NCBI RefSeq assembly: GCF_006716425.1
Contig: NZ_VFOZ01000001.1
Location: 2,294,001-2,358,000 of the forward strand
DNA: 64,000 nt
Origin: Actinoallomurus bryophytorum
Lineage (GTDB): Bacteria > Actinomycetota > Actinomycetes > Streptosporangiales > Streptosporangiaceae
Direction: 5' to 3'
The position numbers and the translations under genes were made by a program. Positions 1 through 64,000 of the stretch are shown in pieces (position 1 is the first letter of the stretch; every line of letters starts with the position of its first letter). A model generated the notes under the pieces. That model did not search any database and was not told where the DNA came from. It worked only from the letters and a program-made list of their open reading frames with translations.

Positions 1-809
1 ACCCCGGGCGGAGCCCAGCAACACCGATACCGGCGTAGAAGGTTGACGACATTCTTCGCCACGCTCGCTCCAGCTGAGCCAAGACCGCCAACCCCTCCGG
101 GAAAGCTGCTGGATCAGGTACGCCGACCTGGCGCCGCACGACCCGCTTGCAGTGGTGCCCTTGCCTACGCGCTGATCGTGATCGTGGCTCGGCGTCTCAG
201 GGTCGCGGCAATAGTCCAGTGGCTCCACCTTCGCCTTCAGCTCGGTCCCGGGCTATACCGCGACTGGACGAGAGCTGCAGGGACATGAGGATGGAACACC
301 TACCGTTACAGGCGTCGACGACCAGCGCTGGTCCCCCGCTGAAGGTGGAACCATCACCTCAGGGGTGACCGTGCACGATGACGCCGGTCTGTTGCTCCAT
401 CGGCAGCTTGGGCTGGACAGAGCCCAAGCTGCGGAAGTGCAGCAGGAGCGCGCACGCCGGTACTGCGAGGCAGTACGCCTGGGCGCGAGATCCTTCTCGC
501 CGGCGTTGCGATCAGGGTGAACGACAGGACTTCGACGCGATCACGGCGAGCGCAGGGCCTCCTTGATCGAGCCAAGAGGCCTGGATGCGGGCCACCGTCC
601 AGAGCGCGACCAGCGATCGTCCGGGCCAGGACGAACCACGACGATCTCACCTTTGAGCCGCCGACCGGGCAGCGGTCGGCCCCAGGATCGATTCGGTTCG
701 GGTGCGGAGCGGGTAAAGCGCCAGAGCGCGCACGCCGCGAGGCCGTCGAGCCGTCTCGCATGTACGTGAAAGCTACGGGGCGGTCGCCTGCAGCAGGTCG
801 AGGGGCGGT
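1..809. other. No supported gene
   Basis: I see no convincing gene here. Every longer reading frame has the arginine/proline-rich composition of shadow frames. One short frame (GTG 365 to TGA 520, about 51 residues) has a more natural composition (LLLHRQLGLDRAQAAEVQQ) but no ribosome binding site or recognisable family. The segment is probably decayed sequence or the edge of an accessory region. Confidence 0.5.
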
Positions 810-1583
810 TCAGGTGTCTTTGAGAAGTTCGGCGCGGAGGCCGGTCAGGGCGCGGTTAATGAGCCGGGAGATGTGCATCTGAGACAGGTGCATCTCCTCG
901 GCGATTTCGGTCTGGGTCTTGTTGCCGTAGAAGCGGTGCAGCAGGATCATGCGTTCCCGCTCGGGGAGTCCGTCGAGTAGTGGGCGCAGGGTGACGTGGT
1001 CGACGATGTCCTCGATCGCCGTGTCGTCCCCTCCGATGAGGTCGCCGTAGGTCGCGGCGTCCTCATCGGCGCCGACCGGCGTGTCAAGTGAGACCGGGCG
1101 GTAGGCGTCGAACGTGCCGACCACTTCGATGGCCTCTTCCTCGCCGATCTCAAGGATTTCCGCGATCTCCGGGATGGTCGGCGCGCGATTGTGCTCGCGG
1201 AAGAAGTCTTGCCGGGCATCCCGCATCGCCAACCGGAGCTCTTGGAGGCGGCGGGGCATGCGCAAAAGCCACGTGTGGTCTCGGAAATGTCGTTTCACCT
1301 CACCGGTCATCGTCGGAGCCGCATAAGCCAGGAAACGCTCCCCGCGGGCCGTGTCAAAGCGGTTGATCGCCTTGACGAGACCTAGCATTGCGGCCTGCCG
1401 CACATCCTCGAACGGTTCGTCATATTGTGCGTAGCGCCGCGCAATGCCGTAGGCGACCGGTATATGCATTCGTACCAGCTCCGAGCGGATCTCCTCTCGG
1501 CGCGAGTCCGCGTGTGTCAACGATTCGAGTTCGTTCAGCAACGCCTCAGCGTGGCCGTCGTCGTAGTCGATTCTGGCAGGCAT
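810..1583 (-). CDS. RNA polymerase sigma factor, SigB/SigF/SigG-type
   Basis: A 257-residue group-3 sigma-70 factor. Region 2 runs from about residue 35 to 105 (AYGIARRYAQYDEPFEDVRQAAMLG, then the -10-recognition helix with RGERFLAYA and GEVKRHFRD). Region 3 spans about 110-175 and region 4 about 190-257, ending in the recognition helix LSQMHISRLINRAL. This layout is typical of the actinobacterial general-stress and developmental sigma factors that answer to anti-sigma/anti-anti-sigma partners, whose promoters carry GTTT-like -35 and GGGTA-like -10 boxes. The ATG at 1583 is preferred over the one 12 bp upstream because GGAGG lies 5 bp before it. No anti-sigma gene is adjacent, but a GAF-PP2C phosphatase, the usual partner class, lies 4 kb away. 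Confidence 0.93.
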   Translation of the reverse strand: MPARIDYDDGHAEALLNELESLTHADSRREEIRSELVRMHIPVAYGIARRYAQYDEPFEDVRQAAMLGLVKAINRFDTARGERFLAYAAPTMTGEVKRHFRDHTWLLRMPRRLQELRLAMRDARQDFFREHNRAPTIPEIAEILEIGEEEAIEVVGTFDAYRPVSLDTPVGADEDAATYGDLIGGDDTAIEDIVDHVTLRPLLDGLPERERMILLHRFYGNKTQTEIAEEMHLSQMHISRLINRALTGLRAELLKDT

Positions 1584-2097
1584 GCCGACCTCCATGATGG
1601 GGCTTGACGAAGCGGCATTAGAAACATCGGTCCAGGCGCATTAACCGTTCTCTGCCAATTACCGTAACGGCGCCACGGCTGACTCTCCCGTCAAGTCGAG
1701 GTCTGTAATCTCACAGGCGCTCATTGGTGGGGAGGGAATGTTCCGGCCCTACCGGCCACACGATGGATGGCCTGGTGCATGGCGCGTCCGATCTGGGAAG
1801 CGAGGACGGCGCTCGTACTGCCGGACGATCGGCTGGCCAGCATCTCATCAGCAACTCTGCGGCGTTGAGGGCGAGGGCGAGATGAGCGCGACGTGCATAC
1901 GATCAGGTAAGCGCGGTAGCGCCCACGCGGAAACCTCGAAGTTGAGCACAAACCATCACACGAGCTGATGACCAAGTGATCATCATGTGCTGATGCGTGC
2001 CCGTTCGGTCGTTCGGCCTGAGCCTCCAGATCGGACCTCACCTGTTCCCCTCCATGCCATGTTGGTGACCCGATATCGGATCACGCGCCGCAGCTTC
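1584..2097. other. Intergenic, no supported gene
   Basis: About 500 bp between the divergent sigma genes. Both strands are open only in low-complexity shadow frames. It must contain the promoter of the leftward sigma gene. A moderately AT-rich patch near 1640-1670 (ACGGTTAATG, GGTAATTGG on the minus strand) is the only hint of one. Confidence 0.4.
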
Positions 2098-2172
2098 GTG
2101 ATCGCTTGCGGTGATGAGCTTTGCTCGGATTGCCGGTGTCCGCGGTCGGGCCGGTGGTCTTGGCTGGAGCGG
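2098..2172 (+). promoter_or_regulatory. Shared upstream element, copy A (ECF sigma gene)
   Basis: First of four colinear, roughly 75-bp elements. It opens with GTGATCGCTTGCGGTGATG, has a GTGTCC block about 40 bp in, and 15 bp later GGTCTTGGCTGG. The same blocks at the same spacings occur at 3554, 8413 and 8939. This copy lies 183 bp upstream of the ECF sigma start codon. The GTTTCC-type block and the later GG(T/C)TTG block resemble the layout of SigB-family promoters, which is inference. Confidence 0.6.
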
Positions 2173-2280
2173 TCGGCCGTCCTCGGGACGGTTTCGCCGA
2201 CGTCTTCGGGTCCTCCGATGTGTCCTTTGTCGCGGAGATCCCGAAGGTCACTAGCGGTCGCGTTTCGAAGGAGGAGCCGC

Positions 2281-2874
2281 ATGATCGGTCTGGAGGATGG
2301 CTTGGAGCTGGAGGAACTGATGGGCCGGGTGGCCTGCGGTGACGGTGAAGCCTTCAAGCGTGTGTACGCGGTGGTGTCCGGACCCGTCTATGGGCTGGTG
2401 GCGCAGGTGCTGCGCGATCGAGTCCAATGCGAGCAGGTGACCGAAGAAGTGCTGGTGGAGTTGTGGCAGACGGCGCCACGCTATGAAGCGGCCCACGACG
2501 ACGTGATGGGGTGGGTGATGTCTGTTGCGCATCGGCGTGCGGTGGATCGGAGACGCGCCGACCGAGGCGGTCACATCGGTGCGGACGGATCCGACCGGGG
2601 GACGGCAGCCGCCCGGCGTTTGGGCCAGGGCACCGGTGAAGGCGACACACGGACAGAGCATCAGCAGGTGCGGCACGGCTGGGACACTCTCACCGAGATG
2701 CAACGCGAGGCGGTCACGCTGACCTACTACGCCGGCCATACCTACCGGCAGGTCGCCGCCCATCTCAATACCTCTCATGACGCGATCAAGACATCGCTGC
2801 ACGATGCCCTGATGCACCTCGCGGCCCACCGGACCGCCGAGATCCCCAGCGAAGACATCAGCCAACTGGCCTGA
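2281..2874 (+). CDS. ECF-family RNA polymerase sigma factor
   Basis: A 197-residue sigma factor with region 2 (residues about 10-80: FKRVYAVVSGPVYGLVAQVL, VTEEVLVELWQTAPRY, VMSVAHRRAVDRRR) and region 4 (about 130-180: LTEMQREAVTLTYYAGHTYRQVAAHLNTS). The order and the AHRRAVD motif match the SigK/ECF19-like group of actinobacterial ECF factors. The reading frame is open for about 290 bp upstream, but ATG 2281 has a strong AAGGAGGAG site 6-8 bp before it and the upstream residues look non-coding. No adjacent RskA-like anti-sigma gene is present, which is unusual for this group. The shared upstream element A precedes it. Confidence 0.88.
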   Translation: MIGLEDGLELEELMGRVACGDGEAFKRVYAVVSGPVYGLVAQVLRDRVQCEQVTEEVLVELWQTAPRYEAAHDDVMGWVMSVAHRRAVDRRRADRGGHIGADGSDRGTAAARRLGQGTGEGDTRTEHQQVRHGWDTLTEMQREAVTLTYYAGHTYRQVAAHLNTSHDAIKTSLHDALMHLAAHRTAEIPSEDISQLA

Positions 2875-3285
2875 GACAGGAACCGAACGTCAGGAACGCT
2901 TGATCAGCCAGTGTCAACGTCGCTCGAAATCTGGCTCTTTCGGCAGCATTGGCTTGATCCTGCGAGCTGGGTGATCGTCTGAAGCGGATCGGCATGGCAC
3001 AGCGCTGCCACAAAGAGGTCGATACCCAAAAGTGTTACAGCGGTCAGTGGAAGCGGTGTTGGCGCATCTGAGCCTCACTCTCCTGTTTGTGCACCCGCTC
3101 ATCATGGCCGATCTGACGGAACAGATCCGAGCGCGAGACGAATTGGCCGTAGCCATCCGCGAACTCGGATTCGAACGGAACGGTCTCCCACTCAGGATGT
3201 TCGGCGACATCGTCATGTACTCATGCTCGGCGTGATCTTCGAAACCGGCATTGAGGCTGTAGGACCAGCCCGGACGGATCACAAA
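2875..3285. other. Intergenic, no supported gene
   Basis: About 410 bp after the ECF sigma gene. A 67-residue frame at 3032-3235 on the plus strand has plausible composition in its middle (MADLTEQIRARDELAVAIRE) but no start signal or known family. It may be a further gene fragment next to the LysR remnant. Confidence 0.35.
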
Positions 3286-3409
3286 CAGCAGCCAGCCGCT
3301 GTAGTTGTTGGCTCAGCGCCGACTGCACGATGTGTTCGTGCGCGGCCGCCTGGCCGAAGTGCAGCTCTTCGGCCTGGGTGAGGAAGTAGCGAAGCTGGCG
3401 GAGCTCCAT
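3286..3409 (-). pseudogene. LysR-family regulator, N-terminal fragment
   Basis: About 41 codons match the opening of LysR-type regulators: MELRQLRYFLTQAEELHFGQ, then the recognition helix QSALSQQLQRLAA. Downstream of LAAV the frame loses all similarity and stops. The co-inducer-binding domain (about 250 residues) is missing, so this is a truncated remnant. The frame extends 5 codons upstream to ATG 3424, but MELRQLRYF is the usual LysR start. Confidence 0.75.
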
Positions 3410-3553
3410 TCCTGCCACCTCCACCGAACGGCAGGCGGGTAGGAACGACCCGCCCTCGCCGACATCCAGGGGTCAGGATGCCGGCGTCTTGCGTCCGGTT
3501 TCTCACTTCCCTGAGCGTCACCGTTCAATCCGCCCCTGGGTGACACCGCTCAC

Positions 3554-3628
3554 ACGATCACGTCAAGTGATGAGGATTGCTCGGGTTGCCTGTTTCCGCC
3601 CCGTGCGAGCGGAGGTTGACTGAAGGAG
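3554..3628 (+). promoter_or_regulatory. Shared upstream element, copy B (zinc-finger/desaturase operon)
   Basis: Second copy of the shared element. It reads ACGATCACGTCAAGTGATG, then TTGCTCGGGTTGCCTGTTTCC, and 15 bp later GGAGGTTGACTGA. It lies 116 bp upstream of the first zinc-finger gene. Its block spacing equals that of copies A, C and D, and it is closest to copy C, which precedes the paralogous zinc-finger gene. Confidence 0.65.
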
Positions 3629-3669
3629 TTCGGCTGGCCACCACCGGCACCTCGATCGGGAAGGCCGTC

Positions 3670-3984
3670 ATGACTTCCGATGAGTCCGGCGCGGCCCTGG
3701 ATTTGCGACCTGTCAGCTTGAACGGGTCGGCACCTCGCTGCGAACACCTCGACGCATGTATCCCGGTGACTCCCCGATCGAGCACCTGCGCCGAATGCCT
3801 GAGCGCCGGTGAGAACTGGATCGGCCTCATGGTGTGCCTCACCTGCGGCTGGGTGGCGTGCTCCGATGACTCCTCCGGACGGCATGCGGTCGCGCACTAC
3901 GAAGAAACCGATCATCCGGTGGCCGGCGCCTTGTGCTCCGGGCCCACCTGGAGATGGTGCTATGTGCACCGGCGCGCCGTCTGA
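3670..3984 (+). CDS. UBP-type zinc-finger domain protein (paralogue 1)
   Basis: A 104-residue protein made almost entirely of a ZnF-UBP domain. Conserved ligands are visible: CEHL, CAEC, CLTCGWVAC, then HAVAHYEETDHPV and a terminal WRWCYVH. In eukaryotes this fold binds the free C-terminus of ubiquitin. In actinobacteria small stand-alone versions are widespread and their role is not established. GGGAAGG before ATG 3670 decides the start. The desaturase gene follows 38 bp downstream, so the two probably form an operon. A close paralogue with the same upstream element lies at 8537. Confidence 0.88.
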   Translation: MTSDESGAALDLRPVSLNGSAPRCEHLDACIPVTPRSSTCAECLSAGENWIGLMVCLTCGWVACSDDSSGRHAVAHYEETDHPVAGALCSGPTWRWCYVHRRAV

Positions 3985-4022
3985 ACGGCTGTCGCCAGCC
4001 CCTCAACGCTAAGGAACCACCT

Positions 4023-5102
4023 TTGACCTTTGACACCCTCGAAGCCGAAACGATGCCGGCGGGCGCTCGCCGCGGGCCGCCTGCCACCGGCCGCGGCAGC
4101 GACTACGCCCAGTTGTCCCGCGAAGTGAAACAAAGCGGGCTGCTGAACCGGCGGCCCGGCTACTACTTCCTCAAGGTCGGACTCAACCTGCTCCTCATGG
4201 CCGCTGGATGGACGACCTTCGCCCTGATCGGGCGATCATGGTGGCAGCTGATACTGGCCGTCGCCTTCGCGGTGCTGTTCACCCAGACCGCGTTCGTCGG
4301 CCACGATGCCGGCCACCAGCAGATCTCCAGATCCAAACGCGTCAACGACCTGCTCGGCCGTCTGCACGGCAACCTGCTGATCGGGCTCAGCTACGGCTGG
4401 TGGCTCACCAAGCACAATCGGCACCATGCCCACCCCAACCAGGTCGACCGCGACCCCGACATCGCATCCGGCGCGATCGCCTTCACCCATGACGACGCCC
4501 GTACCCGACGCGGACCGGGCATCTGGCTGGCCCGCCACCAGGCATGGCTGTTCTTTCCCATGCTGCTTCTGGAAGGCCTCAACCTGCACGTCGCCGGCGT
4601 ACGGTCCCTGCTCACCCGCGCCGGAACCTCAAGAATGACCAAGCTGACCGAGGCGGGTCTGCTGGTCGCCCATATCGCCGGCTACCTGACCGCCGTGTTC
4701 TGGGTACTGTCGCCCGCCCAAGCCGTGTGCTTCATCGTCGTCCAGCAGGGCCTGTTCGGCCTGTACATGGGATGCTCGTTCGCGCCCAACCACAAGGGGA
4801 TGCCGATCTTCACCAAGGACGACAAGACCGACTACCTGCGCCGGCAGGTGCTCAGCTCCCGCAACATCCGCGGCGGCCGGTTCACCGACTTCGTCCTCGG
4901 CGGCCTGAACTACCAGATCGAACACCACCTGTTCCCCTCCATGCCACGCCCCAGCCTGCGCCGCGCCCAGACCGTGATCCGTACGTTCTGCGCCCAGCAC
5001 CACATCGCGTACTACGAGACCGGTCTGCTCAACTCCTACGCCCAAGTGCTGCGCCACCTCCACAACGTCGGCGGCCCGCTACGTCCCGAACTGGAGTACT
5101 GA
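4023..5102 (+). CDS. Membrane fatty acid desaturase
   Basis: A 359-residue di-iron acyl-lipid or acyl-CoA desaturase. The three histidine boxes are HDAGH (residues 94-98), HNRHH (131-135) and QIEHH (298-302), the last followed by LFPSMPR. Hydrophobic pairs lie around 50-90 and 205-250. The Q-x-x-H-H third box resembles the linoleoyl-CoA/DesA3-like class. A TTG at 4023 preceded by AAGGA with 7-bp spacing is the likeliest start; ATG 4053 has no ribosome site, and the frame stays open upstream into the previous gene. Its likely role is membrane-lipid unsaturation under stress, with expression shared with the zinc-finger gene. Confidence 0.9.
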   Translation: MTFDTLEAETMPAGARRGPPATGRGSDYAQLSREVKQSGLLNRRPGYYFLKVGLNLLLMAAGWTTFALIGRSWWQLILAVAFAVLFTQTAFVGHDAGHQQISRSKRVNDLLGRLHGNLLIGLSYGWWLTKHNRHHAHPNQVDRDPDIASGAIAFTHDDARTRRGPGIWLARHQAWLFFPMLLLEGLNLHVAGVRSLLTRAGTSRMTKLTEAGLLVAHIAGYLTAVFWVLSPAQAVCFIVVQQGLFGLYMGCSFAPNHKGMPIFTKDDKTDYLRRQVLSSRNIRGGRFTDFVLGGLNYQIEHHLFPSMPRPSLRRAQTVIRTFCAQHHIAYYETGLLNSYAQVLRHLHNVGGPLRPELEY

Positions 5103-5118
5103 GCCCGGTAGACATACC

Positions 5119-5178
5119 AGGGCCTCTGGAAACGGCGCGGATGCCATACGCGGCACCGCACCGATCGCCAGAGGCCCT
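5119..5178 (+). terminator. Hairpin terminator after the desaturase operon
   Basis: Perfect 11-bp inverted arms AGGGCCTCTGG (5119-5129) and CCAGAGGCCCT (5168-5178) enclose a 38-nt loop and are followed by a T-rich TCTTC. It sits 17 bp after the desaturase stop codon. The long loop is unusual for an intrinsic terminator. Confidence 0.6.
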
Positions 5179-5402
5179 TCTTCAAACCGGGATCGCCCGT
5201 ATCGACCATCCCGACCGGCGCTACCCGGCCATGACCGGTTCGGCGCGTTTCCAGCGCGGTGCAGTCCGACCGCGGCGCGATCCGGACCTGTTCGCAGTAC
5301 GCGAGACGCTGGTCGAGCATCTGCGGGGCGTAACGCAGCCGGCCTTTCACCGGGCCCTCCGTGGCGCTCGGCCAAAGAACATGAACTTCGCCACTAGGCG
5401 TA

Positions 5403-5660
5403 TCAGTTGATCATGAGTCTGACTTGTTCGTGGGAGCAGTTCAGGGCGGTGGCGATGCGCCGCAGGGACCAGCCTCCCGCCCGTGCGGCGGCGATGGCCT
5501 CATGCTGGGCGAGGTCGTGGACTTCGCTGAAACTGCGGTGAAGCAGGGCCAGGGCGTTCAGCCGCTGGTCGATGGGGGCGTCCTGGAGGCTTTCCCGCAG
5601 GGTGGTGAGCTGACCGGTGATCTGCTGGACCGCGTGGCTCCAGGTCGTCTCGGTGGACAC
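5403..5660 (-). CDS. Small HTH-like protein
   Basis: An 85-residue protein, helical throughout, ending in a helix-turn-helix-like segment (AARAGGWSLRRIATALNCSH, then EQVRLMIN). The GW-x-x-IA-x-x-L pattern recurs in the protein at 9274, so both may be small DNA-binding regulators. It is encoded 84 bp downstream of the GAF-PP2C phosphatase on the same strand and may be cotranscribed. No specific family is recognised. Confidence 0.7.
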   Translation of the reverse strand: MSTETTWSHAVQQITGQLTTLRESLQDAPIDQRLNALALLHRSFSEVHDLAQHEAIAAARAGGWSLRRIATALNCSHEQVRLMIN

Positions 5661-5744
5661 GGTGTCGCCTTCCGTGACGCATCCGGGAGCCTGGCAGGCC
5701 GCCGATCTGCTGCTGTGAAGGCCACCGTAGCCCTCCCGAACGGG

Positions 5745-7088
5745 TCACGACCGTGGCGGGACGCGCAGAACAAGCAAGGCGGTGTCGTCGCTGGCCCAGT
5801 CGCCGCTGTGCTCGGCAAGGATCTCACTGAGGTGGGTGACGATGCCGGCCGCGTCCAGGCCGCGGCATCCCGCGAACGCGGCGGCCAAGGCGTCCTCACC
5901 GAATTGGGGACGATCCCCGGAGGAGGTGGTCCGGCGGGCGCGGGCCTCGGTGGCGCCGTCGGTGTAGAGCAACAGGGTGTCGCCCGGGGCAAGGCGGAAC
6001 CGGACATCGTTCAGCAGCACGTCGGGAAAGACGCCGAGCAAAGTGCCGGGCCGTCCGACCTGCTGGACTCGGCCATCGGCGCGGCGGATCAGCGCCGGTA
6101 GGTGTCCGGCGGTGCACAGCCGTCCCGCGATCCCACCGCCCGTAGTGCGGAAGGTGACATAGACGGCGGTCAGGAACCGGTCTCCTATTCGCTGTTCAAG
6201 GAGTGCGGAGTTCAGCCGCTCGCACACGAGGGCGGGAGAGAGGTGCTGGGTGGCCTCGGCGCGCAGGGTGTAGCGGGCCAGGGCGGTGACCTTGGCGGCT
6301 TCGGTGCCCTTGCCGCACACGTCGCCCATTACGGTGCACCACCACGGGCCCTTGGCATGGAAGAGGTCATAGAAGTCACCGACCACCGTGGTGCCGCCGG
6401 CAGCCGGCAGATAGGACGCCGCGGTCTCCAGACCCGGCACCTGCTGCAGGACCGGGGGCAGCAGGCTGTCTTGGAGACTGCGGGCCAAAGCGCTCGAGGT
6501 ACGCAGGGCGTCTTGCGCGGTGACGAGCGCATCTTGAGCGACGGTCAGTGAGGTGCGCAGGTTGATCTCGTTGCTCACCGCCCGAGCCATCGTGGCCAGA
6601 CTCGACAGTTCCGCGGGTTGCCACGTGTGCGGGTTCTCATCAATGACGCACATGCTGCCCAGCACCTCCCCGCCAGGGGCGAGGATCGGGTAGCCGGCCC
6701 ACGCGCCGATCTTCATGGGCACCACCGAGGGATGCCCACTCGTACGGGGGTCGGCGGCCGCGTCTTCGATCACGAACGGCTCCCCGCCCAGACCGACCAG
6801 GAAGTAACAGAAACTCTCCCGTACGGGATTCTGCCGCGTCGGCAACTCCGGAGCGTTCACCCCGACGCACGACTTCCAGAACGAGCGGTGATCGTCGACC
6901 AGCGTGATGAACGCACGCGTGCAGCCGGTCACCGAGGCCGCCAGCTGCGCCAGGTCCTCGAAGGCGTCTTCCGGGCCGGTCTCGAGCAACCCCGTCGCCG
7001 TCACGGCGGCCAACCGCCCCGGATCCGAAAGTGCAGCCGGCAGGCCATCGGGCCGCAACCCGCCGGCGAACACGACTCCCCGCGTCAC
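5745..7088 (-). CDS. GAF domain-containing PP2C (SpoIIE/RsbU-type) phosphatase
   Basis: About 447 residues. An N-terminal GAF sensor domain (about 20-170; SFWKSCVGV, RESFCYFLV, GYPILAPGGEVLGSMCVID) is followed by a short helical linker and a SpoIIE-type PP2C domain (about 215-445). Metal-binding aspartates are visible in GGTTVVGDFYDLF, VMGDVCGKG, LLYTDGATEAR and SDDTALLVLRV. Such enzymes dephosphorylate anti-anti-sigma factors to release SigB-type sigma factors, so the SigB-like gene at 810 is a plausible downstream target (inference). GTG 7088, with GGGGAAGA just upstream, is the chosen start; the frame remains open further upstream. A 17-bp palindrome lies about 80 bp before it. Confidence 0.9.
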   Translation of the reverse strand: MTRGVVFAGGLRPDGLPAALSDPGRLAAVTATGLLETGPEDAFEDLAQLAASVTGCTRAFITLVDDHRSFWKSCVGVNAPELPTRQNPVRESFCYFLVGLGGEPFVIEDAAADPRTSGHPSVVPMKIGAWAGYPILAPGGEVLGSMCVIDENPHTWQPAELSSLATMARAVSNEINLRTSLTVAQDALVTAQDALRTSSALARSLQDSLLPPVLQQVPGLETAASYLPAAGGTTVVGDFYDLFHAKGPWWCTVMGDVCGKGTEAAKVTALARYTLRAEATQHLSPALVCERLNSALLEQRIGDRFLTAVYVTFRTTGGGIAGRLCTAGHLPALIRRADGRVQQVGRPGTLLGVFPDVLLNDVRFRLAPGDTLLLYTDGATEARARRTTSSGDRPQFGEDALAAAFAGCRGLDAAGIVTHLSEILAEHSGDWASDDTALLVLRVPPRS

Positions 7089-7165
7089 TCTTCCCCGCCT
7101 CGATCCCCCGGCCACGGCTTCCCGCAGACACCCGTACCGAACGATCGCGGAGCCACCAGGCCACA

Positions 7166-7182
7166 CGTCAAAATATTTGACG
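7166..7182. promoter_or_regulatory. Perfect 17-bp palindrome upstream of the GAF-PP2C gene
   Basis: CGTCAAA-ATA-TTTGACG is an exact dyad 78 bp upstream of the phosphatase start, in an AT-rich pocket within GC-rich DNA. It has the size and symmetry of a dimeric repressor or activator operator. No regulator gene next to it identifies the binder. Confidence 0.5.
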
Positions 7183-7733
7183 CAAGACAACAATAACCCG
7201 CCGCGGTGGCCTCGGTCAGCGCATACGGCCAGCCGCTCAATCGTTGGCCGGCACCATCGGGGCGATGATCTCTTCGTCGTAACGGGGCGCGGCGCCGCCA
7301 CGGGGGGCCGCCCTACCGCCCATACGCGCGCGAAGATGCGATGACGGGCCTGAGACGAGGACCGGTTAGCGTCCGGATCGCCTCAGCATCCTTGGAGGCT
7401 CCCGACCGCGCCAGCAGGACGAGCCAGCCGAGTAGACGGACGGAAATGAGATAGAGGAGGCCGTAGCGATCCTGCTCGTCGCCGACATCGTCCGCTTACC
7501 GAACAGAGAACCCCAGGTCGGGACCGGTGGCCGAGTTTCCGGCACCCAGAAGAACTTGAGAAACCCGGCGCTCTTGCTGACGCGTGACAATCAAGGTTCG
7601 CGCCGAGCCATGGAGGGCATCACCGACAGTAAGGTCGATGCGGCCGGCACGGAGGGCGCCGCGGGCCGAGCGCGGTCTATGGCCCGGCGGACTGACATGA
7701 CACCAGCGGATGGGCTTGGGCCGGGAAAGGCCG
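7183..7733. other. Intergenic, no supported gene
   Basis: About 550 bp between the divergent phosphatase and membrane-protein genes. Frames on both strands are short and compositionally unconvincing. The right part presumably holds the promoter of the 7734 gene. Confidence 0.35.
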
Positions 7734-8270
7734 ATGGACATGCCGATGCTCACACCACTACCGGCGGCGGTCCGTGCGGCCGCACGCGGCCTGGTCGGCG
7801 CCATGGCGATGACCGGCGTGCGTACGTTCACCGAGAGCGCCGGCATCCTGGTGGAAAGCCCGCCCGAGGCGATCGTCGCCGAACACGCTCCGCAGAAGCT
7901 CCGGCGCCTCGGCGAGGGGCACCGAACTGCGATCACCGAACTCTGCCACTGGGCGTTCGGGGCCGCGGGCGGCGCGATGTTCTCGGCTTTGCCGCAACCC
8001 CTGCGCAAGCATCCGCTGACCGGCCCCGCCTACGGCCTGGCGATCTGGCTCAGCTTCGAGATAGGTCTCGCACCGCTGCTCGGGCTACAACACGCCAAAG
8101 CACAACGGCCCGTCAGCCGCGCCGTTCTCGCCCTCGACCACATCATGTACGGCATCGTGGTGGCCGGCCACCTCGCGCCCGAACAATCCCCCTCTCTTCA
8201 TCGAAGATCCCGCTCTCATCGATTCGCTCGACTCACCGCGCCACCCACCCGCAGGCGCTCTGCTGCCTAG
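7734..8270 (+). CDS. Predicted membrane protein
   Basis: About 178 residues with several glycine/alanine-rich hydrophobic segments: AARGLVGAMAMTGVRTF near the N-terminus, AFGAAGGAMFSALP, AYGLAIWLSFEIGLAPLLGL and HIMYGIVVAGHL. The charged HRTAITELCHWAFG segment resembles small actinobacterial DUF1440-like or DUF6789-like membrane proteins, which is a weak assignment. After AGHLAPEQ the last 30 residues are an arginine/serine-rich tail out of character with the rest, so a late frameshift may have replaced the natural C-terminus. Starts at 7734 or 7740 are both possible after GGGAAAGG. Confidence 0.6.
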   Translation: MDMPMLTPLPAAVRAAARGLVGAMAMTGVRTFTESAGILVESPPEAIVAEHAPQKLRRLGEGHRTAITELCHWAFGAAGGAMFSALPQPLRKHPLTGPAYGLAIWLSFEIGLAPLLGLQHAKAQRPVSRAVLALDHIMYGIVVAGHLAPEQSPSLHRRSRSHRFARLTAPPTRRRSAA

Positions 8271-8412
8271 CAGGAAGCGCACCGTGGACGCGGCCGGTGC
8301 CGATGTGACAGGTGATTTGAATTCTGTGTCCAGCACCATGGCTGGGGAGAGACCAGGCCCCTTGGACCTCCACTTAGGTCCGTGCAGGCAGTCTCCTCAC
8401 CGGCGTTGGCGG

Positions 8413-8487
8413 GTGATCGGCTGTGGTGATGGGCTTTGGCCGGGCCGGGTGTTTCCGACATGACAGCGGCGGGCTTGACTGAGGAGG
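8413..8487 (+). promoter_or_regulatory. Shared upstream element, copy C (second zinc-finger gene)
   Basis: Third copy. It reads GTGATCGGCTGTGGTGATG, then GGTGTTTCCGACATGACAGC, and GGGCTTGACTGAGGAGG. It lies 124 bp upstream of the zinc-finger start at 8537, nearly the distance seen for copy B. Confidence 0.65.
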
Positions 8488-8536
8488 AACAGCCGGGGCC
8501 GTGCCCGGTCTCCCCAGCATGACGAAGGAACCTGCC

Positions 8537-8848
8537 ATGGTCCCCAACCAGACCGAGGCCCTGGACGCCCCCGCGGTCAGCGCGAACGGCCAGGCACCAC
8601 GCTGTGAGCACCTCGACGGGCTAACACCGGTCACCCCTCAGACCAGCTTCTGCCCGGACTGCCGAGCCGACGAGGACCGCCGGGCGACCCTGCTGATCTG
8701 CCTGACCTGTGGCCGGGTGGCATGTTCGGACGGCTCACCCAACCAGCACGCCAAAGCCCACCACGAAAAGACCCACCACCCGATCGCCGCAGCCGTAGAA
8801 CCGGGCCCGCGATGGAGATGGTGCTACGTGCACCAGCGTCTTGTCTGA
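8537..8848 (+). CDS. UBP-type zinc-finger domain protein (paralogue 2)
   Basis: A 103-residue paralogue of the 3670 protein sharing the whole ligand pattern: CEHLDG, CPDC, CLTCGRVAC, HAKAHHEKTHHPI, and the terminal RWRWCYVHQRLV. ATG 8537 is preceded by GAAGGA at 9-bp spacing; an in-frame ATG 18 bp upstream lacks a site. Unlike paralogue 1 it is not followed by a desaturase. The conservation of both protein and upstream element points to duplication of the whole unit. Confidence 0.88.
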   Translation: MVPNQTEALDAPAVSANGQAPRCEHLDGLTPVTPQTSFCPDCRADEDRRATLLICLTCGRVACSDGSPNQHAKAHHEKTHHPIAAAVEPGPRWRWCYVHQRLV

Positions 8849-8938
8849 CCGGTCCGTTCCCAGCCCGCAGGAACCGGGTTCATGCTCAGCCCACACTTTG
8901 CTGCCAAGAGCCACCCTCGCCCTGATGCAGAACGCATG

Positions 8939-9013
8939 GTGATCGATTGCGGTGATGGCCCCTTCCAGAATCGGCTGTTTCCCGCACGGCTCCGCTGAGG
9001 TTGGCTCAGGGGT
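8939..9013 (+). promoter_or_regulatory. Shared upstream element, copy D (small membrane protein operon)
   Basis: Fourth copy. It opens GTGATCGATTGCGGTGATG, then has CGGCTGTTTCCCGCACGG and GAGGTTGGCTCAGGGG. It lies 186 bp before ATG 9125. Copies A and D, farther from their genes, share the most in the first block; B and C, nearer, share the most in the last. Confidence 0.6.
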
Positions 9014-9124
9014 GAGCGAGCACGAGGCGCGGCTTCCGCCTGCGGGCGATTGGGCCTGTGCGTGGACCGATCCGGAAGGCCGTTCCCTTCCAAGCTTCGA
9101 CTCACTGCTCCTAAGGAGTCGGTC

Positions 9125-9277
9125 ATGGGCGTCATCACCTGGAACATTCTCGGACTCATTGCCGGAATGATCGCCCTTGCCGCCACCCTCCGAGCCCGCA
9201 GACCGATAACCGGCCACCCCGCGACAGGCACCCGTGCGGACCGTCTACCTCGCTGGGCGAGACGAGCGCGCTCATGA
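9125..9277 (+). CDS. Small membrane protein
   Basis: A 50-residue protein with one N-terminal transmembrane helix (GVITWNILGLIAGMIALAA) followed by a basic tail. The opening resembles the first helix of GlsB/YeaQ/YmgE transglycosylase-associated stress proteins, but the protein is too short to assign. AAGGAG precedes ATG 9125. Its stop overlaps the next start (ATGA, 9274-9277), so translation is coupled. Confidence 0.6.
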   Translation: MGVITWNILGLIAGMIALAATLRARRPITGHPATGTRADRLPRWARRARS

Positions 9278-9789
9278 CCAGCAGCCCTGAACCGTCATCG
9301 GCCGACGTCGCTATGAGTGAGGAGATGAGGACGTGTCTGCCTGCGCCGTCGCCGGCGACGGTGCGCGCCGCCCGCGCCTACCTGACACAGCGCCACGCCA
9401 CCGGCGCGGATCAGATCCTGTGGGAGCTCACCGAACATCCCCTGCCCGACCTGGACGCCATCGACGCGGTCATCGCCGCCTCTGATCGAGCCCAGCGAGG
9501 CCCCGGCGACCAACCCCAGCCGATGGCGATGGCCGCCGCACTAGTGGTCCTGGGAGCAGCCCGCCTGGACATGGACCAGACCGAGGCACGTCTGCTCGAT
9601 GCCGCACAAGCATCAGCCATGGGCTGGGAACAGATCGCCGCGATCCTCGGCCTCACCATCGAAGAAACCGAGGAACGGCACCGGCACCTCAAACCCCGGC
9701 TGGACCAGCCTGTCGCCCACGTCCTCCCACCACGCCCATACGGCCAGACGCACCGGCCCAGGGCCGCCACAAGAACCAGTGACCAGTGA
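9274..9789 (+). CDS. Helical protein with HTH-like segment, unknown function
   Basis: 171 residues. Residues about 25-75 form a helical ATVRAARAYLTQRHATGADQ block; residues about 95-140 carry AQASAMGWEQIAAILGLTIE, then EETEERHRHLKPRLD, an HTH-like stretch similar to the end of the 5403 protein. The C-terminus is proline/arginine-rich and probably disordered. Translation is coupled to the membrane protein at 9125 by an ATGA overlap. No family is recognised. Confidence 0.65.
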   Translation: MTSSPEPSSADVAMSEEMRTCLPAPSPATVRAARAYLTQRHATGADQILWELTEHPLPDLDAIDAVIAASDRAQRGPGDQPQPMAMAAALVVLGAARLDMDQTEARLLDAAQASAMGWEQIAAILGLTIEETEERHRHLKPRLDQPVAHVLPPRPYGQTHRPRAATRTSDQ

Positions 9790-10072
9790 ATATTGCGCCC
9801 CCTGCAACAGCCAAGACCGGCTCCGGCCGTATTCCGGGGTCTGTCCATCCTCCGCCGACCAACCCACACCATCGTCAGGTTGGGCCGTAACCTCGACATC
9901 GCCCCCGCGTTGCCCGAGCGTCTGCTCGGCATGCACCGCGCCGGGCATGCGGTTGCTGATCCCCGACCACCCGGGAATCGTTCCGTGACGCGAAAGGGCC
10001 GGCTGTGTACGCCGAATACGCACGCAGGATCCCCGGGCCATGCCGTGGCCAAGCGTGAGGGCTGTGGCACTG

Positions 10073-10549
10073 GTGACCTCGGAGCTGCTCATCGAGTTCC
10101 CCGCAGAGACCGTGTACGACTTCCTCTCCCAACTGGCCAACCACCAAAGGATGGGCGGCCACCGATTCCGGCTGAACACCGTCGCGCCCGACCGGCTCGG
10201 CGCCACGATCGTGATCCGCGGGCCCCTGGGCATCCACCGAACCGTCCAGACGACGATCACATGCCTGCGTCCCGCACGCGGTGTGGGTGGTACGGCGACG
10301 ATAGGCCGTCAGACGGTCGCCCACGTGCACTGGACCATCCACGCGGCCGGTGACCGGTCCCATGTCACACTGACCGCGACGATCGTGCGCACCGGGATGG
10401 TGGACCGGTTGCTCCTGGCGGCCGGCGGTAGGAGATGGCTGGCCCGCAGCTTCCACCGGGTCCTGACACTGCTCTCCGCCACCATCCGTACGGCCGCCCC
10501 CGACGCCACGCTTCCGGTCAATGCACCCAACCCAGATCAGAAACGTTGA
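10073..10549 (+). CDS. SRPBCC (START-like) family protein
   Basis: About 158 residues with the helix-grip pattern of polyketide cyclase/START-like proteins: TSELLIEFPAETVYDFLSQL at the start, a run of beta-strands (RLGATIVIRGPLG, TVQTTITCLRPARG, HVHWTIHAAG, SHVTLTATIVR) and a C-terminal amphipathic helix (ARSFHRVLTLLSATIR). Such domains bind hydrophobic ligands; the ligand is unknown. Starts at 10040 (ATG), 10064 and 10073 (GTG) are all in frame; 10073 fits the family's N-terminus best. Confidence 0.65.
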   Translation: MTSELLIEFPAETVYDFLSQLANHQRMGGHRFRLNTVAPDRLGATIVIRGPLGIHRTVQTTITCLRPARGVGGTATIGRQTVAHVHWTIHAAGDRSHVTLTATIVRTGMVDRLLLAAGGRRWLARSFHRVLTLLSATIRTAAPDATLPVNAPNPDQKR

Positions 10550-10698
10550 CCCGACCGCCCGCCGCGGGCGACCACGACAACGCCTCCTCCTGCCGAGAGG
10601 AACACCCTCTTGTTCTCCCAGCCAGACACACTCCCGCGTCTTTGAAGGTGCGGGCGTGGGACAGGAGTGATCCCGTCGCGGATCGGCCGACGCGAGTA

Positions 10699-10910
10699 TC
10701 ACGGGATGGATTGCAGGTGACGGATCTGGGCGTTGAGTTCGGCTCCGAGCAGGACCGCCAGTGCGGTCACGTACAGGAACAGCAACACCCGGCTGAGGAC
10801 CAGCAGCTCTCGCGGCAGCCGCCCCGGACCGCGCCAGCGATCCGTAAACGGCTGTACCAGGCGGTCCGGAAAGGGACGATGGCGCAGGGATGACTGCAGG
10901 TCAGTCCGAT
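10699..10910 (-). pseudogene. YihY/BrkB-family membrane protein, C-terminal fragment
   Basis: Reading the minus strand gives FPDRLVQPFTDRWRG, then LPRELLVLSRVLLFLYVTAL and AVLLGAELNAQI before a stop at 10699-10701. This is the conserved last transmembrane helix and tail of YihY/BrkB proteins. The frame is open only to about 10910 and the rest of the roughly 300-residue protein is absent. No start codon or regulatory signal remains. Confidence 0.65.
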
Positions 10911-11015
10911 CGAGGCCGAAGCACTATTCGATGCGCCTCATTGCCTGGCGCCGCCGCCTGGTTCCCTCCCCCCGGCGCCCCTTCGAAAGGCAGAACCCAC
11001 GCGAGACCTGCAGAA

Positions 11016-11546
11016 ATGACTCCCGCGGTCGAACGGCTGGTCCGGCTGATGGTCCTGCTCCCCGGGCACGACCACCCGCTCTGGGAGAGCGTGATCGCCG
11101 ACTGCCAAGACACCACCGAAGTGATGTCGATGCGCTGGTTCGTCGGTGACGCGACGAAGATGTGGCCGGAAGCCGCCCCCCGCAACCTCGCCCACGCGGT
11201 GCTCACCGCGGCTTCCCAGTTCGGTGTACGACCAGTGCTCCCCGGCGACGCAGGGGTGGTTCCCCACGGGGCCATGGCCGGCTTGGTTGTTGCAGATGTG
11301 CTCCCCGCGCGCGGGAACGGTCCCGAGACGCACTGTGTCCGCATCACGCCGCAGGGCCCGGCCTGCCCCAGTCTTTGCGGCGAGCGTGCGCCGGGGTCGC
11401 CTGCGAATCCGGGTGGCCCCCAGTCGGTGGAGATCTTATCTACTGCGTGTTCACTCCGCCGACTGGCCGCACCCTCCCATGCCGTAACGCTCTTGGCCGG
11501 AAGGGCGTGGGGCTTCCGGGACCGTTTCGGCCCAGTCGCAGCATGA
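11016..11546 (+). CDS. Hypothetical protein, doubtful
   Basis: A 176-residue frame. The first 65 residues look like real protein (MTPAVERLVRLMVLLPGHDH, then ESVIADCQDTTEVMSMRWFV). The later part (CSLRRLAAPSHAVTLLAGR) does not, so this may be a short gene that has lost its natural end. No family is recognised and no ribosome site is clear. Confidence 0.3.
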   Translation: MTPAVERLVRLMVLLPGHDHPLWESVIADCQDTTEVMSMRWFVGDATKMWPEAAPRNLAHAVLTAASQFGVRPVLPGDAGVVPHGAMAGLVVADVLPARGNGPETHCVRITPQGPACPSLCGERAPGSPANPGGPQSVEILSTACSLRRLAAPSHAVTLLAGRAWGFRDRFGPVAA

Positions 11547-11677
11547 GTGAGATGCGTACGGTGCGGAACCTTCGGCCCTGGTCCGAGATAGGGGCGCGGG
11601 GAAACCACGACATGGCGCCGCCATGCGATCGGCGGTTGTCATGCCGATCACCTCGTGATCGGCGCTACTCCAGGGCG

Positions 11678-11710
11678 GAGGGTCAGTCGTAGTCCACATG
11701 ACGGACCCTC
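11678..11710 (-). terminator. Inverted repeat downstream of the aldo/keto reductase
   Basis: GAGGGTC (11678-11684) and GACCCTC (11704-11710) form perfect arms 14 bp beyond the reductase stop codon on the minus strand. A second, perfect 9-bp dyad (GCCGATCAC-CTC-GTGATCGGC) lies just beyond at 11643-11663. Together they probably end the leftward transcript. Confidence 0.45.
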
Positions 11711-11723
11711 ACGCGGCCGTCGC

Positions 11724-12752
11724 TTAGGTGGCGGAGCGCTCGGCGACCGGCCGGCGACGCAGGCTTACCTCCGAGACGGCCGGCGGTGTGTAGGCCACGT
11801 CGTTGGGGCCCGCGTCGGTACCGGGCGGAGCGATCTCATCGATCCGGTCGAGGATCTCCTCGTCCAGGGTGACGTCGGCGCCGGCCAGCAGGTCCTCGAG
11901 CTGTTCCATGGTGCGCGGCCCGATGATCGCCGAGGTGACGCCCGGGTGGGCGATCGCGAACGCCATCGCGAGGTGGGTCATCGGCAGACCGGCCTTCTCG
12001 GCGAGCGGTACGAGCTGTTCGACCACGTCGAGCTTGCGCTCGTCGCTGAAGTGCTGCGGCATGCCACCGGACCGGTGAGTGTCGATCTGCCGGCCCTTGC
12101 GGTGCCGGCCGGTGAGCAGGCCCTGGCCCAGCGGGCTCCAGACCAGCGTGCCCATCCCGTAGCGCTGACAGATCGGCAGGACCTCGCGTTCGATGCTCCG
12201 GTTGACGATCGAGTACGGCGGCTGCTCGGTCCGGAAGCGCTCCAGGCCACGCCGCTCGGCGACCCACTGCGCCTCGACGATCTCCGAGGCCGGAAAGGAC
12301 GACGCACCGATCGCGCGCACCTTGCCGCTGTGGATCAGGTCGGACAGGGCCGACAGTGTCTCCTCCACGTCGACCATCGGGTCGGGGCGGTGGACCTGGT
12401 AGAGGTCGAGGTGATCGGTCTGCAGGCGGCGCAGGGAGTTCTCGACCGCGGCGATGATCCAGCGCCGTGAATTGCCCCGGTGGTTCGAACCATCGCCCAT
12501 CGGGTAGTGCACCTTGCTGGCGAGCACCACATCGTCGCGGCGACCCTTGAGCGCCTTGCCGACGATCTCCTCGGATTCGCCGCCAGAGTACACATCGGCG
12601 GTGTCGATGAAGTTGATCCCTGCGTCCAGAGCCCTGTGGATGATCCGGATCGAGTCGTCGTGGTCGGGGTTTCCCATGGCCCCGAACATCATGGCGCCCA
12701 GGCAGTAGGGACTGACCTCGATCCCGGTCCGGCCCAGCATGCGGTACTTCAT
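11724..12752 (-). CDS. Aldo/keto reductase
   Basis: A 342-residue NADPH-dependent aldo/keto reductase with a TIM barrel. Seen: LGRTGIEVSPYCLGAMMFG at the start, catalytic Asp and Tyr in NFIDTADVYSGGESE, Lys in VVLASKVHYPMG, His in LYQVHRPDP, and the NADPH-binding tail GVTSAIIGPRTMEQLEDLL. GGAGAAG precedes ATG 12752. An AraC-type regulator is encoded upstream on the same strand at 13602; that regulator class often sits beside reductases. Between them lie decay products of related genes. Confidence 0.93.
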   Translation of the reverse strand: MKYRMLGRTGIEVSPYCLGAMMFGAMGNPDHDDSIRIIHRALDAGINFIDTADVYSGGESEEIVGKALKGRRDDVVLASKVHYPMGDGSNHRGNSRRWIIAAVENSLRRLQTDHLDLYQVHRPDPMVDVEETLSALSDLIHSGKVRAIGASSFPASEIVEAQWVAERRGLERFRTEQPPYSIVNRSIEREVLPICQRYGMGTLVWSPLGQGLLTGRHRKGRQIDTHRSGGMPQHFSDERKLDVVEQLVPLAEKAGLPMTHLAMAFAIAHPGVTSAIIGPRTMEQLEDLLAGADVTLDEEILDRIDEIAPPGTDAGPNDVAYTPPAVSEVSLRRRPVAERSAT

Positions 12753-12785
12753 ATTTCTTCTCCTTGGAGGCGTACGGTGAGTGGT
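12716..12785. repeat. 70-bp direct repeat, copy 1 (start of the intact reductase gene)
   Basis: This stretch, covering the ribosome site, start codon and first 12 codons of the aldo/keto reductase, recurs at 13384-13452 with a one-base indel and a handful of substitutions. It flanks the broken deazaflavin-dependent oxidoreductase gene. Confidence 0.75.
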
Positions 12786-12860
12786 TGTTCGAGCACCGGT
12801 GGGGACGCCCGAAAACCACGTCGCGGTGTAACAGCGTCCTCAGCGCCGGCCGGACGAACC

Positions 12861-13289
12861 TCAGTGACCGGTGACGTCGTGTCCTTCCCGCCGCGCGGCG
12901 TCCACGAGCGCCGGCCGCCGCAACGCGAACTCGTCGTCGAACACGATCTCGACCAGCGGGCTGCGCGCGAGCCAGTCGTCGAGGTTCTGGCGCCGGCTGA
13001 CCCGTGCCGCGATTTCGGGCCGGTTTTGCAGGTCGAGGACCTCGGTGATCACTCGCCGCCGTGTCGGCTCGTCGACCGGCGCCGCGGTCGCGGGCAGGTC
13101 GGCCGTGACCCCGTGTTTGAGATGCACGATGAACCGCGGATGAGCGCGCACGTTCGCGTACCAGCCGCGGGGGCCGGGCACGCCGGTCAGGTACCAGCGA
13201 CCGTCGACGCGGTGGAACCAGATCTCGATGCGGCGCGGGGTGCCGCTGCGTGCGCCCAGTGTCGTGATGTCGATCGTGTGCTCGGCCGG
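12861..13289 (-). pseudogene. Deazaflavin (F420)-dependent nitroreductase-family gene lacking its start
   Basis: The minus strand encodes HTIDITTLGARSGTPRRIEI, WFHRVDGRWYLTGVPGPRGW, then YANVRAHPRFIVHLK, the Ddn/DUF385-like split-barrel fold of F420H2- or flavin-binding oxidoreductases, through to ARREGHDVTGH. A TAA stop (13290-13292) sits one codon before the first conserved residues and no start codon lies between them. Only an internal GTG at 13181 could initiate, and it would remove the first strands. The gene has been beheaded at the junction with the 70-bp repeat region. Confidence 0.7.
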
Positions 13290-13339
13290 TTAGGAGTCCG
13301 GTCCGATGGCGAGGGCGCGGGCGACGGCGTCGTCCCCGG

Positions 13340-13420
13340 TCACAGTCCGGTCCGCCGCTCGTCGTCGAGGGGCACGTCGCCGTCCTCGATTCCGGTCCGG
13401 CCCAGCGTGCGGTACTTCAT
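13340..13420 (-). pseudogene. Aldo/keto reductase deletion scar (start and tail only)
   Basis: From ATG 13420 the frame reads MKYRTLGRTGIE, identical in 11 of 12 positions to the intact reductase at 11724, then switches at once to DGDVPLDDERRTGL and a stop. A ribosome site is retained. The simplest reading is a second aldo/keto reductase gene whose centre, about 300 codons, was deleted, leaving both ends joined. Confidence 0.6.
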
Positions 13421-13452
13421 ACTTCTCCCCTCGGAGGCGTTCGGTGAGTGGT
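13384..13452. repeat. 70-bp direct repeat, copy 2 (start of the deleted reductase gene)
   Basis: Second copy of the reductase start region; see copy 1 at 12716-12785. It includes a GGAGGCG(T)-CGGTGAGTGGT block upstream of the start codon in both copies. Confidence 0.75.
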
Positions 13453-13601
13453 CGGCGATCTTCATCACCCGCCTCCTGCTGCGTGGTGATCGTCCCGGAA
13501 TCCGTGGCACGTTCCGGTAGCTCCACCAAACCAACGCCGCGACCGCCAGGCCAGCAAAATCCTCTCGCGTGGTTGCACAATCCTCTTCGCTTAGTCAGCT
13601 T

Positions 13602-14657
13602 TCACGGCAGCGCCGCAGCAGCGGGACCGGCCCCACCACGCATGCGCACCGCGTCGATGCTGGGCGGGGCACCGAACTGGCGCCGGTACTCCCGGCTGAA
13701 CTGGGCCGGACTGCCGTATCCGACGCGGTGGCCGACGCCGGTGATGTCGTGAGGACTGTTCGCCAGCAGCAATCTCGCCGCCTGCAGCCGGATGTGCTTC
13801 TGGAACTGGATCGGGGTCATCGCTGTCACCGCCTGGAAGTTCCGGTGGAAAGCGGAGACACTCATCCCCGAAAGTTGTGCCACGTCCTCGACCCGGAACG
13901 GCTGGGTGTAGTTCTCCCGTATCCACCGCACAGCACGTCTGATGTGCGTCAGGCTACTGTCGGCCAGGCCGAGCTGACGCACCCCGTCACCTTGTTCCCC
14001 GGTGATCAACCACCAGAGGATCTCGCGTTTGACCAGCGGGACGAGTGCCTTCCGGTCCCGCGGCCGGTCAAGCAGGCGCAGCAGCCGCACGATGGCGTCG
14101 AGCAACTCGTCCGGGGCGTCACTGACCGCGATTCCCGGGCGTGCGGTGCCAGGGGACCGCGGCAGATCCCCCGGCCCGGCCTGCAGCAGCAGCTCCGCGA
14201 CGGCGGCGGGTTCCAGAGTCATCCCGAAACCGAGTGCGGGGCGGCCCGGGACGGCGTCGACGACGTGCCCTGTCACGGGGAGGTCGACCGAGGCGACGAG
14301 GTACTGACCAGCGGCGTACTCGTAGACGCGGTCTCCCAGTGCCAGACGCTTGCCGCCCTGAGCGATGACCGCCAGCACCGTGCCGGACATCGAGGACGCC
14401 GGCGAAACGGTGTGGTCGACCTTGCAGATCCGGACGCCGTCGATGGCCGTGGTCAAATCGGGACGCACATGCCGGTCCAGCAGTCCGCGAAGCTCGTCCA
14501 GAGACATGCCACAAGTGCAGCACAAGATCCACGGGCGACCGTCGACAGCGAAAGGAATGTGCAAGAACTCGCGAGCTTCGTCAAAGCGTCCGCCGAGCCT
14601 CGATGACACGGTGAGACTTTGCCAACCTGGTTGAGCGGGTTCGCTGGTGTCCGGCAT
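13602..14657 (-). CDS. AraC-family transcriptional regulator
   Basis: A 351-residue regulator. The N-terminal half (about 60-200) is an AraC-type ligand-binding domain of the PF06719 kind (SSMSGTVLAVIAQGGKRL, YEYAAGQYLVASVDLPVTG). The C-terminal double HTH (about 240-335) has RVEDVAQLSGMSVSAFHRNF and the second helix pair ITGVGHRVGYGSPAQFSREY. This class is commonly next to reductase or SDR genes, and here it precedes aldo/keto reductase sequences on the same strand, which it probably controls. ATG 14657 is the first start consistent with the family; its ribosome site (GGTGGTG) is weak. Confidence 0.88.
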   Translation of the reverse strand: MPDTSEPAQPGWQSLTVSSRLGGRFDEAREFLHIPFAVDGRPWILCCTCGMSLDELRGLLDRHVRPDLTTAIDGVRICKVDHTVSPASSMSGTVLAVIAQGGKRLALGDRVYEYAAGQYLVASVDLPVTGHVVDAVPGRPALGFGMTLEPAAVAELLLQAGPGDLPRSPGTARPGIAVSDAPDELLDAIVRLLRLLDRPRDRKALVPLVKREILWWLITGEQGDGVRQLGLADSSLTHIRRAVRWIRENYTQPFRVEDVAQLSGMSVSAFHRNFQAVTAMTPIQFQKHIRLQAARLLLANSPHDITGVGHRVGYGSPAQFSREYRRQFGAPPSIDAVRMRGGAGPAAAALP

Positions 14658-14733
14658 GACACCACCATGAATGGTGAAACTCCTGGTGGACGGGTGATTG
14701 ACGAGATCACCACCCCTGACCAGGAGCTTCACA

Positions 14734-14920
14734 TGATGTCCCCCCCGGGGATGACCGTCTCCACTCGAGCGCTGACCATGCTCGCCGACGCCTTGCGCCA
14801 CTGACGGACACAGTTGCGGACTCGATGGCGGCACCTGGATGTCGGCCGTCGGGCCTGCTGGTGGTGGCCTACCTGCGCAAGGGCGAGCCCACGCCGATCT
14901 GGCCTGCGGGTTCGCGATCG
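14734..14920 (+). pseudogene. IS5-like (DDE_4) transposase, frameshifted N-terminal remnant
   Basis: Across three frames the translation matches the opening of actinomycete IS5-like transposases: TVSTRALTMLADALRH, an in-frame stop, RTQLRTRWRHLDVGRRA, then LLVVAYLRKGE and ADLACGFAID in shifted frames. The similarity ends abruptly where the next transposase remnant begins. Confidence 0.6.
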
Positions 14921-15290
14921 ACACGAGATCACCCGCTTCCGGCCGCCGCTCGACCAACTCGGTGACCTACGTGATTTCGTGGTCATCGTCAACGCTTTGC
15001 ACAGTCAGCGTAACCACGTCACCTACCTCGCCGAACGCGGCGCACGCTGGATCCTGACCGTCAAAGGCAACCAGCCCAGCCTGCACCACAGTTCGCAGCT
15101 CTACCCTGGCGGCTCCGTCCCGGACGCCACCAGCGACGCCGACCTGCGGACACGGCCGCCGCGAGATCTGCGCAATGAAGGCCCCGGTCAGGGTGACGGT
15201 CTCCAGGAAGTCGCAAGCCAGCACCGCGTCGGCCTGCGCCGATTAAGGTACCGCCATCGCAAGTATGTTCGATGCGCCTGGCGTCTCCGG
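14921..15290 (+). pseudogene. ISAs1-family transposase, C-terminal remnant
   Basis: HEITRFRPPLDQLGDLRDF, then VNALHSQRNHVTYLAERGAR and WILTVKGNQPSLH match the central DDE region of ISAs1/H-repeat transposases (family form: ADALHTQ...VKGNQP). After the LPW-like segment the match continues in a shifted frame as GHGRREICAMKAPVRVTVS. The catalytic core is incomplete and no terminal inverted repeats are evident. Confidence 0.65.
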
Positions 15291-15386
15291 ACGTCCTGAT
15301 GCGGCGGATACACAAACGCCCGGGTCGCGCGCCGGACCTTCGACACGCCGAGTGGGGGAACTTGGCGAGAAGTAGCAGGTCAGAGC

Positions 15387-15421
15387 TTGATTATAGATTT
15401 GCTAACCCATAATCTTGGGTT
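15387..15421 (+). promoter_or_regulatory. Promoter with operator, leaderless start
   Basis: TTGATT (15387-15392) and CATAAT (15408-15413) form a -35/-10 pair with 15-bp spacing. A perfect dyad AACCCA-TAATCT-TGGGTT (15404-15421) overlaps the -10 box and abuts the ATG at 15422. With the -10 ending 8 bp before the start codon and no ribosome site, the transcript is probably leaderless. The dyad placement suggests autorepression by the wHTH product. Confidence 0.6.
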
Positions 15422-15790
15422 ATGCGAGAGGCCGGGCCGGAGGATGAGCGTTCCTTCTCTGAGCGTCTTTTCGGCAGCCGCTACCGGCTGGAGCTGCTGG
15501 CCGCGTTCGCGGCGGCGCCGGACGGCAGGGTGAATCTTGGCGTGCTGGCTGAAGGCAAGGGGGTACGGGCCGCGGTGTACTACCCCGCGATACGCGACTT
15601 GCTCGCGATGCGGTTGGCGGTCCGCATCGAACAGGTCACACGGGACCGGCGGCGCTGGTATGAGCGGTCTGGCGACGATTCCCTCTGGGAGAGCTTCGCC
15701 GCCGTGATCGGCGGTCTCCAGCAGCATTTCGAGCAGATCGTGGGGGCCGACACCGGCCGCCGGGCCAGGCACGAGAGGGTGAGGGCATGA
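15422..15790 (+). CDS. Winged-helix transcriptional regulator
   Basis: A 122-residue single-domain wHTH protein: RLFGSRYRLELLAAFAAAPD (helix 1), GRVNLGVLAEGKGVRAAVYY with PAIRDLLAMRLAV (recognition helices), and RIEQVTRDRRRWYERSG (wing). The layout resembles ArsR/MarR-like or HTH_20-like repressors. It is probably autoregulated through the dyad at its start codon. Its stop overlaps the next start by ATGA (15787-15790), so the two proteins are made together. Confidence 0.8.
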   Translation: MREAGPEDERSFSERLFGSRYRLELLAAFAAAPDGRVNLGVLAEGKGVRAAVYYPAIRDLLAMRLAVRIEQVTRDRRRWYERSGDDSLWESFAAVIGGLQQHFEQIVGADTGRRARHERVRA

Positions 15791-16416
15791 GGGGCGCAGC
15801 AGAGGTCTGTCCGGAGACCGTCAGCGAGGCCGCGTCCGTATTCTCAGCGGGTATCGGATCAGACGCCCAGTCGCGGGTCGTCCTGCAGGGCGTGCCCGCC
15901 GTGTTCAGCTATCGGCTGGAGGCTGAGGCGGGACGCCGGCGCCGGGCCGGGCTCGGCGCGATCACCTCACCCGACATCCTTCAATTCCTGCTGGGCCTGC
16001 CGGTCGGCGTACCGGTCCCGCTGGCCGCGCTGACCCGGCCAGAGCGTTCCGTGCTGCGCTCGGCTGCCGATGGAGCGCTGCTGGTGGAAGACCAGTGTGT
16101 GATCAGGCTCGCCGAGCCTCCTGTAGCGGTGGGCTTGGCGATGGTGCCCGTCCGGGCGTGGCGCCGGGGACTGGAGCACGCTGGCCGTTTCGCGCCGTTC
16201 TGCTCGCGGGCGATGGTGTTGCGCAGGCCGCCCCGCGACCTTGAGGTGCTGCGCATGGAGGCCGACTTCTATGGCATCGGCGTCGTGATTGCCGGAGAAG
16301 GCGCTGAGCCGCCGGAGTTGGTCGTTCCGCCAGCTCCGTTCCATCGCAACCGATTCACCGCCGCAGGGTGGCTGTTCCTGGAGGAGACCTACCGGCAGGT
16401 CACGCGGTCCTCCTAG
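15787..16416 (+). CDS. Unknown protein coupled to the wHTH regulator
   Basis: 209 residues, no recognised family. An early PAVFSYRLEAEAGRRRR segment is followed by a helix-rich LQFLLGLPVGVPVPLAALTR region reminiscent of a wHTH, then VVLRRPPRDLEVLRMEADFY, GIGVVI and a conserved-looking tail RNRFTAAGWLFLEETYRQV. Translation is coupled to the regulator at 15422. It converges on the TGT-like gene with a 4-bp overlap. Function is open; an effector or antitoxin-like partner of the regulator is one possibility. Confidence 0.7.
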   Translation: MRGAAEVCPETVSEAASVFSAGIGSDAQSRVVLQGVPAVFSYRLEAEAGRRRRAGLGAITSPDILQFLLGLPVGVPVPLAALTRPERSVLRSAADGALLVEDQCVIRLAEPPVAVGLAMVPVRAWRRGLEHAGRFAPFCSRAMVLRRPPRDLEVLRMEADFYGIGVVIAGEGAEPPELVVPPAPFHRNRFTAAGWLFLEETYRQVTRSS

Positions 16417-17609
16417 TTCTTCACCGGCATTCCGCGAGGATCGGCGGTTTCGCCGTCGATCGCCAGCCCGGCCCATTTCTTGAGGTGCGTGTCCGGCGCG
16501 AACCGTCCGGGCATCCCAATCCTTATGTTTTCGGCCGCCTGGGCGTCGAGGGCGAGCTTGCACTGGTTGCGCCACCACCGCTGCCGTTCGGTGCCCTGCT
16601 CGGTCAGCAGGGCCGGGAGCCAGGTGTTCCACGTGGCGATGTTGTGCGCGTTGGCGGCGGCTTTTACGGCGTTAGCGGCGCCGAAGAAGGAGTCCAGCAT
16701 TGTTCCGCGGCACTGCGGGCAGCGGCACGGTGGGGCGGGGATGTTGGCATAGGTGTCTGCCAGGAACTTGGCACCGCTGAACCGCAGCATCTCCGGAACC
16801 AGGACGGTCGCGTAGATCGGCCCGCCGCCCTTCTTTGAGGTCTCCGGGAGCTCGCCGGCCGGCACGAGGTGACGGACGGGACCTCCGGCGCCGATGGCGG
16901 CGAACGCGCCGCCGTGCGCCAGCGCGTCGAAGCCCGCCATGTCGGTGCGCCAAAGGCCGGTGCCAGGTGCTTCCCGCAGGAGCGTACGCAGGTTGAGGAC
17001 CGCGGCGGCGAAGTTGTCCATCGGGTTGAACTGGCAGCCGAAGATCAGCCCGACCGGATGCGGGATGAGATTGATGACCGCGGTGAGCTGCTTGCGCGCT
17101 GTCTCGTCCTGGAGCCAGCCGATCGACATAGGAAGAATGACCAGCACGTCGTCGCGCTCCAGCCTCCTGACCTCCTCCATGATCGCTTTGAGGGAGGCGG
17201 AGTCTCGGGCTCTCACGTAGCGGGTGGGGGTGATCGCGAAACTCGCGCCCCGGTCGATCTGCTGCTGCAGAACATCGGGCAGCTCACAGCCGAACATCCC
17301 CTCCGTCGGCAGGTCGAACGGCTCCTTGGGCGTAGCGACCTGCTTCTCGTAGGGAGCGATGTCCTCGGCGAGCACGCCGTGGAAGGCGGGCCTGAGTGCT
17401 TGGAGTTGGGCGGAGGCTCCAGCACCGCACACCACCAGGCCGCCGTGGTCGGGATGCAGATGGGCGGGCGGCTGGGAACCGAGCAACTGCGGCCGCTCCA
17501 GCGTCAAGATCCGCTGAGCGACCGCCCGGGCCGCTGTCCCCTGGTGCTTGCGAGAGGTGAGCAGGGGGCCTGCAGTGGCGTGGCTGTCTGCGGTACTGCT
17601 GTCGTTCAT
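16413..17609 (-). CDS. tRNA-guanine transglycosylase-like protein
   Basis: 398 residues. The region 295-322 has C-x-C-x-x-C (CRCPQC, Cys295, Cys297, Cys300) followed after 21 residues by AHNIATWNTWL with His322. This is the zinc site and HN-x-x-x-(Y/W) helix of tRNA-guanine transglycosylases and their DNA-modifying DpdA relatives. Upstream, FAITPTRYVRARD, VILPMSIGWLQ, LIFGCQFNPMD and DALAHGGAFAAIGAGGPVRH could be barrel strands. Overall similarity to housekeeping Tgt is low, so the substrate is unknown. GAGGTGAG precedes ATG 17609. It lies 16 bp downstream of the XRE-ImmA gene on the same strand, so the two form an operon. Confidence 0.65.
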   Translation of the reverse strand: MNDSSTADSHATAGPLLTSRKHQGTAARAVAQRILTLERPQLLGSQPPAHLHPDHGGLVVCGAGASAQLQALRPAFHGVLAEDIAPYEKQVATPKEPFDLPTEGMFGCELPDVLQQQIDRGASFAITPTRYVRARDSASLKAIMEEVRRLERDDVLVILPMSIGWLQDETARKQLTAVINLIPHPVGLIFGCQFNPMDNFAAAVLNLRTLLREAPGTGLWRTDMAGFDALAHGGAFAAIGAGGPVRHLVPAGELPETSKKGGGPIYATVLVPEMLRFSGAKFLADTYANIPAPPCRCPQCRGTMLDSFFGAANAVKAAANAHNIATWNTWLPALLTEQGTERQRWWRNQCKLALDAQAAENIRIGMPGRFAPDTHLKKWAGLAIDGETADPRGMPVKN

Positions 17610-17625
17610 GCTCACCTCGTGAGAC

Positions 17626-18726
17626 TCAATCGACGTCGTGGTGTGATGACCCGGCGTCGCCGCAGGCGCTGCCAGGGTGAGGTGCGAACAGCAGGGAGTA
17701 CTCCTCCGGAAGCACACCCACTTGGTCTGCGGCACGGGAGAGGCCGTGCTGGTGCGCGAGCGACCGCGCGGCGGCGGCGATAGCGCGTGGGACCTCGCGG
17801 TGGATCTCGCCAGGCTCCTGCTTCTTGTAGCCGAGGGTGGACATCTCGATCACCAGGTTGCGGTACTGCCATTCGCTGATCTGCGACAGAGTCAGCGCGG
17901 TGCGGGCTAGGGCTGCCATCGACACACCCCAGCGCTGCTTCAACGCCAGCAGCCTGGCCAAGTCGAGAGAGCCGCCTAGTTCATCGGCGATGTCGGCGGC
18001 GGGCATCAAGAATTCACTGGCGAACTCGTCGGCCTGCCGCTCCTGAAGGGCCGTCGCACCCGGCTCCGCGTGCATCACGACGTGACCGACCTCGTGGGCG
18101 AAGGTGAACCTGAACCGGTCGGCCGGAGCGTGCGCACTCAGCAAGAACAACGGGGCGTCCACGCCGTCCCACTGGCTGACCGCGTCAAGATCGGGAGTGT
18201 CTAGATCCCGGACCAGCACCATGCCCCCGGCGCTTTCGACGACGCCGATCAGGTCGGCGACCGGGCCGGCCGGAAGGCCCCACAACTTGCGGAGGGCTTG
18301 AGCTGCCTCGGCGGGGGTGTCCAAATCGCTCACCCCGATCCGCTCGAACCGATGAGCACCCCGCACCCGCGGTTCGACCAGGCCGCGTACCTGCAACCAA
18401 GCCATGGCGAGCTGAGCGTGGATACGGCGCAGCTCCTTCGCTCCGAGGGACGCCTTCTTGCGGTGATGCACCAGCCCGATGCCAACCCCGTTCATCTCGG
18501 CATCCACGCACAACACCCCGACCGGATAGCGCAGGACCCGTCCGTACAGAGCCAGCCGCTCACCGTCGACGGCCAGCTTGCCAGCCTCCGCCTTGCTGAC
18601 ATAGCCCTGGCTGATCGGCTCCCCGGCCAGCTTCGACATGGCGTCGGCCAGCGAGGTCTGGCTCATGCCACGGGATTCACGCGCCAGTGTCAGCATCATC
18701 GCGTGCGCCTTCAATGTCTCGCCCAT
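17626..18726 (-). CDS. XRE-HTH / ImmA-IrrE metallopeptidase fusion
   Basis: 366 residues. An N-terminal XRE HTH (about 9-68: LTLARESRGMSQTSLADAMS, SQGYVSKAEAGKLAV) is followed by an ImmA/IrrE peptidase domain with zinc motif HEVGH at 211-215 and the family helix QADEFASEFLMP (231-242). The C-terminal 80 residues are helical and end in a polar tail. Such proteases cleave repressor proteins after stress or phage signals, as in ICEBs1 ImmA and Deinococcus IrrE. ATG 18726 with GGAGG 5 bp upstream is preferred to GTG 18732. It is first in an operon with the TGT-like gene. Confidence 0.88.
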   Translation of the reverse strand: MGETLKAHAMMLTLARESRGMSQTSLADAMSKLAGEPISQGYVSKAEAGKLAVDGERLALYGRVLRYPVGVLCVDAEMNGVGIGLVHHRKKASLGAKELRRIHAQLAMAWLQVRGLVEPRVRGAHRFERIGVSDLDTPAEAAQALRKLWGLPAGPVADLIGVVESAGGMVLVRDLDTPDLDAVSQWDGVDAPLFLLSAHAPADRFRFTFAHEVGHVVMHAEPGATALQERQADEFASEFLMPAADIADELGGSLDLARLLALKQRWGVSMAALARTALTLSQISEWQYRNLVIEMSTLGYKKQEPGEIHREVPRAIAAAARSLAHQHGLSRAADQVGVLPEEYSLLFAPHPGSACGDAGSSHHDVD

Positions 18727-19189
18727 CCCCACCTCCGACCATCACCCGAAGCCCCAGCTTCAGCCACAGATTACACCATCAAATTATTCCTCGTTCCATC
18801 CGTCGATGGTAGTTCTGTCTCCTGACCCTGTGCAGCACACGGCCACCATCGTCTTCGAGGAGTCACGTCCGGCAACGACGGCCACTGGTCGGCGTCATGC
18901 CAGGACCCGAAGTGCCTGTGGGTAGTCTGGCGGCCCGCGCTGCCGACGCACCGACCGTCGTGGTGCGCTTCTTGCTGCCGCCCGCTGCAATATCGACCAA
19001 TCTCCTTCTCGCTTGTCACACCGTGTGACCGACACCCGCTCAACGCATCGGCGCCATGTTTGCTCGCCGTTTGCTCGAACGTCGCGGTATCGCCCGTCAT
19101 CCGTCGGCATTAACCGGCATGGAAATCGGCGAAGTCGCGGATGAATCGGCATAGCCTGACACCGAAAAACCCTATCCGGCACCAGGGCC
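18727..19189. other. Intergenic, promoter region; no gene
   Basis: About 460 bp between the XRE-ImmA operon and the first tRNA-Lys copy. It must hold the operon promoter; the minus strand near 18780 has AT-rich GGAATAATTTG and GTGTAATCTG blocks. No integrase gene or convincing fragment could be read in either strand. Confidence 0.4.
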
Positions 19190-19239
19190 GTGGACTTTTA
19201 ATCCATAGGTTCCGGGTTCGAGTCCCGGACGCCCTACCA
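19190..19239 (+). repeat. tRNA-Lys(TTT) 3' half, attachment-site-like copy 1
   Basis: Contains the anticodon stem-loop (GTGGA-CTTTTAA-TCCAT, anticodon TTT), the T arm (CCGGG-TTCGAGT-CCCGG), the acceptor 3' strand ACGCCCT and ACCA. The 5' acceptor strand and D arm are absent upstream, so it is not a functional tRNA. It is the fragment expected where an element has integrated into a tRNA gene. Confidence 0.8.
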
Positions 19240-19620
19240 CCCCCCTGCCGCTGACCTGCGGTTTCTTCTCGGCACTGATCTTGCCGGTGATCGTTCCTGG
19301 TGACGTGTGCTCATTGTGTGCTCGCGGGGTCATCGCGTGGCACCCGGACGTTTCTGACCCGAGGGTGTGGAACACGTGGACTTGTCGAACCGGCTCGTCG
19401 GTCATTGCTTGTGATCTTGGTTTGGGCGTGGGTTCTTGCAGCACGTCCGGCGGAGGCGTGGAGGGGGGAAACAGTTCAAGTTTCGCGGCACGAGCGGTCG
19501 AAGCTCCACTCGTCTCGATCGGGGTTCTCCGAAAGCGGAACGGTCGATGCATCGTCCGTGACAGCGCATCGGACCGCGGACTTCCAGTCCTTCCAGCGGG
19601 CCGATCGGAGCGCAAGTACT
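19240..19620. other. No supported gene
   Basis: About 380 bp after the first tRNA copy. The first bases (GCTGACCTGCGGTTTC) recur after the second tRNA copy at about 21212 (ACTGACCTGCGATTC). A GATCTTGGTTTGGGCG block near 19412 resembles one near 22568 after the third copy. No gene is visible. Confidence 0.45.
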
Positions 19621-19800
19621 GCCCGGAAAGGCATCCAACCGGTCTCCCAGATCCACGAGGTTGCGGGGCTGCTGGACCGACCACGCCGCGCTCGGGTAGG
19701 CAGTCACTCCCGGGATGTGCACGCGGCGGGTTGCCACCTCCATGCCGAACAAGACGTACAACCGCCTCAGCGTGACCGTGTCCGCATGGAAGAAGTCACA
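19621..19800 (-). pseudogene. IS481-like integrase/transposase core remnant
   Basis: [40 protein letters not shown] and [15 protein letters not shown] match the first part of the DDE/rve core found in actinomycete IS481-type transposases (family form DFFHVDTV...LYVLF). The rest of the core and the N-terminal HTH are missing or shifted out of frame. Confidence 0.65.
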
Positions 19801-20349
19801 CAAACAACCCCTCGGTTCGGGCTCCCTCATCGACCCTGCGGCGCCCCGCACCGCCGGCAGCGCAGTCGGCTCAGTCCACCCTCGGGCGAGCAACCTGACA
19901 CCGCAGCACCGCCACCTCATGGCGAAGCACCATCGACTCCGCGTCCTTGGACGCCTGGCTACGCGCCGGCAGCACCAGTCGGCCGAAGGGCCGAATCATG
20001 ATCAGATGCAGGAGACGAACAGACATGGCCCGCGATCCTGCCCCACCGCACCCATCCGGCCAAACCGCAGATCAAGCCTGCTGCAACGAGTTCTGGAGCG
20101 GCACAAAGTCACACCGCGCGGATAAGGTTTTCGGCACGCACACCCGGCCGGCCTCGCACCAATACCGACCGGATGCCGCCGACAAGGCCATCGTCGGACG
20201 TCAACCTGATCTCGTCTTCCTCGGACCAGACGACGACGAATCGTTATAATTCGCTGAGTGTGGTCCAACGAAGCTCATAAGGCGCGTCGTGCCGGCGAAC
20301 GACACGACGGGTGTGACCATGACTTCGTCCGGCTGATCGGGCGTTCCAG
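19801..20349. other. No supported gene; possible promoter
   Basis: About 550 bp upstream of the methyltransferase gene. CGTTATAATTCG near 20242-20253 offers a TATAAT -10 box, about 95 bp before the start codon. Reading frames here are not convincing. Confidence 0.35.
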
Positions 20350-21168
20350 GTGAACGAGATGCCGCCCCGGCCGCCACCAGGTGTTGATGTGACGGTGCCC
20401 AATCTCGCCCGGATGAACGACTACTACTTCGGGGGCAAAGACAACTTCGCGGCCGATCGCGAAGCGGCGGAACAGATCCTCAAGATCGCGCCGGAGGTCA
20501 GGCTCCTGGCGCGGGAGAACAGGGCGTACACCGCCCGCGTCGTGGAGTTCCTCGCCGGTGAGGGTATCGAGCAGTACATCTCGATCGGGAATGGCCTGCC
20601 CGCCGAATGCAACACCCACGGCGCCCTGCGCGCGGTCGCCCCGCACGCCAAGCTCGTCTACGTCGAGCATGATCCCGTCGTCCTCGTACACGCCCAAGCT
20701 CTCATCGCCGGCGCGCCCGGCACCGTCGTGATCAAGGGCCATGTCCTCCGGCCGAAGAAGATCATTACCCACCCGGAGGTGCGGGCGCTACTCGACGTCG
20801 ACCGCCCGATCGCTGTCCTCATCTTCGGCACACTGCATTTTTTCGGCGCCGAGGTTTTCGACGCTGTATCCGTCTTCCGCGATGCGCTCGCACCCGGGAG
20901 CTACCTCGCCCTGTCCCACGCGGTGTTCGACTCCAGACCCGAGGCCGCGGGACCGATGGTGGAGATCTACCAGAAGATCTTCAACCGGACGAACGATCCA
21001 TCACGCAACCGCGAGGATCTACTCCCCTTCTTCGACGGTCTACGACTCGCCGAACCCGGACTGGTGGACATTCGCGAGTGGCGCACCGGCGCCACGGTCA
21101 GCAGCGCCGCCGCCGAATTCGTGTACGTGGCCGGCGGCGTCGGCCTCAAACCACCAGCACCCGAATAA
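20350..21168 (+). CDS. SAM-dependent methyltransferase, PF04672 (DUF574) type
   Basis: A 272-residue protein of the actinobacterial PF04672 group: NLARMNDYYFGGKDNFAADR and EAAEQILKIAPEVRLLAREN are the family signature. The SAM-binding region follows (YISIGNGLPAE where the family has D-x-G-x-G-x-P, then LVYVEHDPVVLVHAQAL) and a typical tail. The Asp of the usual DIGTG motif is Ile-Gly-Asn-Gly here, so activity is uncertain. GTG 20350 and ATG 20359 are both possible starts. The stop codon is 7 bp from the second tRNA-Lys copy. Confidence 0.85.
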   Translation: MNEMPPRPPPGVDVTVPNLARMNDYYFGGKDNFAADREAAEQILKIAPEVRLLARENRAYTARVVEFLAGEGIEQYISIGNGLPAECNTHGALRAVAPHAKLVYVEHDPVVLVHAQALIAGAPGTVVIKGHVLRPKKIITHPEVRALLDVDRPIAVLIFGTLHFFGAEVFDAVSVFRDALAPGSYLALSHAVFDSRPEAAGPMVEIYQKIFNRTNDPSRNREDLLPFFDGLRLAEPGLVDIREWRTGATVSSAAAEFVYVAGGVGLKPPAPE

Positions 21169-21175
21169 CAACCCT

Positions 21176-21202
21176 CGGGTTCGAGTCCCGGACGCCCTAC
21201 CA
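21176..21202 (+). repeat. tRNA-Lys 3' end, attachment-site-like copy 2
   Basis: 27 bp covering the last part of the T arm, acceptor 3' strand and ACCA (CGGGTTCGAG, then TCCCGGACGCCCTACCA), identical to the end of copy 1. It directly follows the methyltransferase gene, and its downstream flank resembles that of copy 1. Confidence 0.8.
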
Positions 21203-21327
21203 CGCCATATGGCCACTGACCTGCGATTCGCCACTCGTGATGATCACTGACCGGGCAGTTAGGGGTCCCGCAGCCAAGCGCCGGCTCACAGCACCAAATC
21301 GAGTTTCCGAGCTGGGCATGAGGAGGC

Positions 21328-21353
21328 CCCGGACGCGCGACGACGTGTCCGGG
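21328..21353. terminator. Hairpin terminator
   Basis: A 10-bp stem (CCCGGACGCG / CGTGTCCGGG, one G-T pair) with a CGACGA loop. A short T run (CATCATTTTATG) follows on the plus strand. It lies between the methyltransferase and the leftward secreted-protein gene, so it may serve both. Confidence 0.55.
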
Positions 21354-21384
21354 ACCCATCATTTTATGAATTCGGAATCGCTGA

Positions 21385-21867
21385 TCAGAACGTGACGGTC
21401 TGATCAGCGGTGTACTCGTAGTCGCCGAGGAAGGCGGCGCCTACCTGTGCGCTTCCGTGAGCGCCGACCGGGACAGCTCGGGTCTCCAGCGCGCCCTGCG
21501 TCATGGCATAGCTGGAAAGGTAGTCGTCGCGCTGAAGATCGGTGTTGTAGAAGTCGATCGAAATGCCGGTATCCCTTGCCACGTCCTTGTACTTGGCACG
21601 CTTGACCACACGCGCCCACAGTGTCCCGCAGGCAGCCGAGTGCCAGACCTTCACGGTTCCGCCCTCTTCCATGGGCCGGCCCTGCGAGTCGTACCCGACC
21701 AACGCGTGCGAGCCGACAACGTTGCCGTGGTACTTGCCGGCCGCGTTGGTGCACGCGGCGCTGCTTCGCGGGGCGGCTGCGGCCTCTGCGGCGGTCGCCG
21801 TGGCCATCACACCGGCGGCGACTGCGGAAACAGCGATGAACGCTGAAATCCGTTGACGAGCTCGCAT
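21385..21867 (-). CDS. Small secreted protein, DUF2690-like
   Basis: 160 residues. A signal peptide (RQRISAFIAVSAVAAGVMAT, AAEAAAA cleavage region) is followed by CTNAAGKYHGNVVGSHALVG, WHSAACGTLWARVVKRA and a polar C-terminus. Two cysteines (in ACTN and AACG) and the C-G-T-x-W-A-R motif resemble DUF2690 cell-surface proteins; function unknown. Its coding sequence is less GC-biased than the neighbours and its upstream region is strikingly AT-rich. Confidence 0.65.
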   Translation of the reverse strand: MRARQRISAFIAVSAVAAGVMATATAAEAAAAPRSSAACTNAAGKYHGNVVGSHALVGYDSQGRPMEEGGTVKVWHSAACGTLWARVVKRAKYKDVARDTGISIDFYNTDLQRDDYLSSYAMTQGALETRAVPVGAHGSAQVGAAFLGDYEYTADQTVTF

Positions 21868-21949
21868 ATCCACTCTCACTTTCTCTTCGATCCCCGGTGG
21901 GGACATGTATCTAATGCGATGCGGCGGTCGAGCGAATTGTTTGACCAAG

Positions 21950-22069
21950 ACGATAACAAAAAGGTAAAGGAGGCCTACTCGCTACATCCGGAAGTGGATT
22001 GACGCGCGAAGTCGATAATGGTTTACCTGCAAAAGAAGAAAAATTAAAGCTTCAAATTACTTAGAAGTT
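21950..22069. other. AT-rich intergenic segment
   Basis: About 120 bp rich in A runs (GATAACAAAAAGGTAAAGG, GAAGAAAAATTAAAGCTTC), far below the GC content of the surroundings. It lies between the secreted-protein gene and the GH15 remnant, both leftward. It could contain the promoter of the former or be a foreign junction. Confidence 0.5.
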
Positions 22070-22514
22070 TTATGCGCGTCGCAGGCGTTTAGCAGCACGG
22101 CTCTCACATGGCTCTTCCCAGGACATCGCCAGAGCCATGTTCAGGTGTGCGGCGCATTCGAGGAGCAGGGCGTGGACGAACGCCTGCGGGAGGTTGTCGC
22201 GCATTTGGCGCTCGGCCACGTCGTACTCTTCCGCGAGCAGCCCGGCCGAGCCGCAGGCGACGCGGTTGCGTTCGAACCAGCGCAGTGCCGCGAGACGGTC
22301 GCCCAGTTGACGGCTACCAGTGCGACGAGGAACCCGCAGAGAAGGAAGGCGCCTTCGGCGCGGCCCAGAGGCCCGTCGTGGCGGAACGCGGTAGGCGTAT
22401 CCGTCGTCGGTGAGTTCGGCGGAGTAGGCCTCCAGCTTGTGGCTGCTGCGAGGGTCATCCGCAGGGACGGCGCCGCAGAGTGCGGGCAGCAGCAGCGCGC
22501 CGTCAAGGCGAGCA
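22070..22514 (-). pseudogene. Glycoside hydrolase family 15 (glucoamylase/trehalase-like), C-terminal remnant
   Basis: Three consecutive frame segments rebuild the end of a GH15 enzyme: LDGALLLPALCGAVPADDPR, ELTDDGYAYRV; then in a shifted frame DGPLGRAEGAFLLCGFLVAL; then back to GSAGLLAEEYDVAERQMRDN and LPQAFVHALLLECAAHLN. The (alpha/alpha)6 family ends with just this E-G-A-F-L-L-C and L-x-x-E-E-Y-D pattern. About 450 N-terminal residues are missing: similarity starts exactly where tRNA-Lys copy 3 ends. Confidence 0.75.
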
Positions 22515-22519
22515 TCGAC

Positions 22520-22552
22520 AGGTTCCGGGTTCGAGTCCCGGACGCCCGACCA
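22520..22552 (+). repeat. tRNA-Lys 3' end, attachment-site-like copy 3
   Basis: 33 bp matching copies 1 and 2 from AGGTTCCGGG through the T arm and acceptor to ACCA, with one change (ACGCCCG for ACGCCCT). It forms the junction with the truncated GH15 gene. Confidence 0.78.
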
Positions 22553-22712
22553 CCCCCTGTAGTCGCGATCTTGGTTGGGTGCGAGTTCCTGCTGCGGCAC
22601 GGAGAGCGGGGCAAAGAGATCACGCTCCGCGACATGAGCGGACGTCTGCCGATCGACGGTGGACGGCTTGGGTCGGTTGCGGCGTTGATGGGCCGAGCAC
22701 CACACTTCTGTG

Positions 22713-23468
22713 GTGATCCGCTTTCGCTTCGCCTTAACGCCGATGGACCGCGTGCAGCCATGGGGCTGGGAGGAGGATCCTCACCTGCACTGGTTCGGGT
22801 TGACCGACGGGTGGTACTGGATCGAGCTAGGGGATCAGGAACTGCTGCGGTATTCACCGGAGACGCTCGAGTGGTTCGGCCGTGACGATCTCGGGCTGCG
22901 GCATCCCTATGCCGACTACCAAGTCGTCCGCTTGTGGGAAGACCTCATCGACCTGACCCCGATGGTCATGCAACCCGTCCCGAACGACCTGGAGCCGTTC
23001 ATCAGCGCCGACGTCCCCGAGCGGCCGGACCTGGACGACGACGAGGATGCATGGAGTGCCATGGTCTGGTGCAGCGAGCACTATCTGGATCCGGGCTACC
23101 TCCGGGCGGCCCCCGAGGTTTGCGCCTGGCGCAGCCTGGCCGGCGACGACACGGTCACCGTGGCCTGGCAACACCCCCGCGATGACGAGATCGTGTTCAC
23201 TGCGCCTCAGGCAGGCCAGGTGACCGTGCCCACCGAGGCGTACCTCACCGCGGTGCGCCGGCTCGACACCGAACTCATGGCCGCCATGCACGACAGGATC
23301 ACCGAGCTGGAGCTGGTCGGGCCACCACAGGGTGTACGGATCGACATGGACCAATTGCGTGCCGAGCACCACGGCCGAACGACATGGCTGTCCGAACACC
23401 TGCGCTTCCAACCGACCACTGACTGGGCCGCTGTTCGGAGCGGCGTCCAGCGGATCCTCGGAGACTGA
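22713..23468 (+). CDS. DUF5984 family protein
   Basis: About 251 residues. IRFRFALTPMDRVQPWGWEE, HWFGLTDGWYWIELG and LLRYSPETLEWF match the conserved opening of DUF5984 proteins, which are common near immunity-type or orphan loci in actinomycetes and of unknown function. Acidic and tryptophan-rich throughout, no signal peptide or membrane segment. GTG 22710 and 22713 are both usable starts. Confidence 0.75.
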   Translation: MIRFRFALTPMDRVQPWGWEEDPHLHWFGLTDGWYWIELGDQELLRYSPETLEWFGRDDLGLRHPYADYQVVRLWEDLIDLTPMVMQPVPNDLEPFISADVPERPDLDDDEDAWSAMVWCSEHYLDPGYLRAAPEVCAWRSLAGDDTVTVAWQHPRDDEIVFTAPQAGQVTVPTEAYLTAVRRLDTELMAAMHDRITELELVGPPQGVRIDMDQLRAEHHGRTTWLSEHLRFQPTTDWAAVRSGVQRILGD

Positions 23469-23613
23469 ACTACGGCCCTCATGTCGGATGAGCGGATGTG
23501 ATCGCCAAGAGCTCGCGACGTTTCAAGCTGACGGTCCACCGGACCGCCGACGGGTACCGCGGCCGTCCACTGGCAGCGCAACCGCATGACCGGGAAGCCT
23601 CGCTGGACCATGG

Positions 23614-24605
23614 CTACTTTGCTCGGACTCCGGCCGCCTTCCACAGCACATAGGCCAGCTCATGGCGGACTTTCACCTCGCGGTCAGTCAGTTGCGAAAA
23701 GAAGGCGCCAAACCCCGCCAAGGCCGACAGTGCACCGAACACCGTGGCCTGCGCGTTCGAATGGGAAGCGGACGCCGCCGCGTACGCGAATCCCGCCGAC
23801 GCGGTGACGTATGGGAGATCTTTGAGTAGAGCATTCTTTTTCATCGCCGATTCGACACGTTTGAGGTTCGGCCGGAAGACGGCGGCAAAAAGTTCGCTGG
23901 CCTCCTGCTCGAACTCCGGCCGATCGGGGTCGGCGTGGATAATGGATCCCGCCCTCGTGAGCTCCCTACGGAATTCATAAATCGCATCGTCGTTCGCGCG
24001 AACTCGAAGCAGGTCCTCCGCGGAGGCGGATTCGTGGTGCAGCCGGAGATCGCCTGGTCTCGGGGATCGATCGTCCTGGGATAGCCATTCGACGTCGGAT
24101 GTATCTCGATGCTGTCCCGCAAGTACTCCAAAACACCGGCTTCGACGGCTCGGCGCGGCTCCGCAGACAGTGTGCGGAACTCCTGGAGGACAAGCACCCC
24201 CTCACGGATGAGCGGCATCACCTCCCAAATCTGGTCGATGCAGGTGCCGATACGACGCAATGCGCTCTCCGTCGTCGGATTCTCTCCGAAGTCGCCCTCG
24301 TTCGTCTTACGAAACGTGAGGTACTCGTTCGCGCGGTACGACAGCGGATCGTCGCAGATCACCAGGTCGGCGAACAGAGCACATGACTTGACCTCACCCG
24401 ACCAACTTCCGTGCGGATTGGCGGGGATCGGCACCACTTGATGGCCGCTCTCCCGGCGCGGCCTCGATGAATGCCGCGCATAGAAGTCGCGCAGTTCGTC
24501 GACCTTCACCAGGAGGCCGGGCATCGAGTTCTTCACGAATTCAAGCTCGGGTAGAAAGTCTGCCATGAACTCAGCGAAGTCGCCGCTGTCGTCCCGCTGC
24601 ACCAT
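23614..24605 (-). pseudogene. Frameshifted gene: soluble domain plus C-terminal membrane hairpin, unknown function
   Basis: From ATG 24605 the frame reads well to about residue 168 (LEYLRDSIEI). A single-base shift near 24100 then moves the coding signal to the frame reading TSDVEWLSQDDRSPRPGDLR, LHHESASAEDLLRVRANDDA and RPEFEQEASELFAAVF. That frame continues through two hydrophobic segments (YVTASAGFAYAAASAS, VFGALSALAGFGAFFS) to the stop at 23614. Rejoined, it would be about 330 residues with a membrane hairpin near the C-terminus. No family is recognised. A real mutation and a sequencing error are both possible. Confidence 0.65.
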
Positions 24606-24646
24606 GGCACGTCATCTCTTGGATCGCGTCGTGCGCAGATCGCCGC

Positions 24647-25354
24647 CTACCACGCGACCCGGCCGTGGGCGGAGACGAACGTCCCCGTCGGTCCGTCGGC
24701 GTCGATCTGTGCCATGCGGACGATGATCTCGGCGCCTTCTTCGACGGTCTGGGTGCCGGTGCGGCCGTTGAGGTCGGTGTTGGTGTAGCCGGGGTCGACC
24801 GCGTTGATACGGATGCCGGGGAAGGCCTTGGCGAACTGGATCGTGATCGCGTTGACCGTCGCCTTCGAGGCCGGGTAGCTCACGCCCGGATAGAAGTGCG
24901 TGTAGCTGTCCGGGTCGCTCAGGCCGGTCAACGAGGCCAGGCCACTGCTCAGGTTAACGATCACCGGCGAGGCCGAGCGTTGCAGCAGCGGCAGGAACGC
25001 GTGCGTCACGCGCACCAGGCCGAAGACATTGGTCTCGAAGATCGTGCGGATCTCCTCGGCCGTGGTGTCCGCAGGAGCCAGGATGCCGTTGTCGGACAGG
25101 CGTCCTTCGATGCCGGCGTTGTTGACGAGCACGTCGAGCCCTCCGTCGGCCTCGATCTGCTTGAACGCGGCGGCGACCGAGGCGTCGTCGGTGACGTCCA
25201 GCCGGACGAAGCGCGCGCCGATATCCTCGGCGGCGGCACGGCCGCGGGCCTCGTCACGGGCGCCGACGTACACACTGTGTCCGGCGGCGACGAGCCGGCG
25301 GGCGGTTTCCTTGCCGAGACCCTTGTTGGCCCCGGTGATCAGTGTCGTTGTCAT
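24647..25354 (-). CDS. Short-chain dehydrogenase/reductase
   Basis: A 235-residue classical SDR. NAD(P)-binding motif TLITGANKGLGKETARRL is at the N-terminus, followed by LVNNAGIEG, the catalytic S in VNLSSGLASL, and YPASK of the Y-x-x-x-K pair. Divergent from the MmyB-type regulator at 25456, with an inverted repeat between them, it is the likely target of that regulator. Confidence 0.92.
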   Translation of the reverse strand: MTTTLITGANKGLGKETARRLVAAGHSVYVGARDEARGRAAAEDIGARFVRLDVTDDASVAAAFKQIEADGGLDVLVNNAGIEGRLSDNGILAPADTTAEEIRTIFETNVFGLVRVTHAFLPLLQRSASPVIVNLSSGLASLTGLSDPDSYTHFYPGVSYPASKATVNAITIQFAKAFPGIRINAVDPGYTNTDLNGRTGTQTVEEGAEIIVRMAQIDADGPTGTFVSAHGRVAW

Positions 25355-25385
25355 GGTTCGAGGCTCGGACACGCGTGGACGGTTA

Positions 25386-25414
25386 GGCAGTCGTCCGGTT
25401 GTCGTAGGACTGCC
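25386..25414. promoter_or_regulatory. Inverted repeat between SDR and MmyB-type regulator (pair 1)
   Basis: Perfect 7-bp arms GGCAGTC and GACTGCC separated by 15 bp, preceded by TTAG. The second SDR/MmyB pair has an analogous site at 41638-41664 with TTAG at the same place and a common GTCGT block. Confidence 0.55.
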
Positions 25415-25455
25415 AGGGCCAGGACAACGGCCATGCCGGCACGCACACTGGAAGC

Positions 25456-26301
25456 GTGGAAACCTGGGAGTTCGGGCAGGCGGTGCGTCGCTGGCGGGAC
25501 CGCGTCACTCCTGAGACCGTCGGAGTGCCGGTGGGCGGTCGCCGCCGCGCGACCGGGTTGCGCCGCGAGGAACTCGCCGCGCTCGCCGGTATCTCGATGG
25601 ACTACCTGACCCGGCTCGAGCAGGGGCGGGCCACCTCGCCGTCAGCGCAGGTCATGGAGTCCCTTTCCCGCGCGCTACGCCTGTCCGACGTCGAGCGAGA
25701 ACACCTCTTCCGGCTCGCCGGCCAGGCCCCACCCGGACCCGATGCGGTCTCCGCGCGTGTCACGCCGAGCGTGCAGCGCCTGCTCGACCGGCTGGCGAAC
25801 ACCCCGGTCGCCGTCTACGACGCGGCCTGGAACCTGATCGTGGCCAACGCGCCCTATGACGCCCTGATGGGCGAGACCACCTCGTGGCGTGGCATCGAGC
25901 GCAACGGCGTCTGGCGCAACCTCGCCGGCCCCGGCAACCGCACCGTCCACACCCCGCAGGAACAGGCGGAGTTCGAGGCCGGCCTCGTCGCCGACCTTCG
26001 CCTCACCGCCGCCAAGTATCCCGCCGACCGCAGGCTGAAGGACCTCGTCCGCGAGCTCGGCGCACAGAGCCCGCGCTTCGTCGAACTGTGGGAATCCGCC
26101 GAGACGCGCCCACCCCAGGACCGGTCACGGCACAAGACCATCGACCACCCGGGCGTAGGGCACATCACGCTCGACTGCGACATCCTCATCGTCGCCGGCG
26201 ACGACCTGCGCATCATGGTCTACACCGCCGAACCCGGCAGCGACGACGCCGAACGCCTCGCACTCGCCATCGTCCTCGGCACCCAGACGCTCATCGAATA
26301 G
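25456..26301 (+). CDS. XRE-family regulator with MmyB-type ligand-binding domain
   Basis: 281 residues. The N-terminal HTH (about 25-85) has ATGLRREELAALAGISMDYL and TRLEQGRATSPSAQVMESLS. The MmyB PAS-like domain (about 100-275) has NTPVAVYDAAWNLIVANAPY and the tail LRIMVYTAEPGSDDAERLAL. In actinobacteria these regulators are usually divergent from an SDR whose expression they control, as here. The start is GTG 25456. Confidence 0.92.
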   Translation: METWEFGQAVRRWRDRVTPETVGVPVGGRRRATGLRREELAALAGISMDYLTRLEQGRATSPSAQVMESLSRALRLSDVEREHLFRLAGQAPPGPDAVSARVTPSVQRLLDRLANTPVAVYDAAWNLIVANAPYDALMGETTSWRGIERNGVWRNLAGPGNRTVHTPQEQAEFEAGLVADLRLTAAKYPADRRLKDLVRELGAQSPRFVELWESAETRPPQDRSRHKTIDHPGVGHITLDCDILIVAGDDLRIMVYTAEPGSDDAERLALAIVLGTQTLIE

Positions 26302-26364
26302 CCCGTCTCACCGGTCGCGAATGGATCGAGCCGGTCCCCTGGGGGCGGGCGGGCGCGGCTGCGG

Positions 26365-27111
26365 TCAGCCGACCATGTCGACGGAGGTCTGGACCCGGTC
26401 GAAGCGCAGGGCGACCAAATCCTCCCGCGGGATCATCCAGTGGACGACGCCCAGGTCCAGGTTCTCCAGGTAGTCGGCGCTCCATTCGGCGAGCAGGATC
26501 CAGTTTCCGTCGATGTCGCCCGCGCTCCGGGCGGCCTCCTCGACGGGGTCGTAGTTCCACCCCGAGGCATATCCGCCCAGCTGGACCACCACCTCGCTCG
26601 GGATCTCCTCGATCACGATCGGGCCGCCGGTGTCCCGCCACACCTGCTTCAGCTCCTCGCCGCCGGCGAGCTCCACTTTGACGTCGCCGTGCTCGGGCAG
26701 GGACAGGTCGAGCGATAGGTACAGGTCGTGGTGCGGGTTCGCGTCCTCCAGCGCTCGCTCTTCTACCGGTGTCCCGGCCGGGACGTACAACACCTCGCCG
26801 CACTTGCCGAACTCCGGCTCGAAGGTGTTCGCGAAGAAGAGCAGGTGACCGTCGCCTGGCAAAGGGATGTCCGTCGCCTGCGGGGGCACCGCCGCGCAGT
26901 CGACCGAGAACGCGAACGCGAAGCCGGGGTCCGGCACGTCGGCCGGCAGCATCGGATGACCACCCGCCGCTCCTATGGCCGGCCCGTCACCGGTGGGGCG
27001 GAGCGCCACGCACGGACGAGCGAAACTCACCCACCGCTCCAGGTCGGCGGAGGGGATGCCCCGTTCAGACGCTTCTGCGCGAAATGTCGATGGTTCGTTC
27101 ACCCGCAGCAT
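26365..27111 (-). CDS. DUF1963 family protein
   Basis: 248 residues with the DUF1963/YwqG pattern: GGHPMLPADVPDPGFAFAFS near residue 55, PLPGDGHLLFFANTFEPE, and a terminal region QLGGYASGWNYDPVEEAARS that matches the family's conserved L-G-G-(Y/H) motif. The family is intracellular and of unknown function. ATG 27111 starts at the usual place; the ribosome site is poor and the frame is open upstream. It converges on the MmyB gene with 63 bp between stops. Confidence 0.75.
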   Translation of the reverse strand: MLRVNEPSTFRAEASERGIPSADLERWVSFARPCVALRPTGDGPAIGAAGGHPMLPADVPDPGFAFAFSVDCAAVPPQATDIPLPGDGHLLFFANTFEPEFGKCGEVLYVPAGTPVEERALEDANPHHDLYLSLDLSLPEHGDVKVELAGGEELKQVWRDTGGPIVIEEIPSEVVVQLGGYASGWNYDPVEEAARSAGDIDGNWILLAEWSADYLENLDLGVVHWMIPREDLVALRFDRVQTSVDMVG

Positions 27112-27368
27112 TATGGAGAGCTTTGATCGCTTCGGGAGTGGATTCCGGTACGGCCTCGACCACCGGCTCCACCTCCAGGGCTCGCAGGGTCCGCCCAAGT
27201 CGCCCGGGGCCGAAGGCGCGACCGGCCCGAGGCGCCGCCGCCATTGACGGGTGCGGTCAAAGGGGCCCAGATCCCAGCTCAAAAATGCCGGATCCGGCCA
27301 GAGCGCCACAGGCCTCACGAGCATCCAGATACCGTGCCGGAGGAATCGCCCTTTACAGAAGGACCGCT

Positions 27369-28274
27369 TTGTTTCACAAAATATCCCTCACGCTGGCCGC
27401 CGCCGTTGTCGGCGTTGTCGGCGTTGTCGCATTTCCAGCTGCTACGCAGACGACAGCGACGACCCAACGGTCAGACGTCGCAAAAAAGGGACTTTCGAAG
27501 ATAAAGGTCGACAAGGGGGCATTGAACGACACAAAGAGCAAGGCAGAAGCGACGATCCAATACTGGACGGCCGAGCGCCTGCGGGCGAACCGGAAGTCCG
27601 TGCAGGTGACGCCGGAGTCGTCCGCCCCGGCGACACCCGTACCCACGGTCGGCAAGATCGTCTACCCCGGCTTCAACTGCACGGGAACGGTCGTGGGGGC
27701 GAACCTGATCCTCACCGCGGCTCACTGCGTCAAGCGCAACGGCTTGCCGGTCGGAAAGCTCGGCGCGTTCGTACCGGAGTACGGCAGCGGCCAGAGCCCC
27801 TGGGGAAACTGGCCACTGGACAACTACTACATCGACTCGCGGTGGGGCAACAACGACAACCCGCTCTACGACTACGCGATCGTGTCCCTGTCGAGGATCG
27901 GCCATGACTACTCGCTGGGTGACAAGACCGGGACCGTACGGATCTCGGCCGACGCCTTCCGATCCGGTGAACAGGTCAACCTCCTCGGATACCCCGGCGA
28001 CCGGGACGTCCCGTACGGCTGCATGACGCCCGTCAGCTCCGTCAAGTTCAACAACGCGAACTACTGGGAAGCCGACTGCGACTCGTACACGGACGGCGTC
28101 AGTGGCACCGCCTTCGAGCACTACCAGGGCGAACCGTGGAACTCCGTGACGATCGGCGCGGCCCTCGGTGGCTATCAGGAGGGCGGATCGACCGCGTCGG
28201 TCAATTACGCCTCCCGCTGGGACTCGAGCGTCTACACGCTCTGGCAGCGGGCGAACCAGGGCTCCTCGCAGTAA
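27369..28274 (+). CDS. Secreted trypsin-like (V8/glutamyl-endopeptidase-like) serine protease
   Basis: 301 residues from a TTG at 27369 with GAAGGA 5 bp upstream. A signal peptide (ISLTLAAAVVGVVGVVAFPA) and a short pro-region precede the chymotrypsin-fold domain. The catalytic triad is His119 (LTAAHC), Asp168 (DYAIV) and Ser245 (DGVSGTAF). The Y-P-G-D motif (GYPGDRDVPYGC) and cysteine pair resemble secreted V8-like peptidases. It is followed 64 bp later by a secreted glycosidase, so it is part of a secreted-enzyme block. Confidence 0.9.
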   Translation: MFHKISLTLAAAVVGVVGVVAFPAATQTTATTQRSDVAKKGLSKIKVDKGALNDTKSKAEATIQYWTAERLRANRKSVQVTPESSAPATPVPTVGKIVYPGFNCTGTVVGANLILTAAHCVKRNGLPVGKLGAFVPEYGSGQSPWGNWPLDNYYIDSRWGNNDNPLYDYAIVSLSRIGHDYSLGDKTGTVRISADAFRSGEQVNLLGYPGDRDVPYGCMTPVSSVKFNNANYWEADCDSYTDGVSGTAFEHYQGEPWNSVTIGAALGGYQEGGSTASVNYASRWDSSVYTLWQRANQGSSQ

Positions 28275-28338
28275 CCGTCCCGGTGGGACGCTGCTTGAGG
28301 CGTCGATCTCGGCGGTCCTCATCCAGGAAGGTGCGCCA

Positions 28339-30426
28339 ATGAGGTGCAGATCAGAGGCCGGCCTGCGCAGACGTGTCGCCGGCATGGCGACAGCACTCCT
28401 TGTGGGGCTCAGTACGGTGTCGTACGGAGCGGTCAACGCCGGTGCGACCGCGGGAAGACCCGAGGCGTCGGAGCCGTCGACTCCGTCGCTGGAATTCACC
28501 AACCCCAACAGTCAGGCACTCTTCGGTACGGCGTACGAGGCCGCGTTGAAGAACCTGCTGCAGACCAACACGATCAGCTACGATCCCGCGGTCTACAACA
28601 AGAGCGGTCTCATGGACCCGGATGCAGGCATCGTGCGCGCGGGTGGTGGCTACCCCCAGCCATGGACGCGCGACGCCTCGGTGAACAGCTGGAACGCGAC
28701 AAGTCTGCTGAGTCCGGCGCTGGCACGGAACACGCTTTGGGCCGTGGTGGGCAAGGGCTCCGACGGCAAGCTGCAGGTCCAGCAGGATGACCAGCAGTGG
28801 GACCAGGTCATCTGGGTGACGGCCGCGTGGAACCACTACCAGGTCACCGGCGACAGGACCTTCCTGCAGGAGGCATACCAGACCGCCGCGGACACGCTGA
28901 CGATCCGCGGACACGCCACGACTGCGGGCTACGACTCCACGTACGGCCTGTTCACCGGCGCGTCCTTCTTCAACGACGGGATTGCCGGCTACCCCGCTCC
29001 GCCCGCCGACGCCACCGAGTCGGTCAGCACCGGATCCATGCCCTGGCCGGGTGTGGCGACAGGAATGTTCCTGAGCACGAACGAGGTGTACTACGCCGCC
29101 TACGTCAACGCGGCGAACATGGCGGCGAGGCTCGGCCGTCCAGCGTCCGAGGTCGCGTCCTACCGGTCCAAGGCGGCGGCGCTCAGGTCGGCGATCAACA
29201 AGCGCTTCTGGAACGCCAAGACGGGCCTGTACGACTACATGTTGCTCGCGGACGGGACGGCCGGCCCGTACCAGGAAGGGACCGGGCTCGCGTTCGCGCT
29301 GGCCTTCGGAATCGCGAACAAATCCCAGGCCAGGTCGATCGTCGCGCACGCCAGGGAGATGACCTGGGGCATGCCCGACACCTACCCGAACTGGGCGCGC
29401 TACTCCGATGAGCAGCCGGGCCGGCACAACGCGATCGTCTGGCCCGTCGTCCAGGGTCTGTGGGCCGGCGCACTGGCAAGGCAAGGAGCACAGGAGGACT
29501 TCGCGTCCGAGACCGCGCGGCTGGCCGATCTCGCCGACAACAACAGTGGGTTCTGGGAGATCTACAACGGCCACACCGGTGTGGTCGATGGTGGCTGGCA
29601 GCGCCTCGGCGACACGGTGAAGTTCCACTGGGGTTCACAACCCGACCAGACGTGGTCGGCCACGGCCTTCCTCAACATGATCGACTCCGGGCTCTTCGGG
29701 CTGAACTTCGGGGACCGGGGCCTGTCCGTCATGCCGACCCTCCCGGCGGGCTGGGGCGATGTCACCATGCGCGGGCTGCGTTACCGGAACGCCACGCTGA
29801 CCGTCGCACTGCACGGAGCGGGTACGAAGATCCGTTCGTTCGCGCTCGACGGCAGGCGCGTGCCCGGCGACATCGTCCCGGCGTCGCTGACGGGCAGGCA
29901 CACCATCGACGTCACCCTTGCCGGGGCGGTCGACAAGGACCGGGACGGGGACCACATCGCCGACTCGCGTGACCGGTGCGCGGACACCGCCGGCACCGCC
30001 GCGCTCCACGGCTGCCCCGGACCCGGGCACATCGAGTCCGAGGACGCCCTCAACACCGGCGGCGTCAAGACGAACGTGAACCACACCGGCTATGCGGGCC
30101 GGGCGTTCCTCGACGGACTGTGGTCCCAAGGCGCCGCGTCGTCGTACACCCTGCACCGGGCGACGGCGAAGCCCGGAGTGGGAGCCCTCACGCTGCGCTA
30201 CGCCAACGCCAACGACGACGCCCGCACGATGACGCTGTCGGTCAACGGGCAGAAGGTGCGACAGGTGACCTTCTCCAGGATCTCCGACAGCTGGGACAGC
30301 TGGGGCACCGTGACGGTCGGCGACATCCCCGTCAGCGGCCGGCGTCCCGTCGTCACCATCTCGTACGAGCCCGGCGACAACGGATCGATCAATCTTGACT
30401 GGCTGGAGTTCCACAGCACGAGTTGA
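28339..30426 (+). CDS. Secreted (alpha/alpha)6-barrel glycosidase with C-terminal CBM6/35-like domain
   Basis: 695 residues. Signal peptide (RRRVAGMATALLVGLSTVSYG); a six-hairpin glycosidase domain (about 50-510) with GYPQPWTRDASVNSWNATSL, QQWDQVIWVTAAWNHYQ, FWNAKTGLYDYML and WGSQPDQTWSATAFLNMIDS, as in MGH/trehalase-like (GH63/GH37-related) enzymes; a short calcium-loop motif DKDRDGDHIADSRDRC (thrombospondin type 3-like); and a beta-sandwich CBM (IESEDALNTGGVKTN, NGSINLDWLEF). Substrate unknown. GGAAGG precedes ATG 28339. A strong hairpin follows the gene. Confidence 0.85.
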   Translation: MRCRSEAGLRRRVAGMATALLVGLSTVSYGAVNAGATAGRPEASEPSTPSLEFTNPNSQALFGTAYEAALKNLLQTNTISYDPAVYNKSGLMDPDAGIVRAGGGYPQPWTRDASVNSWNATSLLSPALARNTLWAVVGKGSDGKLQVQQDDQQWDQVIWVTAAWNHYQVTGDRTFLQEAYQTAADTLTIRGHATTAGYDSTYGLFTGASFFNDGIAGYPAPPADATESVSTGSMPWPGVATGMFLSTNEVYYAAYVNAANMAARLGRPASEVASYRSKAAALRSAINKRFWNAKTGLYDYMLLADGTAGPYQEGTGLAFALAFGIANKSQARSIVAHAREMTWGMPDTYPNWARYSDEQPGRHNAIVWPVVQGLWAGALARQGAQEDFASETARLADLADNNSGFWEIYNGHTGVVDGGWQRLGDTVKFHWGSQPDQTWSATAFLNMIDSGLFGLNFGDRGLSVMPTLPAGWGDVTMRGLRYRNATLTVALHGAGTKIRSFALDGRRVPGDIVPASLTGRHTIDVTLAGAVDKDRDGDHIADSRDRCADTAGTAALHGCPGPGHIESEDALNTGGVKTNVNHTGYAGRAFLDGLWSQGAASSYTLHRATAKPGVGALTLRYANANDDARTMTLSVNGQKVRQVTFSRISDSWDSWGTVTVGDIPVSGRRPVVTISYEPGDNGSINLDWLEFHSTS

Positions 30427-30434
30427 TCCAGAAC

Positions 30435-30464
30435 GGGTCCGCCGGCACCCATGCCGGCGGACCC
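30435..30464 (+). terminator. Strong hairpin after the glycosidase gene
   Basis: A perfect 13-bp stem GGGTCCGCCGGCA / TGCCGGCGGACCC with a CCCA loop, 9 bp after the glycosidase stop codon. The only upstream ATG for the following GH3 frame (30451) lies inside it. Confidence 0.75.
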
Positions 30465-32063
30465 CGCCCGTCACCTCGCCGCCGGGCCCGCGTCCACCAC
30501 GGCGTCCGCCTGTCCGTGGGTCACCTCCTCCGCGCCGGTGAGCCAACGAGTCGATCAGCTGCTCAGCCGCATGACACTCGACGAGAAGATCAGCGAGTTG
30601 CACGGTGACAACAGCAGCACCTATGCCGGGACCGTGCCCGCCATCCCGCACCTGTGCATCCCCGCGCTGACGCTCGACGACTCGCCCGCGGGAGTCGGGC
30701 ACGGGATGACCGGCGTCACTCAGCTGCCGGCCCCAGTGGCGGGCGCCGCGACGTGGGACACCGATCTGGCCGAGCAGTACGGCGCGGTCATCGGGAAAGA
30801 ACAGTGGGGCAAGGGCGACGAAGTCGACCTCGGGCCGACCGTGAACATCGTCCGTGACCCCCGGTGGGGCCGCGCCTTCGAGAGCTACGGCGAGGACCCC
30901 TACCTTGCCGGTCAGATCGGATCCGCCGACGTCGAGGGCATCCAGGCCACCGGGGAGATGGCCCAGCTCAAGCACTGGGCCGTCTACAACCAGGAGGCCA
31001 ACCGCAACAACTCCAACGACGACGCGATCATCGATCAGCGCGTCGAGCAGGAGATCTACCTCTCGCAGTTCGAGACGGTCATCAAGCGGTCCAAGCCCGC
31101 CTCGAAGGTCGCCGAAGACGGCAGCGTGCTGTTGAAGAACACCGGCGGAATTCTGCCGCTGTCCTCCCGCGGCAAGTCCTCCGTCGCGGTCAACGGCCGC
31201 GATGCCGGTCCCGACGCGCTCACCACGGGAGGCGGCTCGGCGGCCGTAGCCGCCGACTCCGTCGTCACCCCCAGTAAGGGGATCGCAGCGCGCGCCGGCG
31301 GCAACGTCAAGGTGCAGTACGCGCCGGGCAACAGCCCGTACGGCGCCCTGCCGTCGGTCCCGTCCTCGGCGCTCACACCGAGTTCGGGGACCGGCGCCGG
31401 TCTGACCGGTACGTACTACAGAGGCATGACCCTCTCCGGTGACCCGATCACCACCCAGAACACCGAGCAGGTCGACTTCAACTGGAACGGCGGACCTCCG
31501 GCGCCATCCGCCCAGACTGTCACGACGCCCTACGGCGACTGGTCCGCCGCCTTCAACAACATCGGTATCAGCGACGACTCGAATCCGACTTCGGCGAACT
31601 TCGACGGCTCCGGGTACAGCTACTCGGCCTCGCAGCTGGCGGCCGTGGGCATCCAGCCCGGTAAGACCGGGGTCGACCTCTTTCACCTGGCCGGACGTGC
31701 AGCCTGGGCAGGCCGACAACATCGCCACGCAGGGGCAGGTGATCGCCCTTTCCGGCACCGGCAGCAGGCTCGACCTCCTCGGTGCGGGCGGTCCCGGAAC
31801 CCAGAGCGGCGACTTCACCATCACCTACACCGACGGCAGCACGTCGACCTCGACGATCACGCTGGCCGACTGGTGGGCCAACTCACCGGCCGACGGCCCT
31901 CGTCGCCACCACGGCCAACTGGAACCAGCCGCCCACCGGGTCAGGCCCCCACAAGGTCAGCGTCTACGCGACGTCCATGCCCGTCACCGCGGGCAAGACG
32001 ATCGCCTACGTCACCCTGCCTGACCTCCCCGACATGCACCTGTTCGCCACGGCACTGAACTGA
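30451..32063 (+). pseudogene. Glycoside hydrolase family 3 beta-glucosidase, gutted and frameshifted
   Basis: The GH3 N-terminal barrel is recognisable (VDQLLSRMTLDEKISELHGD, LGPTVNIVRDPRWGRAFESY, GEDPYLAGQIG, LKHWAVYNQEANRN). It jumps in frame from FETVIKRSKPAS to KVAEDGSVLLKNTGGILPLS, omitting about 150-200 residues including the catalytic Asp (S-D-W) region. Later, the C-terminal NPCBM-like domain (NNIGISDDSNPTSANFDGSG) breaks into a second frame near 31675 (SFTWPDVQPGQADNIATQGQ) and a third near 31895 (ATTANWNQPPTGSGPHKVSV). No signal peptide remains, and the apparent start codon is within a terminator hairpin. Confidence 0.8.
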
Positions 32064-32129
32064 ACCCAGGAAAGCGCATAACCTATTTTCGTTCGGAGTT
32101 GCCTGGAATGCCTGGTCAGGGGGAATGGC

Positions 32130-33569
32130 GTGGAAACGAGGCAGTCGGGCCATTTGGTCGGCGGCCGCTATCGGCTCATCGAGAAACTGGGGGCCGGCGG
32201 TTTCGGGCAGGTGTGGAAGGCCAGTGACGAGTCCCTGCACGTCAAGGTGGCGGTCAAGCAGGTCTGGCTGCCGCCGACGAGTTCTGAGGCCGAACGGTCC
32301 GAGCGGCTGATCCGCGCCCAGCGTGAGGCCCGCAACGCCGCGCTGCTGCGCGACCATCCCAATATCGTCGCCGTGCACGACGTGGTGATCGAGGGTGAGA
32401 TCCCCTGGATCGTCATGAGGTTGGTCGATGGGTGCTCTTTGCAGGATCGATTGGACAAGCAAGGGCCGTTGCCCATCGACCAGGTCGCGCGGATCGCTGT
32501 GGCCCTGCTGAAGGCTTTGGAGGCAGCGGACGCCGCGGGGATCGTGCACCGAGACGTCAAACCGGCCAACGTGATGCTGGCCGGTGACAGCCAGGTGCTC
32601 CTCACCGACTTCGGGATCGCCGTTGGTCAGACGGACTCCGCGATGACCGCGGCCGGTGCGGTCATCGGCTCGATGGAATACCTCGCTCCTGAGCGACTCC
32701 AGGGCCGGAATGGCAATGTCACCAGCGACCTGTTCTCCCTTGGGGCCACCCTTTATCAGGCGGTCGAGGGTTTCTCGCCGTTTCGCCGCGGTACCCCGTC
32801 GGGGTCGATGAGCGCGGTCTTGTTCGAGCAGGCCCCGCCGCCGCGGCGTGCCGGCCACCTCGCGGCACTGATCACCAGGCTTCTCGACAAGGACCCCGGA
32901 AAACGTCCGACGATCCGGCAGGCGCTGACCTTGGTCGACGTACCGGCCTCGACATCGGTCCTCACGCCTTCCTCGACCAAGGTGGTGCCGACGCGACCGC
33001 GGCGGACGGGAAAGACCGCCGTGTATGCCGGCGCGGTGCTCGCCTGCGCCGCGATGATCGGTTCCATCGCCTACATCACGATCAACCACCGCGACGGAAG
33101 CCGCACGCACACCCCGTCCGCCGCCACGACCCCATCTCCCCACGGGTCGCCCACGTCCGGAAGCAGCGGCGCCGTCGGTCTCCCCACCGGCCAGATCACC
33201 GGGAACGGCGGGAAGTGCGTGGACGTGCTCAACGGGAGCGGCGAGAACGGCACGCCGGTGGACCTGTACGACTGCAATGGCACGCCCGCGCAGAAATGGA
33301 CGGTAGGGGCGGATGGCACCATCCGGGCGTTGGGCAAATGCATGGACGCCACCGGGGGCGAGACGGCGAACGGTACCAAGATTCAGCTGTACGACTGCAA
33401 CGGGACCCCTGCTCAGCGATGGCAGCGCCGCTCGGACGGTTCGGTGGTCAACCTGAATTCCGGCAGATGCTTGGACGACACCGACGGGAACACGACTGAC
33501 GGCAACCAAACGCAGATATGGGACTGCATCGGCAACGACAATCAGAAATGGACCCTGCCGGCGGCCTGA
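32130..33569 (+). CDS. Membrane Ser/Thr protein kinase with extracellular ricin-type lectin domain
   Basis: 479 residues. Cytoplasmic kinase domain 13-275: glycine loop GAGGFG (21-26), Lys43, HRDVKPAN (140-147), DFG (160-162), APE (186-188). A single transmembrane helix follows (about 296-315, VYAGAVLACAAMIGSIAYIT), then a Ser/Thr/Pro linker. The external RicinB/CBM13 trefoil (about 345-479) has repeated Q-x-W blocks: NGTPAQKWTV, NGTPAQRWQR, NDNQKWTL. The layout suggests a receptor kinase that senses sugars or glycans outside the cell, consistent with the adjacent secreted glycosidases (inference). GTG 32130 is the start. Confidence 0.93.
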   Translation: METRQSGHLVGGRYRLIEKLGAGGFGQVWKASDESLHVKVAVKQVWLPPTSSEAERSERLIRAQREARNAALLRDHPNIVAVHDVVIEGEIPWIVMRLVDGCSLQDRLDKQGPLPIDQVARIAVALLKALEAADAAGIVHRDVKPANVMLAGDSQVLLTDFGIAVGQTDSAMTAAGAVIGSMEYLAPERLQGRNGNVTSDLFSLGATLYQAVEGFSPFRRGTPSGSMSAVLFEQAPPPRRAGHLAALITRLLDKDPGKRPTIRQALTLVDVPASTSVLTPSSTKVVPTRPRRTGKTAVYAGAVLACAAMIGSIAYITINHRDGSRTHTPSAATTPSPHGSPTSGSSGAVGLPTGQITGNGGKCVDVLNGSGENGTPVDLYDCNGTPAQKWTVGADGTIRALGKCMDATGGETANGTKIQLYDCNGTPAQRWQRRSDGSVVNLNSGRCLDDTDGNTTDGNQTQIWDCIGNDNQKWTLPAA

Positions 33570-33590
33570 GACCGGATCTCAGGCCGCCGG
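33558..33590 (+). terminator. Terminator hairpin of the kinase gene
   Basis: A perfect 14-bp stem CCGGCGGCCTGAGA / TCTCAGGCCGCCGG with a CCGGA loop. The stop codon of the kinase gene is inside the 5' arm. It also lies 73 bp beyond the leftward beta-helix gene and may act in both directions. Confidence 0.7.
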
Positions 33591-33662
33591 AATCAACGGG
33601 AGCGGAATGGCGGTGAAGACGCCGGCCGTTGGCCGTGCGAGTGCCGATTGTCACACCTTCGG

Positions 33663-36230
33663 TCACCGCATCTCGATCGGCAGGACGTTGCTCGCCCCGC
33701 GGCCCGTTGTCACCAGCACGTTGTGGGTGCCCGCGCTCCTCGGTGGCATCGTGAAGGTGAGGGCGGTGGCCGTGTTCGCCGTGACGGTGATGGGTCCCGT
33801 CGACGGGCTGCTACCCACGATGACGGCCGTGGCCCTGGCAAGGTTCGTCCCGGTGATGGTGATCGAGTCGCCACCCGCCGGGTTTGCCACCTTGGGATCG
33901 AGTGACGACAGGGCCGGAACATCGGTGGCGATGGCGCCCCGCTGCGTCCACTTGCCCTTCATGAAGTTGGCGGTCGAGTAGTAGAGCATCATGATCTGCC
34001 CCGGGGCGAGAGAGACGGTGCCACCAGGCTCGCAGTCGAGGACGAGCGTTGTCGCGAGTCCGGGTCCTCGGCCGTCGTGAAACGTCAAGGGGTGCTTACC
34101 GATGTTGCATACGGCGATCTCTTGTCCGTCCGCGCCCGCCGGGAACGTTGGAATGGCCTTGATGTCCGCCGGCCCGTCCAGCGTACTGAGATCCTGCTCC
34201 AGATTCAGATTCCGCCTGGGGATCGGAATAGGCGTCGTATAAGGGCTCGCACCTATGCGAGCGGCCGCCCCCGCGCTCGGCAGCTTGAGAGTACCGACGT
34301 TGGTGAAGTCTCTTCCCTGCGTCGCCGGTACGTCGATCTTCGTGGTCGACCCGAGGGGATGGAGACCGACCCCACCTGCCGGTGACGGAAAGTCGGAGTT
34401 GGGATAGTCGGCCAGGAGTCCGATGATGCCGGAGTTGTTGCTGACGAGGTCACTGACGACCAAGCGACGGTGGTCGGGCTGCGCCAGCCACATGGGCTGA
34501 TCGATCGTGATCCCTCTGGCCTGCGCGAGAAAGATGCATCCCCCGTAGAAGGTGCTCTCGAAGTAGGGGTTCGAGATCCGCGTGCTGAAGGAGACGGTGG
34601 AACCCCCGTTGAGGGTTCCGATCACGATGCCGGCGAATCCACACCTGAAGAATTCCTGGTGCTCGAGCAGAGGACCGTACAGGCCGCGGCACACGACCCC
34701 GGATCCCGCGCACGAGGTGAAGTTTCCGGTGTCCATGCGCGCCCGGTTGTTGTCATTGTGGGTCTCTTCGCTCCAGCCATCGCCGACTCCGATGGCGAAG
34801 GGCTGACCACTGAGGTTCAGCGACGGCTTGATGAATGAGTGGACCTCGATCGTCCTGTCGTCGACGATCTTGGCGATCTCGAGCCGCTGGAGCGTGGAGT
34901 CATCGGCGGCTCCGATGACGATGAAGTCTCCCCCTCGGGCCGGAATCGACGTGAACCTGGTTCCGGATCCGCTGATCGTCAGGCTGCCGGACGTACAGGA
35001 CACGGTGCCCTCGACCGGTGTGATGGCTCTCAGGGTGCCGTATCGCGAGGCGACTGAAGCCGAGCAGTACATCGTCCCGCAGGTCGAGGCGCTGAGCTCG
35101 CGTGCGTAGACACCGTCGTTGATCGCGGCCTTTCCCTCGTCGTTCGTGCGCGCGACGCGATAGCCGTCCTTGAGCGCGTTCACGACGTGCACATCGTCGA
35201 GATGCAGTTTCCCGGCGCCTTGGAGGTAGAGCCCGTGGTCCGCCCTGGCTCCGCATTGGAAGCGGAGGCCCTTGATGGTGACGTTCCCGGCATGGACCGA
35301 GAGGATCGACCGCATTCCGGCACCTGCCGTGAGCTGGGTGCCGCCGTGGACGTTCTGCTCCGCTCCCTCCCCACGGATCGACAGTCCGTGATCGGTGAAG
35401 GTGTTGTAGGTCTCGAGCCTGATCTCTCGGGTCGTCCTGAAGTTCCCGCCGGGGAGGTAGACCCTGGCCTTGAGCGTCCTCGCCACGCGAATCGTCGCGA
35501 CGAGGGATTCTGTGTCGTCCTCGACGCCGTCACCGATCGCGCCGAACCACTTGACGTTGAGCTCTGTGTCATCGCGGCGCCGCACCCAGCGCCCCTCGGG
35601 ATGGGCGCCGGGAACCGGGGCCGGTGAGGGATTGGACGGGAACGACAGTCCGCCGTCTCCGACCGAGCCCCCGTCCGAGTACGAGCCGGTGGGCGCGAGA
35701 GCGAGGGTGAACGTCGTCGGTGACAACGTGCCGATGGGCAGGTAACCACCGTCCAACGAGAAACCCCCGGCACCGGTGACCCGCTCTATGATCGCCCGGC
35801 CTCCGGGCGAAAGCCGATGCGCCGCGGAGGTCGTCACCGTGACACTCGTCGCCGTTCCGCCCGACGTGTACGCGGCGTTGCCGAGGGACCCGAGCAGCAC
35901 GCAGGTGTCCGCACTGAGCCTCTCGACCAGCCACACACCGTTCGCGTTGGTGTTCCCGCCGACGCCTTGTACGAGGACGGCCTGGCCGTCCACGAAGGAA
36001 TGCGCGACCGCGGTGATCACGATCGGCGAGGGAGCGGTGGTGTTGTAAGTGGCGCCCGTGACACGGGCTGAGCTGACCGTCGCGTTGGTGATCCGCGTGG
36101 TGTCGAAGAAGAACGTTCCCCCTCCGCCATCGTGGCTCACCGTATGACCGGCGACTTCGACGACGTCGCCGGCGGACGGCGAAAGAACGGCTTGCATCGC
36201 GGCGATGGTCCCTGCGCTCGAAATACTCAT
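33663..36230 (-). CDS. Beta-helix (pectate-lyase-3-like) protein with tail-spike-like repeats and C-terminal IPT/TIG domain
   Basis: 855 residues. Residues about 45-190 contain two or three short repeats of the FCCH-like kind found in phage tail proteins (PIVITAVAHSFVDGQAVLVQ, NTNANGVWLVERL; VTVTTSAAHRLSPGGRAIIE). Residues about 225-600 are a right-handed beta-helix of the Pectate_lyase_3 type (WFGAIGDGVEDDTESLVATI, VYLPGGNFRTTREI, NVTIKGLRFQCGARADHGLY). The end (about 770-855) is an IPT/TIG beta-sandwich (DPKVANPAGGDSITITGTNL). No signal peptide is visible, odd for a carbohydrate-active protein. GGAGGG precedes ATG 36230. Confidence 0.78.
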   Translation of the reverse strand: MSISSAGTIAAMQAVLSPSAGDVVEVAGHTVSHDGGGGTFFFDTTRITNATVSSARVTGATYNTTAPSPIVITAVAHSFVDGQAVLVQGVGGNTNANGVWLVERLSADTCVLLGSLGNAAYTSGGTATSVTVTTSAAHRLSPGGRAIIERVTGAGGFSLDGGYLPIGTLSPTTFTLALAPTGSYSDGGSVGDGGLSFPSNPSPAPVPGAHPEGRWVRRRDDTELNVKWFGAIGDGVEDDTESLVATIRVARTLKARVYLPGGNFRTTREIRLETYNTFTDHGLSIRGEGAEQNVHGGTQLTAGAGMRSILSVHAGNVTIKGLRFQCGARADHGLYLQGAGKLHLDDVHVVNALKDGYRVARTNDEGKAAINDGVYARELSASTCGTMYCSASVASRYGTLRAITPVEGTVSCTSGSLTISGSGTRFTSIPARGGDFIVIGAADDSTLQRLEIAKIVDDRTIEVHSFIKPSLNLSGQPFAIGVGDGWSEETHNDNNRARMDTGNFTSCAGSGVVCRGLYGPLLEHQEFFRCGFAGIVIGTLNGGSTVSFSTRISNPYFESTFYGGCIFLAQARGITIDQPMWLAQPDHRRLVVSDLVSNNSGIIGLLADYPNSDFPSPAGGVGLHPLGSTTKIDVPATQGRDFTNVGTLKLPSAGAAARIGASPYTTPIPIPRRNLNLEQDLSTLDGPADIKAIPTFPAGADGQEIAVCNIGKHPLTFHDGRGPGLATTLVLDCEPGGTVSLAPGQIMMLYYSTANFMKGKWTQRGAIATDVPALSSLDPKVANPAGGDSITITGTNLARATAVIVGSSPSTGPITVTANTATALTFTMPPRSAGTHNVLVTTGRGASNVLPIEMR

Positions 36231-36364
36231 GACGCATCCCTCCGGGCCTACTGCTTTCGCAATACGCGTATGGGTCGGTACGTCGAGAGTTGCCCGCGCA
36301 GGCCTTTCGGGGATCCGTGGTAGCATTGAAGCCCGCCACTGGTCGTGGCGACGAACCCCGGTGT

Positions 36365-39337
36365 CTATTTCCCGGGAGGATGCTCTCTCCGCTGTTCACC
36401 GAGCAGATGCGCGGCGAGCTCGGTGCGGTTGTTGAGGCCCAGTTTGGTGAGGGTGTTGCGTACGTGGCTCTCGATGGTGCGTTCACTCAGGACAAGGCGC
36501 TCAGCGATCTGCCGGTTCGACAGCGCCTTCGCGACGAGGGCGGCTACTTCGCGTTCGCGGGTCGTCAGCGGGTCGTCGGCGCGGCGCCGGGTCTCGATGT
36601 CGATGAGCGACCGGTGGGCCCGAGCGAGCGGTCCGGGCAGATCGAGCCGTCGCGCCTCGGCAGCGGCCCGGGTCGCGAGCCCGGCCGCCTCGGCGTGATC
36701 TCCGGGGCCGGCGCGGCGTCGTAGTACGTCGGCGAGGGTGAGCCAGGTGTGGGTGAGCCAGGGGCGGGCGTCGAGACGCAGGTTGACGTCGACCGCGGTT
36801 CGCAGGGCATCGATCGCTTCGTCGAGCCGGCCCATGATGGCGGCCATCCGGCCGACGCCCCGGGCGCAGGAGCCGAAGGAAAAGGTGATGGAGTCGCCGG
36901 GCAGACCGGCGGTGGCGGCCCAAGGGAGCCAGTCGGCGTGCGCCCAGGCCGCCGCCTCGCTGTCGTCGAACGCCTCGACGAGCTCGGTCAACAGCTGAAG
37001 CATCACCATCCCTCGTACTTCGGATATCGGCTCGCGCAGCAGCAGGCGCAGGTGTTCGTACTCGGCGAAGGCCTCGTCGGTCTCGCCGGTGAGGTACAGG
37101 CACAGGGCATGGGTGGCCCCGACGACAGGGATCCGCACGATCGGCGCCAGCGATGCCGGGTAGCCCTCGGGAATCTCACGCGGGTCGCCGCGCATGAGCG
37201 CGAGAACCGTCGCGAAGCACCCCGAGACGGAAACCGCGAAGGGGTCACCCATTCGGGTGGCGACCTGCCTCGCCTCCAGCGAATGGGAACGGGCCGAGTC
37301 GAACCGGCCGCCCAACGCCGCCCGCGCCGCCAGTACGCGTAAGTGGTACCAGTGCGCATGGGGATGGTAAAGGGCGGCCCGGAGCTCACCGAGGCGGGCG
37401 ACTTCGTCATCGACGGCGGACAGGTTCGCCAGCTGGTAGGCCGCGTCGAGGCGCCACGTGTGGCCGAGAACCGTGATCATGCATTCTGCGGGAGACATGC
37501 CGGCGCTGATGGCCAGGTCGCCCAACCTCAGACGTTCGTTCACGTCCTCCGGCCGGCCGAGAGTTCCGACCCGGGCCCGTACGGCATCGACCAACGCGGT
37601 CCGGTCACCGCACGCCTCGGCCAGTCGCAGTGCCTCGGCCGATGCCGACGCCCCGTCGGCCGACCGGATGGACTCGGCCTCCAGACACGCCTTACGGGCG
37701 AGCAGGCGGGCGCGGGCGACGACCGATGAGATGACGCCGCCGTCACGATCGGCGCCTGTTACGTCCCCCGCCGCTTCCAGGGCGGACAACGCGCGGTCGC
37801 ACAACGCGGCCGTCCTGATGGCGGCCGCCGGGTCGGCGACTCCGCGGAGGACCAGCGCGGCCGCGATCAGCAGATCGGGACGTCCAGCGGCATCGGCGGC
37901 ATCGGCCGCGTCCCAGCAGTGGCCGGTGCACTCCGGGATTCTGCTGGCGACGTATTCGGCGGTCGCGAGTTCGATGAGCAGTTCCGCCCGCTCGACGTGC
38001 CCTGCTCCTCCGGTGCGGTCCAGCGTCTCCAGGGCCTGGCCGAGCAGCGAGGCCGCCTCCTCGGGCGACAGAGCCGACAGCGCGTACGCGGCGGCGGCCC
38101 GTGTCCATCTCACTGTGGCGCGCAACGCCTTCGTGTCGTTGTCGTCCTCGGTGGCACGCTGCCAGTGAGCCGCGATGCGGGCGGCGTGGGCGGGGTCCGC
38201 GCCGACACGCCGTTCTAGTGCCAAGGCCGCACGCCGGTGCAGCGTGGCGGCGACTCTGGCCGACTCCGCGACGACGCCCTCCCGGACCAGGGCGTGGGTG
38301 AAGCGGTACCGCGGCGGCGCGTCGCCGGTGACGGTCAGCAGGCCGGCCTGGGCGAGCGCGGCGAGATGCCCGGCCACCGCCGCGGGGAAAAGGTCGGTGA
38401 CGTCGGCGAGCAGCCCGAGGTCGATGCCCTCGCCGAGTGCCGCGGCGGCGGCCACCGTCTCCCGCGCCTCGGGATCGAGCCCGGCGAGCATTCCCGCGAC
38501 GATCAGGCGAAGGTCCGCCGGTGGCAGCGTGGGAAGCCGTCCACGAGAGTCCCGTGCCGCGTCGGTCTTCCGTAGCAGCCGCGCCATCGCGGATACCAGC
38601 AGCGGCAGTCCGCCGGTGCGTTGGTGCACCAGCGAGGCGAGGGCGACACCGCCCGGTACGGCCGTCAGATACCGCGCGACCTGCGACACCGCGAACGGCG
38701 TTAGTGCGACGCCACTCGCGGCGCCACTGTGGGCCAGGTCGACGAGTGTCCTGACGAAGTCGGTGGCCTGCCGGGTGGCGGCGTCACGGTGCGTCGCGAT
38801 GACCAGAAGCCACGAATGCGCGGCCTCGATCGCGACCTGGCGGAGCAGGGCCAGTGATACCTCGTCGGCGTCATGGAGATCCTCGATCACAACGACGAGC
38901 CCTTGGAAGTCCTCCGCGGCCGCGAGCAGGGCGTCGGTGAGACCGGCCAGCAGCCGGAAGCGTTCCCCCGCCGACTCGCTCGCGTCCATCGCGGTCACGC
39001 CGGTGGCCGTCCCGGTCAACTCGGTAGGGAGCAGGTCGGCGCGGATCCGCCGGAGGATACGCAGCCACGGCCACAAGGGGGGAGCACCGTCATCGGCCAC
39101 ACAGCGACCCCGCACCACACCCGGCGCGTCGGCGACGGCCTCTTCTACCAACCGCGACTTGCCGATCCCCGCCGGACCGGACACCAGAATGATCCCGCCC
39201 CGGCCCTCGCGCACTGCCGCGATCTTCCCGCGTAACACGGTCATCTCGTGCTCACGCCCGACGAACATGTCTGGACTGCCGACGATGTCCACCTTCCAAG
39301 TCTGACAGAAAAGGCGTACGGCGTCGCCGTCATGCAA
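36365..39337 (-). CDS. Large LuxR-family (LAL) regulator with AAA ATPase domain
   Basis: About 990 residues. An N-terminal AAA module follows MFVGREHEM: Walker A GPAGIGKS and a Walker B-like VVIEDLHDADE. Helical TPR-like repeats fill the middle, and a C-terminal LuxR HTH ends the protein (DPLTTREREVAALVAKALSN, RQIAERLVLSERTIESHVRN). LAL proteins are ATP-dependent activators of sugar or secondary-metabolite genes. The start is uncertain: ATG 39337, GTG 39292 or ATG 39268. It sits between the beta-helix gene downstream on the same strand and the divergent beta-propeller gene, which are plausible targets. Confidence 0.9.
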   Translation of the reverse strand: MHDGDAVRLFCQTWKVDIVGSPDMFVGREHEMTVLRGKIAAVREGRGGIILVSGPAGIGKSRLVEEAVADAPGVVRGRCVADDGAPPLWPWLRILRRIRADLLPTELTGTATGVTAMDASESAGERFRLLAGLTDALLAAAEDFQGLVVVIEDLHDADEVSLALLRQVAIEAAHSWLLVIATHRDAATRQATDFVRTLVDLAHSGAASGVALTPFAVSQVARYLTAVPGGVALASLVHQRTGGLPLLVSAMARLLRKTDAARDSRGRLPTLPPADLRLIVAGMLAGLDPEARETVAAAAALGEGIDLGLLADVTDLFPAAVAGHLAALAQAGLLTVTGDAPPRYRFTHALVREGVVAESARVAATLHRRAALALERRVGADPAHAARIAAHWQRATEDDNDTKALRATVRWTRAAAAYALSALSPEEAASLLGQALETLDRTGGAGHVERAELLIELATAEYVASRIPECTGHCWDAADAADAAGRPDLLIAAALVLRGVADPAAAIRTAALCDRALSALEAAGDVTGADRDGGVISSVVARARLLARKACLEAESIRSADGASASAEALRLAEACGDRTALVDAVRARVGTLGRPEDVNERLRLGDLAISAGMSPAECMITVLGHTWRLDAAYQLANLSAVDDEVARLGELRAALYHPHAHWYHLRVLAARAALGGRFDSARSHSLEARQVATRMGDPFAVSVSGCFATVLALMRGDPREIPEGYPASLAPIVRIPVVGATHALCLYLTGETDEAFAEYEHLRLLLREPISEVRGMVMLQLLTELVEAFDDSEAAAWAHADWLPWAATAGLPGDSITFSFGSCARGVGRMAAIMGRLDEAIDALRTAVDVNLRLDARPWLTHTWLTLADVLRRRAGPGDHAEAAGLATRAAAEARRLDLPGPLARAHRSLIDIETRRRADDPLTTREREVAALVAKALSNRQIAERLVLSERTIESHVRNTLTKLGLNNRTELAAHLLGEQRREHPPGK

Positions 39338-39488
39338 CCGGGATCCGCCTCAGTACCCACTTTCAGTACTCGCACTGATCACGGCGCCGTCCGCAGGAGT
39401 GAAGCTGGGGACATCGACGCCTTGGCGGTGGGTGAATCCCTTACCTACGCCAGAGAAAAAGGCGCCAAGAATGGAGTGATGAGATCCG

Positions 39489-40640
39489 ATGGAACGAATC
39501 TGGACGCAGAAGTATGTCATTGACGTGACCAGCACGAGCGGCTCGTACACGGTTTCGTTGCCGCAACTGCAAGATGTCGCTCTCCGCGAGGACGGAAACG
39601 TTCCGGGCGGCTATCCGGCGGTCTGGCTGGCCGCCAAGAATGGCACGCTCTGGCAGCACGGCGTCGGCATGCCTCCTTCCAGCGCGGGTCAACAGCCCAG
39701 CCCAGGGGGCATCGCCCGGGTCGCCGTGGCTCTCAACGACACATTGTGGGCTGTGACGGCGCACGGCGTGCTCTGGTGCCGGCTGGCGGATGGGTCGTGG
39801 CACCAGGTGCCGCCCACTTCGGACAACAAACCGTTGAGGGAGGTCACGGTACACAGAGGAACTGTCTGGGTCGTGGCCGAGGGTTCACGGATGTGGCGGA
39901 CGAGGGATGGCAAGACGTTCGAGTACCAGGCTGTCCTCGCCTCCTTCGCACGCCTTTCCGGCCGCAACAATGGAGAGATGTGGGGCACAACGACCGATGG
40001 CTGGCTCTGGCACCAGGACACCAACGGCGTCTGGTGGAATGCTGAGGGCGGAAAGGACCAATTCTGGGTCGATGTATCGGTCAGTTATGAAGGAACCGTC
40101 TGGCTGGTCGCCGGCGACGGGACCGTGTGGACGACGACAGACGGAACAGCGTTCCTGAAGCGGCCCGGCGAAGGGTTCAGCCGAATCGCGGCCGGCCGGT
40201 ACGACGTGGTGTGGGCGGTCAAGGCGGACGGCACTTTGTGGCTTTGGCAGCAAAAGCCCGCAGTCCCTCCCCCGCCGCCTCCACCACCACCGCCACCACC
40301 GGCCCAAACACCGCCGCCTCCGGCCCCGTCGGAGCCCAGGCCCCAGATCAGCGTGTCGACGACCGGTTCCGGGCAGAGCAGCGTGTTCCACGTGAAGGGG
40401 TCGCGCTTTGTCCCACGAGAGGGTGGACAGGTCACGATCCGCGGCGCACGAATCGGCGACGGGCAGGTCTTCAACTACTACTGGACAACCCAGTCATCAG
40501 GTGGCGCGATCACCGCCGATCTGGGAATTCCTTGTGTGCCCGGCATCCAGATCAGCTTCTCGGCCAATGACGGCCGGCCCGACTCGACCGATCACACTGA
40601 CCGTTTCTGGAGCAACACGGTCACTGTCTCCTGTCCTTGA
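39489..40640 (+). CDS. Tectonin-type beta-propeller protein with polyproline linker
   Basis: 383 residues. Six blocks of the W...G-x-(L/V)-W kind (GTLWQHGVG, DTLWAVTAHGVLWC, GTVWVVAEGSRMWR, GEMWGTTTDGWLWH, GTVWLVAGDGTVWT, VVWAVKADGTLWLW) form a tectonin/tachylectin-2-like propeller across residues about 45-255. A run of 12 prolines and further P/A residues (about 260-285) leads to a C-terminal beta-sandwich-like domain (about 295-383) ending in NTVTVSCP. No signal peptide. Such propellers bind glycans. Its stop overlaps the SDR gene end by 20 bp. Confidence 0.8.
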   Translation: MERIWTQKYVIDVTSTSGSYTVSLPQLQDVALREDGNVPGGYPAVWLAAKNGTLWQHGVGMPPSSAGQQPSPGGIARVAVALNDTLWAVTAHGVLWCRLADGSWHQVPPTSDNKPLREVTVHRGTVWVVAEGSRMWRTRDGKTFEYQAVLASFARLSGRNNGEMWGTTTDGWLWHQDTNGVWWNAEGGKDQFWVDVSVSYEGTVWLVAGDGTVWTTTDGTAFLKRPGEGFSRIAAGRYDVVWAVKADGTLWLWQQKPAVPPPPPPPPPPPPAQTPPPPAPSEPRPQISVSTTGSGQSSVFHVKGSRFVPREGGQVTIRGARIGDGQVFNYYWTTQSSGGAITADLGIPCVPGIQISFSANDGRPDSTDHTDRFWSNTVTVSCP

Positions 40641-41550
40641 GCACCGTGATCGAGTTCTGCCAGTCGACCCGTTCGGCGGTGACCGGGGCAAGCGGGGCCA
40701 CCTTCCCGACGAGTTCGGTGGTCGCATCCCACAGCCGGGCGGCCATGTCCTGGTCGAGGCCGATCTCGCCCTGCCGGCGAAGGGCCGGGTGGCCCCTGAG
40801 GCCGCCCAGCCCGTCGGGCCCGACGTAGGAGTTGCCAGGGACGTCCTGGGTGGCGGCGTAGAGCACGGACAGCGCCCCGCGCTCGGCGTCGTTGGTGAGG
40901 AACGTGAATCGGTTGATGACGTTCGACCGCGAATGGGCGGCCAGAGAGGTCCGGGCGATGCCCGGGCTGGCGAGCACCGAGCGGACCGGACTGCCGGCGG
41001 CGGTCAGGCGGCGCTGTAGTTCCAGGGAGAACAGGACGACGGCCAGTTTCGACGCCTGGTAGGCGCTCATCCCGTTGTACTCGCGGGTGCGCCAGTCGAG
41101 GTCGGCCACGTCGATCTTGCCCTGGCGGTGCAGCTGGCTGGTGACGTGCACCACGCGATCGGTGACGCGCTCGAGCAGCAGGTTGGTCAGCACGAACGGA
41201 CCGGTGTAGTTGGTGGTCGTCTGCAGATCGAGACCGTCCGCGGTACGTGTGCCGGGGATGTCCATCACACCGGCGTTGTTGATCAAGATATCGAGGTCGC
41301 CCCGCCAGGAGTCGGCGAAGGCTCGCACCGAGGTGAGGTCTGCCACGTCGAGCGACCGGATGTCGAACGCGCCGGGCAGGCCGGCGACGGCGCGGCGAGC
41401 CTTGCCGGCGTCGCGTACACCCAGCACGACGTGGGCTCCGGCGCGTGCGAGCTCGCGCGCCGTGATCAGGCCGAGGCCACGGCCGGCGCCAGTGATCACC
41501 ACCGTACGGCCGTTCAGGTCCGGAAGGTCTTTCCCTGTCCATCTGGTCAT
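40621..41550 (-). CDS. Short-chain dehydrogenase/reductase (retinol-dehydrogenase-like)
   Basis: 309 residues. TVVITGAGRGLGLITARELA, NNAGVMD, and the catalytic Tyr/Lys in YQASK are in place, as in the RDH/WW-oxidoreductase-like atypically long SDRs of actinomycetes (LDIRSLDVADLTSVRAFAD). Divergent from the MmyB-type regulator at 41687 with a shared operator-like repeat, mirroring the pair at 24647/25456. Confidence 0.92.
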   Translation of the reverse strand: MTRWTGKDLPDLNGRTVVITGAGRGLGLITARELARAGAHVVLGVRDAGKARRAVAGLPGAFDIRSLDVADLTSVRAFADSWRGDLDILINNAGVMDIPGTRTADGLDLQTTTNYTGPFVLTNLLLERVTDRVVHVTSQLHRQGKIDVADLDWRTREYNGMSAYQASKLAVVLFSLELQRRLTAAGSPVRSVLASPGIARTSLAAHSRSNVINRFTFLTNDAERGALSVLYAATQDVPGNSYVGPDGLGGLRGHPALRRQGEIGLDQDMAARLWDATTELVGKVAPLAPVTAERVDWQNSITVLKDRRQ

Positions 41551-41637
41551 GCGACTTGGCTCCGTTGTCGTGGTTCGAGGCGACCGGTGATCGCCTCGCC
41601 AGTCAACGGGCCGGGCAACGGTGGAGGAAGGACACGC

Positions 41638-41664
41638 TTAGCCACTGAATGACAGGTCGTGGCT
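41638..41664. promoter_or_regulatory. Inverted repeat between SDR and MmyB-type regulator (pair 2)
   Basis: AGCCAC (41640-41645) and GTGGCT (41659-41664), preceded by TT to give TTAG, with GTCGT before the right arm. The arrangement parallels the 25386-25414 repeat. Confidence 0.5.
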
Positions 41665-41686
41665 GAATCACGCCGAATGACCAACC

Positions 41687-42547
41687 ATGAGGACCATGGA
41701 CCGTACCTTCGACCGCTCGTCCCTCGGCGCCTTCCTGCGCACTCGGCGTGCGGCGCTGCAACCGGAGGACGTCGGGCTGCGCAGAGGGCAGCGCCGTCGC
41801 GCTCCAGGCCTGCGGCGCGAGGAGGTGGCGGAGCTGTGCAGCATGTCCGCGGACTACTTCGCCCGGCTGGAGCGAGGCGACGGGCCACAACCGTCGGAGC
41901 ACATGGTCGCGGCCATCGCCCGCGGCCTGCGGCTGACTCCGGACGAGCGCGATCACCTGTTCCTGCTCGCCGGCTACCGCACCGCCCACCGCGATCTGCG
42001 GGCTCAGCACGTGAGCCCTGGACTGATGCGCGTCATGGACGGCCTGGCCGGCACCACCGCGCAGGTCATGGGCCCACTGGGCGAGACGTTGGTGCAGACA
42101 CCGGCGGCGGTGGCGCTGCTCGGCGACCAGACGCGGTGCGCCGGCAACGCGCGCAGCGCACCGTATCGCTGGTTCACCGATCCGGCCGCCCGCGAGCGGT
42201 ACCACCCCGAGGATCACGGCGAGAACAGCCGGGTCAACGTCGCGCAGCTCCGCGACGCCGTCACCCGGGACGGGCCCGGCTCCCGCGCGGCGGACCTCGC
42301 CGGCATCCTGCGGAACACCAGCGACGAATTCGCCCGCCTGTGGGAGCGCCACGAGGTCGGCCTTCGGTGGAGCGACACCAAACGGTTCGTTCATCCCCAG
42401 GTCGGACGGCTGGACCTCTACTGCCAGCTCCTGCTCGAGCCGGACCAGGGACAGTCGCTGCTCATCTTCACCGCCACCCCGGGCACGGAAAGCCACGAGA
42501 AACTCGCCCTGCTCATGGTGCTGGGTGCCGACCAGTTCGCAGAGTGA
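41687..42547 (+). CDS. XRE-family regulator with MmyB-type ligand-binding domain
   Basis: 286 residues. HTH with APGLRREEVAELCSMSADYF and ARLERGDGPQPSEHMVAAIA; MmyB domain with GETLVQTPAAVALLGDQTRC and the terminal TPGTESHEKLALLMVLGADQ. A second in-frame ATG at 41696 follows GAGGACC and may be the true start. It probably controls the divergent SDR. Paralogous to 25456. Confidence 0.92.
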   Translation: MRTMDRTFDRSSLGAFLRTRRAALQPEDVGLRRGQRRRAPGLRREEVAELCSMSADYFARLERGDGPQPSEHMVAAIARGLRLTPDERDHLFLLAGYRTAHRDLRAQHVSPGLMRVMDGLAGTTAQVMGPLGETLVQTPAAVALLGDQTRCAGNARSAPYRWFTDPAARERYHPEDHGENSRVNVAQLRDAVTRDGPGSRAADLAGILRNTSDEFARLWERHEVGLRWSDTKRFVHPQVGRLDLYCQLLLEPDQGQSLLIFTATPGTESHEKLALLMVLGADQFAE

Positions 42548-42629
42548 TGTCCCGTTGGTGGCCGACGCCCCGGTTCGGCCGCCGGCGCGTAGCCTCTGCA
42601 CATGCGGATCGTGCGCTGGGAGGGGTTCG

Positions 42630-43007
42630 GTGGCTGACGCCGACGATGTACGCCGGTTGGCGCTGGCTCTGCCTCATGTGGCGGAGATCGACAGTGACGG
42701 TTTTGACTTCCGGGTGGCCGACAAGGGGTTCGTCTGGTCCTATCCCGAGCGCACGCCGGGGAAGCCGCGTCTGATCCGGATCGATATCGCGGTGCTTTTC
42801 GTCGGCGACGAGGCCGAGAAGCAGGCTCTCCTCCTCGGCGAGCCCGACGTCTTCTTCACCACGTCCGGTTACGACGGCTTTCCCCTGGTGATGGTCCGCC
42901 TGGCGGAGGTGACGGTCGACCGCCTGAGGGAGCTCGTGACCGACGCATGGCGGATGCGCGCGCCGGACACACTCGCCGGTGACCTTGACGAGGTCGCCGA
43001 GGCCTGA
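42630..43007 (+). CDS. MmcQ/YjbR family protein
   Basis: 125 residues of the MmcQ/YjbR fold (CyaY-like DNA-binding class): VRRLALALPHVAEIDSDGFD, DKGFVWSYPER, LGEPDVFFTTSGYDGFPLVM, and DRLRELVTDAWRMRAP. GTG 42630 with GGGAGGGG upstream is the start. These small proteins are predicted to bind DNA; their function is not established. Confidence 0.85.
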   Translation: MADADDVRRLALALPHVAEIDSDGFDFRVADKGFVWSYPERTPGKPRLIRIDIAVLFVGDEAEKQALLLGEPDVFFTTSGYDGFPLVMVRLAEVTVDRLRELVTDAWRMRAPDTLAGDLDEVAEA

Positions 43008-43048
43008 ACGAAGCGCGGGATACCCGGTCGCCATGGCACGATCGACCG

Positions 43049-43405
43049 ATGGTCGCCGGACCTCCGCGCTCGCGGGTGGCGGTGCCCGCACGCGTTGAGG
43101 CCATCGCCGCGGGCCGGCCGGTGTGTGCGGTGTGGGAGAACCAGCTGGGCGGGCTCACCTTCGAAGTGGGCACGGCCCCTGACCGGTGCTTTGTGAAATG
43201 GGCTCCTGCCGGCAGTGGAGTCGACCTGGCCGAGGAGGCGGTACGGCTGTCGTGGGCGGTGGCCTTCACTCCCGTACCGCGGCTGCTCGGCCAGGGCTCC
43301 GACAGTGCCGGGTCCTGGCTCGTCACGGCCACACTGCCCGGCCAAAGTGCTGTCGCCGGAAAACGGTTCGAGTACTACCGCCTGCTGTCGGAGCTCGATC
43401 CCTGA
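43049..43405 (+). pseudogene. Aminoglycoside phosphotransferase with internal deletion
   Basis: 118 residues. The first 100 match the N-lobe of actinomycete APH(3')-type kinases (FVKWAPAGSGVDLAEEAVRL, PVPRLLGQGSDSAGSWLVTA). The last 17 (KRFEYYRLLSELDP) match the extreme C-terminus of the same enzymes (family form RTRYYRLLWDLGP). The whole catalytic C-lobe with its HGD motif, about 140 residues, is missing, yet the reading frame is kept. It cannot be an active kinase. Confidence 0.75.
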
Positions 43406-43451
43406 GACACCTCGCGCGGTGCCGTCCTGCCTGAGGAGCAGAATCCTACGC

Positions 43452-44219
43452 ATGACCAAGACACTGAACCTGCCTGGGGGTACTCCCCTACCGCTGATCG
43501 GTTTTGGAACCTGGCAGCTACGGCCCAAGACGGCGTACGAGTCGGTGCGCGCGGCGCTGGAGATCGGTTACCGGCACGTCGACACCGCCACCTTGTACAA
43601 GAACGAGTCGGACGTCGGCAGAGCCGTGAAGGACAGCGGCGTGGACCGGGAGCAGGTCTTCGTCACCACCAAGCTCCGCCCCCAGGACGCGCGGCATGCC
43701 CGCCGTACGCTGGAGTCGAGTCTTCGGATGCTCGACACCGGCTACGTGGATCTGTGGCTGATCCACTGGCCGACCGGCCAGGACGAGCTCGTCTCGACCT
43801 GGGAGGAGCTCTTGTCCGCCAAGGACGCGGGGCTCGTCCGCAACGTCGGGGTCAGCAACTACAGCCCGGCACTGATCGACCTGCTGACCAAGGCCACCGG
43901 ACAGCAGCCGGCGGTCAACCAGATCCCGTGGAGCCCGGCCGAGCACGACCCGGCCCTGCTGGAGGAACACCGCGACCGGGGGATCGTCGTCGAGGGATAC
44001 AGCGGCCTCAACAACACCGACCTGAACAACCCGGTCCTCACCGAGATCGCCCAGAGGCACGGGGTCACGTCCGCCCAGGTCGTCCTCCGCTGGCATCTGG
44101 AACGCGACATCGTGATCCTGCCCAGGTCCTCGCGCCCCGAGCGCATCGCCGCCAACTTCGACCTGGAGGGCTTCGACCTCACGGCCGAGGACGTCGCGGC
44201 GATCGACACCCTCGGGTAG
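43452..44219 (+). CDS. Aldo/keto reductase (2,5-diketo-D-gluconate reductase-like)
   Basis: 255 residues. LPLIGFGTWQL, catalytic Asp/Tyr in YRHVDTATLYKNE, Lys in VFVTTKLRP, His in DLWLIHWPTG, and ILPRSSRPERIAANFDLEGF for NADPH binding. It belongs to the AKR5-like group, distinct from the reductase at 11724. GAGGAGC lies upstream of ATG 43452. Confidence 0.92.
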   Translation: MTKTLNLPGGTPLPLIGFGTWQLRPKTAYESVRAALEIGYRHVDTATLYKNESDVGRAVKDSGVDREQVFVTTKLRPQDARHARRTLESSLRMLDTGYVDLWLIHWPTGQDELVSTWEELLSAKDAGLVRNVGVSNYSPALIDLLTKATGQQPAVNQIPWSPAEHDPALLEEHRDRGIVVEGYSGLNNTDLNNPVLTEIAQRHGVTSAQVVLRWHLERDIVILPRSSRPERIAANFDLEGFDLTAEDVAAIDTLG

Positions 44220-44223
44220 CGAC

Positions 44224-44285
44224 GTGGGTCGGCGGGAGCGGCGGCGGCTCAGGCGGCCGCCGCGCGCCGCTCCCGCCGGCCGACC
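44224..44285. terminator. Convergent terminator overlapping the MFS gene end
   Basis: GTCGGCGGGAGCGGCG pairs with CGCCGCTCCCGCCGGCCGAC, with a small bulge. The stop codon of the leftward MFS gene lies in the loop. It sits between convergent genes and probably ends both transcripts. Confidence 0.5.
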
Positions 44286-45481
44286 ACCGCGCTGGCGCCC
44301 AGCGCGGCGAGCCCCAGCACGGACAGCCCGGCGCCGACCAGGCTCGGCGCCGTGTAGCCCTCCCCGGCAGCGATGACCAGGCCGCCGAGCCAGGCTCCCA
44401 GCGCGTTGGCCAGGTTGAGCGCCGAGTGGTTGAGCGCCGCACCGAGCATCTGGGCTTCGCCGGCCACCTCCATGAGCCGCATCTGCAGGCACACCACCAT
44501 CACCGACCCCGCCGCGGCGACCCCGAGGACGGCGAGTGCCAGGTACGCCGCGGAGTGCGCGGCCAGCAGCATCAGTGCCAGCACGGCTCCCATCGCGACC
44601 CCGGCGCCGGCCAGAGAGGGGAACAGGGCCCGGTCCGCCAGCCGGCCGCCGAGCGCCGTCCCCGCCACGCCGCCGACGCCGAAGGCGAGCAGCACGATCG
44701 GTACGAACGCGGGGCTCGCGCCGGCCACGTCGGTGACGGTGGGCGCGATGTAGCTGTACATGGCGAACATGCCGCCGAAGCCCACGACACCGGTGAGCAG
44801 GGTCAGCAGCACCTGGGGCCGGCGCAGCGCCCCCAGCTCCGTACGCATCCCGGCACCCGGGGACACCGGCGACGACGGTACGAGAAGCAGGACGGACAGC
44901 ACGGTGAGCCCCGCGATCACGGCCACCGACCAGTAGGCCGCGCGCCAGCCCAGGTGCTGGCCGAGCCAGGTCGCGGCGGGCACCCCGGCGACGTTCGCGA
45001 CGGCGAGCCCGAGCATCACCGAGCTCACCGCACGCCCGCGGACCTCGGCGCGTACCAGGGAGGCGGCGATGAGGGAGGCCACCCCGAAGTAGGCGCCGTG
45101 CGGCAGGCCGGCGACCAGCCGCGCCGGCAGCAGCATGCCGTAATTCGGCGCCAGCGCGGTCAGCGCGTTGCCGAGCAGGAACGCGACCATGAGGCCGAGC
45201 GCGAGCCGGCGCCGCGGCAGCCGGGCACCCAGCGCGGCGATGACCGGCGCCCCGATCACGACGCCTACGGCATAGGCGGAGATAAGGTGGCCGCCGGTCG
45301 GGATGTCCACACCGACGCCACGGGTGATCTCGGGCAGCAGCCCCATGGACACGAACTCATTCGTGCCGATCGCGAAGCTCCCGAGGGCGAGTGCCGCGAT
45401 GGCGAGGACGGCGCGGCGGGACGCGGGGCCCTCCGACCGGGTCGGGGTCGCCGGCTGGCCGGTCGTGGTGAGGGTGTTCAC
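44249..45481 (-). CDS. MFS transporter (DHA1 family)
   Basis: 410 residues, 12 predicted transmembrane helices. FAIGTNEFVSMGLLPEI and the motif GARLPRRRLALGL after helix 2 are typical of the DHA1 drug:proton antiporters related to AraJ and Cmr-type exporters. Substrate unknown. A TetR-family gene lies upstream on the same strand at 45633. Confidence 0.9.
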   Translation of the reverse strand: MNTLTTTGQPATPTRSEGPASRRAVLAIAALALGSFAIGTNEFVSMGLLPEITRGVGVDIPTGGHLISAYAVGVVIGAPVIAALGARLPRRRLALGLMVAFLLGNALTALAPNYGMLLPARLVAGLPHGAYFGVASLIAASLVRAEVRGRAVSSVMLGLAVANVAGVPAATWLGQHLGWRAAYWSVAVIAGLTVLSVLLLVPSSPVSPGAGMRTELGALRRPQVLLTLLTGVVGFGGMFAMYSYIAPTVTDVAGASPAFVPIVLLAFGVGGVAGTALGGRLADRALFPSLAGAGVAMGAVLALMLLAAHSAAYLALAVLGVAAAGSVMVVCLQMRLMEVAGEAQMLGAALNHSALNLANALGAWLGGLVIAAGEGYTAPSLVGAGLSVLGLAALGASAVVGRRERRAAAA

Positions 45482-45632
45482 ATAGCGGTCTCAAGGCGGC
45501 CCGCGCCCCGTACATTCCCGTCCGGCGCGGCCGTCGTCTCCCGGCGGTCGACGCAGCACCGCAGGTCGCGAGGCATTCAGCGTCGCGTGACGGCTCCTTC
45601 GAGGATCGAGCGGGCCGGAAGGGGCGGCGCGG

Positions 45633-46280
45633 TCAGCGTGCCGGCAGATCGTCGAGCTCGGCCTCGAACAGCAGGGCGGGGTCGAATCCCATCCCGGTGA
45701 AATGACCGGCGAGTTCCAGGGACAGGACGCCGTGCAGCCGAGTCCAGAAGGCCAGGGCCCGGCGGAGGGCCGCGGGCGGGGCGGGGTGATCGTCCGCCCA
45801 CGGCCGGTGGCCTTCGAGGTACGTCTCGAACGTCGTCGGGGGGGCGTCTGAGGGCAGCGTCGTCCAGGCGTCGAGCAGGGTCGTCATGATCTCGGCCGCG
45901 ATCGCGGTGATGTCGTCGGGCGCGTGGTAGCCGGGGACGGGTGTGCCGTAGATGAGGAAGTACCGGTGGGGGTCGTCCAGGGCCCATCGGCGCAGGACAT
46001 GCGCCAGCGCGGCCACGTCGGCGCCTGACTCGGAGGCCGCCCGGCAGGTGTCGGCGAGGCTGCGGTACGCGTCCCTGATGAGCTCGGTGATCAGCTCGTC
46101 GCGGCCGGCGAAGTATCGGTAGAGCGCGGGTCCGCTCATCCCCATCTGCTTGGCGATCGCGTTGAGGGAGAGCGCGGAGGCCCCGGCCGTGGCGATCTGC
46201 TCCCACGCGCGGTCCTTGATCTCCGTACGCACCTGAGCGCGGTAACGCTCGCGTGGGGTGTTCGTGTCCGTCGCCACCAT
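45633..46280 (-). CDS. TetR-family transcriptional regulator
   Basis: 215 residues. HTH at about 15-60 (IATAGASALSLNAIAKQMGM, SGPALYRYFAGRDELITEL) and a TetR_C WHG-type ligand domain (WALDDPHRYFLIYGTPVPGY, HGVLSLELAGHF). ATG 46280 with AAAGGTGG upstream is preferred to an earlier start at 46307. It is divergent from the dehydrogenase at 46420 and probably represses it. Confidence 0.9.
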   Translation of the reverse strand: MVATDTNTPRERYRAQVRTEIKDRAWEQIATAGASALSLNAIAKQMGMSGPALYRYFAGRDELITELIRDAYRSLADTCRAASESGADVAALAHVLRRWALDDPHRYFLIYGTPVPGYHAPDDITAIAAEIMTTLLDAWTTLPSDAPPTTFETYLEGHRPWADDHPAPPAALRRALAFWTRLHGVLSLELAGHFTGMGFDPALLFEAELDDLPAR

Positions 46281-46371
46281 GGCCTGCCACCTTTCCACCC
46301 CGGACAAGCTACATCATCAAGATTTAGTTAGACCCTATCGCAGAATCTATTGACTCTCCCCTGTTGGTCGC

Positions 46372-46386
46372 GTTACAACTTATAAC
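46372..46386. promoter_or_regulatory. Candidate operator in the TetR/dehydrogenase intergenic region
   Basis: GTTA-CAACTTA-TAAC is a short dyad in an AT-rich pocket 34 bp before ATG 46420. The 140-bp interval separates divergent genes. Assignment to the TetR product is inference. Confidence 0.35.
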
Positions 46387-46419
46387 GAAAGCAAGGGTGC
46401 ATAACCTTCGGAGGTCGTC

Positions 46420-47451
46420 ATGAACGCAGAGGGACTCGTCGAGGTCGTACTGCCGGGCAAGGTGGAGCCGGAAGGGCTGGAGATCCGGCACGGAGCCGTC
46501 CCCTCCCCAGGTCCGGGCCAGGTCGTCATCCGCATGGAGGCGACCGGGGTCTCCTTCGCCGAGCAGCAGATGCGCCGCGGCCGCTACTACGACCAGCCGG
46601 CGTTCCCGTTCGTGCCCGGCTACGACCTGGTCGGCACGGTGCTGGCGACGGGTGAGGGTGTCGAGCCGGGGCTGGCCGGCACCCGGGTGGCCGCGCTGGT
46701 CAAGGTCGGCGGCTGGGCCAGCCACGTGCTCGTCGACGCGATGGACGTGGTGCCGGTACCCGACGGCGTCGGCGCGGCGGAGGCGGAGACCGTGGTGGTC
46801 AACGGCATCACCGCGTGGCAGATGCTGCACCGCAAGGCACGGGTACGTGCGGGCCAGACCATCCTGGTGCACGGCGCCAACGGCGGCGTCGGCTCGGTCC
46901 TGGTCCAGCTCGCCCACGTCGCCGGCGTGAAGGTGATCGGCACGGCGTCCGCGCGTCACCACGACGCCCTGCGGGAGCGTGGCGTCCTCCCGGTCGACTA
47001 CCGCACCGAGAACGTCGCCGAGCGCGTCCGCGAACTCGCCCCCGGCGGGGTGGACGCCGTGTTCGACCACGTCGGCGGGCGCAGCATCGTCGACTCCTGG
47101 CACCTCCTCGCACCCGGCGGCACGCTCGTCTCGTACGGCAGCGCCTCCACCCGTGACGCCGAGGGCTCCAAGCAGTGGCCCGTGCTCAAGCTGCTCGGCC
47201 GGCTGTGGCTGTGGAACGCGCTGCCCAACCGCCGCCGTGCCTACTTCTTCAACGTCTGGGCCGGGCGTGCCCTGGCGAAGAACCGGTTCCGTGCCCGGTT
47301 GCGCGCCGACCTCACCCAGGTCTTCGCAGCCCTCCAGAGCGGTGACGTCACCGCCCAGATCGCCGCCCGGCTGCCGCTTTCCCGCGTCGCCGACGCTCTG
47401 CGGCTGGCCGAATCCGGCACCGTCGCCGGAAAGATCGTGCTGAACCCGTAG
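46420..47451 (+). CDS. MDR-superfamily quinone oxidoreductase / zinc-free alcohol dehydrogenase
   Basis: 343 residues. N-terminal GroES-like domain (GQVVIRMEATGVSFAEQQMR, FPFVPGYDLVGTVLATGEGV) and Rossmann domain (AGQTILVHGANGGVGSVLVQ). The structural and catalytic zinc cysteines are absent, which places it with quinone reductases. A C-terminal region typical of MDR enzymes (LRADLTQVFAALQSGDV, GKIVLNP) completes it. GGAGG lies 7 bp before ATG 46420. Confidence 0.9.
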   Translation: MNAEGLVEVVLPGKVEPEGLEIRHGAVPSPGPGQVVIRMEATGVSFAEQQMRRGRYYDQPAFPFVPGYDLVGTVLATGEGVEPGLAGTRVAALVKVGGWASHVLVDAMDVVPVPDGVGAAEAETVVVNGITAWQMLHRKARVRAGQTILVHGANGGVGSVLVQLAHVAGVKVIGTASARHHDALRERGVLPVDYRTENVAERVRELAPGGVDAVFDHVGGRSIVDSWHLLAPGGTLVSYGSASTRDAEGSKQWPVLKLLGRLWLWNALPNRRRAYFFNVWAGRALAKNRFRARLRADLTQVFAALQSGDVTAQIAARLPLSRVADALRLAESGTVAGKIVLNP

Positions 47452-47453
47452 AG

Positions 47454-50400
47454 CTATTCGGTGGTCGTGTGGACGCGGTGGGCGAGGTAGGAGACGTCCG
47501 GGTGGGGGTGGGCACGGAGGCCGCGCAGCAACCCACGCCACGGCTCCGACCATCCGGTGCGAGGCCCGCAGGCCTGGGCGAGGGCCACGGCGGCGACTCC
47601 TGCGGCGAGGTCGTCGCGTTCGGCCACGGCGGTGGCCTGGGAGAGCACGTCGGCGGGGTCGGCCGCGCCGGCGAACGGAGCGAACGGAGCGTACGGGGCG
47701 GGCCTGCCGGCGAAGGGCCCGCCGTCGCCGAGCGGTCGCGCCAGTGCCCCGGCCACCTCGGCGGCGGCGAAGGCCGAGCCGATCGGCCGGTCGAGCAGCG
47801 CGGCGAGGGTCCCCGGCCGGTCCCAGCGGAGGGTGGCGGCCGCCAGCAGGGCCCCGAGCGGTTCGGGCAGGACCTCGTCCACCGCGGCCAGGACGGGATC
47901 GGCGTGGTCACGGTCGGCCAGCGCCGCCTGGGCGAGCGCGGTGACGACGGCGGCGAGGCGCTGCGCGACGGGCAGGTCGCGTTCCTGTTCGGCGTCGGCG
48001 GGTTCGCCGGTGGCGGCGAGTGCCGCGACGGCGTCCCGCAGCCCGATCCGGGCGTCATCGGTGATCGCACAGGTGACGAGCGCGTCGAGGGCGGTCCGCC
48101 AGGTGAAGGTCCTGGTGAGGTCGCGGAGTTCGGCGGCGAGTGCGGGGATGGCGTCCGGCGACCAGGGCGCCCAGTGGGGTAGCCCGCCGAGCGCTTCGCG
48201 CCGTACCACCGGGTCGGTGGAGCGCGCGGCGCGTACGACCAGGTCCGCGTACCGGGTGCGGTGGCGTGGCTCGACGGTGAGCGGCTCGGCTCCGAGGACC
48301 TGCCGGGCCAGGTCGCGGGAACCGTCGACGGCCTCGGTCAGGATGCGTTCGCTCACCGGCAGGTCGAGAAGCCGACGGGCCGCCGAGGCGAGGGCGGCAC
48401 GCACGTCACGGTGCTGTCCCGGCTGGTCCCACGCCTGCGCGAGGACGTCCCCGGCGCCGGGCGCACGGTGATGGGCGAGCAGCCGCACCGCCTCCTTGCG
48501 TGCGGTGATCTTCCCGCCTGCGAGGACGGGTTCGAGCACCGCCGGCAGCGCGCTCGGCGGGGTGAACCGCGCGGCCCGCGCGGCCGCGTAGACGGCGACG
48601 TGCGCGTCGTCACCGGTGGCGCGGTCCAGCAGGTCGCCGAGCATGAGCTGCGGCGTCGCGGTCCAGGGGGCCGCGGTCAGCGCCATCCGCCGGACGAGGG
48701 GCTCCTTCGCGCGCAGGTAGCCGCGGAGGTCTTCGGCCGAGCTGGACGGTACATCGCCGATCAGGCGTACCGCACGTGCGCGTTCGCTCTCGGGCGCGGA
48801 GCGGTCGGTGGCGGCCCTGTGCAGCAGTCTCAGGTAGGCCGCCCGTTGCGCGGCGGTCCACCGCCGCGGCCACGGCCGCCGCACGTGAGGGACGAACGTG
48901 ACCGAGCGCCGCCAGAACCGGCCGCCCGGGACGTCGCCTGACAGCACGGGCTGGAGGAGGTCCGTCCGTTCCGTCGCGAGGACGTGGAACACCGCCGGCA
49001 GCACCATCGACGAACGGTCCACCTGGATGACGTGCTCGACCCGTTCCGCACGTGTACGGGGTGGGCGGAGCCAGTGCGCGATCGCCTGGGTGATGACGCT
49101 GTCGCGCTTGGCGTGCAGTGCTCTTTCGAGGGCCGCCTGCAGCTCGGGCACGTCCTCGCCGCGGCGGCGGAGCGCGGTCGCCAGGACGAAGGTGAGCCGG
49201 AACTCCTCTCTGGCGGCGTCTCGCTCCAGCCGGGGTACGAGGCCGCGCACCAGTTCGTGCTCCTGGCCGCGGCGCAGGCAGTCGTCGAGGCGGCCCGTGT
49301 TCACCGCGCTGCCGCGATCGGCGAGCGTGCCCATCGCGTCCAGCGCGAAGGCCGTCAGGTCGGGGTCGTCGCGGGAGGCCCCCTGCCGGAAGGCCAGCGC
49401 GACGAGCCGGGAGATCGCGCGCCCGGTCTGGTAGGACAGGTCACGTGCGCTGAGGGCGTCCTCGACGAACCGGCCGAGTGCGGGGGTGTGCCCCGCCCGC
49501 AGCAGCCCCGGCGGCACGGCCGTGAGCGCGGTCAGCGCCTTCAGGCGCACCGGGTCCTGTTCGTTGCGCAGCCTTGCCAGTGACTCGAGCGCGTCGGTGA
49601 AGATCTCCGGGTCACGGCTGCGCCCCGCGCAGCCGATCAGAAGCGTGTAGCCGTGCCCGCGCTCCTCGGCGTCGGACCGCCGCGTCGCCTCCCGTAGTGT
49701 CTCGGTCGCCTGGTCGTAGGGCAGGAAGGCGGTGACCTCGAGGACCCGCTCCGGGTCGTCGGCGACCTTCCGCAACCCCAGCATCCTGCGGGCCTCGCGG
49801 GCGCGCCGGGCGAGAGGCAGCACCTCGAGCACCGCGGGAGCGAGCTCCCTGGCGGAAAGATCGACCCCCTCCAGGGCCGTGTCGAACACCGGCTCCCTAC
49901 GGGACGGCGGGAACGTCCTGAGTACGAGCACCAGCGTGGCGTCGTCCTCCCTGACGGCCCTCAGCAGTTCGGCCAGCCGGGGCTCCGGCAGCAGCCGGAC
50001 CAGCCCCTCGCGCACACTCCTGGCCTGGAGCAACCGGCCCAGCGACGGGCGGGTGACCGGACGCAGCAGCAGGTCGGCCATCCGTTCGGGAGCGGCGGCG
50101 ACCAGCGCCCCCAGCTTGGGCACGAGCGCACTGCTCAGTCCCGGTCGATCCCAGTACGCCTCCAGCAGGCCGATCACCCGCAGCGGATCGTGCCGTACGG
50201 CCTCGGCCAGACCGGGGCCGCGCGAGATCCACCAGGCCGCGCGGAGCTGCCTGGGCAGGTCGGCGAGCTCCCGTTCGGCATGGTCGAGCACCGGCCCGGG
50301 GTGGACGTGTCCCAGCGTGCTCCAGTTGGGTACGGCGTAGGCGAGCCCCGGCAGCAGGCGCTCCACCACCTCGGCGCCGCAGGCGGGAAGCAACGCCGCG

Positions 50401-50825
50401 GCCTCCCGGTCTCCCCATCGTTCGCCGACCGGCGCGACCAGGTCCTCCGCGAGATCGGTACGGCGGTGGCGGCGAACGGCCCGGTACAGCAGCGCCCGCG
50501 ACTCGGCCGGAGCGTCCCCGAGGAACGCCTTCAAAGCCGGGGCGCCGGCCGCACCGAGCCGTACGGCCGCGCCGATCGCCGAAGCGGCGATGCCGGCATC
50601 GGCGTCCCCGATCGCGGCGGCGATGTGGGCGAGTGAAGCCTCATCACGCGCCGCCGCCGCGATGAAAAGGCCGACGGAACGCTCGTAGGCCCCGCGCCCG
50701 TCCAACTCGCCGATCAGGTGGGACAGATCCGCGGGGTCCATCCGTGTGTGTAGCGCGGCCAGACGCGCACATCGCGCACGGTAGGTCAACGACTCGATCT
50801 CGGCCAGCAGCCCATCAGCGCGCAT
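47454..50825 (-). CDS. Very large helical-repeat (HEAT-like) protein, unknown function
   Basis: 1123 residues, alanine/leucine/arginine-rich and almost wholly alpha-helical, with repeated two-helix units. Examples are DAGIAASAIGAAVRLGAAGA (near 80), TDPVVRREALGGLPHWAPWS and KITARKEAVRLLAHHRAPGA (in the C-terminal half). Such arrays act as scaffolds. No signal peptide or membrane segment is seen, and no enzymatic motif. It converges on 46420 with 2 bp between stops. Confidence 0.75.
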   Translation of the reverse strand: MRADGLLAEIESLTYRARCARLAALHTRMDPADLSHLIGELDGRGAYERSVGLFIAAAARDEASLAHIAAAIGDADAGIAASAIGAAVRLGAAGAPALKAFLGDAPAESRALLYRAVRRHRRTDLAEDLVAPVGERWGDREAAALLPACGAEVVERLLPGLAYAVPNWSTLGHVHPGPVLDHAERELADLPRQLRAAWWISRGPGLAEAVRHDPLRVIGLLEAYWDRPGLSSALVPKLGALVAAAPERMADLLLRPVTRPSLGRLLQARSVREGLVRLLPEPRLAELLRAVREDDATLVLVLRTFPPSRREPVFDTALEGVDLSARELAPAVLEVLPLARRAREARRMLGLRKVADDPERVLEVTAFLPYDQATETLREATRRSDAEERGHGYTLLIGCAGRSRDPEIFTDALESLARLRNEQDPVRLKALTALTAVPPGLLRAGHTPALGRFVEDALSARDLSYQTGRAISRLVALAFRQGASRDDPDLTAFALDAMGTLADRGSAVNTGRLDDCLRRGQEHELVRGLVPRLERDAAREEFRLTFVLATALRRRGEDVPELQAALERALHAKRDSVITQAIAHWLRPPRTRAERVEHVIQVDRSSMVLPAVFHVLATERTDLLQPVLSGDVPGGRFWRRSVTFVPHVRRPWPRRWTAAQRAAYLRLLHRAATDRSAPESERARAVRLIGDVPSSSAEDLRGYLRAKEPLVRRMALTAAPWTATPQLMLGDLLDRATGDDAHVAVYAAARAARFTPPSALPAVLEPVLAGGKITARKEAVRLLAHHRAPGAGDVLAQAWDQPGQHRDVRAALASAARRLLDLPVSERILTEAVDGSRDLARQVLGAEPLTVEPRHRTRYADLVVRAARSTDPVVRREALGGLPHWAPWSPDAIPALAAELRDLTRTFTWRTALDALVTCAITDDARIGLRDAVAALAATGEPADAEQERDLPVAQRLAAVVTALAQAALADRDHADPVLAAVDEVLPEPLGALLAAATLRWDRPGTLAALLDRPIGSAFAAAEVAGALARPLGDGGPFAGRPAPYAPFAPFAGAADPADVLSQATAVAERDDLAAGVAAVALAQACGPRTGWSEPWRGLLRGLRAHPHPDVSYLAHRVHTTTE

Positions 50826-50888
50826 GACAGAAGATCTTGCCGGACGATCACCTGGACCTATGACGCTTTTCGCGCGACGGGCTACGGG

Positions 50889-52328
50889 CTACGGCATCAC
50901 CCTGCACAGGGCGTCCAGTGCGCCCGCCCACGCGCTGTCCGAGGGCGCCGCGTAGTTGACCACCAGTGCGTCCTGTTCGGGCAGCCGCCCGCCGGAGTCC
51001 GGCACTTCGTAGCGGAACTCCGCCATCCCGCTGACCGCCAGGTCCTGCCGGGCCGCCGCCTGGACGACCGAGCGCTCGGTCCCGCGTGGGAGTCCGAGGA
51101 CCGCCTGCAGCCCGGCGGCCATGCCGGTCACGCGGATGCCGGGGGCCCTCTGTGCCAGGGCGGCGACCAGTTCGTCGCGGCGGCGCCGGTAGCGCAACCG
51201 CATCGAGCGCACATGGCGGTCGTACGCGCCCGAGGCGATGAACTCCGCGAGTGTCAGCTGCTCCAGCGAGCTCGACATGTAGTCGGCGTGCCCCTTGACC
51301 GCCACGATCTCCGGGACCATTTCCTCGGGCAGCACCATCCAGGCGAGCCGCAGCCCCGGCGCCAGCGACTTGCTCGCCGTGCCGAAGTACACGACCCGCT
51401 CCGGGTCGAGCCCCTGCAGGGCACCCACCGGCTGACGGTCGTATCGGAACTCCCCGTCGTAGTCGTCCTCCAGGATCAGCCCGCCGGTGGCGCGCGCCCA
51501 GTCGACGGCCGCCGCGCGCCGGTCCGGGTGCAGCGCGACTCCCGTCGGGTACTGATGCGCCGGTGTCATCAGCACCGCGCCCACTCCGCGCGCTCGCGCC
51601 AGGTCGCCGGTGCGCGCCCCGTGTTCGTCGACGTAGAGCGGCGGGATGTCCAGGCCGGCGCCGGACAGCAGGTCACGGTAGACGTCGAGGCCGTACGACT
51701 CGACGGCCACCGCCCGTACCTTCCGCGCCCTGAGCGCCTGGGCCATGAGCATCAGACCGTGGTGGAAACCGGCGCAGATGACGACCCGGTCCGGGTCGGC
51801 GTACACGCCACGCGCCCGCGCCAGATAGTCCGCGAGGGCCGTCCGCAACTCCACTCTGCCGGGGGCGTCGCCGTAGCCGAAAGCGTCGTGCGGCGCCGCG
51901 GTCAGAGCGCGGCGTGCCGCCTTGAGCCACTGCGTGCGGGGGAACTCCGCGAGGTCCGGCGAACCCGGCAGCAGGACGTACGCAGGACGGTGCCGGGCCG
52001 GTCTCGTACGGGGAGCGGCGGGCGCGGCCCGGCGCGGCTCGGCCCGCCTGGCCACCCGTGTCCCGGAGCCCTGCTGGGCGGTGAGCCAGCCCTCGGCGAC
52101 CAGCTCGGCGTAGGAGTCGGCCACGGTGTTACGGGCGACGCCGAGATCGGCGGCGAGCGAGCGGGACGGCGGCAACCGGGTGCCGGGCACCAGACGTCCC
52201 GTGCGCACGGCCTCCCGTAGGGCGTCCGTGAGCCCGGCGCGCAGCCCGTGTCCGCTCAGCTCGAGATGGAGGTCGGCACCGAACGCGGACGGCGGAGGAT
52301 CCGCCGAATTGGCCCGGGATTTCTTCAT
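50889..52328 (-). CDS. MocR-family (GntR/aminotransferase) regulator, PdxR-like
   Basis: 479 residues. GntR wHTH (about 25-90: LTDALREAVRTGRLVPGTRL, SRSLAADLGVARNTVADSYA) fused to an aspartate-aminotransferase fold with PLP lysine in YFGTASKSLAPGLRLAW. This class uses PLP as ligand; PdxR members control B6 or related genes. It is divergent from the AhpD-like gene at 52376 over 47 bp, in which GGTACTGA and GGTATGGT on the minus strand may be its operator. ATG 52328 is the start. Confidence 0.92.
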   Translation of the reverse strand: MKKSRANSADPPPSAFGADLHLELSGHGLRAGLTDALREAVRTGRLVPGTRLPPSRSLAADLGVARNTVADSYAELVAEGWLTAQQGSGTRVARRAEPRRAAPAAPRTRPARHRPAYVLLPGSPDLAEFPRTQWLKAARRALTAAPHDAFGYGDAPGRVELRTALADYLARARGVYADPDRVVICAGFHHGLMLMAQALRARKVRAVAVESYGLDVYRDLLSGAGLDIPPLYVDEHGARTGDLARARGVGAVLMTPAHQYPTGVALHPDRRAAAVDWARATGGLILEDDYDGEFRYDRQPVGALQGLDPERVVYFGTASKSLAPGLRLAWMVLPEEMVPEIVAVKGHADYMSSSLEQLTLAEFIASGAYDRHVRSMRLRYRRRRDELVAALAQRAPGIRVTGMAAGLQAVLGLPRGTERSVVQAAARQDLAVSGMAEFRYEVPDSGGRLPEQDALVVNYAAPSDSAWAGALDALCRVMP

Positions 52329-52375
52329 GTAAATGGACCATACCTCAGTACCACTTGGCGCGTAGCGTGGCAGGT
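52329..52375. promoter_or_regulatory. MocR/AhpD divergent promoter region
   Basis: The 47-bp gap between divergent starts contains, on the minus strand, tandem GGTACTGA-GGTATGGT half-sites. Direct repeats of this size are typical MocR operators. Confidence 0.4.
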
Positions 52376-52867
52376 ATGACGAACGAAGCACAGGAAGGCA
52401 AGGAACGCCTCCCGGAGCACGCACCGCGCCTGGACCTGGCGAAGCTCGCCCCCGAGGCGTACAAGGCCATGGTCCGTCTCGACGCGGCCGCGAGGCAGGG
52501 CATCGAACCGGCCCTGCTCAACCTGATCAAGATTCGCGCGTCCCAGATCAACCACTGCGCCTTCTGCCTCGACATGCACAGCAAGGACGCGCTGGCGGCC
52601 GGAGAGTCGTCCGAGCGGATCATCCAGCTCAACGCATGGACGGAGTCCAGGCACTTCTACACGGCGAGGGAGGTCGCGGCGATCGAGCTGACCGAGGCGA
52701 TCACCGTGCTCACGGACGGATTCGTCCCGGACGAGGTGTACGCGAGGGCCGCGAGCGAGTTCGACGAGACCGAGCTGGCCGGCCTCATCGTCGCGATCAC
52801 GACGATCAACGCGTGGAACCGCTTCGGCGTCTCCACCCGGCTGGTCCCCGGGCACTACACGCCCTGA
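52376..52867 (+). CDS. Carboxymuconolactone decarboxylase/AhpD-like alkylhydroperoxidase family protein
   Basis: 163 residues. The C-x-x-C redox motif appears in INHCAFCLDMHSKDALAAGE with the distal His. LDLAKLAPEAYKAMVRLDAA and TTINAWNRFGVSTR complete the family pattern. It probably acts as a disulfide-dependent peroxidase-like enzyme in the cytoplasm. GGCAGGT precedes ATG 52376. The MocR gene is divergent, and that pairing is common. Confidence 0.9.
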   Translation: MTNEAQEGKERLPEHAPRLDLAKLAPEAYKAMVRLDAAARQGIEPALLNLIKIRASQINHCAFCLDMHSKDALAAGESSERIIQLNAWTESRHFYTAREVAAIELTEAITVLTDGFVPDEVYARAASEFDETELAGLIVAITTINAWNRFGVSTRLVPGHYTP

Positions 52868-52911
52868 CGCCGCGCGCCCGCCCTCCACACCCCTCAGGAC
52901 ATGGGAAAACG

Positions 52912-53628
52912 ATGACCGCCTCCACCTTCCGCACCCTGCACCACGGCCGTACCGCCGGCGACCCGCTCGTCCTGCCGGGACCGTGGGACGCGGCCAGCGC
53001 CCGGGTCTTCACCGACGCCGGCTTCCCCGCGCTCGCCACTCCGAGTGCCGGGATCGCCGCCTCGCTCGGTTACGAGGACGGCTCGACCCCGCCCGGCGAG
53101 ATGTTCGCCGCGGTGGCGAGGATCGTCCGGGCCGTCCCCGTGCCCGTATCCGCCGACATCGAGGGCGGTTACGGCCTGGCGCCCAAGGAGCTGGTCGGGC
53201 GGCTCCTGGAGACGGGCGCCGTCGGCTGCAACCTGGAGGACTCCGAGGAGCACGCCACGCTCAAGGACCCCGAGCGGCACGCGGATTGGCTGGCCGGAGT
53301 ACGGGCGGAGGCGGGTGACGCTCTCTTCATCAACGCGCGCGTCGACACCTTCTTGTTCGGGACGGGTGATCCGGCCGACGCCGTGGCACGCGCCCGGCTG
53401 TACGTGGCCGCCGGCGCCGACTGCGTGTACCCGCTCATAGCGCCGCACGAGGTCTTCCCGGTGCTGCGGGAGGGCATCGAGGGTCCGCTCAACATGGCCG
53501 CCGCACCGGACAAGGAGTCCGTGGCCGCACTGGCACGGCTGGGCGCGACGCGCATCACCTTCGGTCCGGGGATGCAGCGGTACGCGATGGGGGCGACCGG
53601 CGACCTCGCGGCGAAGCTGCGCGCCTGA
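52912..53628 (+). CDS. Isocitrate lyase/phosphoenolpyruvate mutase family protein
   Basis: 238 residues of the ICL/PEPM TIM-barrel superfamily: LPGPWDAASARVFTDAGFPA, ADIEGGYG (metal-binding region), GCNLEDSEEHATLKD, ALFINARVDTFL. Short PEPM-like enzymes of this kind cleave or rearrange C-C or C-P bonds; the substrate is unknown. It follows the AhpD-like gene by 44 bp, probably in one operon. Confidence 0.88.
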   Translation: MTASTFRTLHHGRTAGDPLVLPGPWDAASARVFTDAGFPALATPSAGIAASLGYEDGSTPPGEMFAAVARIVRAVPVPVSADIEGGYGLAPKELVGRLLETGAVGCNLEDSEEHATLKDPERHADWLAGVRAEAGDALFINARVDTFLFGTGDPADAVARARLYVAAGADCVYPLIAPHEVFPVLREGIEGPLNMAAAPDKESVAALARLGATRITFGPGMQRYAMGATGDLAAKLRA

Positions 53629-53719
53629 GGGCGAGCCCGGCGGACGACGCGACCGGCCCTGCCGTACGGCGGATGGCCCGGCATCGACCCTGCTCCCGGC
53701 AGGCCGGCACTCGGAGACC

Positions 53720-54808
53720 ATGGTGAGCACCGTTTCCTCTCTTCCGCGCCGGCTGCCGCCGTCGCGTGCCGCCGACGAGTTCGCGCTCACCACCGTCCTG
53801 CTCTTCCTCGCGGTGACCGTCGTCCGGTGGCTGCGTGATCCGGACTCCCCCCTTCACATCGCCGACCTGGACGTCGCGCTCGCCGTCATCGGTGCTCTCA
53901 GCGGGACCATCCTCACCGGGCTCATCTTCACGCGGCCCGGCAGACGCAGCGGGGGGCACATGAATCCCGCCGTGACGGTCGCCCTGTGGCTGATGGGCGT
54001 CTTCCCTGGTCGCAGCGTCCTGCCGTACGTGCTCGCCCAGCTCGCGGGGTCCGCGGCGGGGACGGGCCTCGCGCGCCTGGTGTGGGGGCGTGCGGTCTCC
54101 CTCTCATCGGTCGACTACGCCGCGATCAGACCCGCCCCCGCCTGGCGACCCGCGTCCGTCTTTCTCGCCGAGGCGGGCAGCATGATCGTCCTGATGCTCG
54201 TCGTCGGGTTGCTCCTGGCTCATCCCGGCCGTGCACGCCTGCTGCCGTACGCCATCGGACTGTCCGTCGGGCTGGTGATCGCTCTCCTCGGTCCGCGCAG
54301 CGGAGGGTCCATCAACCCCGCCCGCCAGTTCGGCCCTGCCGCGCTCTCTGGGCGGACCGCCGATCTGTGGATCTATCTGGTCGCGCCGGTCCTGGGAGGG
54401 GCTCTCGGGGCGGCGGCCTGCCACCTGCTCATCCGGCGGTCCCGCGGGCCCGGACCGGCCGGCGGGAGCGCACGGTGTCACTCGATGCCGGACAGCGCTC
54501 CAGAACGACCATCGCGACGCAGCAGCTCGGCAAGCTGGCCGAGATCGGTGATCCGCACCAGCTCGGGACGCCCGCCGACGCGGTCCCGGTCCAGCCAGAC
54601 TCCGGTGAGCCCCGCGGCCACCGCGCCGCCGGCGTCGATGTCGGGCTCGTTGCCGACGTACAGCACCTCGCCCGGGTCCAGGCTCAGCGCGTCGCACGCC
54701 GCGTGGAAGGCGGCGGCTTCGGGTTTGGAGGCGCCGAGCTCGGCCGCGCACAGCACGGCCTCGAAATGGTCCCGCACACCGAGAATGCGCAGCTTGCGAT
54801 TCTGGTAG
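53720..54808 (+). CDS. Aquaporin/MIP family channel with run-on C-terminus
   Basis: A MIP channel of about 245 residues with both NPA motifs: HMNPAVTV (82-84) and SINPARQFGP (199-201, with the selectivity-filter Arg202). Six membrane segments are recognisable. After HLLIRRSRGPG (about 246) the frame runs on for 110 more residues of serine/arginine-rich sequence lying antisense to the HAD gene at 54478. The natural stop has probably been lost through mutation, or the extension is real but low-complexity. Confidence 0.82.
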   Translation: MVSTVSSLPRRLPPSRAADEFALTTVLLFLAVTVVRWLRDPDSPLHIADLDVALAVIGALSGTILTGLIFTRPGRRSGGHMNPAVTVALWLMGVFPGRSVLPYVLAQLAGSAAGTGLARLVWGRAVSLSSVDYAAIRPAPAWRPASVFLAEAGSMIVLMLVVGLLLAHPGRARLLPYAIGLSVGLVIALLGPRSGGSINPARQFGPAALSGRTADLWIYLVAPVLGGALGAAACHLLIRRSRGPGPAGGSARCHSMPDSAPERPSRRSSSASWPRSVIRTSSGRPPTRSRSSQTPVSPAATAPPASMSGSLPTYSTSPGSRLSASHAAWKAAASGLEAPSSAAHSTASKWSRTPRMRSLRFW

Positions 54809-55197
54809 TCCAGGCTGGAGTTCGACAGAACGGCCTGCCGGTAGCCGGCGGCGAGCTCCTCCAGCGCCGCGAGGCTGTCGGGGAAGAGCGACCAGCCGGC
54901 TTCGAAGTGGACCACGTAGCGCCCGAACCACGAATCCGCCTCGGAGTCGTCCAGGTCCGCGCCGAGGAAGCCGCGGACGCGCGCACGGCGCTGTCCCAGG
55001 AAGTCGATGTCCCGCGCGGCGAACCTCGCCCAGTGCAGGTCCGTCTGGACCCGCCAGCGGTGAAGGGCTTCGTCGACGGAGGGGAACATACCGTCGAGCC
55101 CTTCGGCCGCCAGGTGGTTCCGCATGCCGGCACGGTCGGCTCCGGTGTAGTCGAACAGGGTGTCGTCGACGTCCCAGAGCACGGCACGGGTCGGCAT
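54478..55197 (-). CDS. HAD-superfamily hydrolase
   Basis: 239 residues. Motif I is AVLWDVDDTLFDYTGADRAG (nucleophile Asp), motif II is QAVLSNSSLDY, motif III Lys in ELGASKPEAAAF, motif IV in EVLYVGNEPDIDAGGAVAAG. The helical cap lies at about 20-95. Typical of small phosphatases related to YjjG/DhlB. It overlaps the aquaporin reading frame by 331 bp on the other strand. Confidence 0.92.
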   Translation of the reverse strand: MPTRAVLWDVDDTLFDYTGADRAGMRNHLAAEGLDGMFPSVDEALHRWRVQTDLHWARFAARDIDFLGQRRARVRGFLGADLDDSEADSWFGRYVVHFEAGWSLFPDSLAALEELAAGYRQAVLSNSSLDYQNRKLRILGVRDHFEAVLCAAELGASKPEAAAFHAACDALSLDPGEVLYVGNEPDIDAGGAVAAGLTGVWLDRDRVGGRPELVRITDLGQLAELLRRDGRSGALSGIE

Positions 55198-55344
55198 GGG
55201 GACATTTTAGGTGCTCGCGGGCAGGTACGGCCTTGAGCGTCGGCTGGATGCCGTAGCCCACCACGCACCCCTGGTCCGGGGTGGCGCGGTGCATCGCGAA
55301 CAGCGGGCCGGGTTCGACCGCCGGCAGGCGCGGGCCGTCGCCGT

Positions 55345-55419
55345 CAAGCGCGCATGGGACATCCCGATGAGATCGCCGCGGCGATCGCCTTCCTGGCGAG
55401 CCCCGCCGCGCCGGACGGT
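55345..55419 (+). pseudogene. SDR C-terminal fragment
   Basis: RMGHPDEIAAAIAFLASPAA is the conserved C-terminal motif of classical SDRs (family form G-x-P-x-E-I-A-x-x-x-x-F-L-x-S). Only some 25 codons remain, ending within the start of the nitroreductase-like gene's 3' end on the other strand. Confidence 0.55.
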
Positions 55420-55856
55420 CACGACGCCTGGAGCCGGAAGACCGGGTGCCGGGCGGCCTCGGCGGCGAACTCCTCCAGCGAGGCGTCCTTGTCCACGTCG
55501 AAGTAGGCGCCGACGGTGCGCGGGTGCTCGGCCAGGTACCGTTTGAGGATCGGCGCGGCCTCCACGGCCGGCAGCTCGGTGACGACCAGCGACTCGGTCG
55601 TGCTGCCCCGGCGCAGTGTCACCCGCCCTGCCGCCCGCGCGTTCCGCGCCCAGCCGTCCGGACCGTACGGCGCGACCAGCCAGCGGCCGTCGTCGTCCTC
55701 GAGCGGAGCGACCGGCGTCGTCCTCAGAATCCCGGTCCTGCGACCCGGGACGGTGAGCAGATAGAGGCCGGGCGGCCCCATCTCCCTGGTCAGCATGAAT
55801 GTGATGATGCGGTCGCGCAGGCGCCAGAAGAACGTCGATCTGTAGGTCCGTGCCAT
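55419..55856 (-). CDS. Deazaflavin (F420)-dependent nitroreductase family protein
   Basis: 145 residues of the Ddn/FDOR split-barrel family: YLLTVPGRRTGILRTTPVAP, WLVAPYGPDGWARNARAAG, RYLAEHPRTVGAYFDV. It uses F420H2 or a flavin to reduce small substrates. ATG 55856 is the start. The TetR gene at 55908 lies 51 bp upstream on the same strand. Confidence 0.88.
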   Translation of the reverse strand: MARTYRSTFFWRLRDRIITFMLTREMGPPGLYLLTVPGRRTGILRTTPVAPLEDDDGRWLVAPYGPDGWARNARAAGRVTLRRGSTTESLVVTELPAVEAAPILKRYLAEHPRTVGAYFDVDKDASLEEFAAEAARHPVFRLQAS

Positions 55857-55907
55857 GATCCGGCCTCGCCTTCTTGTCCTCACGGCCCGCCGCCTCGCGT
55901 ACGGGCC

Positions 55908-56567
55908 TCATCGGGGTCGGTCGCCGGAGGGTGCGGTGAACCGGTCCCCCAGGCCGCCTTCAAGCAGCGTGAAGGCGCGGATGGCCTGCTCACGGAAGCC
56001 GGCGGCCAGGAAAGCGACCTGGTCGTCGGCCAGCACGCGGCGGCGTACGTAGTCGACCAGCGCGCAGTGGACGCCGAACAGCGCGTTCGCCGCCACGTCC
56101 GCGCCGACGTCGCCGGCCGGTCCGCGGGCCTCGGAGGCGAGTAGCGCGGCGAGTGATGCGGCGGCGGCGGCGAAGGCCTCCCGCTCGCGCGCCCTCAGGG
56201 CCGGGCTGGCGGCGATCACGCGGTTGACCGTACGCAACCGGTGGAGGGCTTCGGCGTCACCGGCCTCGACCTGGTCGAGCAGGCCGCCGGAGCCGAGCAG
56301 GTGACGGCGGAAGGCGGCCAGCGCCGTCTCACCGGCATCCCGGGTGGCGACCGCCTCGACCAGCCGGGCCCCGAAGTCCTCCAGTCGGGGGAAGAACAGG
56401 TCTTCCTTGGTCGGGAAGTAGTTGAACACGGTCGCCTTGGCGACCTGTGCCTCGCTCGCGATCTCGGTGACCGTCACGTCGTCGAAGCCCCGGTCGGCGA
56501 ACAGCCGCCACGCCGTGTCGACGATCAGCTGCCGGGTCTGCTTCCTCTTGAGCTCCCGAAGTCCCAT
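55908..56567 (-). CDS. TetR-family transcriptional regulator
   Basis: 219 residues. HTH DVTVTEIASEAQVAKATVFN, YFPTKEDLF at about 25-60 and a helical ligand domain. A palindrome at 56604-56618 lies between it and the divergent F420-dependent gene at 56656, so autoregulation and control of that gene are likely. Confidence 0.92.
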   Translation of the reverse strand: MGLRELKRKQTRQLIVDTAWRLFADRGFDDVTVTEIASEAQVAKATVFNYFPTKEDLFFPRLEDFGARLVEAVATRDAGETALAAFRRHLLGSGGLLDQVEAGDAEALHRLRTVNRVIAASPALRAREREAFAAAAASLAALLASEARGPAGDVGADVAANALFGVHCALVDYVRRRVLADDQVAFLAAGFREQAIRAFTLLEGGLGDRFTAPSGDRPR

Positions 56568-56603
56568 CACCCCTCCTTCCCGGACTGTGGACTATGCCTA
56601 ACT

Positions 56604-56618
56604 TTAGACCTAGTCTAA
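56604..56618. promoter_or_regulatory. Perfect TetR-type palindrome
   Basis: TTAGAC-CTA-GTCTAA is a perfect 15-bp dyad located 36 bp from the TetR start and 37 bp from the LLM-family start. Confidence 0.65.
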
Positions 56619-56655
56619 GTTTATATCCAGTCCAGCAGAAGGGCAGGTGCTGAGA

Positions 56656-57540
56656 ATGCGCGTCAGCATCAATGTGACGAACTACAGCTGGCCGAGCGGC
56701 CCGGCGCGGCTGGGCGCCGAGCTCGCGTGGCTCGCCGTCGCCGCCGAGGAGGCCGGCGTCGACACGCTCTGGATCGCCGACCACCTCCTCCAGGTCGACC
56801 CCACCGCCCCGTCCGGCGCGGACGACATGCTGGAGGCCTACACGGCTCTCGGGTTCGTCGCCGCGCACACCGAACGCATCCACATCGGCGCCATGGTGAG
56901 CAACGTGATGCTGCGGGCTCCGGCGCTGCTGGTGAAGGCCGTCACCACCCTGGACGTGCTCACGGGCGGACGGGCCTGGCTCGGGATCGGCGCCGGCCAC
57001 CATGGCGCCGAGGCCGAGGACATGGGCCTGCCCCTGCCGCCTGTGGCCGAACGGTTCGAACGGCTGGAGGAGACGCTGCGGATCGCCGGCCGGATGTGGG
57101 CCGGGGACCACACGCCCTTCGACGGGAAGCACTACCGGCTCGCACGTCCGCGCGGGATCCCCGCGCCCGTACGCCGTCCCCACCCGCCGATCCTGATCGG
57201 CGGCGCCGGCCGGCGGCGGACGCTGCGTCTGGTGGCGCGGTACGCCGACGCGTGCAACCTGTTCGACATCCCCGACGGGGGCCGTACGGTGCGGGAGGAC
57301 CTCGCCACGCTCGGCCGGCACTGCCAGGACGTCGGCCGGCCGTACGAGGACATCCAGAAGACACTGAGCACCCGCCTCGAGGCCGGGGACTCCAGTGCCG
57401 CGTTCGTCGAGCGTTGCCGGGCCACGGCGGCGCTCGGGATCGAGCACGTGGTGGTCATCACCCCGCGCCCCTGGAACACCGACACGCTGGCCACGCTCGC
57501 CGGGGCGATCCCCGCTCTCCGTGACATCGGCCCAGGATGA
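56656..57540 (+). CDS. LLM-class F420-dependent oxidoreductase
   Basis: 294 residues, luciferase-like TIM barrel: MRVSINVTNYSW, AEEAGVDTLWIADHLLQVD, IHIGAMVSNVMLRAPALLVK, WLGIGAGHHGAEAEDMGLPL, and ILIGGAGRRRTLRLVARYAD. This actinobacterial group uses F420 rather than FMN. GTG 56647 has the better ribosome site, but ATG 56656 fits the family's N-terminus. Confidence 0.9.
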   Translation: MRVSINVTNYSWPSGPARLGAELAWLAVAAEEAGVDTLWIADHLLQVDPTAPSGADDMLEAYTALGFVAAHTERIHIGAMVSNVMLRAPALLVKAVTTLDVLTGGRAWLGIGAGHHGAEAEDMGLPLPPVAERFERLEETLRIAGRMWAGDHTPFDGKHYRLARPRGIPAPVRRPHPPILIGGAGRRRTLRLVARYADACNLFDIPDGGRTVREDLATLGRHCQDVGRPYEDIQKTLSTRLEAGDSSAAFVERCRATAALGIEHVVVITPRPWNTDTLATLAGAIPALRDIGPG

Positions 57541-57557
57541 CGCGGGCCTTCGCCGGG

Positions 57558-59138
57558 TCAGTGGCCGATGCAGCCGCCCCCGGCAGGGCTCGTGAACCTG
57601 ACCGGCGTGCTCCCGGCCTGGACATCGCTGTCGGCGGCGTAGCCGTCGGCGTCGACCGCGAGGGCGACGTGCGGGCAGGAGCTGATGGACTGGACCGACA
57701 GCCGCAGGTCATTGCCCTGAACCGTGGCACGGTACATGCCGCTGATCGCGATACCGGTGCCGACCACCGCGGTCAGCCCGTTGGTGGTGTTGCCGCGGAC
57801 GGTCACACCGGTGCCGGCGTCGGACCGGCTACCGAACCAGGGCCGGGTACCGACCGCGATGCCGAAGTCGACGTGCGTCTCAGGGCCGGTCCAGAAGGCG
57901 TTGTCGTTCACCGTCGCACCGGTGAAGTCCTGGGTGGCGCCCTTGTCGTAGAGGCCGTCGACGGCCAGCGCGCCGTAGGCCGAGTTGCCCGCGTTGAGCA
58001 CCTGGTTGCCGTGGACCGCCGAGCTCTGGACCGCCGGGGCGGCACGGAACAAGACGATGCCCACATCGGTCGCGTCGATGACGGCGTTGTCCTCCACCGT
58101 CGCGTGTTCGCAGGCGATGGAGGCACCGTCGGTCCACCGCCCGTTGCCGTCGACGGGGAAATGCTCGGAGGAGTAGGCGGTGATGAGGTTGCCCTTGATG
58201 GTCATGTTCGCGCACGGCCAGCCCTCGGCGCTGCCGAAGGCCAGCAGGCTGCTCCAGCCCTGGCTATTGGAGATCTTGGAGTCGACCACCGCGGTCCCGT
58301 CACCGCCCATGGCCTGGATGTTGATGGCCTCGGCGGTGAAGTTGGCGGAGCTGCCGCGCTGGCCGTCGGTCCAGACGCTGCGCAGTTGCGCACCGCCCTC
58401 CAACTGCACCATCGGCGCGGCGAACATCCCGGAGCGGACCAGCCGGCCCTGCATCGCATAACGGCTGGGCGCCGGCAGCCCGCGGGTCGCCAGCGTCTTG
58501 CCCTTGGGGATGTCCAGCGTGGCGGTCAGCCGCACCACCGCCTTCTGCGCGAGGTAGACGGTGCCGCCGGCCGGCGCGGCGTCCAGCAGGGCCTGCAACT
58601 GCGCTCCGGTGCCACCGCCGAAGCCGGATCCTGACGGCGTCAGGTTCGGTGCCGGCTGGGTGCCGAAGTGGTAACTGGTTCCGGCACCGCAGATCGTCGA
58701 GGCCAGATCGCTCAGCTCGGGAGTGGTGACGAAGCCGTCCACGAGCTGTGGCCAGGTCAACTCACCCGTATCGAGCTGGGCGGTGTGATGGTCAAGGCCG
58801 CTCTGTTCCGGTTCACGATTGAGCGCGCCTCTGTAGAGGGCGAGCACCCGCGCCTGATTGTCGTAGTCCAGGCTCAGGAATTCTCCGGAGGTGTAGAACT
58901 CGCGTATCAGGTCCCGAATCACGGGGGCATTGCAGCCTCTGTCGGTCACAGCGTTGAGGTGGGAGGTCCAGCCGCCGGCATCCGGAATCCTGCCCAGTGC
59001 CTCGCTGTACAGTTTCGCGACGAACTGCGCCGGCACCCGGCCGGCCGCCTCACTGGGACGAACCCAGACGACCGATCCGGCGCCTACCAGCGACAACGTC
59101 ACCATCGCACAGACAAAACGCCGGACCTGACTTACCAC
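57558..59138 (-). CDS. Secreted protein with DUF4214 domain and right-handed beta-helix
   Basis: 526 residues. Signal peptide (RRFVCAMVTLSLVGAGSVVW, cleavage near PSEAA); a DUF4214 domain (about 25-140: FVAKLYSEALGRIPDAGGWT, LYRGALNREPEQSGLDHHTA), a module known from S-layer and extracellular proteins; then a parallel beta-helix with repeated N-x-x-x turns (ITIKGN-like ANMTIKGNLITAYSSE, EDNAVIDATDVGIVLFR, VTVRGNTTNGL). No catalytic residues are identifiable; pectate-lyase-like fold only. GTG 59138 with GAGG upstream is chosen. Confidence 0.82.
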   Translation of the reverse strand: MVSQVRRFVCAMVTLSLVGAGSVVWVRPSEAAGRVPAQFVAKLYSEALGRIPDAGGWTSHLNAVTDRGCNAPVIRDLIREFYTSGEFLSLDYDNQARVLALYRGALNREPEQSGLDHHTAQLDTGELTWPQLVDGFVTTPELSDLASTICGAGTSYHFGTQPAPNLTPSGSGFGGGTGAQLQALLDAAPAGGTVYLAQKAVVRLTATLDIPKGKTLATRGLPAPSRYAMQGRLVRSGMFAAPMVQLEGGAQLRSVWTDGQRGSSANFTAEAINIQAMGGDGTAVVDSKISNSQGWSSLLAFGSAEGWPCANMTIKGNLITAYSSEHFPVDGNGRWTDGASIACEHATVEDNAVIDATDVGIVLFRAAPAVQSSAVHGNQVLNAGNSAYGALAVDGLYDKGATQDFTGATVNDNAFWTGPETHVDFGIAVGTRPWFGSRSDAGTGVTVRGNTTNGLTAVVGTGIAISGMYRATVQGNDLRLSVQSISSCPHVALAVDADGYAADSDVQAGSTPVRFTSPAGGGCIGH

Positions 59139-59342
59139 AACGCACCTCGCCCTTGCACCACCATCGGATGTGTCGGCCAAAGCTAACGGCGCGGAGACGC
59201 GCCATGTGGTCAGTTGAAAGAATATGGAAATGATTGTGTCGTTCCTCGGAGCTCACCAAGATATTTCTCAATCGGCCTATGCGGGATTCACCTTCATTTG
59301 ATTCCCAACGTTACGGCTGTGCGATTTCCGAGAGGAACAGTC

Positions 59343-60389
59343 ATGAAATTAAAAATGAACATCTGGGGGTCGGCGGCGGCCGTGCTCGCCGTCGTGCTGT
59401 CGGCCGCGGCGGCGCACCCGGCATCCGCATCGGCCGCGGCCGAACCGTGCGCCCGGGAGATCATGCCGGTGCTGCCCGATTCGACCAGCACGAACGTGCT
59501 GAGCGGCGACCCGGGCGGGCGCTATCAAATCGGAACATCGCGGGACACAGACGAGAATGACCACAATGTCCTGTGGCAGGACGGTACGGCGCGGGAACTC
59601 CGCATCCCCACCGGTCACGGCGATGCGAGTCCCCAAGATGTCAACCGGAGCGGTGAGATCGTCGCCCTCACCAGCGAAGGCGACGACGTCCAAGGCTGGC
59701 GGTACAAAAACGGTCAGGTCACCGGCCTGCCCTCACCGGAGTCGGCGCGGTCCACCGAACCGACCGTGATCAACAGCGGCGGCGAGATCGCCGGCACTGC
59801 CTTCTACGCCGCCAACGCGTGGGACGGCTACGCGGTCGTCTGGTCGGCGGACAACGCGGTACGGAAACTCCCCAGGCCGGACGGTTTCAACGAGGCCCGG
59901 GTATCCGACATCGACGATGACGGCACCGTCGTGGGCTACGTCACGCAATGGGATTATGCGAAGGCCGAGGTTCTCAATGAGCGCGCCGTGGCCTGGTCGG
60001 CCGACGGGTCGTGGCGATTCCTCCCCGGGCTGGTGCCGGACGCGCACACTCAGGCGCTGACGATACGGAACGGGCGGGTCGCCGGGACGGAGCAGGGCCG
60101 CGATCACGCTGTGGCCTGGGACGCTCGCTCTGGTGAGGCGACCGAACTGCCGGCGCGAGGCCGGCCCGTCGCGATCAACAGCGGCGGCTCGGTCGCGCTG
60201 AACCCGGGATACGGCGACATGGTGCTGCTGCAGCAGGGCGTCGAGCGGCCGCTGCCCGTCGACGATCCCAACATGAGTGGCGGCTCGGTCTTCGCGTTGA
60301 CCGACGCGGACGTCGTCTACGGAAGCGACTGGGTCTGGGACGGCGATAAGCAGACTTCGACCCAGTGGCCGGTGCGCTGGAGGTGCTGA
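59343..60389 (+). CDS. Secreted HAF-repeat beta-propeller protein
   Basis: 348 residues. Signal peptide (WGSAAAVLAVVLSAAAA, HPASASAAA) followed by repeated HAF-type units: ASPQDVNRSGEIVAL, PTVINSGGEIAGT, ARVSDIDDDGTVVGYV, PVAINSGGSVALN, each followed by a W-x-x-G/D segment. HAF repeats form extracellular propellers of unknown function. GAGAGGAAC precedes ATG 59343. Confidence 0.82.
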   Translation: MKLKMNIWGSAAAVLAVVLSAAAAHPASASAAAEPCAREIMPVLPDSTSTNVLSGDPGGRYQIGTSRDTDENDHNVLWQDGTARELRIPTGHGDASPQDVNRSGEIVALTSEGDDVQGWRYKNGQVTGLPSPESARSTEPTVINSGGEIAGTAFYAANAWDGYAVVWSADNAVRKLPRPDGFNEARVSDIDDDGTVVGYVTQWDYAKAEVLNERAVAWSADGSWRFLPGLVPDAHTQALTIRNGRVAGTEQGRDHAVAWDARSGEATELPARGRPVAINSGGSVALNPGYGDMVLLQQGVERPLPVDDPNMSGGSVFALTDADVVYGSDWVWDGDKQTSTQWPVRWRC

Positions 60390-60412
60390 GAGCGTCATTT
60401 CGGCCGCCTGTC

Positions 60413-61972
60413 TCACCGGGCGGCCGGAGTGCCGTTCTTGACGCACACCGAGTCGGCGGCGGGAAGGTCGCCCGTGCTCAAGTAGGCGTTCACGGCGTCG
60501 TTGACGCAGTCGTCGCCGTATCGCGGATAGACGGCGTGAATGCGCGCGCCGCTCAGCGTCAGCAGCCGGGAGCCGGTCATCAGGCGATGCAGAGCCTGCC
60601 CGCCCTGGTAGATGGTGCGCGTGTCGCCGGTCGAGGCCACGATCAGCGCTGGAACACCGTTGTGCACCTGGGTGGGACGCTCACGCGGTGACACGGGCCA
60701 GAAGGCACAGGGACTGATGTCGGTGAGGAACGGGCCGAGGAAGGGCTCGTGCACGCGGCTGCGTTCGATCTTCCGCCAGTAGACCTCCGGGTCCCGGTCG
60801 ACCGTGCGGTCGCCGCAGAAGACGGCCGCCTGTGAGCTGCCGGTCGCCGAGGCCGCGTCGGTCAGCATGAAGTTCAGGGTGTCCTCGAGGTTGGGGGTGG
60901 GCTGGACCTTGGCACCGCCGGCGGCGTCCTTGAGCACGCCTACGGCGGCGGCCAGGCCGGCACTGGCCTCGTCGCGGTCGTCGTCCAGGCCGTTGAACAG
61001 CACGAAGGGCACCAAGTGCTCGTCCACTCGGTAGCGGCCGACCTCCAGCGGCCGTTTCGCCGCGGCGCGGTCGATGCGGTCCACGGTGGCCAGCACCGCG
61101 CCCGGAGCGTCGCCCAGGTGGTATTCGCCGTCGTGGCGGGCGGCCCATGCCGCCCAGTCGTGCAGTGCGGCCTCGTTCGCCGGGGCGGCGTCCGCCAGCA
61201 TTTCCTCGGCGCCGTACCGGCGCGGGTCCACGGCGCTGTCGAGCACGACGCGGTCGGCGTTGCGGGGGAACAGCTGGGTGTAGACCGCGCCGAGGTAGGT
61301 GCCGTACGACCCTCCCCAGTACGAGATCTTCCGCTCCCCCAGAGCGGCACGGACGACGTCCATGTCACGTGCAGTGTTGCGGGTGCTGATGTAAGCCAGC
61401 ATGCCGGGGGAGGCCTTGGCGCATCGGGTGGCCAGGTCGCGCTCGAACCCGACCGTCCGCTCGAACCCGGCGCGGTCGAGCCCGGCCGAGCGGGTGAAGG
61501 TGCCGGTCGGCCAGCCGCAGTCCAGCGGAGTGCTGCGCCCGCTGGACCGCGGGTCCATGCCGATCAGGTCATAGCGTGGCCCGGCGTCCTTCATGAGCGT
61601 ACGGAAGTCGGGCGGCAGGTCGATCGACCCACCGCCGGGGCCTCCCCCGTTGAGCAGCATCGCGCCGATCCGGTGAGCCGTGTCGGTGGCCTTGAGCCGT
61701 GAGATCGTCACCGAGATGGAGCGACCGCCCGGGTCGGCGTAGTCGAGCGGCACCCGCAGCTCGGCGCACCGGACCCCGGCCTGGTCGAGTCCCTTGCCCA
61801 GGTCGTCGGTTGAGCTCTGCTGACATTTCTGCCAGGCGATGTTCTGGGCGTAGTACCGGGAAAGAGCGCTGGAGGCCGAGGCTCCCGAGGTGGCGACGAG
61901 GCCGCCCGCGGCCAGTCCGGCGACGGCCAGGCCGGCCAGCGTCTTCTTCGGAACAGATCGGATCGTGATCAT
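60413..61972 (-). CDS. Secreted alpha/beta hydrolase, tripeptidyl aminopeptidase (S33) type
   Basis: 519 residues. Signal peptide (KTLAGLAVAGLAAGGLVATS); S33 core with LLNGGGPGGGS (oxyanion) and nucleophile Ser222 in YWGGSYGTYLG. A TAP-like C-terminal domain with the Asp in ALIVASTGDTRTIYQGGQAL and His in ARIHAVYPRYGDDCVN completes it. It releases N-terminal peptides extracellularly. The motif before the nucleophile reads MDPRSSGRSTPLDC where most relatives have MDPRGTG. Confidence 0.9.
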   Translation of the reverse strand: MITIRSVPKKTLAGLAVAGLAAGGLVATSGASASSALSRYYAQNIAWQKCQQSSTDDLGKGLDQAGVRCAELRVPLDYADPGGRSISVTISRLKATDTAHRIGAMLLNGGGPGGGSIDLPPDFRTLMKDAGPRYDLIGMDPRSSGRSTPLDCGWPTGTFTRSAGLDRAGFERTVGFERDLATRCAKASPGMLAYISTRNTARDMDVVRAALGERKISYWGGSYGTYLGAVYTQLFPRNADRVVLDSAVDPRRYGAEEMLADAAPANEAALHDWAAWAARHDGEYHLGDAPGAVLATVDRIDRAAAKRPLEVGRYRVDEHLVPFVLFNGLDDDRDEASAGLAAAVGVLKDAAGGAKVQPTPNLEDTLNFMLTDAASATGSSQAAVFCGDRTVDRDPEVYWRKIERSRVHEPFLGPFLTDISPCAFWPVSPRERPTQVHNGVPALIVASTGDTRTIYQGGQALHRLMTGSRLLTLSGARIHAVYPRYGDDCVNDAVNAYLSTGDLPAADSVCVKNGTPAAR

Positions 61973-61997
61973 GAATGTCCTTTCGCGGTGACGAGTG

Positions 61998-63185
61998 TCA
62001 GCGGTCTTCGCACAAGGCGGTCTGAACGGCGTCGTGCATGGTCAGGTACGCCTGCTCGGAGTCGACGCTCTGGTTGAGGACGAGTTGCACGCGCCGGCCG
62101 CCGGGGGCGATCCCGCCGGCCGTGTCGTAGCCGGGCACGCTGCCTCCGTGGCCCCAGTACAGACCGCCGCACCTGAGCGGGGTGGAGATCAGTCCGAGGC
62201 CGTACCTGGCGTCCTTCCATGTACGGTCCGGGTCGGCGGGCACCGTGGTGGTCATCTGTGCGAGCAGGGCTTTGGGCAACAGCCGGCCGCCGAGCAGCGC
62301 GGCGAAGAACCGGTTCTCGTCGGCGAGACTGGACACCAGCGCACCGCCGACGCCCCCGTACGACATGTTGAAGTCGCTGACATCGACCCGTCCGGTGTCG
62401 GCGGCCTGGTAGCCGCGCGGATGCGGTCCTCTGATGCGACGCGAGTCACCGGGCCAGTAGGTGTCCCGCAACCCCAGTGGCGAGATGATCCGCCGGGTGA
62501 TCTCGGTGGTCGGGTCGTGGCCGGTGACCTTCTGGATGATCATTCCGGCGATGACGAAGTTGGTCGTCGAGTAGGTCCAGCTCTCCGTGGGATGCGGCTG
62601 GGCGAGCGCCGTCGCGACCTCCTCGCGCGGCTCGAAGTGCTGGAAGCGCCACTGCTGGACGTGATCCCAGTCGAGTGCGGCGACGTGATCGGGAAGGCCG
62701 CTGGTGTGCTGGAGGAGCTCCCGTACGGTGATCTTTCTGCCGTCGTAGCCGTTCGAGCGGATCAGACCGGGCAGGTAGTGCTCCACCGAGGCGTCCAGCG
62801 CGACACGTCGTTCGGCGGCGAGCTGCAGCACCACCGTCGCGGTGAAGGACTTGGTCGTGCTGCCGATCCGGATCCGTTCGCCGCCGCGCATCGGCCGGCC
62901 GGTCCGCACGTCGGCCAGTCCACTGGTGCCGGTCCACCGCCCGCAGGCCGGGTCGTCCACCTGCGCGGCCGCTCCCGCCATGCCGTACTGGCCGGTCAGT
63001 GCGTCCAGTTCCCGCTGGAGACCTGCGTGTCCGCCGCATCCATCCGGCCTCGCCGGCATGTCGCCGGCGCCGGCGGGAGCGGCACCGGCCAGCGCCATGG
63101 CCAGCCCGGCGCCGGCCACCGCGAGCCCCCGGCGCCTTCCTTTCCGGACGGCGGGGTTCTTCCCAAGAAACGACCGATTTCCCAT
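61998..63185 (-). CDS. Secreted beta-lactamase-like serine hydrolase (class C/D-alanyl-D-alanine carboxypeptidase type)
   Basis: 395 residues. Signal peptide (GLAVAGAGLAMALAGAAPA); Ser109-x-x-Lys112 in STTKSF, YSTTNFVIAG in place of the usual YSNTN, and HGGSVPGY for the third motif. It resembles peptidases/esterases acting on cell wall or secreted substrates. ATG 63185 is preferred. It lies 25 bp downstream of nothing on its strand but is followed by the S33 hydrolase gene (25 bp), so the two are cotranscribed. Confidence 0.9.
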   Translation of the reverse strand: MGNRSFLGKNPAVRKGRRRGLAVAGAGLAMALAGAAPAGAGDMPARPDGCGGHAGLQRELDALTGQYGMAGAAAQVDDPACGRWTGTSGLADVRTGRPMRGGERIRIGSTTKSFTATVVLQLAAERRVALDASVEHYLPGLIRSNGYDGRKITVRELLQHTSGLPDHVAALDWDHVQQWRFQHFEPREEVATALAQPHPTESWTYSTTNFVIAGMIIQKVTGHDPTTEITRRIISPLGLRDTYWPGDSRRIRGPHPRGYQAADTGRVDVSDFNMSYGGVGGALVSSLADENRFFAALLGGRLLPKALLAQMTTTVPADPDRTWKDARYGLGLISTPLRCGGLYWGHGGSVPGYDTAGGIAPGGRRVQLVLNQSVDSEQAYLTMHDAVQTALCEDR

Positions 63186-63241
63186 GACGCCAGGGGACCG
63201 CGAAAGGGAGGGCGCGGTCACTGGCGCGGGCTCCAGTCCCA

Positions 63242-63263
63242 GGACTAGTGCAGGGACTAGTGC
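63242..63263. promoter_or_regulatory. Tandem direct repeat between divergent genes
   Basis: GGACTAGTGC occurs twice (63242-63251 and 63254-63263), 12 bp apart, and AGTCCC just upstream is the inverse of GGGACT. The site lies between the leftward serine hydrolase and the rightward histidine kinase. Tandem repeats of this size often bind response regulators. Confidence 0.5.
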
Positions 63264-63296
63264 CGGTGGCCGGTGGCCACGGTAGCTTCGGGTGCT

Positions 63297-64000
63297 GTGG
63301 CATCCGTCGCGCGCACTTCGTGGCAGGCCATGGCGGGCGGCCCGGTCCGTTTCCTGTCATCGAGCCGGCCGTGGCGGTCCTTCGCCTATCTGCTCAGTGG
63401 CGCGGTCGTCGGACTGGCGTGCATGGTCACGCTGGTCCTGCTGACCTTGAGCGGGGCCGTGCTCGCGCTGGTCCTGGTCGGGCTGTTGCTGCTGCCGGGC
63501 GTGGTCCTGCTCGGCGTTCCGGTCGCCGAGGTCGAACGCCTCCGGCTGCGGCTGGTCGATCCGCTTCCCGTGACCGGAGGGCATCGCGCCCCGGCGGCAC
63601 CCGGCCCCTCCGCCTGGGTACGCACCAGAATGGGCGAGGGGGCGACCTGGCGGGAGTTCGCCTACACGGTGCTGCTGGCGATCGGTCTGGGGCCCGTCGA
63701 CCTTCTCGTGGCCTGCGGCATCCCGCTGCTGACCGGCGCCCTGCTGTTCGCCGCGATCGGCTCGCTGGTCTACCCCCACACCACCGTCGCCCTGGTGGTG
63801 TTCTCGCTGTCCGGCCCGGGTGCGACGGTGGCCGGCGTGCTCCTCGCGGCACTGGTCGCCGTCATGGGGGCGTATCTGATGACGTTCGTCGCGGCGGGGC
63901 ACGCCACGCTCGCCCGCCTGCTGCTCGGCTGCCGCGAGGAACAGCTGGCCGCGCAGGTCGCCCAGATCTCACTCTCGCGCCGTCGGCTGGTGGACGCCTT
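63297..64000 (+). CDS. Sensor histidine kinase, membrane sensor domain (partial, cut by window end)
   Basis: An open frame from GTG 63297 or ATG 63330 to the end of the window. Two sensor-domain halves are seen, each with paired transmembrane helices: FAYLLSGAVVGLACMVTLVL, ALVLVGLLLLPGVVLLGVPV; then WREFAYTVLLAIGLGPVDLL, VAAGHATLARLLLG. The repeated W-R-(S/E)-F-A-Y motif is typical of the actinobacterial 'Putative sensor' (PF13796) domain of NarL-partnered histidine kinases. The DHp/CA domains lie beyond the window. Confidence 0.75.
   Translation, partial: MASVARTSWQAMAGGPVRFLSSSRPWRSFAYLLSGAVVGLACMVTLVLLTLSGAVLALVLVGLLLLPGVVLLGVPVAEVERLRLRLVDPLPVTGGHRAPAAPGPSAWVRTRMGEGATWREFAYTVLLAIGLGPVDLLVACGIPLLTGALLFAAIGSLVYPHTTVALVVFSLSGPGATVAGVLLAALVAVMGAYLMTFVAAGHATLARLLLGCREEQLAAQVAQISLSRRRLVDA

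Follow-up and report, generated by a model that had tools for sequence, protein, structure and literature searches.

Proteins with the tRNA-guanine transglycosylase (TGT) fold are known as base exchangers, with the catalytic Asp pair D102/D280 in Z. mobilis numbering, and DpdA is likewise a member of the TGT superfamily. RmrA proteins, the ImmA-type antitoxins of RosmerTA, are known with varied toxin partners (PMC10440598). The BRC systems (HerA/FtsK-centred, BREX-related capture) include TGT and GNAT (PMC12839542). The locus described here lies in a 64,000-nucleotide stretch of the Actinoallomurus bryophytorum genome (the window) and encodes a protein with a predicted TGT-like fold (T), a convergent small protein (c1), and an XRE-HTH protein with an ImmA/IrrE metallopeptidase domain (ImmA). 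T and c1, with an upstream co-directional XRE-ImmA gene in a third of the loci, form a recurring unit, which was not recognised in the literature searched (including few subscription journals and few bioRxiv preprints) and is apparently undescribed.

The layout is given in Table 1, with gene calls from a home-made caller; E-values from scripts were computed against small databases. The genes for T and c1 meet at their stop codons in a 4-bp overlap, and the gene for the 122-aa protein, which gave no match in a Pfam scan, runs into the c1 start; its homologues adjoin c1 in two of 24 relatives. The sequence-only reading had treated ImmA and T as a two-gene operon and candidate defence system: the 16 bp between the ImmA gene end and the T start and the intact HEVGH motif were both correct and the link between the genes stands, but c1 was overlooked and the two genes are not the whole unit.

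Table 1. Features of the Actinoallomurus bryophytorum locus (window positions)
Feature	Position	Strand	Remarks
T, protein with predicted TGT fold	16413..17609	-	398 aa, ATG at 17609
XRE-HTH + ImmA/IrrE metallopeptidase, RmrA-like	17626..18726	-	Pfam, PADLOC and PHROG matches
c1, 209 aa	15787..16416	+	tail-to-tail with T; convergent homologues at other loci
122-aa winged-helix-like protein (assigned by eye)	15422..15790	+	cluster c9, in the window, L025 and L032
Conserved block GAGGAATAATTTGATGGTGTAATCTGTGG 5' of the ImmA gene	18764..18792	-	candidate promoter/operator
tRNA-Lys(TTT) 3' end, att-like repeat copy 1	19201..19244	+	
att-like repeat copy 2	21164-21207		75%
att-like repeat copy 3	22514-22557		93%

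The AlphaFold2 model of T (pLDDT 91.0, pTM 0.90) was TIM-barrel-type, and its ten best Foldseek matches in the PDB were all TGTs (best E 4.1e-4, probability 1.00; TM 0.42-0.49, rmsd 6.2-8.5), with other TIM barrels from rank 11, supporting the TGT-like fold that had been proposed from the zinc-site pattern and agreeing with the TIM barrel and zinc subdomain of the TGT family; the fold outcome that the sequence-only reading had named as refuting it was thus not observed. The pattern itself (C295-x-C297-x-x-C300 plus H322-N323-x-x-x-W327) was present as described and is not due to chance, because its ligands were kept in the full-length homologues, C295 in 39 of 41 and C297, C300 and H322 in all 41 (an alignment without the short L047 and the broken L086 and L093). 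At the sequence level, T belonged to no family in Pfam, NCBIfam, PADLOC or PHROG, and the PF01702 profile search that the sequence-only reading had recommended came back empty, with none of 25 family members matching at E 0.5. Alignment of the T family by hhalign with 34 TGTs gave P 0.0019 and a probability of 14%, and with four TGTs a probability of 5%. In a PDB sequence profile search, maleylacetate reductases were on top (E 0.011 and 0.23), followed by a designed TIM barrel (0.29) and, only in fourth place, an archaeal TGT (E 0.4), a ranking that counts against the TGT fold of T. Among phage sequences, the window T had no match at E 0.01 in 50,697 records, and its model had none at E 0.001 in a viral fold library, where the best match was an uncharacterised protein of Gordonia phage Powerball (E 1.1e-3, probability 0.98, TM 0.39-0.40) and a Sulfolobales virus contributed, at rank 4, a putative queuine tRNA-ribosyltransferase. 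An occurrence of T in phages was rejected on the sequence search, while these near-matches make phage proteins of like fold possible.

For the active site, the first catalytic Asp of TGTs corresponded to D83 of T, which aligned with the Asp of DSGGFQ and was kept in 41 of 41 homologues, and the nucleophile position (Asp of FDCV), assigned by eye from strand order without superposition, was Ala or Ser in all 41, so that the second Asp of the family's pair is absent. D223, conserved in 36 of 41, was on the strand preceding the nucleophile position, its strand end being assigned by topology; R246 was also conserved, and D83 and D223 are predicted at strand ends of the model. Compared with canonical bacterial Tgt and archaeal ArcTGT (PF01702), T therefore shares the barrel, the C-x-C-x-x-C...HN zinc site and D83, whereas it differs in the absent PF01702 match, in the FDCV substitution and in being kept with c1 and partly with ImmA; a plain PF01702 enzyme was rejected, given the missing profile match and nucleophile. 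A canonical TGT was absent from the A. bryophytorum genome. Because of the substituted nucleophile position, and because 36 of 40 genomes carrying T had no canonical TGT, the base exchange that the sequence-only reading had envisaged for T is doubtful, and guanine exchange by T is unproven. Of the seven loci that lack c1, four have lost D223, a loss seen in none of the 35 c1-bearing full-length rows (Fisher, P = 3e-4; P = 0.004 when two c1-bearing rows with the acid one column off are counted as losses). The criterion was chosen after the alignment was inspected, and in the clade count the c1-bearing rows were entered singly. T127 and P160 were changed in L048 and L085; T127 was also changed singly with c1 present in L026, L028 and L082, and P160 in L040 and L046.

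In total, 44 loci were compared, comprising the window, L025, 23 loci from one search and 19 from another, with the short second pieces L073-L075 left out; a scan of genome contigs revealed one relative. In 37 of the 44 loci the gene immediately 3' of T was a convergent c1 homologue. The same arrangement was seen on an Arthrobacter agilis plasmid, where ImmA, T and c1 share a stretch with zeta-toxin and RES-family genes, and two loci from other classes showed it as well. Thus c1, not ImmA, is the most constant partner of T, for which reason the ImmA-T pair is not the unit. The c1 model (AlphaFold2, pLDDT 93.9) had no significant match among PDB folds, and c1 had no Pfam family. A known nuclease is doubtful as an identity for c1, since YaeQ and Card1 were matched weakly (best E 0.49). 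That c1 is merely an antisense shadow of T was rejected, because it is situated past the T stop and shares about 100 bp with T at most. Moreover, c1 was found without T in 12 further genomes, as fits a free-standing antidote.

ImmA was upstream of T and co-directional in 14 of 44 loci, two of them broken (a 55-residue remnant in L077, and a split gene at a contig start in L086), with an intergenic gap of 8-31 nt in eight of the 14. The tree, which took in 32 of the c1 calls rather than 37 and counted L077 as ImmA, showed that the ImmA-T order recurs in several separate divergent clades. The neighbourhood survey suggested earlier thus gave a divided answer, since adjacency was a minority arrangement overall but spread over several clades. 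T and ImmA protein distances were correlated (r = 0.95 across 12 loci, without L046, L077 and L086; 0 of 5000 permutations as high), also after thinning to seven loci (r = 0.82, P = 0.0044), as were T and c1 distances (r = 0.91 across 31 loci, without L086 and five late finds; r = 0.73 thinned to 18 loci), correlations that cannot distinguish co-transfer as a unit from shared function. The operon-like ImmA-T link is supported by these distances and the co-directional loci. That T is unrelated to ImmA, and the pairing an accident of a cargo-rich island, would agree with the 30 loci lacking a co-directional upstream ImmA, but the order is shared by divergent clades, the plasmid and one locus of another class (where the ImmA match was weak, E 2.4e-5) and the distances are correlated, so that this account was rejected as highly improbable.

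The ImmA protein matched Peptidase_M78 (E 9.4e-19) and HTH_3 (E 9e-6) in Pfam, with HEVGH in the translation, and PHROG 2439 'transcriptional regulator' (E 2.3e-62). Its best PADLOC match was RmrA (E 6.3e-57, residues 13-348, profile 6-333 of 363), making it the RmrA-type ImmA expected of a RosmerTA antitoxin. The locus therefore resembles RosmerTA in that ImmA matches RmrA over nearly its full length and forms an operon-like pair with a second gene, T, which adjoins it co-directionally. It differs in that T is TGT-like and matches no PADLOC toxin model or any other PADLOC model, in the extra convergent c1, and in the 30 of 44 loci without an upstream ImmA.

BREX, Wadjet, restriction or Dpd-like genes were near at least eight of the 44 loci vs none of 40 control genes from 20 regions. 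The fixed rule for this comparison took for each locus the largest gene inside 4 kb and for each arbitrary region the two largest; the neighbours were longer on average than the controls (34,116 aa/44 vs 25,554 aa/40), and 25 of 39 matching families were displayed, with members unnamed. The eight members that can be named (L032, L038, L040, L081, L083, L084, L090, and L093) come from neighbours chosen by eye, a biased selection. The link with defence was thereby supported for the T family at large. At some loci the neighbours of T belonged to self-marking systems, such as BREX and methylases of type IIG and type I, and in L090 a DpdE-like helicase was two genes from T. A type I methylase match (E 1.9e-101) fits none of the eight named loci. 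Around the window's own copy, ten neighbours scanned with Pfam included no known defence gene and no recognised 7-deazaguanine synthesis gene, being aldo/keto reductase, short-chain dehydrogenase and similar proteins or of no family; the closest defence genes noticed were about 120 kb off. T resembles DpdA in its superfamily, in the link with phage-host conflict and in the helicase of L090, whereas hhalign with phage 9g DpdA gave no meaningful alignment, the phage 9g sequence has no C-x-C-x-x-C, and no deazaguanine synthesis gene was recognised among the T neighbours examined, unlike in Dpd clusters; T was thus rejected as a DpdA on the alignment with the phage 9g protein. BRC likewise places a homologue of TGT among BREX-related defence genes, there accompanied by PglZ, DUF6079, STAND, DUF4007 and HerA (PMC12839542), whereas T is accompanied by c1, partly ImmA, and variable neighbours.

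The best explanation, tentatively given a probability of about 45%, is a RosmerTA-like, toxin-antitoxin-like module with T as a TGT-fold effector, c1 as its partner or antidote and ImmA as an optional regulator, up to three genes in all, with relatives that are often found in defence islands. It is favoured by the RmrA match, the co-directional ImmA genes, the correlated distances, the plasmid copy, the loss of D223 where c1 is lacking, the free-standing c1 genes and the defence neighbours. T would use its TGT pocket to bind a purine base or nucleotide in RNA or DNA, with D83 and D223 perhaps standing in for the two Asp residues of TGTs, to the harm of the cell or of an invader. The constant partner c1 would most likely be the antidote or gate of T, and XRE-ImmA may repress or neutralise the operon and release it when infection or damage triggers the peptidase or removes ImmA, which cannot be an obligatory antitoxin because most loci have no upstream co-directional copy. 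A convergent antidote gene is an unusual arrangement, the decay of T without c1 fits an obligatory partner equally well, and the window copy has no nearby defence genes, the enrichment being that of the 44 loci with eight nameable; all three count against the module. Alternatively, T and c1 could be the two subunits of a transglycosylase resembling DpdA or QTRT1/QTRT2, with self DNA marking or the alteration of a tRNA as its task and ImmA as a regulator of expression only. This somewhat unlikely reading accommodates the fold and zinc site, the constancy of c1, the decay of T without it and the self-marking neighbours, and preQ0 supply is possible given six weak, partial QueC-profile matches in the own genome (best 25.6 bits vs a cut-off of 22, five flagged above), but it is opposed by the lost nucleophile, the genomes without canonical TGT, the convergent rather than co-directional genes and the solitary c1.

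The kept fold, D83, R246 and zinc site, together with the missing nucleophile and the defence genes adjoining T at some loci, would also suit a catalytically dead reader of 7-deazaguanine or another modified phage base that signals to c1 or ImmA, and actinophages carry 7-deazaguanine DNA; such a reader is improbable, however, as the conserved D223 would be needless in a dead pocket. Of the earlier interpretation, the fold, zinc site, ImmA link and defence link have been retained, and the pair as unit and base exchange have not. Beyond the toxin-antitoxin-like module, the fold, zinc site, altered active site, partners and defence neighbours raise a new immune use of the pocket, in which a rebuilt TGT with a relocated Asp would attack or recognise (modified) guanine in phage DNA or host tRNA, restrained by c1 and partly by the ImmA protease, and lone c1 genes, some perhaps on mobile elements, would act in counter-immunity; this is an unlikely proposal. 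The module consists of three small genes, and none of the family libraries that were searched contains a model for T or for c1.

Upstream of T, the ImmA gene more likely starts at the ATG at 18726 behind GGAGG, the GTG at 18732 giving a longer version. The block at 18764..18792 was, by eye, the main conserved stretch upstream of ImmA in the window, L025, L026 and L027, where the surrounding DNA was otherwise divergent, and a TANNNT within it could be a -10 box; a palindrome search upstream of ImmA gave nothing useful. Of the island borders described earlier, the transposase remnants were unconfirmed (the one ORF scanned, 14814-15296, had no Pfam match at E 0.01), but the tRNA-Lys attachment-site copies were largely right, with the three repeats of Table 1 and a tRNA remnant at 19168-19228 that scored below the Rfam gathering threshold. 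The intact tRNA-Lys(TTT) is in L189, farther upstream in this genome at a distance of about 128 kb.

Re-examination of the XRE-ImmA–T pair confirmed what the sequence-only reading gave for it: both ORFs, the 16 bp between them and the motif residues. No family was found for T, the 398-residue protein, in Pfam, NCBIfam, PADLOC or PHROGs, and the PF01702 profile of tRNA-guanine transglycosylases (TGTs), which that reading had proposed as a check, matched neither T nor its homologues (0/25 members). The claimed TGT-like fold was recovered by structure prediction: TGT structures occupied all of the first ten PDB places in a Foldseek search with the AlphaFold2 model (pLDDT 91.0, pTM 0.90, alignment of 25 homologues; E 4.1e-4 to 2.7e-3, probability 0.99-1.00, TM 0.42-0.49 by query length, rmsd 6.2-8.5). 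The archaeal TGT 1iq8 came in at rank 9, and other TIM barrels were interspersed from rank 11. When the T profile was searched against PDB sequences, 1iq8 ranked fourth with a weak match via the zinc region (E 0.4), behind maleylacetate reductases (best E 0.011). Profile-profile comparison with 34 canonical TGTs was also weak (P 0.0019, probability 14%), but in its alignment D83 falls on the DSGGFQ Asp and the zinc regions line up. D83 was kept in 41/41 rows of the full-length T alignment and R246 in 39/41. By strand order judged by eye, A237/A238 take the position of the TGT nucleophile (FDCV); all 41 rows have A or S at position 238, and D223, which closes the strand before the nucleophile strand, is D in 36/41. 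In its predicted model T thus has the TGT fold and zinc site but, on the by-eye mapping, a putatively changed active site.

Gene calling around 24 relatives revealed a further gene directly behind T and convergent with it, designated c1 (209 aa). Across 44 T-bearing loci (the window, L025, 23 from the survey of relatives and 19 from the class survey; L numbers denote the DNA stretches examined), a profile search recovered c1 in 32, always immediately past the 3' end of T and in the opposite orientation, and a more sensitive test added L087, L088, L090, L091 and L093, giving 37/44; the remaining seven (L039, L047, L048, L084, L085, L092 and L094) were without it. The c1 model was confident (pLDDT 93.9), with no significant match in the PDB (best E 0.49) and no Pfam family found.

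Coordinates of the features (window positions unless a stretch is named)
Feature	Position	Strand	Remark
c1	15787-16416	+	overlaps T by 4 bp; absent from the sequence-only reading
T	16413-17609	-	398 aa
XRE-ImmA	17626-18726	-	upstream of T
tRNA-Lys 3'-end copies	19201-19244, 21164-21207, 22514-22557		spaced 1.96 and 1.35 kb
Methyltransf_19 gene	20350-21168		
DUF5984 protein	22710-23468		E 6.4e-82
CBASS-like set	L189:2134-6914 (G000:C1, about 2.1856-2.1904 Mb)		cyclase E 2.1e-146, E2 E 4e-59, SAVED-PDDEXK endonuclease E 1.8e-162
c1 of pAAG24-80	L134:7795-8406		E 3.6e-6; missing from the plasmid gene table
T setting in L090	L090:822-9071		T with divergent c1, DpdE-like helicase and MkoA/MkoC-like helicase
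T setting in L046	L046:5414-8831		T downstream of E1/JAB-like gene (PADLOC E1-E2, E 7.3e-17; picked by eye)

The presence of c1 was associated with the state of T's site. D223 stood in its column in 33/35 c1-bearing full-length rows, the other two (L040 and L046) having an acid one column off, and was lost in 4/7 c1-less loci (L039, L047, L092 and L094). By a criterion picked after the alignment was inspected, the association gave a Fisher p of 3e-4 (0.004 if L040 and L046 count as lost) and, with c1-less loci taken as clades, 3/5 vs 0/35 (p 0.001). In c1-less L048 and L085, T127, P128 and P160 were changed together, leaving L084 as the sole c1-less locus retaining all four residues; single T127 or P160 changes also occurred in five c1-bearing rows. 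On these alignments, T's site is kept where c1 is present, a pattern that an antidote role and a partner role of c1 would fit equally. c1 was detected in 28/394 genomes of the class sample, 12 of which were not among the 24 T-bearing genomes, and no T was found in stretches around c1 from 11 of these 12, nor around the second c1 copy of genome G446. These T-less homologues (L172-L183) are possibly free-standing antidotes. By eye, c1 in L172 and L173 lies in integrative-element-like runs of small co-directional genes; eight copies (L174-L179, L182 and L183) share a single chromosomal site close to rph/murI-like genes, where three of them are accompanied by a recombinase-like gene and the L178 copy by an ImmA-like fragment; and those of L180 and L181 lie elsewhere.

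XRE-ImmA matched Peptidase_M78 and HTH_3 in Pfam and a PHROG phage transcriptional-regulator family (E 2.3e-62). Its best PADLOC match was RmrA, the RosmerTA antitoxin (E 6.3e-57, residues 13-348), capP of CBASS regulators being much weaker (E 1.4e-17). The linkage to T held in several clades, with ImmA upstream on the same strand, but only in a minority of loci (14/44, a total that includes the 55-residue remnant of L077 and the split gene of L086); in L087 and L088 it lies about 350 nt off the presumed T start. L046 carries an ImmA gene 2.4 kb from T in the opposite orientation. T and ImmA distances were correlated (r=0.95, 12 loci, 0/5000 permutations as high; r=0.82, p=0.0044 when thinned to 7 divergent loci), as were those of T and c1 (r=0.91, 31 loci; 0.73, 18 loci, thinned). 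ImmA-bearing loci formed several separated clades of the T tree, indicating that ImmA loss or repeated gain is common.

The fold, linkage and genomic setting of the T module are shown. What we infer concerns its toxicity, its substrate, its part in immunity and what c1 and ImmA do: the module would be a RosmerTA-like variant with a TGT-fold effector of changed site, in which c1 acts as antidote or constant partner and XRE-ImmA, where present, as regulator. The nearest published systems are RosmerTA (PMC10440598) and the TGT in BRC systems (PMC12839542), and no publication in the literature search was recognised as describing the combination of T, c1 and ImmA.

T occurred in 21/198 relatives, 24/394 genomes of the class and 3/246 of the phylum sample, own genome included in each. 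Both T loci outside the class had a convergent c1, one with an upstream ImmA match (E 2.4e-5) where the examined stretch ends. In addition, the Arthrobacter agilis plasmid pAAG24-80 (L134) carries an annotated ImmA, T as a 'hypothetical protein' and convergent c1, in a stretch that also holds zeta-toxin and RES-family genes.

Neighbours of T picked by eye included PglW (L081 and L083), BrxC and PglZ (L084), DrmD-like and type IIG genes (L093 and L040), a type I methylase (L032), JetC (L038) and a DpdE-like helicase (L090, E 7.7e-227), while 8/25 such proteins, L189's apart, had no match at E 1e-15 (those of L078, L034, L077, L089, L091, L086 and L044, and one of two in L041). Under a fixed rule, by which each of the 44 loci contributed its largest gene lying no more than 4 kb from T, 39 PADLOC families were matched at E 1e-50 over 44 proteins, with 8 members nameable, vs none among 40 genes of 20 arbitrary same-genome regions (8/44 vs 0/40, Fisher p 0.006). 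Since the neighbours vary between loci, T-c1 seems to reside in defence islands in its own right and not to belong to BREX or a similar system. This does not hold for the copy in the window, where a Pfam scan of ten neighbouring proteins showed no known defence gene; a DUF5984 protein, of a family of unknown function, is also encoded in the window. L090 is possibly a Dpd-like cluster with a TGT-fold protein replacing DpdA. In L046, T also lies downstream of a small gene that is E2-like by eye, and the ImmA gene lies farther off on the other strand, which suggests another sensor-type setting for T.

Regarding host chemistry, no PF01702 protein was found in the own genome, nor in 36/40 T-bearing genomes, and T is unlikely to act in queuosine metabolism. 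With the QueC profile the own genome yielded six partial matches (five of them flagged above cut-off, but as single stretches of <=25.6 bits), which we take to be other PP-loop enzymes; preQ0 supply there is possible.

The tRNA-Lys attachment-site copies noted near the operon in the sequence-only reading were located as three 3'-end copies. About 440 bp separate the module from the first of them, the other two follow within 3.4 kb, and the set resembles nested att sites left by small insertions. An intact tRNA-Lys lies 128 kb upstream of the module, and the 1 to 6 kb that follow it hold genes for a CBASS-like cyclase, an E2 and a SAVED-nuclease (L189), an arrangement that, together with the repeats, fits an integration hot spot. 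A crude scan found no tyrosine-integrase motif in the 110 kb between or in the window and so lends no support to a single 128-kb element. Inside the first interval between the 3'-end copies lies the Methyltransf_19 gene.
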